Origin: Labilibaculum filiforme
GTDB taxonomy: Bacteria > Bacteroidota > Bacteroidia > Bacteroidales > Marinifilaceae
Length of the DNA: 44,161 nt
NCBI RefSeq assembly: GCF_002843315.1
Contig: NZ_MVDD01000027.1
Span: 1 to 44,161, forward strand
Direction: 5' to 3'
Below the pieces are notes generated by a model. It did not search any database and had not been told where the DNA came from. It saw nothing but the letters and a program-made list of their open reading frames with translations. Positions within the stretch are counted from its first letter, which is position 1, and each line of letters begins with the position of its first letter. The position numbers and the translations under genes are program-made. Below are positions 1 through 44,161 of the stretch, piece after piece.

Positions 1-106
<106 letters not shown>

Positions 107-110
107 TTTA

Positions 111-150
111 AAAGAGTCTTATTCCAAATGGAATGAGACTCTTTTTTTTT
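111..150 (+). terminator. Rho-independent terminator of the rRNA operon
   Basis: A 15-bp perfect stem (AAAGAGTCTTATTCC at 111-125 pairing with 130-144) with an AAAT loop is followed by a run of T residues. It lies directly behind the 5S gene. Confidence 0.93.
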
Positions 151-286
151 GCCCGAAAATCACAGAAAGGATAGTAGTTGACGAATGTTATTGGATTCTT
201 TAAATAAAAATAAAATCACTTTGTGCGGGACTTATTAGTAATTTGCAATAATTCAGCATTTTGAGTTGATGTTTTTATTACTATAT

Positions 287-317
287 CTTGCTTTGTAGAA
301 AATATTGCTTAATTTTG
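287..317 (+). promoter_or_regulatory. Predicted Bacteroidota-type promoter for rpsO
   Basis: TAATTTTG at 310-317 fits the TAnnTTTG -7 consensus. A CTTG at 287-290 is separated from it by 19 bases, the usual spacing for the -33 element. Transcription would start near 323, giving a leader of about 55 nt before the rpsO ATG at 378. This supports choosing the internal ATG over the upstream start at 288, which lies inside the promoter. Confidence 0.55.
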
Positions 318-377
318 CGAACTGGTTGTGTTATGCAATCAGATATATTAAGTTTAAATTATTCAAATAACAGAATT

Positions 378-647
378 ATGTATTTATCAGCAGAGAAAAA
401 GCAAGAGCTTTTCGAGAAGTACGGGAAGTCTAACAAAGATACTGGGACTGCAGAATCACAAGTAGCTTTGTTTTCATACCGTATCAGTCATTTAACTGAA
501 CACTTAAAGAAAAACAGAAAAGATTACAGTACCCAACGTGCACTGCAATTGCTAGTAGGTAAAAGAAGAAACTTCTTGGATTACTTAAAAGCAAAAGATA
601 TTGAAAGATACAGAGCTATTATTAAAGCTTTAAATATTCGTAAATAA
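378..647 (+). CDS. rpsO: 30S ribosomal protein S15
   Basis: This 89-residue protein matches the usual S15 length. It carries the family core: the YGKSNKDTGTAESQVALF opening, the HLTEHLKKNRKD helix, the GKRRNFLDYLKAKD segment and a C-terminal IERYRAIIKALNIRK. S15 binds the central domain of 16S rRNA early in small-subunit assembly. The reading frame is open back to 288, but the residues before MYLSAEKK have no counterpart in S15, and the predicted promoter lies within that stretch, so 378 is preferred. The gene has its own terminator at 657-690 and is followed by pnp, the classic rpsO-pnp pairing. In other bacteria S15 represses its own translation; no such element was identified here. Confidence 0.97.
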   Translation: MYLSAEKKQELFEKYGKSNKDTGTAESQVALFSYRISHLTEHLKKNRKDYSTQRALQLLVGKRRNFLDYLKAKDIERYRAIIKALNIRK

Positions 648-656
648 TATCATATT

Positions 657-690
657 AAAGCAATCCCGATTACTCGGGATTGCTTTTTAT
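657..690 (+). terminator. Terminator after rpsO
   Basis: A 12-bp stem (AAGCAATCCCGA at 658-669 with 674-685) closes a TTAC loop and is followed by T residues. It lies between rpsO and pnp, so some pnp transcription probably depends on read-through or a promoter in 690-749. Confidence 0.88.
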
Positions 691-749
691 AATATATAGC
701 GACACCTTGTTGCTTATCCTAAAAAGAGTTTGAAATAAACTACACAAAG

Positions 750-2885
750 ATGAAAGTGATAGAAAAAATAATTGAATTAGGTGATGGAAGGTCCATCACA
801 ATTGAAACAGGGAAATTAGCAAAACAAGCGGATGGATCTGTTGTAGTTAAAATGGGTAAGACCATGTTGTTGGCTACTGTTGTGTCTGCAAAAGATGCAA
901 AAGCTGATGTTGATTTCATGCCTTTATCAGTAGAATATAAGGAGAAATTTAGTGCATTGGGAAGATTTCCTGGTGGTTTCATGAAACGTGAAGGTAGACC
1001 TTCAGATTATGAAATTCTTGTTTGTCGTTTGGTGGATCGTGCTCTACGTCCATTGTTCCCTGCTGATTATCATGCAGAAACATTTGTTACCATTAACCTT
1101 ATTTCGGTTGATGCTGATGATATGCCAGATGCACTTGCAGGTTTAGCAGCATCCGCTGCTCTTGCGGTATCCGATGTGCCATTTTCAGAACCTATTTCTG
1201 AAGTTCGTGTTGCTAGAATTGATGGCAAAATGATGATTAATCCTTCTCGTACTGAGTTGGAAACTGCTGATTTGGATATGATTATTGCTGCTACCATGGA
1301 TAATATCATGATGGTAGAAGGCGAAATGTCTGAAATTTCGGAAGCAGAAATGTTAGAAGCGATTAAATTCGGTCATGAAGCAATTAAAGTTCAATGTCAA
1401 GCTCAAATTGAGTTGGCTGAACTAACAGGTAAAACTGTTAAAAGAGAGTATTGTCATGAAGTTAATGATGAAGAACTTCGTCAATTAATTGTTGATAAAA
1501 CTTATGCAAAAGTATTAGCGGTTGCAAGACTGCAAAACCCAAATAAACACGAACGTTCTGACGCATTTGCGGCAGTAAAAGAAGAGTTCGTTGCTGAATA
1601 TTCAGAAGGTAAAGAGGCTTCAGAGATTAACATGTCTTTGATTGGTCGTTACTATCACGATGTGGAGAAAGATGCCGTAAGAGAAATGGTTCTAGAAGAT
1701 CGTGTTCGTTTGGATGGTCGTAAAACAGATGAAATTCGTCCTATTTGGTCAGAAGTAGATTATTTACCAGGAGCTCACGGTTCTGCTATCTTTACTAGAG
1801 GTGAAACTCAGTCTTTAACTTCAGTTACTTTAGGTACTAAGTTAGATGAGAAAATGGTAGATGATGTTTTATATAGAGGAAAAGAGAAGTTTGTACTTCA
1901 TTATAATTTTCCTTCTTTCTCAACTGGTGATGCTCGTCCAAATAGAGGAGTTAGTCGTAGAGAAGTTGGTCATGGAAATTTAGCTTTTAGAGCTTTAAAA
2001 GGGATGATTCCTGCTGATTCTCCTTACGCAATTCGTGTTGTTTCGGATATCTTGGAGTCAAATGGATCATCATCAATGGCTACGGTTTGTGCCGGTACAT
2101 TAGCTTTGATGGATGCAGGTATTAAGATCAAAAATCCGGTAACAGGTATTGCTATGGGATTGATTTCGACTAAAGGTGCTGAAAAATATGCTGTATTGTC
2201 GGATATTTTAGGAGATGAAGATCACTTGGGAGATATGGATTTTAAAGTAACAGGTACTAAAGATGGTATTACTGCTACTCAAATGGATATTAAAGTGGAC
2301 GGACTTCCATACGAAGTATTGGCTCAAGCTTTAAATCAAGCACGTGAAGGTCGTCTTCATATTCTTGGTAAAGTACAAGAAACTATTGAAGCTCCTAGAG
2401 AAGATCTAAAACCTCATGCTCCTAGAATTGTATCTATTGAAATTCCAAAAGATATGATTGGTGCGGTAATCGGACCAGGAGGAAAAATTATTCAAGAAAT
2501 ACAAGAGTCGACTGGTGCTGTTCTTGTAATTGAAGAAATTGATAATAAAGGTGTTGTGGATATCTCTGCCAGTAATAAAGAAGCTATCGATGCTGCTTTG
2601 GCTCGTATTAAAGGTATTGTTGCAATTCCTGAAGTGGGAGAAATTTATCAAGGAAAAGTAAAATCAATTGTTGCCTTTGGTGCTTTTGTTGAAGTTCTTC
2701 CTGGTAAAGATGGATTGCTTCATATTTCTGAAATAGAACACAGAAGACTAAATACAGTAGATGAAGTTTTGAAGGAAGGGCAGATTATTGAGGTGAAACT
2801 GATTGAAGTGGATGCGAAGTCTGGTAAATTAAAACTTTCTAGAAAAGCTTTACTACCTAAGCCTGAGAAGGATGATAAAAAATAA
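750..2885 (+). CDS. pnp: Polyribonucleotide nucleotidyltransferase (PNPase)
   Basis: This is a 711-residue phosphorolytic 3'-5' exoribonuclease of the RNA degradation machinery, full length for the family. Domains run in the standard order: a first RNase PH-like domain opening with [20 protein letters not shown] near the N-terminus, an all-helical linker (about 150-230), a second catalytic RNase PH domain with [20 protein letters not shown] and the acidic [11 protein letters not shown] at 488-498, a KH domain with GPGGK at 575-579, and an S1 domain from about residue 630. The start at 750 places the conserved [13 protein letters not shown] directly at the N-terminus. It lies downstream of rpsO, as in many bacteria, and ends at a strong terminator. 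Confidence 0.98.
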
Positions 2886-2901
2886 ATCTAAAATATGATT
2901 G

Positions 2902-2933
2902 AAAATCCCGGATTTATTCCGGGATTTTTTTTT
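2902..2933 (+). terminator. Terminator after pnp
   Basis: An 11-bp stem (AAAATCCCGGA at 2902-2912 with 2918-2928) with a TTTAT loop runs into a stretch of nine T residues. Confidence 0.9.
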
Positions 2934-2983
2934 GCTGTTAACCGAATGTCTAACTTTAACACTTCTAAAATTGAACCGACTTT

Positions 2984-3472
2984 ATGGATGAAAATTGGAG
3001 CAGTAAAATTTCAAATGAAATTGATCAACAAATCGATCTTTATATATCAGTGCGCGACTATCGATTTTATCAAATTGAAAAATTGAAAAGGGTTGCCAAG
3101 CTACTTGATAGTCAGGAGAATTGCATGGAATGTAAATATGCAAAAAAGGAGTTGAAGACAATTGTGCAGGACTTGGATCGATTAATAAATAAATCAGGAG
3201 TTAACCGAAGCGAATACGAAAATAGAGTGGAAAAATTGATTGTACATTTAAAGGATAAGCACAAAGTGTATCAAGCTCATCATTTTACCTATACCTATTC
3301 GGCAATATACACATTGGTTGGGGCCGGTTTTGGACTTATTTTGTCGTATGGATTTTTTTATAGCTTTCATTCGTCCGTGTTCTTTTTTACTGCAGGATTG
3401 GGAATGTTTGTTGGTAATATTTTGGGAAACCGGAAGGACAAAGTTTGTATTCGGGATGGAAAACAAATTTAG
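2984..3472 (+). CDS. Small membrane protein of unknown function
   Basis: The 162-residue product is not recognised. Residues 1-100 are charged and helix-forming, with a CMEC motif (C47 and C50) followed by a lysine-rich stretch. The C-terminal part has two likely membrane helices (about 103-125 and 128-148), both rich in glycine (VGAGFGLILSYG and AGLGMFVGNILG), joined by a very short turn and ending in a basic tail. This suggests a cytoplasmic helical domain anchored by a hairpin of helices. It stands alone between the pnp terminator and the nucleoside kinase. An overlapping frame at 2895-3086 shows no protein-like character. Coding status is likely but rests on composition only. Confidence 0.65.
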   Translation: MDENWSSKISNEIDQQIDLYISVRDYRFYQIEKLKRVAKLLDSQENCMECKYAKKELKTIVQDLDRLINKSGVNRSEYENRVEKLIVHLKDKHKVYQAHHFTYTYSAIYTLVGAGFGLILSYGFFYSFHSSVFFFTAGLGMFVGNILGNRKDKVCIRDGKQI

Positions 3473-3547
3473 CTGATAAATAATCCTGTTAATGCACACA
3501 TAGAATGCAAAATGTATAGATAAAAATATTGTTTTTTTTTATGTGAT

Positions 3548-3592
3548 GAGTCATTGTTAATATTTTATTGGTAATGACTCTTCCTTTTTTTT
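3548..3592 (+). terminator. Possible terminator after the small membrane protein
   Basis: GAGTCATT at 3548-3555 pairs with AATGACTC at 3573-3580 across a 17-nt AT-rich loop and is followed by a T-rich run at 3581-3592. The long loop and short stem make it weaker than the others in the window. Confidence 0.4.
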
Positions 3593-3657
3593 AAAAAAGT
3601 CTGATATTTGTGCCTCATTTTCTATTTTTATGTCTCCAAATCTGTAACGCGCTATTA

Positions 3658-4293
3658 ATGGATTATAAATTTATTGTAATAGAAGGAAATATTGGTGCAG
3701 GTAAAACATCTCTATCTCATAAGATAGCTGAAGAATATAATGCAAAACTAATATTGGAACAGTTCGCAAATAATCCTTTTTTGCCTAAGTTCTATCAGGA
3801 TCCAGAGAAGTATTCGTTTCCTTTGGAAATGTCATTTTTAGCAGATCGATACAATCAACTAAAAAAGGAATTAAGCGAGAGAGATCTGTTTAAAAGCTTC
3901 ACAATTGCCGATTATTATTTCATGAAATCGTTAATTTTTTCGAAGCAAACCCTTAAGGATGATGAGTATAGCTTGTATCGACAGTTCTTCCATATTATTT
4001 ATAACTCTTTGCCAAAACCCGATTTATATGTCTATTTGCATTCTAGTGTTGATAAACTATTAAGCAACATAAAAAGCAGAGGAAGAGATTACGAACAAGA
4101 AATTACGGGGAATTACTTACAGAAAATTCAGGATAGTTATTTTGAGTTCTTCAAACAACAACAGGAGCTTAGCTTTCTTGTTATAGATACAAACAATATT
4201 GATTTTGTAAATCGTCCTGAGGATTACAGGAAAGTTTCAGATGCTATTTTTGCTTTCGACTGTAAAAAAGGGGTGAATAGAATTATTCTCTGA
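3658..4293 (+). CDS. Deoxynucleoside kinase (dNK family)
   Basis: The 211-residue product has the deoxyadenosine/deoxyguanosine kinase fold signature. A P-loop GNIGAGKT sits at residues 10-17, directly after the first strand (DYKFIVIE). A DRY follows in the helix after it (FLADRYNQL), and the LID-type arginine segment is KSRGRDYE. These enzymes phosphorylate deoxynucleosides with ATP in the salvage pathway. A GTG at 3610 would add 16 residues, but they are hydrophobic, unrelated to the family and precede the first strand, so the ATG at 3658 is chosen. Substrate preference cannot be told from sequence alone. It stands alone, with a promoter-like box for the next gene following. Confidence 0.9.
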   Translation: MDYKFIVIEGNIGAGKTSLSHKIAEEYNAKLILEQFANNPFLPKFYQDPEKYSFPLEMSFLADRYNQLKKELSERDLFKSFTIADYYFMKSLIFSKQTLKDDEYSLYRQFFHIIYNSLPKPDLYVYLHSSVDKLLSNIKSRGRDYEQEITGNYLQKIQDSYFEFFKQQQELSFLVIDTNNIDFVNRPEDYRKVSDAIFAFDCKKGVNRIIL

Positions 4294-4350
4294 AAGTTCG
4301 GGAGTATCAAATAAAATTATCGAATAGATTTAATTTGCATAAAATTTTCT

Positions 4351-4358
4351 TAAATTTG
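4351..4358 (+). promoter_or_regulatory. Predicted -7 box for the TPR lipoprotein gene
   Basis: TAAATTTG fits TAnnTTTG and lies 51 nt before the ATG at 4409. A TTTG at 4334-4337 is too close (13 nt) to be an ideal -33 element, so only the -7 box is supported. Confidence 0.45.
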
Positions 4359-4408
4359 TTACTGAACTAGATTATAATGTTTAAAGTTAAAATAATTAAG
4401 TAGTTGTT

Positions 4409-6133
4409 ATGAAAAGATCAAAGGTTATTTCCCTAGCTTCTTTGCTGTTATCGGTTGCAGTTCTAACGAGTTGTGCAGGATTAAGCAAAATGAAGAAAGA
4501 AGCGAGTAAAATTAAATATCAAGTGACTCCGGAAGTTTTGGAAGCTCACGCGGATATGGTTGATGTTAAAATCACTGTTAATATTCCTGCAAAGTATTTC
4601 AACAAGAATGTTGTTTTAGTTGCAACTCCGGTTTTAAAGTTTGATTCAGGAGAAAAAGCTTTCCCTTCAAAAACTTTGCAAGGAGAAAAAGTACAAGGAA
4701 ACAATACAGTAGTACCTTACGAAACAGGTAAAACAATTACCTATACTGGAAAAATTCCTTACGAACAAGCGATGAGAATCTCTGACCTTGAAGTAAGAAT
4801 GGTTGGAAGTAAAGGTGAAAACTCTCAAGAATTTGATCCTTATAAAGTTGCTGATGGTGTTATTGCTACGGCTACTTTAGTTCAAAATTCTCCACGTAAC
4901 ATCGTTGGAAAAGATGCTTTCCAAAGAATTATTCCTGAAAGTAAAGAAGCTGATCTTCATTACTTGATTAACAGCTCTGATGTTCGTTGGTCGGAAATGA
5001 AAGGTGATGATGTTGCTGCTTTGAAAGCATATTTAGATGCTGCAAAGAAAGATGAAAATAAAGAATACAAAGGAGTTGAAGTTGCTGCTTATGCATCTCC
5101 AGATGGAAAACAGGATTTTAACGAGGCTTTAGCTACTAAACGTGAAGGTTCTTCTTCAAAGTATATTAAAAAAGAAATGAAGAATGCTAAAATGGGTGAG
5201 TATGCTGCTGAAGAATTCTTTAAAAGTAAAGTAACTCCTGAAGATTGGGCTGGATTCCAAGAATTAATGAAAGCGTCTAACATTCAAGATAAAGAGTTAA
5301 TTTTACGCGTTCTTTCAATGTACTCAGATCCTGAAGTACGTGAGAAAGAAATCAGAAATATTTCTGCAGCTTTTGACGAAGTTAAAAAAGAAGTACTTCC
5401 TAAATTAAGAAGAGCTAAATTCACTGTTAACGTTGATCTTATTGGAAAAACTGATGCAGAATTGAAATCTCTTGCTGTATCTAATCCTGCTGAGTTAAAT
5501 GCGGAAGAATTATTATTCGCGGCTACTCTAGTAGAATCTAACGAGGAAAAATTAGCGATTTACGAAACTGCTAAAAAACAATTCTCTAACGATTGGAGAG
5601 GTTTTAATGATGCTGGTATGATTTTATTCGGAATGGATAAAGTAGCTGATGCTAAATCAAACTTCGATAAAGCAGATCAATTATCTGCTAACAATCCTGT
5701 TGTGAAAAACAATTTAGGTGCTGTTGAGTTAGTAAATGGTAATGTAAGCGAAGCTGAAGTTCTTTTTGGTGCTGCTACTGGTGCTGGAAATGAAGTTAAT
5801 TACAACTTAGGTATTGTTGCTGTTAAAAAAGCGCAATACGATACAGCTGTTAAGCAATTTGGTGAGTGTACTGCTGCTAATGCTGCATTGGCTAACATCC
5901 TTGTTGGAAAATACAATGTTGCTTTAGATAAGCTTAATGCTAACACTAGTGATGCTGCAATTATTTACTATTTGAAAGCTGTAGTTGGCGCAAGAACTGA
6001 TAACAACAATCTTGTTTTCACAAATCTTGAAACTGCTGTTTCTAAAGATGCTTCTTTAAAAGCAGCTGCAAAAACCGATATGGAATTTGCTAAAGTTTTC
6101 GAAGATGCTAAATTCAAAGCTATCGTTGAATAA
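4409..6133 (+). CDS. Outer-membrane-type lipoprotein with OmpA-like segment and TPR repeats
   Basis: The 574-residue product starts with a lipoprotein signal peptide: MKRSKVI, a hydrophobic core, then the lipobox LTSC with the lipidated cysteine at 22. Residues about 35-180 form a beta-rich domain. Around 222-260 the stretch VAAYASPDGKQDFNEAL plus KREGSSSKYIKKEM resembles the peptidoglycan-binding OmpA C-terminal domain (A-S-P-x-G, then N-x-x-L-x-x-K-R), in divergent form. The C-terminal part (about 355-560) is alpha-helical, with TPR-like repeats around AIYETAKKQFSNDWRGFND and NNPVVKNNLGAVEL. It is probably a periplasm-facing envelope lipoprotein; a link to envelope assembly or secretion is inference. 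It is monocistronic, with its own promoter-like box and strong terminator. Confidence 0.75.
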   Translation: MKRSKVISLASLLLSVAVLTSCAGLSKMKKEASKIKYQVTPEVLEAHADMVDVKITVNIPAKYFNKNVVLVATPVLKFDSGEKAFPSKTLQGEKVQGNNTVVPYETGKTITYTGKIPYEQAMRISDLEVRMVGSKGENSQEFDPYKVADGVIATATLVQNSPRNIVGKDAFQRIIPESKEADLHYLINSSDVRWSEMKGDDVAALKAYLDAAKKDENKEYKGVEVAAYASPDGKQDFNEALATKREGSSSKYIKKEMKNAKMGEYAAEEFFKSKVTPEDWAGFQELMKASNIQDKELILRVLSMYSDPEVREKEIRNISAAFDEVKKEVLPKLRRAKFTVNVDLIGKTDAELKSLAVSNPAELNAEELLFAATLVESNEEKLAIYETAKKQFSNDWRGFNDAGMILFGMDKVADAKSNFDKADQLSANNPVVKNNLGAVELVNGNVSEAEVLFGAATGAGNEVNYNLGIVAVKKAQYDTAVKQFGECTAANAALANILVGKYNVALDKLNANTSDAAIIYYLKAVVGARTDNNNLVFTNLETAVSKDASLKAAAKTDMEFAKVFEDAKFKAIVE

Positions 6134-6155
6134 TTCGTTATTCGTAACAATATTT

Positions 6156-6188
6156 AAAAGCGACCCATTTATGGGTCGCTTTTTTTTA
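6156..6188 (+). terminator. Terminator after the TPR lipoprotein gene
   Basis: A 12-bp stem (AAAAGCGACCCA at 6156-6167 with 6172-6183), TTTA loop and T tract. Confidence 0.9.
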
Positions 6189-6273
6189 TTTTTGAAAGCG
6201 ATTTGTTCCGTAGATTTTTTAACTTCGTCTCTTCGCTATATTTAGTAAAGAGACGAATTAAATTGATTGTAGA

Positions 6274-7086
6274 ATGGAAATCCAATTCCCATATAAGCTC
6301 GTAAATAATTTTCAAGCTTACGTTTTCTTTTCGGAAATGCATCATCAAACGAAAAATTGTTTCGAGGATCGTATTGTGCTAAATTTTGCCAATACAAAGG
6401 TGATTGAGTCCAATTTGTTTGCTATTCTGGGAAGTGTTATTGCTAGTTTAGAGCGTAGAAAGAATAAAGTGCGATTGGTAAATATGCAGGATCCTATTCT
6501 AAATTTATTTAATTCTAAAAAACTAATTAATGGTTCGGCCCGCAAATATTTATGGAAATGTTTTGTGAAGTGCCAACAATTCGCATCTGTCGATGAAGAA
6601 GCTTTGGCTGATTATTTAGAAAAGAGAATCTTTCCCGAGCGTCCGGAAGTGAAGTTAAATCAGCAACTAAAAATGGCTGTTCAATTGTGCGTTGCCGAAG
6701 TGTATCGGAATGCATTTGCACACAGTAATTGCAAAGAGGTTTTTATTGCTCACTACTATTCCGTTTATAACAAGAAGCTACTAGTTAGTATTGTGAGTCA
6801 GGGACGACCGTTTAGTTTACTAGTGAATAAAACACTTAATAAGAGGCTAAATGGGGTTGGAGCTATTGAATGGGCTGTAGAGAGTGGCAATACTACCGAG
6901 AAAGAAACTCATAAAGGAATCGGTTTGTACACCATTCGTCAGTTTATAAAACAAAATCAAGGTAAAATTCAAATTATGTCGGGCGATGGGGTTTGGAAGC
7001 AGGTGAAACATCGTAGCTTTTCCAAATTATATGAAAAAGAATTCCCAGGATCCGTTATTACCTTAGAGTTTAATTTACAGGAGTAA
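6274..7086 (+). CDS. Fused STAS-like / GHKL ATPase regulatory protein
   Basis: The 270-residue product joins two modules. Residues about 25-90 resemble a STAS domain (DRIVLNFANTKVIESNLFA, then NKVRLVN). Residues about 125-268 are a histidine-kinase-type ATPase of the anti-sigma kind: an N-box in EVYRNAFAHS with N146, and a glycine-rich lid HKGIGLYTIRQF with G215 and G217. There is no phospho-accepting histidine region and no membrane segment, so it is unlikely to be a classical sensor kinase. In known systems the STAS antagonist (SpoIIAA) and the ATPase (SpoIIAB) are separate partners; here they appear in one chain. The gene is solitary and ends 2 bp from the stop of the convergent methyltransferase gene, leaving no room for a terminator between them. 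Confidence 0.75.
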   Translation: MEIQFPYKLVNNFQAYVFFSEMHHQTKNCFEDRIVLNFANTKVIESNLFAILGSVIASLERRKNKVRLVNMQDPILNLFNSKKLINGSARKYLWKCFVKCQQFASVDEEALADYLEKRIFPERPEVKLNQQLKMAVQLCVAEVYRNAFAHSNCKEVFIAHYYSVYNKKLLVSIVSQGRPFSLLVNKTLNKRLNGVGAIEWAVESGNTTEKETHKGIGLYTIRQFIKQNQGKIQIMSGDGVWKQVKHRSFSKLYEKEFPGSVITLEFNLQE

Positions 7087-7088
7087 GC

Positions 7089-7628
7089 TTATTTTTGCTG
7101 ATGGTATAGTTTCGAGAAAAGATCCCAAAGTACAATTCCGCAACTTACCGATACGTTAAAAGAGTGCTTGGTACCAAACTGCGGTATTTCAATGCAACCT
7201 TCGGATAAACTTACTATATTCTGTTGAACTCCTTTTACTTCATTTCCAAAAACCAATGCATATTTCTTCAAAGAATCCATTTTAAAATTTTCTAAAGAAG
7301 TACTATTTTCTGCTTGTTCAACCGAGTAAACATCGAAACCTTTGGTCTTTAATTTAGCGAGAGCATCTTCGGTTTTTTCGAAATATTCCCAATGAACAGA
7401 ATCTTCTGCACCTAATGCAGTTTTGTGTAATTCGCGGTGAGGAGGAGTAGCAGTAATGCCACAAAGATATACAGCTTCTACTAAAAGTGCATCCGAGGTT
7501 CTAAATACCGATCCTATATTGTTTAGGCTTCTAACATTATCCAAAACAATAATTATAGGTGTTTTTTCTGACTCTTTAAACTCATCAATACTTTTTCGGA
7601 TTAGCTCGCTGTTCTTTAGTTTTCTCAT
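7089..7628 (-). CDS. TrmH/SpoU-family RNA 2'-O-methyltransferase
   Basis: The 179-residue product has the three SPOUT motifs of the TrmH family in order: NVRSLNNIGSVFRT at 31-44 (catalytic arginine in motif 1), LVFGNEVKGV at 125-134 (SAM-binding knot) and IPQFGTKHSFNVSVSCGI at 148-165. It would methylate a ribose 2'-OH in tRNA or rRNA using S-adenosylmethionine. It is short, with no separate N-terminal RNA-binding domain, so the target (tRNA G18 or another site) cannot be assigned. The start MRKLKNSELIRKS matches the usual family opening. It is convergent with the STAS/ATPase gene. Confidence 0.9.
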   Translation of the reverse strand: MRKLKNSELIRKSIDEFKESEKTPIIIVLDNVRSLNNIGSVFRTSDALLVEAVYLCGITATPPHRELHKTALGAEDSVHWEYFEKTEDALAKLKTKGFDVYSVEQAENSTSLENFKMDSLKKYALVFGNEVKGVQQNIVSLSEGCIEIPQFGTKHSFNVSVSCGIVLWDLFSKLYHQQK

Positions 7629-7680
7629 TGCTGGTTATAGAATGTATATAGTACCTATTCGAATTTGACACAAAAGTATA

Positions 7681-7708
7681 AAAAAAGGAATCCTTTTGGG
7701 ATTCCTTT
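7681..7708 (-). terminator. Minus-strand terminator downstream of arginine deiminase
   Basis: AAAGGAATCC at 7684-7693 pairs with 7699-7708. On the minus strand it is followed by a run of T residues (the A run at 7681-7686), so it acts on transcripts arriving from the arginine deiminase gene and keeps them out of the methyltransferase gene. Confidence 0.75.
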
Positions 7709-7820
7709 GCTTTATTTTGTTTGAATTAGTAGAATAGTTTGAGCTTCTATTGGAAATTACTGAAATTTAGAATGAAGAACTAAGGAATTTTCTGTGCGAA
7801 ACTAAGAGGATTACTTTCCA

Positions 7821-7860
7821 ATCTCACATCTCTAATCTCACATCTCCAATCTCCTATCTA
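7821..7860. repeat. Short tandem repeat, 14-bp period, CT-rich
   Basis: Two 14-bp units, ATCTCACATCTCTA (7821-7834) and ATCTCACATCTCCA (7835-7848), are followed by a degenerate third (7849-7860). The array sits just beyond the stop codon of the arginine deiminase gene, between it and its terminator. Confidence 0.75.
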
Positions 7861-7873
7861 ACGATCTATTATT

Positions 7874-9163
7874 TTACCAATTAACAGGTTTACGACGAAT
7901 AGGCATGGTCATGCATCTTGCGCCACCACCGCCTCGTGGTAATTCCGAACCTTCCAATGTAATTACATATTTGTCGTAATCAGAAAGCTCTATCTTATGG
8001 CGAATAATATCTTTGGCACGAAGAATCTCGAACCCATTTTTATTCATTGCATCCATGGTATGCACATTTCGTCCGTAGCCAATAACTTTTCCAGGTCCTA
8101 CAGCAAAAAAGTTAGCGCCACTATGCCATTGTTCTCTTTCCTGATTCCAAGGATCACCATTTCCTCCGCAATAAATAGGTTTTAAATCCATCCCTAATTT
8201 TTTAAGGGCTTGAAGTAGATTGTTCTCACGGGTAATGGAAGAAACTTGGCCATTATCAATAGTAATATGAACCGTTTGGTATTTGTTCGGACGAATAATT
8301 AATGGTTCGTAAACCATACATTTATCAACATCTAAAAGAGTAAATACCATATCCAAATGAATAAAAGATTCTGGATGGCTTGGTAATTCCTGTATTAGTA
8401 AGTGACGTTGTGTTTTCTCTTTTTGACTTAGTAACTGAGCCAAAATAAAGTCAATTCCCTGAGTCGAAGTACGAGTTCCATTTCCTATAATTAGGATATC
8501 TTCGCGTGCAATTAATACATCACCACCTTCAATGGTACAGCTAGGATCCATTGTAAGATTATCAATAGGATTAACCGTTTTAGTTTTAAATTCAGGAGTG
8601 TAATCGAAAATCGCTTGCATAATTAAGGATTCTCTATCGCGAACCGAACTGGCCATTTTACCAATTAACACCTCGTCGAGAACCGACATCGAAGCATCTC
8701 TGGTAAAGAAAAAATTGTGCAATGGGCGTAATGCATATCGTTCCTTGCTTAAAAACTTTGTTAAGTTATCTCTTTTTAAAGGTACGCCTTCAATTAGGAG
8801 TGAAGCAAGCTCTGTGGGATTTTGTTCTAATAGGAAATCTTTTATGCAATAAGTGTTTCCTTTTACACTAATCTGAGGCTCCATGCAAGCTATTTTGTCG
8901 ATAATATTCTCTTTAGCAGTGTCATCCGAAAGCACATTTGCCAGCAAGTCTTTCACCTGATAGGTTTCAGAAATCTCCGAAAGAACACGACTTAACTGTT
9001 TGTATTCATCTCTGGCAACCGATAGATTTAAAATATCACTGTAAAGAGCTCTTTCGGCATTTTCAGGAGTCATGTTTTCAACTTCCGATCCTGGAGTATG
9101 AAGGATAACACCTTCCAATTCTCCTATTTCCGACCTCACATTTAATTCTACATACTTTGTCAT
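7874..9163 (-). CDS. arcA: Arginine deiminase
   Basis: The 429-residue enzyme would hydrolyse arginine to citrulline and ammonia. All guanidino-modifying-enzyme active-site blocks are visible: FTRD at 153-156, IEGGD at 211-215, HLDMVF from H269 with D271, and the catalytic cysteine C417 in GGGARCMTMPIRR close to the C-terminus. Length and order match the ADI family. There is no neighbouring ornithine carbamoyltransferase, carbamate kinase or arginine-ornithine antiporter, so the usual arc operon is not here. The coding region is followed by a CT-rich tandem repeat and a minus-strand terminator. The start at 9163 gives the typical short opening strand before the VILHTPG block. Confidence 0.93.
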   Translation of the reverse strand: MTKYVELNVRSEIGELEGVILHTPGSEVENMTPENAERALYSDILNLSVARDEYKQLSRVLSEISETYQVKDLLANVLSDDTAKENIIDKIACMEPQISVKGNTYCIKDFLLEQNPTELASLLIEGVPLKRDNLTKFLSKERYALRPLHNFFFTRDASMSVLDEVLIGKMASSVRDRESLIMQAIFDYTPEFKTKTVNPIDNLTMDPSCTIEGGDVLIAREDILIIGNGTRTSTQGIDFILAQLLSQKEKTQRHLLIQELPSHPESFIHLDMVFTLLDVDKCMVYEPLIIRPNKYQTVHITIDNGQVSSITRENNLLQALKKLGMDLKPIYCGGNGDPWNQEREQWHSGANFFAVGPGKVIGYGRNVHTMDAMNKNGFEILRAKDIIRHKIELSDYDKYVITLEGSELPRGGGGARCMTMPIRRKPVNW

Positions 9164-9427
9164 ACCTCTTTATTAAAGCATCGTTTGTTTAAGTTGTTTG
9201 TGTCTAAAAATTCACGTTTTTAGATTTGCAAAAGAAGTGAAAATTTAGGGCATTGAAAAGGATTGCGTTAAGTAAATTTCAAAATTCCTTGTAGGGGTAT
9301 GAAATCATTAAAATCATGATTGGTACGAAGTATTTCAATATACAAGTTACTTGTTGCGTTATGTACACTATGGCAGGTGCAGTCTATTAGATTTGAACGA
9401 ATTTAAATTTTTGATTTTTTGGCGTTT

Positions 9428-9465
9428 CCTAAGTTCCCAAACCTACTTGTTTTTGGGAACTTAGG
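9428..9465. repeat. Perfect 14-bp inverted repeat
   Basis: CCTAAGTTCCCAAA (9428-9441) is repeated in inverse as TTTGGGAACTTAGG (9452-9465) around a 10-nt spacer. It has no T tract on either side, so it is not an obvious terminator. It directly abuts the dispersed-repeat-like segment at 9466-9551. Confidence 0.85.
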
Positions 9466-9551
9466 TCAGGCTTTTCGCTATTACTCCTCGCCATTTCTTT
9501 CCACTTCGTTACAAGCAAAGCTGTGGGGTAGCCGCTTCAATCCTTAACGCA
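9466..9551 (-). repeat. Dispersed-repeat-like intergenic element
   Basis: Read on the minus strand, this begins GCGTTAAGGATTGAAGCGGC and ends TAATAGCGAAAAGCCTGA. To my memory this frame (GCGTTA-GGATTGAAGCGG ... TAGCGRAAAGCC) resembles an interspersed element common between genes in Bacteroidota, with a variable middle. Family membership is from memory and untested. The rest of the 9164-9579 gap (9164-9427) holds only AT-rich sequence, presumably with the arginine deiminase promoter, and no gene that I can see. Confidence 0.45.
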
Positions 9552-9579
9552 GCTCCTCAAGAAAGCATTGCTTCCCATT

Positions 9580-11268
9580 TTAATATCCTGCAGCTTGTCC
9601 ATCCTTTCTCGATTCCGAAGCGCCAAAATACACAGCTCTTTCAGCATCGAATAGAATAGCCTGATAACCACCATAACCACCCATGTCAAATTTTATTTTG
9701 TGTCCCTTTTGCAATAGTTCCCGAATACTTTGGTAGCTAATTCCTGATTCTAAATTTACCCAACCTCCGTCGGTCATTTTTTCTCCGGTTGGTTGCGACG
9801 ATCCTTCATGACGAATTCGGGGTGCATCACCAGCTTCCTGAAGATTCATTTTAAAGTCAATTAAATTGGCCACAATTTGCGCATGTCCTTGTGGTTGCAT
9901 GGCACCACCCATTAGTCCGAAACTAATAAATGGCTTGCCATCTTTGGTTATAAAGGCAGGAATAATGGTATGAAACGGACGTTTTCCGGGCTCAAATACA
10001 TTGGCATGTCCTTCTTCCAAGCTGAATAGTTCTCCTCTATCTTGCAATACAAAACCTAAATCATCAGGAGTCATTCCAGAACCCATGCCTCGGTAGTTGC
10101 TCTGAATTAAGGAAACCATATTCCCTTCTTTATCGGCAACCGTTAAGTAAATGGTATTGCCTTGTTCTAACTCGCCAGCAGGATATTCTTTGGCCGCGCG
10201 ATCTGGATGGATGAAGGCTTTTCTTTCTTTTGCGTACTCTTTTGATAGTAGTTGTTTTAAAGGGATGTTAGAGAAATCTGGATCGCAGTAATATTTTGCT
10301 CTATCCTCGAAAGCAAGTTTTTTCGCTTCGATAAACGTATGCAAATAGTCGCTACTTCCAAATCCCATTTGTGCAATATTATATTCTTCTAAAATGGTTA
10401 ACATTTGAAGTGCTGCCGTACCTTGTCCGTTAGGAGGAAGTTCCCATACGTCATAACCACGGTAATTAATAGAAACTGGTTCTACCCATTCCGATCTATG
10501 GGAAGCCAAATCATCGTAAGATAAAAAACCACCTTGCTCTTTTATATAGTTTGCAATGGTTTTGGCAATATCTCCTTTGTAAAAGGCATCGCGACCACCT
10601 TTTGCAATTTTCTCTAAGGTGTTTGCCAAATATGGATTCTTAAAAATGTCTCCTTTTTGTGGCATTTTACCATTGGGCATGTATGTTGCTGCAAATCCTT
10701 TGTATTTTTTTAATCTATCAGCACTGGCATTCATGTAGTAGGCAATTAATTCACTTACAGGAAATCCGTTTCGGGCGTATTGAATAGCAGGATTTAGAAT
10801 TTGTTCCATATTCATTTTTCCAAATCTACTATGCATGGTAAACCAGCCATCCACACAACCGGGAACAGAAACTGGTAAAGCTCCAAAAGAGGGTATTGAA
10901 GTGTAATTATTTTCTTTAAAATATTCCAAACTTAGCGATTTTGGAGAACGTCCGCTTCCATTTAAACCATATAATTTTTTTGTTTTCGCATCCCAAAGAA
11001 TAACAAAAATATCTCCTCCAATTCCACTTCCCGTAGGTTCCATTAATCCTAGGCAAGCATTGGCTGCAATTGCCGCATCAATAGCATTTCCACCCGATTT
11101 TAGTATGTCAATAGCTACCTGTGTGGCAAGGGGTTGGCTAGTACAAGCCATTCCATTTTGTGCAATAACTTCCGATCGGCTGGCAAAATTTAATCCAGTT
11201 ACGCGGTCTTGGGAAAAGTTTGTAAATGGAAGTAAGAATAGAAAGTAAAGGAGTAATCTCTTTTTCAT
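9580..11268 (-). CDS. ggt: Gamma-glutamyltranspeptidase, exported
   Basis: The 562-residue product begins with a signal peptide (MKKRLLLYFLFLLPFTNFSQ, predicted cleavage after about residue 19). It matches the Ntn-hydrolase GGT family along its whole length. The N-terminal block AIDAAIAANACLGLMEPTGS and GGDIF is present, and the nucleophile is T372 in the GNTIYLTVADKEGN block, where the proenzyme cleaves itself into large and small subunits. The GSGMTPDD and GLMGGAMQPQGH blocks follow. The enzyme removes the gamma-glutamyl group of glutathione and related peptides in the periplasm or outside the cell. It is transcribed alone, away from the divergent DUF4294 gene. Confidence 0.95.
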   Translation of the reverse strand: MKKRLLLYFLFLLPFTNFSQDRVTGLNFASRSEVIAQNGMACTSQPLATQVAIDILKSGGNAIDAAIAANACLGLMEPTGSGIGGDIFVILWDAKTKKLYGLNGSGRSPKSLSLEYFKENNYTSIPSFGALPVSVPGCVDGWFTMHSRFGKMNMEQILNPAIQYARNGFPVSELIAYYMNASADRLKKYKGFAATYMPNGKMPQKGDIFKNPYLANTLEKIAKGGRDAFYKGDIAKTIANYIKEQGGFLSYDDLASHRSEWVEPVSINYRGYDVWELPPNGQGTAALQMLTILEEYNIAQMGFGSSDYLHTFIEAKKLAFEDRAKYYCDPDFSNIPLKQLLSKEYAKERKAFIHPDRAAKEYPAGELEQGNTIYLTVADKEGNMVSLIQSNYRGMGSGMTPDDLGFVLQDRGELFSLEEGHANVFEPGKRPFHTIIPAFITKDGKPFISFGLMGGAMQPQGHAQIVANLIDFKMNLQEAGDAPRIRHEGSSQPTGEKMTDGGWVNLESGISYQSIRELLQKGHKIKFDMGGYGGYQAILFDAERAVYFGASESRKDGQAAGY

Positions 11269-11329
11269 TTTTGATGTTTTTTTAACAGATTAGTTTGTTA
11301 GTATGAATACACTTAAAGATAGGAAAGAT

Positions 11330-11337
11330 TATCTTTG
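11330..11337 (+). promoter_or_regulatory. Predicted -7 box for the DUF4294 gene
   Basis: TATCTTTG fits TAnnTTTG. Transcription would start near 11343, only about 11 nt before the ATG at 11354, which argues against the in-frame TTG at 11348. Confidence 0.5.
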
Positions 11338-11353
11338 ATAAGGAATTTTGATT

Positions 11354-11992
11354 ATGACACGTTGTTTTAAAATAGCTTGGATTATTTTCTTTGCTTTTGC
11401 TGGTGCAGCATCTGCTAAGGATGTGTGCCGTACTCCTTCTACCTTACATCAGGATACAACGATATTTTTGGATACCAATTTACATGTAAATCTCGACGAG
11501 GTTAAAATTTTACGTTACAAAAAAAAGAAGGGGAAACATTACCGAAATACAAGACAGTACTGGCGAATGGTTCGAAATATTCAAATCGTTTATCCATATG
11601 CCGAAGGGGCTACCGAAACCATTGCAAAACTTTCGAAGGAATTGGATGGAATTGAGAGTAAAAAGGAACGTCGGAAGCTAATTCGAAAAGAATACGATGG
11701 TTTGATGAAAGAGTATAAAAAGCCTCTGATGAAGTTGAAAATTTCTCAAGGGAAACTTTTGATGAAATTAATTGATCGGGAAACTGGAAACACAAGCTAT
11801 AATCATTTAAAAGAGTTGAAAGGATCGTTTACAGCTATCTTTTGGCAATCGATGGCCACTTTGTTTGGTTCATCGCTAAAAGCAGAATACGATCCTTTGG
11901 GCGAAGATTGGATGGTGGAAGAAATACTAGATCGGATGAAACGACACGAACTCCCTTCACCCGCAAAATTACCGATGAAAAGGATTAATTAA
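11354..11992 (+). CDS. DUF4294 family exported protein
   Basis: The 212-residue product opens with a signal peptide (MTRCFKIAWIIFFAFAGAASA). It then carries the conserved DUF4294 sequence: RMVRNIQIVYPYAEGA, the charged helix with SKKERRKLIRKEYDGLMKEY, LMKLIDRETGNTSYNHLKEL and FTAIFWQSMATLFGSSLKAEY. The family is confined to Bacteroidota and has no known function; export to the periplasm is inferred from the signal peptide. ATG 11354 is chosen over the TTG two codons upstream. It is divergent from ggt, and a 20-bp-period repeat array lies downstream. Confidence 0.85.
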   Translation: MTRCFKIAWIIFFAFAGAASAKDVCRTPSTLHQDTTIFLDTNLHVNLDEVKILRYKKKKGKHYRNTRQYWRMVRNIQIVYPYAEGATETIAKLSKELDGIESKKERRKLIRKEYDGLMKEYKKPLMKLKISQGKLLMKLIDRETGNTSYNHLKELKGSFTAIFWQSMATLFGSSLKAEYDPLGEDWMVEEILDRMKRHELPSPAKLPMKRIN

Positions 11993-12025
11993 AAATGAAA
12001 AGCTTCTGAAAGCCCCTAGAAGAGC

Positions 12026-12125
12026 GCTTACATTTCCGAAGGAAGGCTTACAAAACAGAAGGGCGGGTATTTATTGCAAAGGGAGGCTTACTTAATAGGA
12101 AGGGAGCCTAAAACTTGCGAAGGAC
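12026..12125. repeat. Degenerate tandem repeat with 20-bp period
   Basis: Five consecutive 20-bp units start at 12026, 12046, 12066, 12086 and 12106. They begin GCTTA, GCTTA, GGTAT, GCTTA and GCCTA and each ends in a GAAGG-type purine block, roughly GCTTAC-N6-GAAGGGAG. Flanking bases 12006-12025 and 12126-12140 look like further decayed units. The array lies between the convergent DUF4294 and membrane-protein genes and contains no open reading frame. Confidence 0.75.
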
Positions 12126-12164
12126 GTGTAAATATCCACATTCTATTACAGATGGATTAAATGA

Positions 12165-12719
12165 TTAGGTGTTCAGATACGCTTCCATTCTGCGATCGAA
12201 CATTTGGTTTTTTTCAAGGTAATTGGCGAACTTATCTCGTCCCGATTGATCAATGAATTGTTTTAAATTCACAAAAGCTTTTTCTTTAGATTCTTCAATA
12301 TTCATTCTATACTTATTCATGTGTTGTTCTGCTTTTTTTTCCCAAGTGTAGTTTTTTAGGATTATTTTATTGAATAGCAAAGCAAGTATCCAACTTGCGA
12401 ATAGCAAAAGCAAATGCGATATTTCAGGAAAAAGAACAATTGGAACGATTAGCAGAAAAACGGGTAAAATGGCTGCAATACTGAATATTCCAATTACCAG
12501 GTTGTTGTAGTACTCCGAAAAATGAATCAATTTCTTTTTTTGAAAAGCATAAAATATAAACCAGTTGGTAAATAGGTTGAGTGCCATACTATATAGTAGA
12601 ATAGCAGCTTCGTCAGCATTGTTTAAAGAGAAAAAAATTGCAGCAAAGAGAATAAAATTGGAGATTATAAAAGGGTAGATGTGATTTTCGGCTACATCTT
12701 TGGTATTTCGGTTTTTCAT
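12165..12719 (-). CDS. Membrane protein of unknown function with four helices
   Basis: This 184-residue product is not recognised. It has four probable membrane helices (about 14-32, 38-58, 70-95 and 99-118) and a charged, helical C-terminal tail of about 60 residues (WEKKAEQHMNKYRMNIEESK and onwards), presumably cytoplasmic. It lies 55 bp downstream of elbB on the same strand, so the two may be co-transcribed. Nothing links its function to ElbB beyond position. Confidence 0.7.
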   Translation of the reverse strand: MKNRNTKDVAENHIYPFIISNFILFAAIFFSLNNADEAAILLYSMALNLFTNWFIFYAFQKKKLIHFSEYYNNLVIGIFSIAAILPVFLLIVPIVLFPEISHLLLLFASWILALLFNKIILKNYTWEKKAEQHMNKYRMNIEESKEKAFVNLKQFIDQSGRDKFANYLEKNQMFDRRMEAYLNT

Positions 12720-12774
12720 AAAAGGAATATTGATGTTGGCTAAAAGTAGATACTACTTAAAGCCAACAACTAAT

Positions 12775-13428
12775 TTATAATGCCATAATCGTTTTTACTA
12801 CATTATCAGCACCATCGCCAATTTGAGCAATGCTTGCATCGAGCATGTAACAGGGAGTTGTTACAATTTTATTTTCTTTATCGAATACAATTTCGCCATG
12901 CGTGGTTGTAACATGAGTTGCTCCCATTGCTGTAATTGCAGCAGCGGTTTCCTCGTCTTCTCCAATAGTAAGTTCAACCTCGCCCAATACTTTTGCAATT
13001 AGGGCAGGAGAAATACACAATGCGCCAATTGGTTTTTTTGCTTTGTGCATTGCTTTTAAAGCAAGTTCTGCATCAGGATTCACTTTGCAATCCACACCGT
13101 CGAAAGCAAATGTGCATAGGTTTTTTGCAACTCCAAATCCGCCAGGGAAAAGAATAGCATCAAAATCGTCTGCCGAAAAATCTTTTAAATCCTTGATATC
13201 TCCACGTGCAATTCGAGCTGCTTCTACCAATACATTTCGCGTTTCGGGCATTTCTTCTCCTGTAATATGGTTAATTACATGATATTGATTAATGTTTGGA
13301 GCAAAAATCTGATAGCTTCCTCCGTTTTTTGAAATCGAGTATAAGGCTAAGGTTGCTTCATGAATTTCAGAACCATCATAGACACCTGAACCTGCCAGAA
13401 CAACTGCAAATTTTTTCTTTGAATTCAT
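12775..13428 (-). CDS. elbB: ElbB-type glyoxalase (DJ-1/PfpI-like)
   Basis: The 217-residue product matches ElbB: AVVLAGSGVYDGSEIHEA at the N-terminus (E22 of the active site region), LFPGGFGVAKNL, and the nucleophile elbow GALCISPALI with C138. In the family this is a class I glutamine-amidotransferase-like fold with glyoxalase III-like activity; the old link to isoprenoid synthesis is uncertain. The length is typical. It is divergent from thpR and lies upstream of the four-helix membrane protein. Confidence 0.9.
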   Translation of the reverse strand: MNSKKKFAVVLAGSGVYDGSEIHEATLALYSISKNGGSYQIFAPNINQYHVINHITGEEMPETRNVLVEAARIARGDIKDLKDFSADDFDAILFPGGFGVAKNLCTFAFDGVDCKVNPDAELALKAMHKAKKPIGALCISPALIAKVLGEVELTIGEDEETAAAITAMGATHVTTTHGEIVFDKENKIVTTPCYMLDASIAQIGDGADNVVKTIMAL

Positions 13429-13545
13429 TTTTTAATACTTTTTTATTGTTTAAGATGTTTGTTTTAAATAAACGAATAGCTGTTCTTTATATTTCATTAT
13501 TGAATTACGGCTAGCTAATTCTACTTTTTTTAATGAACGAAAAGA

Positions 13546-14112
13546 ATGAAGACGAAACGTATATTTGTTGCAATAAAGATAGATAATACCAATGAAATTA
13601 ATAAGGTTTTTCGTGAAGTTGGATTTGATTTAATAAAGGAAAGAATAAAATGGGTGGATAAGAAGGGTCTTCATCTCACTCTTCTTTTTATAGGAGAAAC
13701 AGATGTGGAAGAAATTGAGGCAATTACAGACAAATTGAGAATAATTGTTAGTGAGTTTCGGGCTTTTCATTTAAATTTAAAATCGTTAGGTGCATTTCCA
13801 TCTCTTGAACAAGCAACTATTTTATGGATTGGAATACAAGCCGAGGCTGGCTTATTTGAACTGCAAAAGGAAATTCATGCTCAGTTGCTGAAAAATAAAC
13901 CTGCCGATGACTATAATTATACCCCTCATGTGACTATTGGCAGAAGTAAAGGAGGGGTGAAATATTTCGTAAAGGGAAAAAAAAGCCTTTTAAATTTGAA
14001 AGATTGGGAGGATCGTGACTTATTGATTGAAAAGTTGGTATTAATGGAAAGCACACGTACCAAACAAGGAGCTATTTATAGGGTTTTGGAATATTTGCCA
14101 CTAAAAAAATAA
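13546..14112 (+). CDS. thpR: RNA 2',3'-cyclic phosphodiesterase (2H family)
   Basis: The 188-residue product has the two H-x-T/S motifs of the 2H superfamily, HLT at 43-45 (KGLHLTLLFIG) and HVT at 128-130 (TPHVTIGR), with the expected spacing, and the RIFVAIKI start. Such enzymes open 2',3'-cyclic phosphates to 2'-phosphates and can ligate tRNA halves in vitro. Its biological substrate is unknown. It has a start typical of the family, is divergent from elbB, and is separated from the next gene by about 140 bp with a promoter-like box. Confidence 0.88.
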   Translation: MKTKRIFVAIKIDNTNEINKVFREVGFDLIKERIKWVDKKGLHLTLLFIGETDVEEIEAITDKLRIIVSEFRAFHLNLKSLGAFPSLEQATILWIGIQAEAGLFELQKEIHAQLLKNKPADDYNYTPHVTIGRSKGGVKYFVKGKKSLLNLKDWEDRDLLIEKLVLMESTRTKQGAIYRVLEYLPLKK

Positions 14113-14218
14113 ATTGTTTTTTGTAGTTTCGTCTTTTACACAATGGCGATTTAATAAAATGAAAAGTAAAAAAGTGTTTTTCTTTTTTTAGGATTTTTTA
14201 AAATTAAAGGAATAGATG

Positions 14219-14226
14219 TAAATTTG
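14219..14226 (+). promoter_or_regulatory. Predicted -7 box for the metallo-hydrolase gene
   Basis: TAAATTTG fits TAnnTTTG. A start near 14232 gives a leader of about 20 nt and supports the ATG at 14252 over the TTG at 14246. Confidence 0.5.
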
Positions 14227-14251
14227 AATTACTTAAAAAAAATATTTGAAT

Positions 14252-14902
14252 ATGATAACAATAGAAACATTTGTGTTTAATCATTGGCAGGAAAACACAT
14301 ACATATTACACGATGAAACAGGAGAAGGAGTCTTAATTGATTGTGGCGTTTTCTTTAAAGATGAAGGGGGAAAGCTAATTGATTTTGTAGAGAAGAAGGG
14401 GATAAAACTGGTAAAACAACTAAATACGCACCTACATATTGATCACGTTTTAGGAAATCAATTTATGAAGGATCAGTTTGGTTTACTTACAGAAGCACAT
14501 AAAGATGATGAGTTTTTATTGGCTGAAGCTCCTAATTATGCAGTTCGATTGGGACTCGAAAATGTGGTGGAACCACCTCCAATTGGAAAGTTGATTCAGG
14601 AAGGTGATCTTATAACCTTTGGAAATTCGGAGCTAAAAGTGATTCATGTTCCCGGACATTCTCCCGGACATGTAGTATTCTATAATGAAAAGCAAAAATT
14701 CTTAATTGCAGGTGATGTTTTATTCCGCGAAAGCATTGGTCGCACCGATTTACCTTATGGTAATTTCGACCAACTAATTGAAGGAATTAAAACCAAATTA
14801 TTGGTGCTTGATGATGAAGTTAGTGTTTATCCAGGACATGGACCGGTAACGTCTATTGGACACGAGCGAGCTAAGAATGTGTTTTTAAAAGGATTGAGCT
14901 AA
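14252..14902 (+). CDS. Metallo-beta-lactamase-fold hydrolase, glyoxalase II-like
   Basis: The 216-residue product has the binuclear metal site of the hydroxyacylglutathione hydrolase-like group: H60, H62, D64 and H65 in THLHIDH, H135 in PGHSPGH, the bridging D155 in IAGDVLF, and H196 in PGHGP. The GRTDLPYG segment after the aspartate is also typical. It is about 40 residues shorter than true glyoxalase II because the glutathione-binding C-terminal helices are missing, so it probably acts on another thioester or small substrate. It ends at a strong terminator ahead of gcvP. Confidence 0.9.
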   Translation: MITIETFVFNHWQENTYILHDETGEGVLIDCGVFFKDEGGKLIDFVEKKGIKLVKQLNTHLHIDHVLGNQFMKDQFGLLTEAHKDDEFLLAEAPNYAVRLGLENVVEPPPIGKLIQEGDLITFGNSELKVIHVPGHSPGHVVFYNEKQKFLIAGDVLFRESIGRTDLPYGNFDQLIEGIKTKLLVLDDEVSVYPGHGPVTSIGHERAKNVFLKGLS

Positions 14903-14960
14903 AAGGAAATAGAAGGGTAGGATATCGAAAAAATTGATGTTACTTATAAAATTTATATAG

Positions 14961-14990
14961 AACCAGTTGAGATTTATCAACTGGTTTTTT
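14961..14990 (+). terminator. Terminator after the metallo-hydrolase gene
   Basis: A perfect 10-bp stem (AACCAGTTGA at 14961-14970 with 14977-14986), GATTTA loop and T tract. The 216 bp between here and gcvP show no glycine-riboswitch-like sequence and no gene. Confidence 0.9.
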
Positions 14991-15206
14991 CGTATCCGGT
15001 ATTCATGGGTTTATTTCTAGTAAATATGACAAAAATCATATTTATATCATTCTGTAAAACAATTTGTTAAGAAGGATTGTTGGGAATGAGAAGAATGTTG
15101 AAAAACAGGAATTAAATTCAATGTTTAACCTTCTAGTAAATTTAAATCTTTTACTACTTTTACGTTCACAAATATTTTATAAACAACACCTAATTTACAC
15201 AATAAT

Positions 15207-18098
15207 ATGGCAACTGAAAAGTTTGTTTCCCGTCACATTGGACCTCGCAATGGCGATATTAAAACAATGTTGGAAACTGTTGGTGCTCCTTCTTTGGAAG
15301 CCCTAATTGACGAAACAATACCTTCAGGTATTCGTCTGGAAAAAGCCTTAGAGCTTCCTAAAGCATTATCAGAATACGAATATTTTTCGAAGATGAAAGG
15401 AATTGCTGCTCAGAACAAAGTATTCCGAACATTTATAGGACAAGGATATTACGATACCATTACACCAGCTGCTATTCAGCGAAATGTATTAGAAAATCCA
15501 GGATGGTACACTCCTTATACTCCTTATCAGGCTGAAGTATCTCAGGGTAGACTAGAGGCTTTATTGAACTTTCAAACCATGATTTTGGATTTGACCAAAA
15601 TGGAGTTGGCGAATAGTTCTCTTTTAGACGAAGCTACTGCAGTTGGGGAGTCGATGTACATGATGCAAGCCTTGCGCTCTCGTGCTAAGAAAAAAGCGGA
15701 AGCAAATCAATTTTTTGTTGATGAGAACGTTTTTGCTCATACTTTAGATGTGCTAACGACTCGTGCTACTCCTCTGGGAATAGAATTGGTAATTGGCAAT
15801 TTCAAAACTTTTGAATTTACCGATCAAGTATTTGGAGCTATCGTTCAGTATCCTAATTCAAATGGTAGTATAGAAGATTATTCTGCTTTTGTAGAGCGTG
15901 CTCATCAGGCAGAGTCTTTAGTTGCTGTAGCTGCCGATTTAATGAGTTTGGTACTTTTAACACCTCCGGGAGAATGGGGTGCTGATATTGTTGTTGGTAC
16001 TTCTCAACGTTTTGGGATACCAATGGGATATGGTGGGCCACATGCCGCATATATGGCTTGTCGCGAAGCTTACAAAAGAAGTATTCCTGGACGTATTATA
16101 GGGGTAACCAAAGATGCTCAGGGAAATAATGCTTTGCGTTTGGCTTTGCAAACCCGCGAACAGCATATTAAGCGCGAAAAAGCAACTTCGAACATTTGTA
16201 CTGCTCAGGCTTTACTAGCTACAATGGCTAGTTTTTATGGAGTTTATCACGGACAAGAGGGGTTGAAGAGAATTGCTGCCCATATTCATTCTGCAACAAG
16301 TATTCTTTCCGAAGGATTAAAATCTTTGGGTTATCAACAAACTGTTCACAACTTCTTTGATACTTTGCAGATTGTAGTTCCAACTGGAGTTTCTGTTGAG
16401 GAAATTCGTAAAGCAGCATTGCAAGCCGAATTCAATTTTTGCTATAGAAATGATACAACAATTGGAATTTCTATTGATGAAAAAATTAGCGCGGCCGAAT
16501 TAAGTACAATGCTTAGCATTTTTGCGAAAGCGGTGGGAAAGAAAGCGGTAGTTATCGATAGTATCGAAGAGAAAATTTCTTTCGATTCAAAATATACAAG
16601 AACAAGCGAATTTTTAACGCTTGATGTATTTAAACGTTACCGTTCCGAAACAGCTTTAATGCGTTATATTAAAAGCTTGGAAAAGAAAGATATTGGATTG
16701 AATACTTCCATGATTTCTTTGGGATCGTGTACCATGAAGTTGAATGCAGCTGTAGAAATGTTGCCTATTAGCTGGCCAGAAATTGGTGGAATTCATCCAT
16801 TCGTTCCTGTTGATCAGGCTCTTGGTTATAAAAAAATTATTGAAGACCTCGAAAAATGGCTTTCGGTAATTACTGGATTTGCAGGTTGTACCTTGCAACC
16901 AAATTCAGGTGCGGCTGGCGAGTATACCGGATTAATGGTGATTCGTCAATATCATATTTCAAGAGGTGATGGCCATCGAAATGTTGTTTTAATTCCATCA
17001 TCGGCTCACGGTACAAATCCTGCATCGGTAACCATGTCGGGGATGAATGTGGTTATCGTGAATTGCGATGCTGACGGAAACGTGGAATTTGAAGACTTAA
17101 AAGCGAAAGCTGAAAAGTATAAAGACGTATTGTGTGCTTACATGATCACTTATCCATCTACGCATGGTGTATTCGAAACAGGAATTAAAGCGATGATGAA
17201 TTTGATTCACGATAATGGTGGTCAGGTTTATATGGATGGAGCGAATATGAATGCTCAGGTTGGTTTAACCAATCCAGGTACAATTGGTGCTGATGTTTGC
17301 CATTTAAATCTTCATAAAACATTTGCTATTCCTCACGGAGGTGGTGGACCGGGTGTTGGTCCAATTTGTGTAGCGTCTCATTTAGTTCAATTCTTACCAT
17401 CTCATAAATTTGTGAAGACTGGTGGCGAGAATGGAATTACTGCAGTTGCTGCGGCTCCATTTGGATCGGCTAGTGTATTGCCAATTACTTATGGATATAT
17501 TGCAATGTTAGGCGCCGAAGGTTTGGAGCAGGTTACTAAAATGGCAATCTTAAATGCTAATTATTTGGCCTCCTCTTTCCAGAAAATGGGTTTCAAAATA
17601 TTGTATAAAGGCGCACAAGGTCGCGTTGGTCACGAAATGATTTTTGATTGTCGCGAGTTTAATAAATCGGTAGGAATTACCGATACCGATATTGCGAAGC
17701 GATTAATGGATTATGGATTTCATGCTCCAACTTTGTCTTTCCCTGTTCATGGAACATTAATGGTAGAACCAACGGAAAGTGAGCCATTGGAAGAGATGGA
17801 TCGTTTTATTGAAGCATTGGCGAAAATCAATGAAGAAATGAAAGAGATTGAAGATGGTATTGCTGATGTTTCCGATAATGTATTGAAAAATGCACCTCAT
17901 ACACACCAAGTATTAACCGCTGATGAATGGAATCATACCTATAGCCGTAAAAAAGCAGCATATCCGTTGAGTTGGGTTGCTGATAATAAATTCTGGCCTT
18001 CGGTTGGTCGTGTTGATGATGCTTATGGAGATAGAAATTTGATGTGTACTTGTGCTCCTCTTGAGGCGTACAACGAAGAATGTATTGATGTTGATTAA
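15207..18098 (+). CDS. gcvP: Glycine dehydrogenase (decarboxylating), P protein
   Basis: The 963-residue single-chain P protein has both halves, which are separate subunits in some bacteria. It decarboxylates glycine with pyridoxal phosphate and passes the aminomethyl group to the lipoylated H protein. Visible blocks are [11 protein letters not shown] at the N-terminus, [38 protein letters not shown], the glycine-rich [11 protein letters not shown], and the PLP lysine K704 in [13 protein letters not shown]. No gcvT or gcvH lies beside it, so the glycine cleavage genes are dispersed. The start at 15207 gives the conserved [13 protein letters not shown] frame overlapping its first part (15064-15306) is a shadow. 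Confidence 0.98.
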
Positions 18099-18118
18099 AT
18101 ATCGAAAAGCATAAAAAA

Positions 18119-18155
18119 TAAAAATCCGGTGAGTTTATTCTCATCGGATTTTTTT
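18119..18155 (+). terminator. Terminator after gcvP
   Basis: AAAATCCGGTGAG at 18121-18133 pairs with CTCATCGGATTTT at 18140-18152 (one G-U pair), followed by T residues. Confidence 0.88.
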
Positions 18156-18180
18156 AATACTTTCTAACTATAGAACGCAA

Positions 18181-18300
18181 AAAAGGAGGCTGCCCCGGCC
18201 TCCTTTTATTGTTCTATTACTAACCCTAAAATTTAACTATGAAAATAATGAACTGAATAAATTCATTAAATCTACTTCTATTTACGTGAGACTTAGTAAA
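18181..18300 (-). ncRNA. Candidate small RNA or structured 3' region ending in a GC-rich terminator
   Basis: On the minus strand, a hairpin (18181-18190 with 18198-18207, sequence AAAAGGAGGC) is followed by a T run, so it terminates leftward transcripts. It is separate from the ddl terminator at 18354-18387, which implies a second transcript starting between them. Just upstream lies the box ACTAACCCT...TATGAAA (plus-strand reading, about 18219-18244), also found at 33241-33267 beside another GC-rich terminator. Only a weak promoter candidate is visible, so the start near 18300 is a guess. Confidence 0.3.
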
Positions 18301-18353
18301 AAGTTTTAGTTTTGAACCACTTACAGTATCAAATGAGTGATGCTGATTTTCAT

Positions 18354-18387
18354 AAAAAAGACTTCTTTCCTTTTATTACAAGTCTTT
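18354..18387 (-). terminator. Terminator after ddl
   Basis: On the minus strand AAAGACTT (18387-18380) pairs with AAGTCTTT (18364-18357) across a 15-nt loop and runs into T residues. It lies 114 nt past the ddl stop codon. Confidence 0.65.
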
Positions 18388-18500
18388 CCTTCGTACGAAA
18401 AAAAATGAAAAAAAAGACAAAATTCTCTTTATTTAACAGAATGCCATAAGAATCAGTAGTACAAATGTTTAAGTTAATTTAAAGTGGAGCAAACGGTAAA

Positions 18501-19472
18501 TTAAAATTCATTTTCAATCACTAAAGTTAAAATGTCTTTTAAGTCTTTATTCATGGCTTCCACCTGTTTAGGGATAAAACTATTAGTTGTCATTCCTGGA
18601 ACAGTATTGGCTTCTAGAATAAAAATTTCATTTTTCCGAATCATGTAATCCACCCGAACAATTCCTTTACATTTTAAGGCATCGTAAATTTCCGACGATA
18701 AATTTTGTATTCGAAGAGTTAGTTCTTCTGATATTCTGGCTGGTGTAATTTCATCGGCCATACTTGGATCGTATTTGGCTTCGAAATCGAAAAATTCTTT
18801 TTTAGGTAATACTTCTGTTACCGGAAATATAATGGATTCACTTTTTGTTTTCACCAAGCCACAGGTAAATTCTAAACCGTCTATAAATTCCTCAATAATC
18901 ACCTCTTTTCCTTCGCCAAAAGCTTTTGCAATGGCTTCATTCAGCTCATCAATCCTTTTCACTTTAGTGATGCCAAAGCTGGAACCATCGGCATTTGGTT
19001 TCACAAAACAGGGCATTCCTAAATGATCATTTATCACTTGAGTGGAATAGTTTTGATTTTTTTTCAGAAGTATCGACTGTGCTACTCTAAAACCTAAGGA
19101 TTTTAAGTAGGAATTACAAGCATGCTTATTAAAGCTGAGCGAACTGCTAAATACATCGCAGGTTGAGTGGGGAACGGAAAGTAAATTTAAATATCCTTGC
19201 AGAATTCCATTTTCACCTGGCGTTCCATGAATTCCAATATATGCAAAATCAAACTTTACTTTTTTATCTTTTATACTAAAACTAAAATCATTTTTATCGA
19301 CTGGATAATATTCATTGTCAATTTTCACATTCCAATCTGTTCCTTTAAGAATAACTAGGTACGGAATGTATTTCTCAGTATCCAAGATCGAGAAAATATG
19401 ATTTGAGGTTTGCAAGGAGATCTCAAATTCTGCAGAGTCTCCACCTGCAATTACAGCGATTGTTCTTTTCAT
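18501..19472 (-). CDS. ddl: D-alanine--D-alanine ligase
   Basis: The 323-residue ATP-grasp enzyme joins two D-alanines for peptidoglycan precursors. Seen in it are the N-terminal AVIAGGDSAEFEISLQTS with the substrate-contacting glutamate, IGIHGTPGENGILQGYL, the ATP-grasp segment MPCFVKPNADGSSFGITKV, and the C-terminal metal and substrate block FILEANTVPGMTTNSFIPKQ. The length is normal. It is the last gene of a three-gene minus-strand run, PASTA protein, RluD-like synthase, ddl (gaps of 14 and 15 bp), an arrangement recurrent in Bacteroidota, and ends at its own terminator. Confidence 0.96.
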   Translation of the reverse strand: MKRTIAVIAGGDSAEFEISLQTSNHIFSILDTEKYIPYLVILKGTDWNVKIDNEYYPVDKNDFSFSIKDKKVKFDFAYIGIHGTPGENGILQGYLNLLSVPHSTCDVFSSSLSFNKHACNSYLKSLGFRVAQSILLKKNQNYSTQVINDHLGMPCFVKPNADGSSFGITKVKRIDELNEAIAKAFGEGKEVIIEEFIDGLEFTCGLVKTKSESIIFPVTEVLPKKEFFDFEAKYDPSMADEITPARISEELTLRIQNLSSEIYDALKCKGIVRVDYMIRKNEIFILEANTVPGMTTNSFIPKQVEAMNKDLKDILTLVIENEF

Positions 19473-19487
19473 TGCGAAATTATAGTT

Positions 19488-20561
19488 TTATTCTTCATCG
19501 GCTTCTAAGGGCCTGTTAGAGGTGTAGTCTCTCCATTTCTGGATTAAAGTAGCCATATCATCAGGAATCTCCGAATCGAATGAGATATATTCACCGGTTA
19601 CCGGATGATCGAAGCCTAATGTTTTCGCATGCAAGGCTTGTCGCGGACAAATTTTAAAACAGTTTTGTACAAATTGTTTGTATTTAGTAAAGGTGGTTCC
19701 TTTTCTAATTTCATCACCTCCGTATTCGGCATCGTTGAATAGCGGATGGCCAATACTTTTAAAATGGGCGCGAATTTGGTGTGTTCTTCCTGTTTCCAAA
19801 ATACATTCAACCAAATTTACATATCCAAGTCTTTCCAAAACCCTGTAATGAGTAACCGCATGTTTTCCGTAATCTCCATCAGGAAAAACATCCATAACTT
19901 TTCTATTTTTAAGGTTTCTTCCAATATGACCAGTTATTGTTCCTTCGTCGTCTTCCATATTTCCCCATACCAATGCTCTGTATTTTCGATCGCTGGTTTT
20001 GTTAAAAAACTGAAGACCTAATTTGGTTTTAGCATCTTCGGTTTTGGCAATTACCAAAATTCCAGATGTATTTTTATCAATACGATGCACTAAACCCGGA
20101 CGAGGATCTTTTGCATTAAACAATGGCAGGTTCTGTAAATGAAACGCCAAAGCATTCACGAGTGTGCCTGAATAATGCCCGTAGGAAGGGTGTACAACCA
20201 TTCCTGGTTCTTTATTAATGATTAAAAAAGCATCATCTTCGTAAACAATATTTAAAGGAATATCCTGGGGAATAATTTCAATCTCCCTAGGAGGATAACT
20301 TAATACAACAGTGATAACGTCTTTTGGCTTTACCTTATAGTTTCTCTTAACGGGTACATCATTCACCAAAATATTTCCATTGTTAGCTGCCTCTTGAATT
20401 TTATTTCTGGAGGAGTTTAACATCCGGTCAACTAAAAATTTATCAATTCGAAGTGGGTTTTGCCCCGGATCTGCTTCAAAACGAAAATGCTCGAATTGTT
20501 CTTGATTTGCTTCTAATTCGTCGTCAGTATTAAAATTATCTAATGGTTCTTTTTCAGTCAT
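19488..20561 (-). CDS. rluD: RluA/RluD-family pseudouridine synthase
   Basis: The 357-residue product has an N-terminal S4 RNA-binding domain (about 37-95, RIDKFLVDRMLNSSRNKIQ) and a pseudouridine synthase domain with the catalytic aspartate D162 in HRIDKNTSGILV. Further family blocks are INKEPGMVVHP, RKYRALVWG and GRTHQIRAH. RluD makes pseudouridines in helix 69 of 23S rRNA; assignment to RluD over other RluA paralogues rests on the S4 domain and the neighbourhood with ddl, not on a decisive motif. The acidic N-terminal 30 residues are not conserved, and the start could lie somewhat further in. Confidence 0.88.
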   Translation of the reverse strand: MTEKEPLDNFNTDDELEANQEQFEHFRFEADPGQNPLRIDKFLVDRMLNSSRNKIQEAANNGNILVNDVPVKRNYKVKPKDVITVVLSYPPREIEIIPQDIPLNIVYEDDAFLIINKEPGMVVHPSYGHYSGTLVNALAFHLQNLPLFNAKDPRPGLVHRIDKNTSGILVIAKTEDAKTKLGLQFFNKTSDRKYRALVWGNMEDDEGTITGHIGRNLKNRKVMDVFPDGDYGKHAVTHYRVLERLGYVNLVECILETGRTHQIRAHFKSIGHPLFNDAEYGGDEIRKGTTFTKYKQFVQNCFKICPRQALHAKTLGFDHPVTGEYISFDSEIPDDMATLIQKWRDYTSNRPLEADEE

Positions 20562-20575
20562 TTTTTTCAGTTGTT

Positions 20576-21409
20576 TTAGAAAATCAAGTTGCTTAAGCTT
20601 TTTTGCAACAAAGAATCAGCTTGTTGTAATTTAACTGAATCTCGTGTTAGCCAGATATCGATTCTTGATCCTGGACTAAGCCTTTGATTATTAGTAACGG
20701 ACGGATTTTGTTGCCATACTTTAGCTTGAATTGAATCAAAATGTGTACTTATTGATTGATCGAATCGTACGTTGCCTAAATTCAAGTTGGATAGAATTAT
20801 TTTTTCTTTAGCCTGAGTGTTTGTTCTTCCAATTAGATTTGGAGCAGTAACTTCATTGTTGTCACCTCTTCCCAGAACAAGATCTATGCTTGCTCCTTTA
20901 TCAACCATACTACCGGCATGTATCGAATCGCCATTGTATTTAGGGTATAGCACTAAATTAAAAAATTGGTTGTTGGCATATTCTAATTTTCCTATTTGAA
21001 AACCATTGGTTACTAGTAACTCGTATGCTTGTCGGAACGAATTATCTACCAAATTAGGAAAGCGAATTTGCTCCGGTTTGTTTGCATTAATGGTTAAGAA
21101 CAAGCTTCGGCCTCTTTTTACTATGGCACCAGCTAATGGTCTTTGATCAAGAACAGTTCCTGGAGCATATTTCGGGTTGTAAATAGAGTCGTAGATAGAG
21201 AAAACTAATTGTTCGGTTTCCAATTCATTTCCGGCTTTTTCAATACTCATGCCGTATAAATCCGGAACTTCTAGTTCTTCTCCATGATGGGTATACCACC
21301 TTAAACTAATTAAGGTGATCCAAATTAGAACTGTTGTAATTAATAGAGCGATTCCAACTTGTATTAGAAATAACTTACTCTTGAAGAAATTTACTGATTT
21401 CATCTTCAT
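20576..21409 (-). CDS. PASTA-domain membrane protein
   Basis: From the chosen start, the 277-residue product has one membrane helix near the N-terminus (FLIQVGIALLITTVLIWITL) and three extracytoplasmic PASTA repeats opening VPDLYGMSIEKAGNEL, FPNLVDNSFRQAYELL and APNLIGRTNTQAKEKI. PASTA domains bind peptidoglycan fragments or muropeptides in other bacteria. There is no kinase or transpeptidase domain attached. The frame is open to 21490, but those 27 residues would put a poorly structured stretch before the basic MKMKSVNFFKSK, so the ATG at 21409 is preferred. It is the first gene of the run with rluD and ddl, consistent with a cell-wall role. Confidence 0.82.
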   Translation of the reverse strand: MKMKSVNFFKSKLFLIQVGIALLITTVLIWITLISLRWYTHHGEELEVPDLYGMSIEKAGNELETEQLVFSIYDSIYNPKYAPGTVLDQRPLAGAIVKRGRSLFLTINANKPEQIRFPNLVDNSFRQAYELLVTNGFQIGKLEYANNQFFNLVLYPKYNGDSIHAGSMVDKGASIDLVLGRGDNNEVTAPNLIGRTNTQAKEKIILSNLNLGNVRFDQSISTHFDSIQAKVWQQNPSVTNNQRLSPGSRIDIWLTRDSVKLQQADSLLQKSLSNLIF

Positions 21410-21573
21410 TATGGGCTTTAGTATTCTTAATAAACAACTACTTGCAAAAGAAAATATTGCTCGGTTGGCAATGTCTTTTACCAGATACAAAAATAGCAGA
21501 GATTTTTTAGATTATAGAAAAAATCAGAGTAAACCGAAACTAAATAGTTGATTTGAGAATAATCCATAAAAAA

Positions 21574-21592
21574 AGAGCTCCTCTGGAACTCT
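21574..21592 (-). terminator. Second minus-strand terminator downstream of rpmH
   Basis: AGAGTTCC pairs with GGAGCTCT across an AGA loop on the minus strand (with G-U pairs), followed by T residues (the A run at 21567-21574). It may back up the one at 21633-21665. Confidence 0.6.
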
Positions 21593-21632
21593 ATCTTCAT
21601 CTATAATAGAATAATGCATACTCTATTAAATA

Positions 21633-21665
21633 CAAAAAAGTAAAGAATATAGAATTCTTTACTTT
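21633..21665 (-). terminator. Terminator after rpmH
   Basis: A perfect 9-bp stem (AGTAAAGAA at 21639-21647 with 21655-21663) is followed on the minus strand by six T residues, 27 nt past the rpmH stop codon. Confidence 0.75.
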
Positions 21666-21691
21666 CTGTATATCGGCAACTTAATTTAAAA

Positions 21692-21850
21692 TTAAGCCTT
21701 GTGTTTGTGCTCGCAAGAAACAGTTAGTTTTTTTCTGCCCTTGGCTCTTCTGCGAGATAATACTGCGCGTCCGTTTGCTGAAGCCATTCTCTCTCTGAAT
21801 CCGTGCTTGTTTCTTCTTTTTCTATTTGAAGGTTGAAATGTTCTTTTCAT
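21692..21850 (-). CDS. rpmH: 50S ribosomal protein L34
   Basis: This 52-residue, strongly basic protein reads [18 protein letters not shown], then [20 protein letters not shown], and ends CEHKHKA. That is L34 along its whole length; the family is normally 44-53 residues. It is easily missed because it is so short. L34 is a late-assembling protein of the large ribosomal subunit. It lies on the minus strand downstream of rsmG, with two hairpin terminators behind it. Unlike in many bacteria, rnpA and dnaA do not flank it. Confidence 0.97.
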
Positions 21851-21953
21851 CGCGAAAAATTTTTATCGAATAAAGTTATTATATGCGTTGATTTCGGATT
21901 GCAAAAATAGGGTTTTTTTTAATCTATCAAAAAGATCAGCGCTTTTATTTTAA

Positions 21954-22574
21954 TTAAATATCAAGATGTACTACTTTTTTTGTCTCAAAAAACTCTTCTG
22001 AGAAATAATTGGAGCACTTGTAAATACTGATTCTACTACCATACCCCGAGATTTCATCTTCAAAATCACCACCCTTTAAATAAATTATTCCATTGGGTAA
22101 ACTATTTTGATCTTTAGCCTTGCTGTTTTTAAGAACCATGTTCACAAATTTCGGAAATGCGGTAACTGCTCTACTTACAATAAAATCAAATTTATCTTTA
22201 ACTTGTTGTACGCGAATGTGTTCAGCTTTTACATTGTTTAGATTTAAAGCATTTGCTACCTCGGTAACCACTTTTATCTTTTTTCCGATCGAATCGATCA
22301 AATAAAAATCGCTTTCAGGAAATAAAATGGCTAATGGAATTCCTGGGAAACCACCTCCTGTACCTACGTCCATTACTTTTGTTCCAGGAGTAAACTGAAT
22401 TACTTTGGCTATTGCCAGAGAATGTAAAACGTGATGCTCGTATAACGAATCCATATCTTTTCTGGAGATTACATTAATTTGTTCGTTCCAAAAAGTGTAT
22501 AGTTCCTTTAACCGGTAGAGTTTTTGTTCCTGCTCTTCAGTTAAATTGGGAAAATATTTTTTAATGATTTCCAT
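21954..22574 (-). CDS. rsmG: 16S rRNA (guanine-N7) methyltransferase, G527
   Basis: The 206-residue product has the RsmG fold: N-terminal LYTFWNEQINVISRKD, the SAM-binding glycine motif VMDVGTGGGFPGIPLAI, YLIDSIGKKIKVV, and IVSRAVTAF. It methylates N7 of G527 in 16S rRNA, near the decoding site. The length is typical. The predicted start MEIIKKYFPNL fits the family. It lies between the ECF sigma factor and rpmH on the same strand. Confidence 0.95.
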   Translation of the reverse strand: MEIIKKYFPNLTEEQEQKLYRLKELYTFWNEQINVISRKDMDSLYEHHVLHSLAIAKVIQFTPGTKVMDVGTGGGFPGIPLAILFPESDFYLIDSIGKKIKVVTEVANALNLNNVKAEHIRVQQVKDKFDFIVSRAVTAFPKFVNMVLKNSKAKDQNSLPNGIIYLKGGDFEDEISGYGSRISIYKCSNYFSEEFFETKKVVHLDI

Positions 22575-22652
22575 GCCAGTGTAAATTTTAAGGTCGGCAA
22601 AGATAGACTAAATTTTGAAGATCTTGTTATAAAACAGTAAGCGATAAAGACC

Positions 22653-23267
22653 TTACTCTCTTTTCTTATCAATTTTCACTTCAGAATCTTTTAACGTGTT
22701 AAAAAGTAATTCTCGTGCTCTAAATAGTTGCGCTTTTACCGTACCAATAGGCAGGTTAAGTTCCTTTGCTATTTCCTCGTACGAAAATTCTTCAAAATAA
22801 CGAAGTTCAATTAATCTTCGGTAGCGTTCTTTTAAACGAGCTACCTCGGTGCGCATTATTTTTGCTTTTTGATCTCTTATAAATTCTTGCTCCGGATTAA
22901 GTGTATTCGACTCTAAAGAAATACTTCGTTCATTGTCCGAGCCATCTTTTCCATCAATAGAAATTGTATTGCCTTTCTTTTTCCGAAGAAAATCGATGCA
23001 GTTGTTAGAAGCAATCTTAAACAGCCAAGTGCTAAATGCATATTTTGGGGAATACTGTTTAATGTTTCTGAATGCTTTTCCAAATGCTTCAAAGGTTAAA
23101 TCTTCGGCGTCGTTTTTGTTATTCACCATTTTAAGCAACATGAAGAATATCGCATCTTTATACCTTTTAAAAAGCTCTTCATATGCTTTTTGGGTACCGT
23201 TAATGGCGGATAAAACAAGCCTGTAATCGTATTGGGCTTTTTCCGAGAGATTAGGGTTTATTTCCAT
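22653..23267 (-). CDS. ECF-type RNA polymerase sigma factor
   Basis: The 204-residue product has sigma region 2 (AYEELFKRYKDAIFFMLLKM, then DAEDLTFEAFGKAF and FSTWLFKIASNNCIDFLRK) and region 4 with a helix-turn-helix (YRRLIELRYFEEFSYEEIA, then LNLPIGTVKAQLFRARELL), separated by an acidic linker. There is no region 1 or 3, so it belongs to the ECF/SigW-like group. No anti-sigma factor gene follows on this strand; the next gene downstream is rsmG. The gene's start overlaps the last 10 bases of the glycosyltransferase gene, which suggests coupled expression. Confidence 0.93.
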   Translation of the reverse strand: MEINPNLSEKAQYDYRLVLSAINGTQKAYEELFKRYKDAIFFMLLKMVNNKNDAEDLTFEAFGKAFRNIKQYSPKYAFSTWLFKIASNNCIDFLRKKKGNTISIDGKDGSDNERSISLESNTLNPEQEFIRDQKAKIMRTEVARLKERYRRLIELRYFEEFSYEEIAKELNLPIGTVKAQLFRARELLFNTLKDSEVKIDKKRE

Positions 23268-24391
23268 TGGTTGCTTTTACTAAAAGAGAAATTTGCACAC
23301 AAAAAATATATTTTTGAAAATAACACAAAAATCTCATATATATACGAAGATAAAAATAAATTTTCTTCCTTCAAATGCCTATTACTTATTTTAAACATGC
23401 TTCCAAGTATGATAAATCTTGTTAAGTATACAATAGCAAGGAAAATGTATAAATGCGTGAATAATAAAAGGGAAATGCTAACGCAATATAGAACTAATTT
23501 ACTTAACGGTTCTATATCGATAAGTAGGCGAATTTTTAAAGGGAGTTGTTTTCGGCATTTGTAATAATTCTTATTAAGTTGAAGCCAATTACTATAAGCA
23601 GATACCGACGACAAATTGATTTTTGCTTCTGGATGAAGACAAACAGAGGTTCCCGAAATTTTATTAAGTTGAAGAATCATAAGATGATCGTATCCCGCTT
23701 CAAAATGAGAATGTTTAGCAAATCCTTTGTTTGCAAAAAAATCCGATTTATTATATCCTAAATTTGCTCCGTTTCCAGAATAAGCATTCCCCGATAATGC
23801 AAAGCTTGCACTTTTAAGGTTCTTTTTATGCATATCGAATCGGAGAAAATTGTAAAGAAATCCTTTTTTGTGCTCAAAATTAACGTAGCCGAAATGTACT
23901 CCCTTGTCCCAGGAATTTACAAATGTGTGCAGCCAGTTATTACTTTCGGGTTTACTTTCAATGTTTGCGAAAATTATTTTTTCATTTTTAGCTGCCTTTA
24001 TCCCTATACTTAGAGCAAGTTTCTTGTTGTGTTGAAACTTTGCATCCATAGGAATTTTTGTAGCACGCAGATGAGGATACCTTTTTTGAAAGCCTGCAAT
24101 TATGCTTTGAGTGTCATCTTCACTGCCATCATCCACTAAAATCAATTCAAAATTGGGATATTCTTGTTCTAAAAAAAGAGAAAGATTTTCTTGTAAATAG
24201 TCCTCTTCATTTTTCACCGAAATTACGATCGAGACAGGTTCCACCTTAGTGTTGAAGCTGTTTTTTTTCTCTCTTTTAAATAGTTGAATGTAACGTAGGT
24301 GATAGAATAATTGTATGCAAAAAGCAAAAAAAAGTGCAGTGAGTAAAACCCATTGAACAACAGAAGTAGGTAGAGTAATTATTGTTTCCAA
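23258..24391 (-). CDS. Membrane-anchored family 2 glycosyltransferase
   Basis: The 377-residue product has an N-terminal membrane helix (about 12-32), then a GT-A domain with VSIVISVKNEEDYLQENL, ELILVDDGSEDDT (nucleotide-sugar-binding aspartates) and a later GYDHLMILQL segment. It ends with two or so membrane helices (LVLYCVSISLLLFTHLYIFL and the following segment). This plan is that of processive or lipid-linked GT2 enzymes; donor and acceptor are unknown. It is probably in one transcript with the sigma factor, which it overlaps by 10 bp. Confidence 0.85.
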   Translation of the reverse strand: METIITLPTSVVQWVLLTALFFAFCIQLFYHLRYIQLFKREKKNSFNTKVEPVSIVISVKNEEDYLQENLSLFLEQEYPNFELILVDDGSEDDTQSIIAGFQKRYPHLRATKIPMDAKFQHNKKLALSIGIKAAKNEKIIFANIESKPESNNWLHTFVNSWDKGVHFGYVNFEHKKGFLYNFLRFDMHKKNLKSASFALSGNAYSGNGANLGYNKSDFFANKGFAKHSHFEAGYDHLMILQLNKISGTSVCLHPEAKINLSSVSAYSNWLQLNKNYYKCRKQLPLKIRLLIDIEPLSKLVLYCVSISLLLFTHLYIFLAIVYLTRFIILGSMFKISNRHLKEENLFLSSYIYEIFVLFSKIYFLCANFSFSKSNQWK

Positions 24392-24566
24392 ATTTAACTT
24401 TATTTATGTGCATCAAAAATACGAGATTCTTACCGATTAAAAAACTTTGATAGCAAGATTGATATCTGTTGTAAAAGACGAATATTTATATTGCTGATAT
24501 TCTTACGATAACAAACCGTAATTTTCCTTCGGACATTCTTAGTGATTCAGAAATAAGATTAATTAG

Positions 24567-24574
24567 TATCTTTG
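24567..24574 (+). promoter_or_regulatory. Predicted -7 box for tgt
   Basis: TATCTTTG fits TAnnTTTG closely. A start near 24580 gives a leader of about 58 nt before the tgt ATG. Confidence 0.55.
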
Positions 24575-24637
24575 CCCCCTGATTTTTTTACAAATTTGGT
24601 GGAAACGCTTAATTGTAAGCAAATATAAATAGTACAT

Positions 24638-25768
24638 ATGGATTTTAAATTACTGAATACAGATCCTAAGTCTTCGGCGAGGACAGGGGAGTTGACTACG
24701 GATCATGGGAAAATTCAAACACCCATTTTTATGCCGGTGGGAACACTTGGTTCTGTAAAAGGTGTGCATCAAAGAGAATTAAGAGACGATATTAATGCCG
24801 AAATAATTTTAGGAAATACCTATCATTTGTATTTGCGTCCGGGATTGGATGTGTTAGAGAAGGCAGGAGGCCTGCATAAATTTAATGGTTGGGAACGTCC
24901 TATTTTAACCGATAGTGGTGGTTTTCAGGTGTTTTCTTTGGCTGAAAATAGAAAGTTGACTGAAGAAGGTGCAATGTTTCGTTCGCATATCGATGGTTCA
25001 AAGCATTTCTTTACTCCTGAAAATGTTATGGATACTCAAAGAACCATTGGTGCCGATATTATTATGGCATTTGATGAATGTCCTCCAGGAACTTCAACCT
25101 ACGAGTATTCGAAAAATTCATTGGAGCTTACTCAAAGGTGGTTAGAGCGTTGTGTAAAACGATTCGATGAAACAGAACCTAAATATGGCTACTCGCAAAC
25201 ATTATTTCCTATTGTGCAGGGATGTGTTTACAACGATTTACGTATTAAGGCTGCAGAACATGCGGCCTCGCTTAATCGAGAGGGATATGCAATTGGAGGG
25301 TTGGCAGTTGGCGAACCGGTAGAGGATATGTACTCGATGATTGAAGTAGTGAATGAGGTGTTGCCGAAAGACAAACCAAGATACTTGATGGGAGTAGGTA
25401 CTCCTGTTAATATATTGGAAGCTATTTCGAGAGGGGTGGATATGTTCGATTGCGTAATGCCGACCCGAAATGGGCGAAATGGAATGATTTTTACTAGCGA
25501 AGGAACTATTAATATTAAAAATAAGAAATGGTATGATGATTTTTCACCGATAGATCCAAATGGAACTTCGTATGTGGATCAGAATTATTCAAAAGCATAC
25601 GTGCGACATTTGATTCATTCAGGGGAGTTATTGGGTTCTCAAATTTGTAGCATTCACAATCTGGCTTTTTATTTGTGGCTAGTGCGGGAAGCAAGAGAGC
25701 ATATTAATGCAGGAACTTTTGCGTCTTGGAAAGAAATCATGGTGAAGAAATTAGCAACTCGTTTGTAA
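24638..25768 (+). CDS. tgt: tRNA-guanine transglycosylase
   Basis: The 376-residue enzyme exchanges guanine-34 of GUN-anticodon tRNAs for the queuine precursor preQ1. Catalytic residues are in place: D92 in TDSGGFQVFS and the nucleophile D271 in MFDCVMPTRNGRNG. QGCVYNDLR and GGLAVGEP complete the substrate pocket. Oddly, the zinc-site cysteines are gone: aligned to the Zymomonas enzyme, C-x-C-x-x-C becomes G309, S311 and D314, while the histidine H340 in SIHNLAFY is kept. From memory, other Bacteroidota enzymes share this loss. It is followed by lptG. Confidence 0.95.
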   Translation: MDFKLLNTDPKSSARTGELTTDHGKIQTPIFMPVGTLGSVKGVHQRELRDDINAEIILGNTYHLYLRPGLDVLEKAGGLHKFNGWERPILTDSGGFQVFSLAENRKLTEEGAMFRSHIDGSKHFFTPENVMDTQRTIGADIIMAFDECPPGTSTYEYSKNSLELTQRWLERCVKRFDETEPKYGYSQTLFPIVQGCVYNDLRIKAAEHAASLNREGYAIGGLAVGEPVEDMYSMIEVVNEVLPKDKPRYLMGVGTPVNILEAISRGVDMFDCVMPTRNGRNGMIFTSEGTINIKNKKWYDDFSPIDPNGTSYVDQNYSKAYVRHLIHSGELLGSQICSIHNLAFYLWLVREAREHINAGTFASWKEIMVKKLATRL

Positions 25769-25887
25769 CTGTTAAAAAAGCTTACAATAGATCCTGCTCG
25801 ATTGGTAATTGAAGAATAAGTTATACTTTTATTCCGAAAGTTGTTATTCTGCAATTTTCGGGAAATAAGGAATTTAAAATTCAGATT

Positions 25888-26964
25888 TTGAGAAAATTAG
25901 ATTTATACATTATCCGGAAGTTTTTGGGAACTTTCTTCTTTGCGATTGTTCTAATAATCAGCATTTCGGTTATTTTCGATTTTTCGGAACATATCGATGA
26001 ATACATCGATAAGGAAGCTCCGCTTAAGGCAATTATATTCGATTATTATCTGAATTTCATTCCCTATTTTGCGAATCTTTTTAGTGCTTTATTCACATTT
26101 ATTGCGGTAATCTTTTTCACTTCGAAAATGGCTTACGATACCGAGATTATTGCGATTTTAAGTAGTGGTGTGAGTTTTCGGAGAATGATGTATCCGTACT
26201 TTATATCTGCACTAATAATAGGAATCTTTTCATTTGTTTTAAGCAATTATATAATTCCTCCTGCCAATCAAAAAAGACTTGATTTTACAGCAACCTACAT
26301 TAGCAAACAGTTTCGAAATAACGAACGTAATATTCACAGGCAGATTGAACCAGGTGTTTTTATCTACATGATTAATTACGAGGTTGCAAGTAATACGGGT
26401 TACAAATTCGCCTTGGAAAGATTCGAAGGAAAAGAATTGGTGTCTAAATTATCATCGCGGTCGATTCGTTGGAGTAATGAGAAGAATAAATGGACTATTA
26501 ACGATTTTTTTATTCGTACGATAGATGGAGAGAAAGAATCGTTTGAGCACGGAAGAACGAAGGATACGACCTTTAATTTTGGACCGGAAGAGTTTGGTTC
26601 AAAAAAAAATATTGTAGAGGCAATGAATTTACCTCAATTAAATGATTTTATTGAACAGCAGTCGATGCGAGGCGACAGTAATATAGAAGCCTATAAGATT
26701 GAAAAATACAAACGGATGGCAAATCCATTTTCAACCTTTATTCTAACACTTATTGGTGTATCCCTGGCATCCCGTAAAATTCGGGGAGGAATGGGCTTGC
26801 ATATTGGTATAGGCCTACTGCTAAGTTTCTCTTTTATCCTTTTTATGCAGATATCTATAGTTTTTGCAACAAATGGAAGTATGAATCCGATATTAGCTGT
26901 TTGGTTGCCTAATATTGTATTCGCAGTTATAGCGGTGTATTTATATCGAATTGCACCAAAGTAG
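25888..26964 (+). CDS. lptG: LptF/LptG-family lipopolysaccharide export permease
   Basis: The 358-residue product has the YjgP/YjgQ plan: N-terminal LDLYIIRKFLGTFFFAIVL, two more membrane helices with LFTFIAVIFF and ILSSGVSFRRMMYPYF, a periplasmic beta-jellyroll-like domain (about 135-265), and three C-terminal helices. With LptB it powers lipopolysaccharide extraction from the inner membrane. The start is TTG at 25888; no in-frame ATG lies close upstream and the family's first helix begins at once. It lies 119 bp after tgt on the same strand; LptF or LptG cannot be separated here. Confidence 0.88.
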   Translation: MRKLDLYIIRKFLGTFFFAIVLIISISVIFDFSEHIDEYIDKEAPLKAIIFDYYLNFIPYFANLFSALFTFIAVIFFTSKMAYDTEIIAILSSGVSFRRMMYPYFISALIIGIFSFVLSNYIIPPANQKRLDFTATYISKQFRNNERNIHRQIEPGVFIYMINYEVASNTGYKFALERFEGKELVSKLSSRSIRWSNEKNKWTINDFFIRTIDGEKESFEHGRTKDTTFNFGPEEFGSKKNIVEAMNLPQLNDFIEQQSMRGDSNIEAYKIEKYKRMANPFSTFILTLIGVSLASRKIRGGMGLHIGIGLLLSFSFILFMQISIVFATNGSMNPILAVWLPNIVFAVIAVYLYRIAPK

Positions 26965-27098
26965 AAAAAAATCCAAATTATTTTTCGCGAATATATTTGA
27001 TTATCAAGCAAAAGAGCTTATTTTATAGAAAGCTAATTGTAGGGTGAAGTTACGTAGAGTTTTTTTCTATCCTAAAAATTAGTAACGTTGTATCTTGG

Positions 27099-27120
27099 AA
27101 TTTTGTGAGCTCACGAAATT
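27099..27120. promoter_or_regulatory. 22-bp palindrome upstream of the carboxyltransferase gene
   Basis: AATTTTGTGAGCTCACGAAA plus TT is self-complementary except for one base pair, centred on GAGCTC. It lies 48 bp before the start codon at 27168, where an operator would sit, and is too short of a T tract to be a terminator. No regulator gene lies next to it. Confidence 0.4.
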
Positions 27121-27167
27121 CAATTATATATATGAGAGTATATATTTTCTAACTAAATGTACAAATT

Positions 27168-28712
27168 ATGTCATTGAAACGAAACATTCTTGATCTTAGA
27201 AAGAGAAAAGAAAAAGTGCTTCAAGGTGGCGGTGAAAAAGCCATTCAGAAGCAAGTTGCGATGGGGAAATTGACTGCCAGAGAAAGAGTAACATCTATTT
27301 TAGATGAAGATTCTTTTCATGAATACGATATGTTTGTTGAGCACGAAGCTCGCGACTTTGGTATGGAAAAGAAAGAACTTCATGGCGATGGTGTTATTAT
27401 TGGAACCGGAACAATTTACGGAGAGCCAGTGTGTATTTTCGCACAGGATTTTACCGTTGCGGGAGGTTCTCTTGGTCTGATGCACGCGCGTAAGATTACA
27501 AAAATCATGGATCATGCATTAAAAATGCGTGTACCTTTGATTGGTATTAATGATTCGGGTGGAGCTCGTATTCAGGAAGGTGTTAATTCACTTGCCGGAT
27601 ATGGAGAAATCTTTTTCCGAAATACGTTAGCATCTGGAGTAATTCCTCAATTGTCAGTAATCCTAGGTCCTTGTGCCGGAGGTGCTGTTTATTCTCCTGC
27701 ACTTACCGATTTTGTGTTTGTGGTTGAGAACATTTCTAAAATGTTCATTACCGGTCCTGAGGTAATTAAAACAGTTTTGGGTGAAGAAATTAGTATGGAA
27801 GAACTGGGTGGAGCTAAAGTTCATAGCGAAATTACAGGGAATGCTCATTTCTACGCTTTAAGCGAATACGAATGCTTCGAACAAATTAAGAAGCTACTCA
27901 CCTTTATACCATGGCACAACGCTAAAAAAGCGAAAGCATTTCCTCCTAAGCCACCAAGACCAGAGTACAAAATTGAAGAGATTGTTCCTTCTGATCCTAC
28001 TCAACCTTACGATATTCGTAATGTGATTAAAGCAATTGTTGATGATTCGGATTTCTTCGAGAGTATGGAGAATTTTGCCCGTAACATTGTTATTGGTTTT
28101 GGTAGAATGAATGGCGAAACTGTTGGTTTTGTTGCAAATCAACCACTTGTATTAGCAGGTGTTTTGGATTGTGATTCATCCGATAAAGCAGCTCGTTTTA
28201 TTCGTTACTGCGATTCTTTTAATATTCCAATAGTAACTCTTGAGGATATGCCAGGTTATTTACCAGGTGTGGATCAGGAGCATATGGGGGTTATTCGTCA
28301 CGGTGCTAAAATTTTGTATGCTTATAGTGAAGCAACAGTGCCTAAAATTACTGTGATTGTGCGTAAAGCTTATGGTGGAGGTTATATTGCTATGAACTCT
28401 CGTCATATGAAAGCAGATTTCATGTTTGCATGGCCAAATGCAGAAATCGCAGTGATGGGTCCTGATGGTGCAGCTAACATTATCTTTAGAAAAGAGATTT
28501 TGGCAGCAGCCGATCCAGAGGCTATGAGAAAAGAAAAAGTAGCTGAATATAGAGAGAAGTTTGCCAATCCTTATGTTGCGGCAGCCAAAGGGTATATCGA
28601 TACGGTTATTGAGCCACAAGAGACTCGTAATATGTTGTTACACTCGATTGAGGTTTCCAGCAACAAAGTTGATGGTAGACCAGCGAAAAAACACGGTATT
28701 CCTCCATTTTAA
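27168..28712 (+). CDS. Acyl-CoA carboxylase / decarboxylase carboxyltransferase subunit
   Basis: The 514-residue product is a biotin-dependent carboxyltransferase of the PccB/MmdA group. It has both crotonase-like halves: GGGEKAIQKQVAMGKLTARERV, the oxyanion segments FAQDFTVAGGSLG, NDSGGARIQEGV and LGPCAGGAVYSPALTDF, then LEDMPGYLPGVDQEHMG and RKAYGGGYIAMNSRHM in the C-terminal half. It moves a carboxyl group between biotin and a short-chain acyl-CoA, most likely propionyl- or methylmalonyl-CoA. The sequence alone does not separate propionyl-CoA carboxylase from sodium-pumping methylmalonyl-CoA decarboxylase. The next gene, 12 bp on, is its biotin carrier; no biotin carboxylase or membrane beta-subunit gene is nearby. 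Confidence 0.9.
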   Translation: MSLKRNILDLRKRKEKVLQGGGEKAIQKQVAMGKLTARERVTSILDEDSFHEYDMFVEHEARDFGMEKKELHGDGVIIGTGTIYGEPVCIFAQDFTVAGGSLGLMHARKITKIMDHALKMRVPLIGINDSGGARIQEGVNSLAGYGEIFFRNTLASGVIPQLSVILGPCAGGAVYSPALTDFVFVVENISKMFITGPEVIKTVLGEEISMEELGGAKVHSEITGNAHFYALSEYECFEQIKKLLTFIPWHNAKKAKAFPPKPPRPEYKIEEIVPSDPTQPYDIRNVIKAIVDDSDFFESMENFARNIVIGFGRMNGETVGFVANQPLVLAGVLDCDSSDKAARFIRYCDSFNIPIVTLEDMPGYLPGVDQEHMGVIRHGAKILYAYSEATVPKITVIVRKAYGGGYIAMNSRHMKADFMFAWPNAEIAVMGPDGAANIIFRKEILAAADPEAMRKEKVAEYREKFANPYVAAAKGYIDTVIEPQETRNMLLHSIEVSSNKVDGRPAKKHGIPPF

Positions 28713-28724
28713 AATTTATTCGAT

Positions 28725-29033
28725 ATGGGAAATTTTAAAAAATTCAATGTTGATGGTACTGTTTATAGAACAGAACTAACCAAAAAGTTTGAGAATAGAA
28801 AACCTTGGGTTCGACCAAATCCAAAACACATCAATTCATTCATTCCTGGTACAATTGTTGAAATTTTAGTTAAAGAAGGGCAGGAAGTTAAGGAAGGTGA
28901 AAGCCTGATGATTCTTGAAGCAATGAAGATGAAGAATCAGATTAAAATGCCTTTTGATGGTAAAATTGCCAAAATTTATGTTGCTGAAGGAGAAAAGGTT
29001 CCCAACCGTTTGTTAATGGTGGAAATTGAGTAG
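28725..29033 (+). CDS. Biotin carboxyl carrier protein
   Basis: The 102-residue product carries one biotinyl domain (about 38-102) with the biotinylation motif EAMKMK, target lysine K68, and the flanking FIPGTIVEILVKEGQEVKEG and MPFDGKIAKIYVAEGEKV. The roughly 35 residues before it are basic and lack the Ala/Pro-rich linker seen in fatty-acid AccB. It is 12 bp downstream of the carboxyltransferase gene and almost surely its partner. A strong terminator shared with the convergent ispE follows. Confidence 0.92.
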   Translation: MGNFKKFNVDGTVYRTELTKKFENRKPWVRPNPKHINSFIPGTIVEILVKEGQEVKEGESLMILEAMKMKNQIKMPFDGKIAKIYVAEGEKVPNRLLMVEIE

Positions 29034-29054
29034 TTCTTCTGTATTGAAATAAAA

Positions 29055-29094
29055 AATGAGCCCTTTCGTAATGATTGGGCTCATTCTTTTTTTT
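29055..29094 (+). terminator. Terminator between the biotin carrier gene and ispE
   Basis: AATGAGCCC (29055-29063) pairs with GGGCTCATT (29077-29085), with a T run on the plus strand and an A run on the other side, so it probably works in both directions for the two convergent genes. Confidence 0.88.
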
Positions 29095-29106
29095 AGATTT
29101 ATGCTT

Positions 29107-29922
29107 TTATAATTTTCCTTTCCAACAAAAGTACTCTTCCCATATTTTTGGACAAATGGGTTCGTTCTTGAAAATTCCAAACAGAGAAGAGCCACTTCCC
29201 GACATAGACGCATATAATGCGCCCATGCTATATAAGTGCGATTTTATTTTTTCCAGTTCGGGATGAGCGGGGAATATACTATTTTCAAAATCATTAAATA
29301 TTGAATTTTTCCAATTTTGAATTGGTTCTTTAATTAGCTCCTTTAAGGATTTAGATGGTTGTACTGGTTGAACTTTTGAATAAGCTTCAGGAGTGCTGAT
29401 ATGAACATCTGGCTTTATTAGAAGTAGATGATATCCCGAAAGATTAATAAGCACTTCGGAGAAAATATCTCCTTTTCCTGTTGCGAAAACTGGTTTGTTT
29501 TGAATGAAAAATGGACAATCGCTACCTAGTTGTCCTGCTAAATTTTCCATGCTTTCGTACGAAAGCTTTAGTTGGTATTGTTCATTCAACATTTTAATCA
29601 TAAAGGCAGCATCCGAAGATCCGCCTCCTAATCCGGCACCAAACGGAATATTTTTGTGCAAATGAATAGTGCTTGACGGGATCTGATATTGGGTACGTAG
29701 CAATTCATATGCTTTACAAACAATATTGTCCCGATCGGCTATCCGAATAGGTATTCCCGAGGAACTAAATGTGTAATTTTCTTTCTTGTCGGATGTTGCG
29801 ATTTCTAATCCATCGGTAAGTGGAATAGGATAAAATATGGTTTCTATATTGTGAAAGCCGTCGGGTCTTTTTGCAACGATATTTAATCCGATGTTAATTT
29901 TAGCATTTGGAAAATGAAGCAC
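29107..29922 (-). CDS. ispE: 4-diphosphocytidyl-2-C-methyl-D-erythritol kinase
   Basis: The 271-residue GHMP kinase phosphorylates CDP-methylerythritol in the non-mevalonate isoprenoid pathway. Visible are the N-terminal NAKINIGLNIVAKRPDGFHN with K8, the ATP-binding PFGAGLGGGSSDAA at 93-106, LGSDCPFF with the catalytic aspartate, and ASMSGSGSSLFGIF near the end. The length is typical. It is divergent from dnaB and convergent with the carrier-protein gene. Confidence 0.96.
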   Translation of the reverse strand: MLHFPNAKINIGLNIVAKRPDGFHNIETIFYPIPLTDGLEIATSDKKENYTFSSSGIPIRIADRDNIVCKAYELLRTQYQIPSSTIHLHKNIPFGAGLGGGSSDAAFMIKMLNEQYQLKLSYESMENLAGQLGSDCPFFIQNKPVFATGKGDIFSEVLINLSGYHLLLIKPDVHISTPEAYSKVQPVQPSKSLKELIKEPIQNWKNSIFNDFENSIFPAHPELEKIKSHLYSMGALYASMSGSGSSLFGIFKNEPICPKIWEEYFCWKGKL

Positions 29923-30004
29923 AAGTAATAAGTTTTATGATTGAGGGGTAAAAATACTCGATTTATAAGAGCAAAAAAAATCAATTAGAAGCATTTTTAT
30001 TTTC

Positions 30005-30012
30005 TATCTTTG
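30005..30012 (+). promoter_or_regulatory. Predicted -7 box for dnaB
   Basis: TATCTTTG fits TAnnTTTG; a start near 30018 would give a leader of about 98 nt. Confidence 0.5.
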
Positions 30013-30115
30013 TTTTTGCATTCTAAATTTTTTTTTTAGATCTTTTTCGATTCTAAGAAAATGCTGAAAGTGCTAATTTTAAAGGGAAAGTGTATTATTA
30101 GAATTTAATATTTTT

Positions 30116-31648
30116 ATGGCTGGCGCAAATAAATATAACAATCAACCGAAGAATAAAGTAGATCTTGATTACGGAAAAGTTCCTCCACAGGCCTTAGAGC
30201 TTGAGGAAGCTGTTCTGGGAGCATTAATGCTCGAAAAAGATGCCATGATTTCTGTGGGAGATATTTTAAATGCAGAGTCTTTTTATAAGGATGCCCACCA
30301 AAAAATTTATAAAGCAATTCTATCTCTTTCAATTAACGAGGAACCAGTTGATATTCTAACGGTCACTGAGGAGTTGAAACGACATGGTAACTTGGACGCA
30401 GTAGGTGGTCCTTTTTATATTACCCAACTTACGAATAGGGTTGCATCGGCTGCTCACATCGAGTTTCATGCAAGAATTATTGCTCAAAAGTTTATTCAGC
30501 GCGAATTAATTCGGGTTTCTTCCGAAATTCAAACCCAAGCTTTCGACGAGAGTGTTGATGTTGCAGATTTATTAGATAGAGCTCAGCAGGATGTTTTTGA
30601 AATTGCCGAAGGAAATATCAAAAAAGAATCTTCCCATATTCGTCCTCTTGCCGATGAGGTGATTAATCAAATTGTTGAGGCAGGAAAACGTACCGATGGT
30701 TTAAGTGGTGTTCCTTCTGGTTTTACTGCTTTGGATCGAATTACATCTGGATGGCAAAAATCCGATTTGGTAATTATTGCTGCTCGTCCATCTATGGGAA
30801 AAACAGCATTCGTTTTGTCGATGGCACGAAATATGGCAGTCGATCATAAAGCTCCTATCGCTATTTTCTCGCTCGAGATGGGAGGCGACCAGTTGGTGAA
30901 ACGTTTAATTTCCAGCGAAACAGAATTGGGTTCGGAGAAGCTGAGAAGTGGTCGCTTGGAAGATTTTGAATGGGAACAACTTCATGTTAAAATTAAAGAC
31001 TTGGTAGAGGCTCCAATCTATGTGGATGATACTCCAGGTTTATCGATCTATGAATTGCGATCAAAATGTCGACGATTAAAGGCTAAACACGACATTAGTT
31101 GTATTGTAATTGATTATTTGCAGCTGATGACAGCTGGTTCCGATATGAGAGGAAATCGTGAGCAGGAGGTGAGTTTAATTTCGCGACAGTTAAAAATTAT
31201 TGCGAAGGAATTAAACGTTCCGGTAATTGCACTTTCTCAGTTGAACCGTGGTGTGGAACAAAGAACTGGAGATGCAAAAAAACCAATGCTTTCCGATTTA
31301 CGTGAATCTGGAGCGATTGAGCAGGATGCCGATATGGTACTGTTTATTCATCGCCCCGAGCGATATGGAATCACCGAGGATGCGGAAGGAAATTCACTAA
31401 TAGGTATTGCCGATATTATTATTGCCAAACACCGTAATGGTGCGGTAGGAGAAATTCAGCTTCGATTCCGAAATCAATTGGCACGATTTACCGATTTGGA
31501 GGGGGAATCCGCCAATCCATTTGCGACACCGGGTTTAGATGATGTGAAAACATTCAGTTCTAGTATGAATCAGGAACCTTCCGGTTTTGATGATTTTAAT
31601 GCCGGTTTTAATGGTGGAAATGATTTTGATGATGCTCCTCCATTTTAA
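30116..31648 (+). CDS. dnaB: Replicative DNA helicase DnaB
   Basis: The 510-residue hexameric helicase has the N-terminal primase-interacting domain (about 20-120, PPQALELEEAVLGALML) and a RecA-like motor with Walker A RPSMGKTAF near 224-232, IFSLEMGG, Walker B in CIVIDYLQLM, QLNRGVEQR and DLRESGAIEQDAD. The C-terminus is long, acidic and low in complexity (FDDFNAGFNGGNDFDDAPPF), a tail seen in related Bacteroidota proteins but with no known role. No intein is present. It is transcribed away from ispE. Confidence 0.97.
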   Translation: MAGANKYNNQPKNKVDLDYGKVPPQALELEEAVLGALMLEKDAMISVGDILNAESFYKDAHQKIYKAILSLSINEEPVDILTVTEELKRHGNLDAVGGPFYITQLTNRVASAAHIEFHARIIAQKFIQRELIRVSSEIQTQAFDESVDVADLLDRAQQDVFEIAEGNIKKESSHIRPLADEVINQIVEAGKRTDGLSGVPSGFTALDRITSGWQKSDLVIIAARPSMGKTAFVLSMARNMAVDHKAPIAIFSLEMGGDQLVKRLISSETELGSEKLRSGRLEDFEWEQLHVKIKDLVEAPIYVDDTPGLSIYELRSKCRRLKAKHDISCIVIDYLQLMTAGSDMRGNREQEVSLISRQLKIIAKELNVPVIALSQLNRGVEQRTGDAKKPMLSDLRESGAIEQDADMVLFIHRPERYGITEDAEGNSLIGIADIIIAKHRNGAVGEIQLRFRNQLARFTDLEGESANPFATPGLDDVKTFSSSMNQEPSGFDDFNAGFNGGNDFDDAPPF

Positions 31649-31695
31649 CTACTTGCGAAAACAACTTAGCAAATAGAATTTCTTATCTTGTTTTT

Positions 31696-32985
31696 ATGAT
31701 TGAAGATAAAACATTCTTGAAAAAATATAGTCGCAAATTAGTACTCTTACTTTTTGTAGGCTTATTTTCTTATAATTCCTATGCTGCAAGTTTATTAATT
31801 CAGATGGATGATACTCAGAAGAATCATCTGAAGGCTTATGGGATTGCTTTTTGGACACTGGAAAAAAAGTATGAGATTCATTGGTTGCTAAATTATCGCG
31901 GCGGGTCTTTTTTATTGCCTTTCCAGAAAGAAATTCAAGACGAATGTCAGATACGTGGCGTTAGTTTTTCCGTTCTCAGCGATATTTCAACCCAGCAAAT
32001 ATTGACAGAGATTTCGAGTGATGAAGTGAATATGGATGCTGTTAAACTCGAAAAATCACCTTTAATAGCTGTTTATTCTCCCAAAGGTAAAAAACCTTGG
32101 GATGATGCTGTTACTATGGCACTTAGTTATGCCGAAATTCCCTACGATATAATATATGATGATGAGGTAATGACTGGAAAGTTGTCGAAATATGATTGGT
32201 TGCATTTACATCATGAAGATTTTACGGGTCAGTTTGGAAAATTTTATGCCTCCTATCGGAATATGAAATGGTATAAAGATGAAGTGCAGTCGAATATGGA
32301 AATGGCGAATCGTTATGGTTTTGCTAAGGTTTCCGATTTAAAAAAAGCTGTGTCGATTAAAATAAGAAACTTTGTTGAGGCTGGAGGGTTTTTGTTTGCC
32401 ATGTGCTCTGCTACCGATACTTTTGATATCTCATTGGCTGCGGGAGATCATGATATTTGTGATGCCGTATTCGATGGAGATCCAATGGAACCAGATGCTC
32501 AGTCGCATCTTGATTTTTCACAAACTTTCGCTTTTCAGAATTTTACCATCGAAACAAATCCTGGTATATACGAGTATTCGGATATCGACGTAACTTTAAG
32601 CAGGAAGCTAAAGCAGGAGGAGGACTATTTTTCTCTATTTGACTTTTCGGCGAAATGGGATCCTGTGCCAAGTATGCTGTGTCAGAATCATAAAAATTTG
32701 ATAAAAGGTTTTATGGGGCAGACAACAGCTTTTAAATTAGAATTAATTAAGCCTAATGTGCTTGTAATGGGCGAAAATAAGGCTGCCGGCGAAGCTCGGT
32801 ATATTCATGGAAACTTAGGAAAGGGAACCTGGACTTTTTATGGTGGACACGATCCGGAAGATTACCAACACTTGGTTGGAGATCCACCTACCGATCTTAA
32901 TTTGAAAAAGAATTCGGCAGGTTATCGACTAATTCTGAATAATGTATTATTTCCAGCGGCAAAAAAGAAAAAACGTAAAACCTAA
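31696..32985 (+). CDS. Exported protein of uncertain function (homologues sometimes called asparagine synthetase B)
   Basis: The 429-residue product has a likely signal segment (KLVLLLFVGLFSYNSYAA) and a conserved body with HLKAYGIAFW, WLLNYRGGSF, VNMDAVKLEKSP, YDWLHLHHEDFTGQFGKFY, GFLFAMCSATDTFD and a C-terminal TWTFYGGHDPED. From memory, similar Bacteroidota proteins are often labelled asparagine synthetase B. That label is hard to defend: there is no Cys-2 glutaminase nucleophile, no ATP-pyrophosphatase SGGxDS motif, and the protein appears exported. Features such as GGGFLFAMC with a later histidine recall class I amidotransferase-like folds, but this is a weak inference. It lies 47 bp after dnaB. 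Confidence 0.7.
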   Translation: MIEDKTFLKKYSRKLVLLLFVGLFSYNSYAASLLIQMDDTQKNHLKAYGIAFWTLEKKYEIHWLLNYRGGSFLLPFQKEIQDECQIRGVSFSVLSDISTQQILTEISSDEVNMDAVKLEKSPLIAVYSPKGKKPWDDAVTMALSYAEIPYDIIYDDEVMTGKLSKYDWLHLHHEDFTGQFGKFYASYRNMKWYKDEVQSNMEMANRYGFAKVSDLKKAVSIKIRNFVEAGGFLFAMCSATDTFDISLAAGDHDICDAVFDGDPMEPDAQSHLDFSQTFAFQNFTIETNPGIYEYSDIDVTLSRKLKQEEDYFSLFDFSAKWDPVPSMLCQNHKNLIKGFMGQTTAFKLELIKPNVLVMGENKAAGEARYIHGNLGKGTWTFYGGHDPEDYQHLVGDPPTDLNLKKNSAGYRLILNNVLFPAAKKKKRKT

Positions 32986-33128
32986 GGAGAGTTCAAAAGT
33001 CTAGAAAGGTCGCAAAGTCAAATGATCAATGGTTCATATTCCTTCGTTTTTTAACTTTTTTCTTGGTACTTCCTCCTTTAACCTTGTTTCTTTATGTTTT
33101 TCTTAGATTTTTTTGCAGAATTTAAAGC

Positions 33129-33161
33129 AAAAAAAAGGCTGCGTCCCCTAAACGCAGCCTT
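33129..33161 (-). terminator. Strong minus-strand terminator of the candidate small RNA
   Basis: AAGGCTGCGT (33135-33144) pairs with ACGCAGCCTT (33152-33161) over a 7-nt loop. On the minus strand it is followed by eight T residues. It is 290 nt beyond the stop codon of the YjjG-like gene. Confidence 0.85.
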
Positions 33162-33330
33162 CAAATTTCAACATCGGTTAAATACCTGATTTACTCAATA
33201 TATTATTAACCATTTGTAATCTATTAACCTTAGTAACTTCACTAACCCTTTAGAATTATTTATGAAAGTCACAGTACAAACCGATGTTGGCAACAAAACT
33301 TGTTTGCATATCAAGTCTTGTTGATTACCG
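33129..33330 (-). ncRNA. Candidate structured small RNA, about 200 nt
   Basis: Three elements line up on the minus strand. A promoter box TATATTTG (33341-33334) would start transcription near 33330. Next comes a 12-bp hairpin (33323-33312 with 33302-33291, one G-U pair), then a long-range 10-bp stem, AACATCGGTT (33288-33279) with AACCGATGTT (33179-33170), enclosing about 100 nt. Finally there is a strong terminator. No open reading frame of note lies inside on either strand. No Rfam family is recognised; it does not look like 6S, tmRNA, SRP RNA or RNase P RNA. The rest of the gap (32986-33128 and 33342-33450) shows no gene. Confidence 0.45.
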
Positions 33331-33333
33331 ATA

Positions 33334-33341
33334 CAAATATA
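33334..33341 (-). promoter_or_regulatory. Predicted -7 box for the candidate small RNA
   Basis: On the minus strand the sequence is TATATTTG, an exact TAnnTTTG match, in a region without a coding gene and pointing at the hairpins and terminator. No good -33 element is visible. Confidence 0.45.
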
Positions 33342-33450
33342 ATAGATCTTTTCTTACTATTGATTGGTTAATTGTTCTTTTTCGTTGTGAATTGTTGAAT
33401 AACATGAAAATTTGATTACAAATTGCAATGTGGGTATGTTGGTGAGCAGG

Positions 33451-34152
33451 TTATAGTATCTGCTTAATTTCTAATAAATCATTGATCTCAAAAGTTGGCT
33501 TGTCTTTGTGCTTGATTTTGTTTGAATTAAAAAAAACTTGATCCATTTTCACCTTTTTTGCCCCTGCAATGTCAGTAGTGAGATCGTCTCCAATCATTAT
33601 ACTATTGTTTGCAGTAGCACCAGTCTTAGCAAATGCATATTCAAATATTTGTGTAGTTGGTTTGTTTGCCCCTGCATCTTCCGATGTTATTATTTCGGTG
33701 AAGTAGGGAGCTAATTTTGAGTTTTTTAATTTTTTCCCTTGTACCTCATTAAAACCATTGGTAATAATATGCAATTGGTATGCTTTGTTTTTTAAATACT
33801 CGAGAATGAGAAGTGTATTTGGGAATGTAGCTGTTTGCAAGGGACTTATATCAATGAAATCCTGCGCTATTTCTTTTGCCAAATCTAAATCATCATTCCC
33901 TGCTTCCTTTAATGTTAGATAAAACCTCCGATACATCAGGTCTTCCTTTTTTATTCTGTCTTGATAGTAGGCATTCCACAGTTTTCCGTTATGATATTCG
34001 TAGCGGGATTTAAAAAATAGAAAACTCCCAAAGTTTGTTTGCAGTTGGTAATCTCGGTATAGTTGGTGTAGACTAACCTCAGAGTTTTTATTGAAATCCC
34101 AAAGAGTGCGGTCTAGATCGAAAAATATGTGTTTGTATTTTGAGTTTGTCAT
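33451..34152 (-). CDS. yjjG: HAD-superfamily phosphatase, YjjG-type nucleotidase
   Basis: The 233-residue product has the HAD motifs: I, FFDLDRTLWD with D12 and D14; II, HIITNGFNEVQ; III, a lysine in SEDAGANKPTTQIF; IV, MIGDDLTTDIAGA. The helical cap (about 20-95) and the sequence around NGFNEVQGKKL match YjjG-like pyrimidine 5'-nucleotidases, which dephosphorylate non-canonical pyrimidine nucleotides. Substrate assignment is by family only. It is divergent from the adhesin-like cluster. Confidence 0.85.
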   Translation of the reverse strand: MTNSKYKHIFFDLDRTLWDFNKNSEVSLHQLYRDYQLQTNFGSFLFFKSRYEYHNGKLWNAYYQDRIKKEDLMYRRFYLTLKEAGNDDLDLAKEIAQDFIDISPLQTATFPNTLLILEYLKNKAYQLHIITNGFNEVQGKKLKNSKLAPYFTEIITSEDAGANKPTTQIFEYAFAKTGATANNSIMIGDDLTTDIAGAKKVKMDQVFFNSNKIKHKDKPTFEINDLLEIKQIL

Positions 34153-34215
34153 TTAACCTGCTTTTTTTGAAACTTCGTTTGGAGTCGTTACCTTAATATA
34201 ATTAAACAAAAATGA

Positions 34216-34223
34216 TAATTTTG
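34216..34223 (+). promoter_or_regulatory. Predicted -7 box for the first adhesin-like gene
   Basis: TAATTTTG fits TAnnTTTG, 51 nt before the ATG at 34274. Confidence 0.45.
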
Positions 34224-34273
34224 CGTAAGAATAAGTAATAAATGAGTTTTATTTTGAACCCAAGATTGTTTAA

Positions 34274-36175
34274 ATGAATAAAATTTTAATTACCACTCTA
34301 TTATTGATTCTATTTGTAGGAGCTGTAACAGCGCAAACTGTTATTGTTACAAATCCTCAATGTAAAGGTGGTACTGGTGAAATATCAGTTTCTGTTAATC
34401 CATCTGGAACATATTTTGTTGGATTACAGGTTGGTGGAGTTTGGTATGGTTATGAGTATTTTTCATCTAATCATACTTTTTCAAACTTGCCTGAAACGAC
34501 TTACCAAGTTATCGTGTATCGTAGAATAAATGCATGGAATATTATTTATAATGGAAACCATACTATTGTTGCATCGGATACTCAAAATCCTGTTTTTCAA
34601 AACCCTCAAACAGATATTGCCATAAATGCATCTGGTGATGCATGTGGAGAGATCGTTGATTATGTTATTCCTGTGGCTACAGATAATTGTTCTGCTTATG
34701 TTGGAACTTTAGCCGGATTTTCTTACTTGGGAGAATTAAATAATCATACCTATTACTATTCCAATGGAACAGCTACGGCACAAAATGCTATGTTGGCGGC
34801 GGCTAATGTGGGAGGCCATTTAGTAACTATTACCAGTCAGGCCGAAAATGATTTTGTCGATAACTTAGTTGATGGTGTTTGGATAGGCTTAAACGATGCT
34901 GCCAGCGAAGGTACTTTTGTTTGGTCTAACGGAGAAGCTGTTTCTTTTACCAATTGGAATGGTGTTGAACCAAATGATTATGGTACTGGCGAAGACTATA
35001 CCGAAATGTACAGCACTGGTAAATGGAATGATTTGCCAGATACATACACTAGAAGATATGTGGTAGAATTTGAAGGAGCTTTGGTTACGCAAACCACAGG
35101 ATTACCTTCAGGTTCTTTATTTCCTGTGGGTACTACGGTAAATACGTTTGTAGCAACCGACAATGCTGGTAATACTGCAACGCATAGTTTTAGTGTAATT
35201 GTTAAGGATATTACTCCTCCTGCCATTTCTGCTTTACGGGCAGATTATTATGATGGTAGAAGTTTCGATACATTTAAAGAAACCTTAGAGGTTGATGAAT
35301 TAAACTACTCTTGGGGAACAGGTGCACCAGAATCGACTTTGGTTGGAACTGATAATTTTTCAGTGCGATTTCAAGGGAGTGTTCAGGCTGTTAATGCAGG
35401 AACTTATACCTTTTATACAACTTCAGACGATGGTGTTCGTCTGTGGGTTGCAGGACAACAAGTCGTAAATAATTGGACGGATCATGGAACTACTACAAAT
35501 TCTGGTACAATTACTTTGTCGGCAGGACAAATTGCTCCAATTGTATTGGAGTATTATGAGCGTGGTGGTGGTGCAGTTATCAAATTAGAATGGGTGGGGC
35601 CAGGCGTTTCACGTCAATTTGTAACTAGTAATGGTTCTGGATCAGGGGTCTGTCAAGATGTTACTGTGGATGTTAGTACTACAGGTTCTTATAATCTTAC
35701 CGTAGATGAGGTGGATCCTGGATATTCGGACGAGTGTGGAATCGCTTCACGAATTCTTAGTAAAACGACTTTTACTTGTAATGATTTAGGTGCAAATTCG
35801 GTGACTCTCACGGTTACTGATGTAAATGGTAATTCTTCAAATTGTGTAATAGATGTAATTGTGATTGGAGGACCAGCAATTGATCTTGCTGTGCTTGGAG
35901 CTACTGAATGTGTTGGTTCCGATGCCGATCTTACCATACAAGCCAGTGAGAGTGGGGTTGTGTATACTGCCTATAAAGATGGAGTCCAAATTGGAAGCTC
36001 TGTAACGGGAAATGGTTCGGATATTCTTTTAAGTATTTCCACAACAGGCTTTTCGGAAGGAAATAATACAATTAGTTTTAAAGCACAAAGTGGCGCTTGT
36101 TTTTCCGACCTCACAAATACTGCAGTGCTTGTATTACAAGGTATTCCAACTCCAACTGGAATATATCATGAGTAA
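34274..36175 (+). CDS. Exported multi-domain protein: HYR with nested C-type lectin, PA14, GIYHE C-terminus
   Basis: The 633-residue product has a signal peptide (about 1-20, ending VTA). Domains in order: a SprB-like N-terminal beta domain (22-100); a HYR domain split in two (104-139, ending VATDNCS, and 270-312, VTQTTGLPSGS to SFSVIVKD); inside it a C-type lectin domain (about 141-268, with GGHLVTITSQAEND, WIGLNDAASEGTFVWSNG, NWNGVEPND and KWNDLP); a PA14 domain (321-452, DDGVRLWV, GAVIKLEW); a second HYR-like unit (458-531); and a beta domain to about 622. It ends in PTPTGIYHE. No type IX secretion C-terminal domain, membrane helix or LPxTG is visible. Carbohydrate binding is inferred from the lectin and PA14 folds. 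It is first in a cluster of three similar genes. Confidence 0.85.
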   Translation: MNKILITTLLLILFVGAVTAQTVIVTNPQCKGGTGEISVSVNPSGTYFVGLQVGGVWYGYEYFSSNHTFSNLPETTYQVIVYRRINAWNIIYNGNHTIVASDTQNPVFQNPQTDIAINASGDACGEIVDYVIPVATDNCSAYVGTLAGFSYLGELNNHTYYYSNGTATAQNAMLAAANVGGHLVTITSQAENDFVDNLVDGVWIGLNDAASEGTFVWSNGEAVSFTNWNGVEPNDYGTGEDYTEMYSTGKWNDLPDTYTRRYVVEFEGALVTQTTGLPSGSLFPVGTTVNTFVATDNAGNTATHSFSVIVKDITPPAISALRADYYDGRSFDTFKETLEVDELNYSWGTGAPESTLVGTDNFSVRFQGSVQAVNAGTYTFYTTSDDGVRLWVAGQQVVNNWTDHGTTTNSGTITLSAGQIAPIVLEYYERGGGAVIKLEWVGPGVSRQFVTSNGSGSGVCQDVTVDVSTTGSYNLTVDEVDPGYSDECGIASRILSKTTFTCNDLGANSVTLTVTDVNGNSSNCVIDVIVIGGPAIDLAVLGATECVGSDADLTIQASESGVVYTAYKDGVQIGSSVTGNGSDILLSISTTGFSEGNNTISFKAQSGACFSDLTNTAVLVLQGIPTPTGIYHE

Positions 36176-36283
36176 TGTTTTGTTAATCAACAATCTAAAT
36201 CTATTTGTTTGGCAAGCGTAAAGTTCAGAAAAAATTAAACAAAATCGTTTTTTAGGCGTATGTATCAATTAAGAATAATTAAC

Positions 36284-36291
36284 TATTTTTG
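36284..36291 (+). promoter_or_regulatory. Predicted -7 box for the second adhesin-like gene
   Basis: TATTTTTG fits TAnnTTTG, 43 nt before the ATG at 36335, so this gene probably has its own promoter although it follows its neighbour by 159 bp. Confidence 0.45.
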
Positions 36292-36334
36292 GCCCCGACT
36301 ATTTAATCTGCCTGATATCTCTGAAAATTAGCCT

Positions 36335-39300
36335 ATGAAAGATTCTACTCAAAATATTTTTATAAAATTATCTTTACTGATTTTCTTTCTTTCTCTAAGT
36401 GGTTCCCTTTTGGGGCAGACTGCTACTTTAGTACATCCTACAACTAGCGTAAGTAAGGATGGAAGTATTACGATAAGTGATTGGTCTGGTAATAAAAGAA
36501 GAATTGTGATAGATGGAGATTGGCAAGTGAAAAATGTAGTGGATTTTAGCGGGTTAGATGAGGGAGATTACGTATTTGAGTATTGGGAGAAGGTAGGAAA
36601 AAATTGGATGAAAATTTCAGAGGAGACTTTAAGTCTTGTAGCGGGGGCTTTATCGTATTGTTCTTCTTCTGGAAATATAAGTTATGATACTAGCATCACA
36701 GGAGTAACTATCAATACGATAAATAAAGTTACACCAAGTAATAAAACGAGTGGTTATAATGATTTTACCTCAGAATCAACAGATGTTATTGTTGGAAATT
36801 CTTACAATTTAACAGTCAATTTAAATACTGATTATGGCGCATATACAGTATATGCAGTTGCTTGGATTGACTGGAATCAAAATGCAGACTTTGAGAATTC
36901 CGAAATTTATCATTTAGGAACCGCCTATAATACGACTAACGGACCAACAAGTGGATCTCCTTATTCAATTTCTGTTCCGTCAAGTGCATTGTTGGGTGCT
37001 ACTCGTATGCGAATTTCTGCAAAATGGGATGTCGAGCCAACAGCTTGTGAGAATAATTTTGATGGTGAAGTCGAAGATTATACTTTAAATATAGTTTCTA
37101 ATGGTGCAATGCCAGTAGCAAAATGTAAGGATCAAACAATTCAATTAGATGCTTTAGGGAATGCTAGTATAAGTGCAGCAGATATAAATAATGGGAGTAG
37201 TGATGTTGAAACTTCTACAGCTAGTCTTATTTTAAGTTTGGATAAAAGTACTTTTGATTGTTCAGATATTGGGACTAATGATGTAGTGTTATCGGTTGAG
37301 GATGAGGATGGAAATGTATCAACTTGTACCGCCACAGTTACCGTTCAAGATCAGGTAGCTCCATCGTTGCTAAATTTGAATGCCGACTATTACACAGGAA
37401 TAAATTTTGGCGAGTTAAAATATTCAGAATCGGTATCGGAGATTAATAATAGTTGGGCATATGGCTCACCTAATGAGAGTCTTGTAGGGCTTGACTATTT
37501 TACTATTCGTTACAGTGGAACTTTCGTTGTTCCAGTAGCTGGAAATTATACTTTTTATACCAACTCCGATGATGGTGTACGACTTGTAGTTGATGGTACC
37601 ACCGTTGTTGATAATTGGAATTACCAAGCTCCAACAGAAAAACAGGGCACTATAAATTTGGCTTCAGGACAACACACCATTAAGTTGGAATATTTTGAAA
37701 ATTCAGGTGGTGCAGTTATTGAATTGAGATGGGAATCGGTAGATGCAGGGGTTTCCAAGCAGATTTTTTCTAAAACGTCTATTTTAAATAGTACTGTAAT
37801 TGAAACTACTTTGAAATTAAATACATCTGGTACTGCAACACTTGCTGCGACAGATGTAGATCCAGGTTTTCTTGATAATTGCGGGGTAACTTCTAGAACT
37901 CTCAGTAAAACAAATTTTACAACTGCAGATGTAGGAACGAATACGGTAGTATTAACGGTTAAAGATGATAGTGGCAATTCTACTAGTATTAATGTAACAG
38001 TAATTGTTGAACCTTCCACTCCTGAAGTCGTTTTGTCCGTATCCCCAAGTTCAATTATTGAGAATGGTGGAAACACTTTTGTTACAGCTACATTAACAGG
38101 AATTGCTTCAACCGATGTTCTTGTTAATCTAATTATGTCTGGGACGGCTTCAACTTCAGATTATTCAATATCCAAACTACAAATTAAAATACCTGCGGGG
38201 AGTTTAAGTGCTAGCGTCACGATTAGTTCGGTGAATGATGCTATTATTGAAGGAAACGAAATATTGAATGTTAACATTTCAAGTATTACAGGAGGTACTG
38301 GTGGTGGAACTCAAATGGTGATGATCACAATAGTTGATGATGATTTTCCATCTGAAGAATCAATTGAAGTTAACAGACAAGCAAACGGACTTTATGATAC
38401 GCCTGAAAAATTAGTCAGTGATGTTTTAGTTACGGGCTGTTTAAAAGCAGATAATATCACTTATTCAGGTGATGACAAAGATGGAGTTGGTTATTTTAGT
38501 GCAGGGGATTCTGATTTTCCATTATCATCAGGAGTGATTATATCTACAGGTAAAGTCCGAAATGCTGAGGGAGAAAATGATGGAGGTAATAAAAGTGATA
38601 ATATTGATGGGTCTGCTTATGATCCAGATGTTTTTCGTTTGGCAGGATATTCAGCGCAAGATGCGCAAATTTTAGAGTTTGATTTTGTTCCTGCAGGGGA
38701 TCAATTAGAGTTCAATTATATATTTGCATCTGATGAATATCATGAATTTGTTGGAAGTGCATATAATGATGTGTTCGGTTTTATTTTAAGTGGTCCTGGA
38801 ATTAATGGTTCGTTTTCAAATGGGGGTGAAAATATTGCTTTAATCCCTAGTAGTACTGATAATGTATCGATAAATAATGTAAATAGGAGTTCAAATTCTT
38901 TGTATTATGTAGATACTCCTGCTGATTTCGCCACTAGCTTTGATGGAAGGACAACGGTTTTAACTGCTCGTGCAAGTGTTACTCCTTGCGAAACTTATCA
39001 CATTCGTTTAATTATTTCCGATGTGTCGGATAATAAGATAAATTCAGCCGTTTTTCTTGAGGCAGAAAGTTTTAAATCAAACGAAGTGGAAATTCAAAAT
39101 GGAATTGGTGTTGAGGACGATGTTGATTTTATGTATGAAGGTTGTGGCGGTAGTTACATTAAATTTGTTCGAAAAGAGGATTTTGAGGATGAAATGACTT
39201 TCGAATTGAATATCTCAGGTACTGCTGCAAATGGAGTTGATTATTTGTATGTGGATCAATATGGAAATCAAATTGGTGATGGTAAAATTCCAACTACCGT

Positions 39301-40507
39301 AACTTTACCAGCAGGTTTAGATGAATTGGTTTATTACTACAAAGCCGTTTCTGATTCAAATATTGAGGGTGATGAAGAATTGCGCTTGTCTTTTTTAAAG
39401 AATTGTCCTTGTTCTGCTCCAGATTATTACGAAAAAGTGGTGACAATAATTGATATTCCTGAAATTCAGGCTTCTCCAACTAGTCTGGTGTCTTGTTTAG
39501 GTGCCACTCCAGTTGCAACAATTACTATCGATTTGAAGTCTGGATTAGATCCATCTGACTATCAGTATAGTATAGATGGTGGTTCTTTTCAGGATAATAA
39601 TGTTTTTACTTTGAGCAATCCTACTGTTGGAGAATCACATACAGTGACGGTACAGGATCGATTTGCTTGTCAGTCTGCTAGTTTCGAAATTGTTATGCCA
39701 GCTGTTACTCCAATTGCCGCAGAAGCTGGTCCTTCTAAAACTATTTGCGAGGGAAAAACAGTAAATCTGGATGGAAGTGGAGGTATCTATTACGAATGGT
39801 CATGTTCCCCCAAATCTGGAGAGACATATTTGAGTAATATAAATGCATCAAATCCAACTGTTTCTGCTGATATCCCTTTTGGTACATATACTTTTACGCT
39901 AACAGTTAAAGAGTCTAACTCAGCAACAGCTTCTTGTGTCGATACAGATTTTATGGTTCTTACGGTAAACGAAAATTCACACTTCTCAATAATATCCGAT
40001 AAAACAGAATATTGCAGTGGTGAGGTAATTAATTTGTCTTCTACTATTTTGAATAGTAGTGGTGGCGATTCTTATTCTTGGACTCCTCTTGGTGGTATTG
40101 ATAGCCCAACTTCGGCTAATACTACAGCGAGTTATAGCACAACCGTGTTAAGTGCTAAAGATTTTTCTCTTACAATTACGAAATCGAATGGTTGTAAAAA
40201 TACAGAGTACATATCGGGAGTATTAATTAATCCGCATCCTGTTTTGTCTCTTAAAGCAAGCAGTAATACATGCTCTAATGGAAGTGATGGGGTATTGAAT
40301 GTTAATGTTACGGGTGGCACTCGAATGGGTACTAGTCCATTCTATGATTTTTCTTGGAGTCATAATGGTTCTTTAAATTCACCAGATGCTACAGGACTTG
40401 GTGCTGGGAACTATACAATTACTGTTACCGATGCAAAATCATGTTCAAGTATTGCAACTTATGATGTTGCGACCGAACCAGAACCTAAAGGAATCTATCA
40501 TGAGTAG
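36335..40507 (+). CDS. Giant exported adhesin-like protein with PA14, Calx-beta and choice-of-anchor L domains, GIYHE C-terminus
   Basis: The 1390-residue product has a signal peptide (1-28). Domains in order: a SprB-like N-terminal domain; GEVED domain (about 150-253, WIDWNQNADFEN, GEVEDYTL); HYR-like unit (259-338, CKDQTIQLDALGNASISA); PA14 (345-480, NSDDGVRLVVDG) set between HYR-like units; second HYR-like unit (488-558); Calx-beta (565-669); choice-of-anchor L (about 688-912, LEFDFVPAGDQLEFNYIFA, NDVFGFILSGPG); a second Calx-beta-like domain (918-1040); two or three SprB/PKD-like modules (1045-1300); and a last SprB repeat (1305-1380). It ends EPEPKGIYHE. It is paralogous to its upstream neighbour in the N-terminal, PA14 and C-terminal parts. 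It probably acts at the cell surface in adhesion. No recognised sorting domain is present. Confidence 0.85.
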   Translation: MKDSTQNIFIKLSLLIFFLSLSGSLLGQTATLVHPTTSVSKDGSITISDWSGNKRRIVIDGDWQVKNVVDFSGLDEGDYVFEYWEKVGKNWMKISEETLSLVAGALSYCSSSGNISYDTSITGVTINTINKVTPSNKTSGYNDFTSESTDVIVGNSYNLTVNLNTDYGAYTVYAVAWIDWNQNADFENSEIYHLGTAYNTTNGPTSGSPYSISVPSSALLGATRMRISAKWDVEPTACENNFDGEVEDYTLNIVSNGAMPVAKCKDQTIQLDALGNASISAADINNGSSDVETSTASLILSLDKSTFDCSDIGTNDVVLSVEDEDGNVSTCTATVTVQDQVAPSLLNLNADYYTGINFGELKYSESVSEINNSWAYGSPNESLVGLDYFTIRYSGTFVVPVAGNYTFYTNSDDGVRLVVDGTTVVDNWNYQAPTEKQGTINLASGQHTIKLEYFENSGGAVIELRWESVDAGVSKQIFSKTSILNSTVIETTLKLNTSGTATLAATDVDPGFLDNCGVTSRTLSKTNFTTADVGTNTVVLTVKDDSGNSTSINVTVIVEPSTPEVVLSVSPSSIIENGGNTFVTATLTGIASTDVLVNLIMSGTASTSDYSISKLQIKIPAGSLSASVTISSVNDAIIEGNEILNVNISSITGGTGGGTQMVMITIVDDDFPSEESIEVNRQANGLYDTPEKLVSDVLVTGCLKADNITYSGDDKDGVGYFSAGDSDFPLSSGVIISTGKVRNAEGENDGGNKSDNIDGSAYDPDVFRLAGYSAQDAQILEFDFVPAGDQLEFNYIFASDEYHEFVGSAYNDVFGFILSGPGINGSFSNGGENIALIPSSTDNVSINNVNRSSNSLYYVDTPADFATSFDGRTTVLTARASVTPCETYHIRLIISDVSDNKINSAVFLEAESFKSNEVEIQNGIGVEDDVDFMYEGCGGSYIKFVRKEDFEDEMTFELNISGTAANGVDYLYVDQYGNQIGDGKIPTTVTLPAGLDELVYYYKAVSDSNIEGDEELRLSFLKNCPCSAPDYYEKVVTIIDIPEIQASPTSLVSCLGATPVATITIDLKSGLDPSDYQYSIDGGSFQDNNVFTLSNPTVGESHTVTVQDRFACQSASFEIVMPAVTPIAAEAGPSKTICEGKTVNLDGSGGIYYEWSCSPKSGETYLSNINASNPTVSADIPFGTYTFTLTVKESNSATASCVDTDFMVLTVNENSHFSIISDKTEYCSGEVINLSSTILNSSGGDSYSWTPLGGIDSPTSANTTASYSTTVLSAKDFSLTITKSNGCKNTEYISGVLINPHPVLSLKASSNTCSNGSDGVLNVNVTGGTRMGTSPFYDFSWSHNGSLNSPDATGLGAGNYTITVTDAKSCSSIATYDVATEPEPKGIYHE

Positions 40508-40857
40508 AGAGTTTAACATTTCGAGAAATGGAGGCTAACTAATAAAAAAGAGTTCGAACGAAAAGGAATATGAAAGTTTAAATGTACTGAATTGTGTTTC
40601 TTTACTCATTTTAGATTAAAGTTGTTCGTTTGTTGATTAAAATGATTATTTTGTAGATAAGGGAATAAAAAGAGTATTAAAACAGGTCCGAAATCATTGA
40701 TTTATATATGTTTATTGATGATTTAAGTTAATAAAAGCCTTGTTTATTATAAAAAAACAAAACACTTTTTAACAATTGCCGTATCAATGAGTAGTTGTAA
40801 TGAAAAATGAGTTGCTTTGCTAATTGACAAATAAGTTTCATCTTAAAAATATAACGC
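40508..40857 (+). other. 350-bp AT-rich gap before the third adhesin-like gene
   Basis: No open reading frame longer than a few codons, no strong terminator and no clear TAnnTTTG box were found on either strand. A short inverted sequence TTGTTT...AAACAA lies near 40741-40773. The promoter of the next gene must lie here or upstream. Confidence 0.6.
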
Positions 40858-43800
40858 TTGATAAGACTTTTACACATAAAAATTTTCATACTGGTTATTC
40901 TGATTACTTTGGTAAAAGTTGATCTTTATGCTCAAACAGTATTATCTTCTACGGAAGATGTTTGTGCTGGTGAGTTGAGACAATATAAAGTAGAAGGATT
41001 AGCTGGTTCGACAATTTATTGGTCCGTAGAAGGGGGAGCTATATATAATGGAGGTTCTCCTGTTGCTGATGAGGATGCAACCGCATCTGGAATTCAGTAC
41101 AGCGAGACTGTTGTGTCTGGTGAAAGTATAATTGGAATTTTATGGAATGTTACGGCAGGAGATTATAAGCTTACAGCTTATGAAGAAACATCGAGTCTAT
41201 GTGTTTCGTCTGATATGGAGTTAACTGTTACTGTAAGTGATTTACCTGATCAAAGTCTTAGCTTAAGCGATCCTTCTATTTGTCCTTCAGGAACCGCATC
41301 AATACTACTTTCCAATAGTGAATTAGGTGTTGATTATCAATTGCGTTTAAATAGTGATGATAGTAATGTTGGATCTGTTGTTGCAGGAACAGGAGGTACT
41401 ATTACTTTCGCTGTAACTCCTGCAGTTACTACAGTGTATAATGTATATGCTAAAGGAGCTAGTTCGGATTGTGGAGTAGAATTGGATGATTTAAGTACGG
41501 TAAGAGTTGAAGATCTAGTTGATCCTATTGCAATTTGTAAAGATATAACGATTCAGTTGGATGCAAGTGGAAATGCTACAATAACAGCAGCGCAAATAGA
41601 TAATGGATCAAGTGATAACTGTGGTATCGCATCAATGTCATTGTCAAAGACAGATTTTAATTGTGATGATGTTTCTACTAATTTGGTTGTTGCTTCAACT
41701 GACGATTATGCTGTTAGTATAAAAGTATGGCCTATTTCAGTTAATCCTGTTGGCACTACTTGCGAATATGGCTATAATTATAAAGTAACGGTTGGTTATG
41801 ATATAAGTTTTTCTGGTTCAAATATTCCATCAAATTTGTATACACTACAAGGGACTTTAGATTGTGGTAATACTTATTTTAATTTACCTAATGGTGGTGG
41901 AAGTGGAACGGTTGAGACATCACAGAATTGGAGGAGTTCTTCTGATTGTGCAACAATCACACCTGAGATTTTGGGTTGTACAGATGCTTCTATAAAAATT
42001 AATGGACCCGGTATTCCTGATCAAACTATATCTTCACCATTATCATCTCCTAATACCATTGAACTGACAGTAGTTGATAATTCTGGGAATACCTCAACAT
42101 GTAGTGCAAACGTGTCTGTTGAGGATAATATTGCACCAACGGCGATATGTAAGGATATTACAATTCAATTGGATGCAACAGGAAATGCAAGTATTGTAGC
42201 CAGTGATATTGATGGAGGATCAAGTGATGCTTGTGGAATATTAAGTATGACTGCAAGTATGACCTCATTCACCGCGGCTAATGTTGGAGAAAATACAGTA
42301 ACATTAACAGTAACTGATAATAACAGTAATGTATCTACTTGTGATGCAATAGTAACGGTTGAAGATGATGTGGCACCAACGGCGGTTTGTCAAGATATTA
42401 CAATTCAGCTAGATGCAAGTGGTAATGCTAGTATTACAGCATTACAAATAGATAATGGATCAAGCGATGCTTCTGGGATTTCAGATTTAAGTGTAAGCCC
42501 AAGCACATTCAGTTGTTCAAATGTTGGACCTAATACAGTAACATTAACGGTAACCGATAATAATGGTCAGGTTTCCACATGTACTGCAACAGTAACGGTT
42601 GAAGATGTAACCGATCCAGTAACACCAACATTAGCCAATATAACAGGTGAGTGTTCAGCAACAGCGGTTGCACCAACTACGACAGATGTTTGTGGAGGTA
42701 CAATCACAGGAACAACAAGTGATCCATTAATTTATACAACGCAAGGGACTCATGTAATTACATGGAACTTTGATGATGGTCATGGAAATGATATTGATGT
42801 AATACAGAATGTAATCATTACTGATGCTACAGCACCGGTTGCAGATTTGGCTTCTTTGCCAAACGTAACTGCAGAGTGTGAGGTGACTAGTTTAACAGCA
42901 CCAAGTGCAACAGATAATTGTTCTGCTGTAACAGTAACTAACGATGCAAGTTTACCAATAACTACTCAAGGAACTACAGTTGTGACTTGGACTTATAAAG
43001 ATGTAGTTGGGAATACCAGTACACAAACACAGAATGTAATCATTACTGATGCTACTGCACCAGTTGCAGATTTGGCTTCTTTGCCAAACGTAACTGCAGA
43101 GTGTGAGGTAACGACTTTAACTGCACCAAGTGCGACAGATAATTGTTCTGCTGTAACAGTAACTAACGATGCAAGTTTGCCAATAACTACACAAGGAACT
43201 ACTGTTGTGACCTGGACTTATAAAGATGTTGTTGGGAATATCAGTACACAAACACAGAATGTAATTATTACTGATGCTACTGCACCAGTTGCAGATTTGG
43301 CTTCATTGCCAAACGTAACTGCAGAGTGTGAGGTGACTAGTTTAACAGCACCAACAGCAACAGATAATTGTTCTGCCGTAACAGTAACTAACGATGCAAG
43401 TTTGCCAATCACTGCACAAGGCACTACAGTTGTTACCTGGACTTATAAAGATGTAGTTGGGAATACCAGTACACAAACACAGAATGTAATCATTACTGAT
43501 GCTACTGCACCGGTTGCAGATTTGGCTTCTTTGCCAAACGTAACTGCAGAGTGTGAGGTAACGACTTTAACTGCACCAAGTGCAACAGATAACTGTTCAT
43601 CAGTTACAGTAACTAACGATGCAAGTTTGCCAATCACTGCACAAGGAACTACTGTTGTTACCTGGACTTATAAAGATGTTGTTGGGAATATCAGTACACA
43701 AACACAGAATGTAATCATTACTGATGCTACTGCACCGGTTGCAGATTTGGCTTCTTTGCCAAACGTAACTGCAGAGTGTGAGGTGACTAGTTTAACAGCA

Positions 43801-44161
43801 CCAAGTGCAACAGATAACTGTTCATCAGTTACTGTAACTAATGATGCAAGTTTGCCAATTACAGCACAAGGAACTACTGTTGTTACTTGGACATATAAAG
43901 ATGTTGTTGGGAATACCAGTACACAAACACAGAATGTAATCATTACTGATGCTACAGCACCGGTTGCAGATTTGGCTTCATTGCCAAACGTAACTGCAGA
44001 GTGTGAGGTAACGACTTTAACTGCACCAAGTGCGACAGATAATTGTTCTGCTGTAACAGTAACTAACGATGCAAGTTTGCCAATAACTACACAAGGAACT
44101 ACTGTTGTTACCTGGACTTATAAAGATGTTGTTGGGAATATCAGTACACAAACACAGAATG
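40858..44161 (+). CDS. Third adhesin-like exported protein, HYR-rich, runs off the window
   Basis: An open frame without stop codons runs from a TTG at 40858 to the window end (1101 complete codons). From this TTG the product starts with a signal peptide (MIRLLHIKIFILVILITLVK, cleavage near LYAQ), and no ATG fits as well. Domains in order: a beta-rich N-terminal part (to about residue 217); three HYR-like units of about 80 residues (41509-42120, 42121-42360, 42361-42600) of the type CKDITIQLDASGNATITA; a divergent HYR unit (to about 42822); then 75-residue HYR units in tandem. The first 80-residue unit is split by a 123-residue insertion (41683-42051). The C-terminus is not in the window, so a sorting signal cannot be judged. 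Confidence 0.82.
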   Translation, partial: MIRLLHIKIFILVILITLVKVDLYAQTVLSSTEDVCAGELRQYKVEGLAGSTIYWSVEGGAIYNGGSPVADEDATASGIQYSETVVSGESIIGILWNVTAGDYKLTAYEETSSLCVSSDMELTVTVSDLPDQSLSLSDPSICPSGTASILLSNSELGVDYQLRLNSDDSNVGSVVAGTGGTITFAVTPAVTTVYNVYAKGASSDCGVELDDLSTVRVEDLVDPIAICKDITIQLDASGNATITAAQIDNGSSDNCGIASMSLSKTDFNCDDVSTNLVVASTDDYAVSIKVWPISVNPVGTTCEYGYNYKVTVGYDISFSGSNIPSNLYTLQGTLDCGNTYFNLPNGGGSGTVETSQNWRSSSDCATITPEILGCTDASIKINGPGIPDQTISSPLSSPNTIELTVVDNSGNTSTCSANVSVEDNIAPTAICKDITIQLDATGNASIVASDIDGGSSDACGILSMTASMTSFTAANVGENTVTLTVTDNNSNVSTCDAIVTVEDDVAPTAVCQDITIQLDASGNASITALQIDNGSSDASGISDLSVSPSTFSCSNVGPNTVTLTVTDNNGQVSTCTATVTVEDVTDPVTPTLANITGECSATAVAPTTTDVCGGTITGTTSDPLIYTTQGTHVITWNFDDGHGNDIDVIQNVIITDATAPVADLASLPNVTAECEVTSLTAPSATDNCSAVTVTNDASLPITTQGTTVVTWTYKDVVGNTSTQTQNVIITDATAPVADLASLPNVTAECEVTTLTAPSATDNCSAVTVTNDASLPITTQGTTVVTWTYKDVVGNISTQTQNVIITDATAPVADLASLPNVTAECEVTSLTAPTATDNCSAVTVTNDASLPITAQGTTVVTWTYKDVVGNTSTQTQNVIITDATAPVADLASLPNVTAECEVTTLTAPSATDNCSSVTVTNDASLPITAQGTTVVTWTYKDVVGNISTQTQNVIITDATAPVADLASLPNVTAECEVTSLTAPSATDNCSSVTVTNDASLPITAQGTTVVTWTYKDVVGNTSTQTQNVIITDATAPVADLASLPNVTAECEVTTLTAPSATDNCSAVTVTNDASLPITTQGTTVVTWTYKDVVGNISTQTQN
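42823..44161 (+). repeat. 225-bp tandem repeats in a 450-bp higher-order pattern
   Basis: Units start at 42823, 43048, 43273, 43498, 43723 and 43948 (last cut by the window at 214 bp), exactly 225 bp apart, each coding for 75 residues beginning DATAPVADLASLPNVTAECE. Odd units read GTGACTAGTTTAACAGCA (VTSLTA) and GGGAATACCAG (GNTS); even units read GTAACGACTTTAACTGCA (VTTLTA) and GGGAATATCAG (GNIS). Units 2 and 6 are almost identical. Confidence 0.95.

Follow-up and report, generated by a model that had tools for sequence, protein, structure and literature searches.

The C-terminal sequence P-x-P-x-GIYHE, which is shared by two neighboring secreted proteins of Labilibaculum filiforme (g1 and g2), is probably a docking tail (we put this at about 65%, judging from genome sequences), and the two proteins would be alternative tip adhesins of one multi-subunit surface fiber held together by a tail-to-N-domain code that leads down to a base bearing the C-terminal domain (CTD) of the type IX secretion system (T9SS). 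The last ~9 residues of g1 and g2 would bind the PKD-like domain at the N-terminus of the third protein (g3), the g3 tail KPTPSGINY would bind the N-domain of the fourth protein, and the pattern would repeat as far as the last subunit, which combines an N-domain with PKD repeats and a type B CTD and precedes its PorP/SprF carrier. The cluster could be regarded as a giant SprB-like adhesin that is split into separate proteins and joined non-covalently through the tail-to-domain code.

Two adjacent secreted proteins end in the same tail

The window, i.e., the whole 44,161-nucleotide stretch of contig NZ_MVDD01000027.1 analyzed here, encodes both proteins on its forward strand. The first, g1 (positions 34274 to 36175; 633 amino acids [aa]), contains C-type lectin, HYR, and PA14 domains, and no acceptor N-domain was found in it. 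The second, g2 (36335 to 40507; 1390 aa), gave matches to GEVED, PA14, choice-of-anchor L, and PKD domains as well as weak SprB-like matches, with PKD-like N-domain matches at internal positions only; the choice-of-anchor L domain, which had been called from the sequence in the original prediction, matched with an E value of 3e-64. Both carry likely signal peptides, with cleavage judged by eye to fall before Gln21 in g1 (34274 to 34333) and before Gln28 in g2 (36335 to 36415). The g1 tail, PTPTGIYHE (36146 to 36172), closes an IPTPTGIYHE terminus immediately before TAA, and the g2 tail, PEPKGIYHE (40478 to 40504), closes an EPEPKGIYHE terminus immediately before TAG. The common tail that was first noticed is therefore real, since P-x-P-x-GIYHE fits both ends exactly, although EPKGIYHE, as originally given for g2, is a shortened version of its end.

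The known surface signals that were reported as missing from these proteins are largely absent. Neither g1 nor g2 matched a T9SS CTD in Pfam or NCBIfam, and no CTD was detected in the other tail proteins scanned (g4, g8, and the available part of g3). Simple pattern searches found no LPxTG and no lipobox in g1 or g2, and the lipobox, the mark of type V pilus lipoproteins, was likewise absent from P0001 to P0003; the sortase-substrate arrangement of LPxTG-like motif, membrane helix, and basic tail was also not seen, the tail itself being the protein end. The reported lack of a membrane helix held for g2, whose best 19-residue Kyte-Doolittle mean downstream of the signal peptide was 1.49, whereas the value for g1 was 2.04, above the usual cut of 1.6. 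We doubt that this g1 stretch (residues 524 to 542, VIDVIVIGGPAIDLAVLGA) is a membrane helix, since, in an Ig-like region, it takes in both a beta strand and a GGP linker.

GIYHE is one version of a tail family

In the L. filiforme genome, the GIYHE codon pattern occurs at three places (reversed control, none). Two are the ends of g1 and g2, and the third, on contig C22, closes a short open stretch that runs antisense to a gene for a methyltransferase; no gene other than g1 and g2 ends in GIYHE here. Restriction of the tag to these two genes had been named as grounds for discarding it, and within the genome it is so restricted; in relatives, similar tails are found on different bodies. Across 56 genomes of the family, G[IVM]Y[HN]E followed by a stop codon was found at 33 places, versus 10 for the reversed control. 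Seventeen of these lie at the ends of long open frames: 15 are preceded by at least 500 open codons, and 2 belong to full genes of locus L038. Each of the 17 encodes GIYHE, and ten nucleotide spellings are represented; the remaining 16 close short open stretches or are read through (2 lie in G050, 1 of them seen to be short). Other family members have GIFxE-like ends. Altogether, 42 tips (17 + 25) from 18 genomes, each genome having between one and five, share this kind of tail on different bodies, and a tail-bearing tip was found unlinked from the cluster once. Since the bodies of g1 and g2 also differ, local duplication of gene ends is not enough to account for the tail.

A genome-wide sorting tag was ruled out by the presence of only two GIYHE gene ends and by the lack of such tails near other PorP/SprF and CHU_C places. 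In stretches of up to 20 kb around the 12 PorP/SprF and 14 CHU_C places outside the cluster in this genome, 7 of 58 secreted-like open reading frames matched a loose tail pattern, which is about the background rate, and none looked tail-like by eye. Rather than being a lone sorting tag, GIYHE belongs to a family of C-terminal tails that are specific to position in the cluster and are carried by secreted proteins lacking a CTD.

The cluster runs from the proposed tips to a single CTD-bearing base

The third gene (g3; 40858 to 44161, forward strand) is cut by the contig end after its start and first 1101 codons, which encode an acceptor N-domain and HYR repeats downstream of a likely signal peptide (40858 to 40932; cleavage before Gln26, judged by eye). 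We infer that its N-terminal PKD-like domain (residues 30 to 149, 40945 to 41304; E value, 4.7e-21) is the partner of both GIYHE tails. The gene appears to continue on contig C2, so that the end of the third protein, which was to be compared with the other two, would read KPTPSGINY and not GIYHE.

The cluster comprises nine separately encoded secreted proteins, with a CTD on the last (g9) only, and every one except the two tips begins with a PKD-like domain. The base, g9, contains PKD repeats as well as an N-domain and a type B CTD, matches TIGR04131 and PF13585, and adjoins g10, a PorP/SprF gene; SprA is also encoded in the genome (SprA_N match). The cluster as a whole, and not g1 or g2, thus has the components of an SprB-like system (a type B CTD gene beside PorP/SprF, and the translocon), although adhesive repeats and CTD are not combined in one polypeptide. 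As for a co-occurring processing or transport gene, another suggestion of the original prediction, PorP/SprF is present, whereas no processing enzyme was seen among the cluster genes read by eye.

In L. filiforme and its relatives, tail proteins are encoded in one-strand clusters and score as bearing signal peptides in a crude test of hydrophobicity. A T9SS CTD is usually present on the last secreted protein of the cluster, of type B in 10 of 12 tested and of type A in the L115 base, and PorP/SprF lies downstream of the CTD protein wherever this was checked. The fused protein of L093 gave no CTD match in Pfam. Separately, nine loci consist of middle subunits plus a base.

Tail type follows the N-domain of the next protein

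In loci left out of the pattern definition, the strict tail pattern was found in 24 of 45 genes lying directly upstream of N-domain genes versus 25 of 173 control secreted genes (Fisher P = 2e-7); in the defining loci, the counts were 52 of 65 versus 27 of 137. Over 105 junctions, tail similarity was related to similarity of the next gene's N-domain with a beta of 0.276, compared with 0.043 for the remainder of the next gene, 0.027 for the protein's own N-terminus, and 0.194 for its own C-domain. When next genes were shuffled within loci, the observed value was reached in 0 of 500 shuffles, which leave some dependence between related loci; removal of the Labilibaculum loci gave a beta of 0.297 and again 0 of 500. 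In the family set (102 junctions), the own N-terminus (0.207) and own C-domain (0.192) were better predictors of the tail than was the next N-domain (0.159), which implies strong shared descent, and the shuffles were again 0 of 500. Taken together, these sequence comparisons indicate that tail type tends to follow the next N-domain beyond shared descent, more weakly in the family set.

Individual loci fit this trend to different degrees. The tail [LI]PxxxDI[EN]Y occurs on three different bodies, before similar N-domains, in G026 and G030 (one body type), G038, and G040. Between G032 and G034, the g7 tail is altered where the next gene is altered. A strict one-to-one code within the genus was rejected, since the G034 tail facing g8 is unlike the G032 tail facing a g8-like neighbor, and the code is looser than that. 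In G025, a g3-like gene has the acceptor, yet no tip carrying the tail pattern searched for was found, and the N-domain of several middle subunits of the family was missed by the models used.

Fusions point in the same direction. In G028, of the same genus, a single 1775-aa protein joins a tip-like body to g3 from residue 115 and lacks the g3 N-domain; no long gene in that genome was found to end in the tip-tail pattern searched for. In L109 and L120, the N-domain at the start of the CTD-bearing base is, by eye, of the type seen in the middle subunit, the tail and the second N-domain both being gone. A tail-like segment precedes an internal N-domain in L093 and g9.

Structure models and a possible mode of docking

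In the AlphaFold models of g8 and g9, which are low-depth predictions, the N2 domain of g9 folds completely, with seven strands that include a first strand of its own, and is preceded by a linker with a pLDDT below 50, and g8 has a complete N-domain and an unpaired tail (pLDDT, ~60). The Pfam profile PKD_6 gave a match below its cut-off to one N-domain, starting at profile position 5 of 82. Solved structures searched by sequence gave weak matches only (best E values, 0.012 and 0.016), and a Foldseek search with the g8 model returned fragments of GhpA (grappling hook protein A; 9flv and 9flu) among the best matches, with TM scores of ~0.3. We infer that tail n docks physically in N-domain n+1, and the mode, on still more indirect grounds, would probably be addition of an edge strand to an already complete domain.

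The notion that we considered initially, in which the tail would supply a beta strand that is missing from the N-domain, as in chaperone-usher and type V pili, was dropped as the main mechanism and seems unlikely to us. The tails do look, by eye, like the linker plus first strand found in tandem PKD repeats, and the tail is unpaired in the g8 model, but both modeled N-domains are complete without it, and the PKD_6 alignment begins near the start of the profile. We consider it rather unlikely that the tail is instead a T9SS targeting signal, such that the translocon or the cluster's PorP/SprF protein recognizes each CTD-less protein by its last residues. Such a signal would be in keeping with signal peptides on proteins that lack a CTD where scanned, with the presence of PorP/SprF and a single type B CTD protein in the cluster, and with SprA in the genome; however, tails within a cluster vary by position and track the next N-domain, fusions lose tail and next N-domain together, and loose matches in the stretches around other PorP/SprF and CHU_C places are at about background.

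That the tails are functionless linkers, left at new gene ends when a giant adhesin was split, would fit their resemblance by eye to the linkers between PKD/Ig repeats of giant proteins and the long open frames, of 710 to 5126 aa, in which the domain occurs in the phylum sample apart from L. filiforme. Given that 17 ends retain GIYHE in ten nucleotide spellings, that one tail kind sits on different tip bodies, and that tails track the neighbor's N-domain, we find this improbable. If the tail were instead where an enzyme or a cell-wall partner acts in processing, ligation, or anchoring, this would explain why the sequence is conserved and exactly C-terminal, but we consider it very improbable: LPxTG and lipobox are absent, the sequence varies by position, and the cluster genes read by eye include no candidate enzyme. 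Among the roles initially suggested for the tag, docking is the only one supported, by genome comparison, since position-specific tails that follow the next N-domain are unexpected for a shared sorting or processing signal.

A possible class of surface fiber and its known counterparts

If tails dock as proposed, the CTD-less subunits may, more tentatively, ride through the T9SS on the single CTD-bearing base. The broader proposition, which we regard as conceivable but somewhat short of an even bet, is that these clusters encode a new class of surface fiber: CTD-less subunits joined by a position-specific code of tails and PKD-like N-domains, exported as T9SS hitchhikers of one CTD base and capped by exchangeable tips (lectin, choice-of-anchor L, or ice-binding-like) with a common plug, e.g., GIYHE. 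Such fibers would occur in many families of the Bacteroidales. We found no description of CTD-less tail-bearing clusters or of such fiber building in the freely accessible literature. If correct, the proposal would account for a route to the surface for many secreted Bacteroidota proteins that lack a known sorting signal, and it would mean that the T9SS can export a multi-subunit fiber with a single CTD. It would also provide a readable code for which proteins assemble together, with predictions for every such cluster, and tip adhesins could be swapped by retaining a nine-residue tail.

One close likeness is to the SprB-type giant gliding adhesins of Flavobacterium johnsoniae, which also pair a type B CTD protein with an adjacent PorP/SprF gene (PMC12618676, PMC9143113). 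Those adhesins carry repeats and CTD on one long chain. Here, in contrast, there are nine secreted proteins, with the CTD on the last and short tails on the others. GhpA of Aureispira is likewise a Bacteroidota surface filament protein, fragments of which match the g8 model, but the numbering of its fragments extends to residue 5009, which makes it a single giant polypeptide, unlike the split cluster that includes g8, and we know of no short C-terminal tails in it.

Short terminal segments also join the subunits of type V (Mfa1/FimA) and chaperone-usher pili into fibers with a tip and a base. The present cluster differs in that no usher, chaperone, or lipobox was seen, the N-domain is complete in the models, and the base is of T9SS type. 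In multi-enzyme assembly lines, a C-terminal docking peptide selects the N-terminal domain of the next protein; here the partners would be extracellular and Ig-like, and the sequences are unrelated. PEP-CTERM, MYXO-CTERM, and other sorting tags place a short conserved C-terminus on many different secreted proteins, whereas the tails described here have no terminal membrane helix or basic cluster and vary with position in the cluster.

Two secreted proteins share a GIYHE end

The original prediction of a C-terminal tag, P-x-P-x-GIYHE, common to two secreted proteins was confirmed. Both are encoded on the plus strand, and their ends stand directly before the stop codon: g1 (34274-36175; 633 aa) ends in IPTPTGIYHE and g2 (36335-40507; 1,390 aa) in EPEPKGIYHE. 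The GIYHE codon pattern occurs at three places in this 5.2-Mb genome. The third is the end of a short open stretch on the strand opposite a methyltransferase gene. Across 56 genomes of the family (named genera among these relatives: Labilibaculum, Ancylomarina, and Marinifilum), G[IVM]Y[HN]E-stop was found at 33 places, compared with 10 for the reversed control; 17 of the 33 terminate long proteins, each time as GIYHE. Since these 17 ends use ten nucleotide spellings and follow variable residues, the sequences point to selection on the peptide itself.

Neither g1 nor g2 has a match to a type IX secretion system (T9SS) C-terminal domain (CTD), an LPxTG motif, or a lipobox. The predicted lack of a CTD and of LPxTG thus held, while the predicted lack of a membrane helix needs a qualification: g1 residues 524 to 542 form one stretch with a mean hydropathy of 2.04. 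It is part of an Ig-like region that contains a GGP linker; from the sequence, we doubt that it is a membrane helix.

Putative tip genes precede a cluster of N-domain proteins

The third gene, g3 (from 40858), is cut by the window end, which falls within its HYR repeats. The cluster continues on a single strand in a one-contig relative (G033) and on a second contig of our genome (C2), which terminates in the same repeats. Judging from the gene order of G033 and C2, the window end appears to join C2, with the assembly splitting the cluster inside the HYR_4C repeats of g3. Given this inferred join, the C terminus of g3, which was to be compared with the GIYHE ends, reads KPTPSGINY. The tails that follow are LPDTGDITFN (g4), VPATTGITTD (g5), SPKTSDISID (g6), KPIISIINLN (g7), and KPTISGAITLN (g8). 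The base, g9 (842 aa), holds the place of the CHU_C (type B) CTD, with TIGR04131 and PF13585 both matched in its ortholog, and g10 is a PorP/SprF protein. In each of g3 to g9, a single PKD-like domain (the N-domain; residues 30 to 149 in g3, E = 4.7e-21) directly follows the signal peptide; the N-domain model had no match in g1 and only internal matches in g2. The genome encodes the T9SS translocon gene sprA and has 12 PorP/SprF places and 14 CHU_C places, 8 of the latter in open frames of at least 1,500 aa. Next to dnaB, 31696-32985 encodes a protein of 429 aa with no match in Pfam, which relatives also keep ahead of the cluster (e.g., L036, 3477-4766; L125, 6300-7589).

The simplest account of these clusters would be a fibre held together by its tails, each of which plugs into the following protein's N-domain, the chain of plugged proteins forming tip, stalk, and base. 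GIYHE, originally proposed to be a sorting, processing, or anchoring signal or a docking peptide, would be the plug for g3. The base would be held by its PorP/SprF partner, as PMC9143113 and PMC12618676 propose for type B CTD proteins. Our guess, which would fit one CTD per cluster, is that the CTD-less pieces are exported together with the base. The literature searched, including parts of PMC12635249, PMC10202324, PMC10994853, PMC12618676, and PMC9143113, yielded no description of such a fibre, which leaves its absence in print unproven.

Tails covary with the N-domain of the next gene

The tail/N-domain figures below are all nominal, given the non-independence of related loci. The pattern P-x(2-5)-[IV]-x(1-4)-stop was tested on secreted genes whose immediate downstream neighbour starts with an N-domain. 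In the loci that defined it, 52 of 65 such genes carried the tail, compared with 27 of the 137 remaining secreted genes; for new loci, the counts were 24 of 45 versus 25 of 173 controls (P = 2e-7), and 17 of these 25 control matches themselves open with an N-domain. Several misses among the 45 have a longer form, such as PTTGPIYHIPNNFEL.

Tail similarity was then regressed on four similarities. The 110 junctions (a tail plus the next gene), minus one with unknown residues and four duplicates, left 105 in 56 groups (5,084 pairs). Standardised coefficients were 0.276 for the next N-domain, 0.043 for the rest of the next gene, 0.194 for the protein's own C-terminal domain, and 0.027 for its own N terminus. 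When next genes were shuffled within each locus, which keeps relatedness, 0 of 500 shuffles reached the observed value; leaving out the Labilibaculum loci gave 0.297, again with 0 of 500. For 102 junctions from the family, of which 21 belong to loci already in the first set, the coefficients were 0.159, 0.096, 0.192, and 0.207, respectively, and 0 of 500 within-genome shuffles reached the observed value. There, a protein's own domains predict its tail better than its neighbour does, which argues that shared descent weighs heavily.

Losses and fusions of tails and N-domains, and tails shared by different bodies

G028, another genome of the genus, has no tip genes upstream of the third gene. That gene encodes 1,775 aa, the first part resembling a tip of G027 and the second corresponding to g3 from residue 115, without the g3 N-domain. 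GI[YF][HYFL]E-stop occurs in G028 at three places, all ending short stretches; as read from the sequence, plug and socket are absent together.

Nine loci of other lineages (L095, L098, L104, L107, L110, L207, L208, L219, and L235) have a middle protein of 214 to 242 aa, with a tail such as SPIYQY, ahead of a base that has an N-domain of its own. The CTD-bearing base of L109 and L120 opens, by eye, with the middle protein's N-domain type, and the tail and second N-domain are gone. Middle and base are fused in L093, where a tail-like NPLPRSSRIY is retained before the internal N-domain and the protein has no Pfam CTD. In g9, a C-domain, a linker like ALPNTLFGDY, and a second N-domain form one chain.

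Tip proteins ending in P-x(1-3)-G-[IVL]-[FY] plus up to five residues numbered 42 in 18 genomes, one to five in each. Eight of these genomes account for the 17 that read GIYHE, and ten others for the remaining 25. A 2,342-aa tip of G050 is encoded away from the cluster. Not among the 18 are five of the 23 genomes with the cluster: G028, which lacks the socket; G002, G004, and G037, cut by contig ends; and G025 (L256), which has the socket N-domain on a g3-like gene with no tip adjoining it or found by tail pattern, and which is unexplained. Tails of the form [LI]PxxxDI[EN]Y stand on three different bodies (G026 and G030; G038; G040) before similar N-domains, and KPxI[STN] occurs in 13 of 16 tails preceding a base (hand count).

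Predicted structures

Two single chains were predicted, a g9 fragment and g8. The second N-domain of the g9 fragment was confident (about 80 to 87) and has seven strands, the first of them its own; prediction was poor for the linker and the preceding domain. In g8, the first five N-domain blocks scored 72 to 91 with the fold complete, the C-domain was middling, and the tail, at about 60, had no secondary structure. Since the N-domain is complete in both models, the tail appears not to be needed to finish the fold and, if it docks, would have to add to an edge or groove of the domain. The best Foldseek matches of g8, with low TM-scores, were tandem Ig/FnIII proteins, including fragments of the grappling hook protein from Aureispira.

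The base and its neighbours in other lineages

A profile of g4- to g8-like proteins (A1) matched in 23 of 56 family genomes and 33 of 393 genomes of the order. The N-domain profile (A5) matched in 87 of these 393 genomes and 57 of 207 genera, and in 21 of 395 genomes of a phylum sample. Open frames of at most 700 aa hold 81 of the 141 listed matches in the order; in the phylum sample, our genome aside, matches lie in frames of 710 to 5,126 aa, that is, within long chains.

Clusters read from the order have the same plan with other tails. In L103, an ice-binding-like tip ends in PTTSAIYHQ and the middle protein in PTTSPIWHN, and the 279-aa base consists of an N-domain and a type B CTD. Scanning 12 bases or base fusions gave a CHU_C match in 10; L115 had a type A match and L093 had none. 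PorP/SprF is the gene after the base in L098, L108, L109, and L116.

The g10 PorP/SprF protein (L070, 489-1547; also L246, L253, and L257) has just one cysteine in its C-tail, where ISCPKF runs on into SHED or TNED. This tail is reminiscent of Flavobacterium johnsoniae SprF, whose C-tail cysteines bind the gliding track according to PMC12635249. In more distant clusters, the last 34 residues contained no cysteine in seven of the eight PorP/SprF proteins checked.

Tip bodies in four loci (L100, L103, L111, and L115) consist of an ice-binding-like domain (PF11999) and, after it, a PKD_6 domain. Another kind of tail, RP-x-[ILMV] plus a longer proline-rich end, was seen by eye on proteins of 332 to 399 aa ahead of the middle subunit (L093, L095, L097, L098, L104, L107, L109, L110, L120, L207, L208, and L235). 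Giant proteins upstream of several of these have, also by eye, RPxxIK-like ends.
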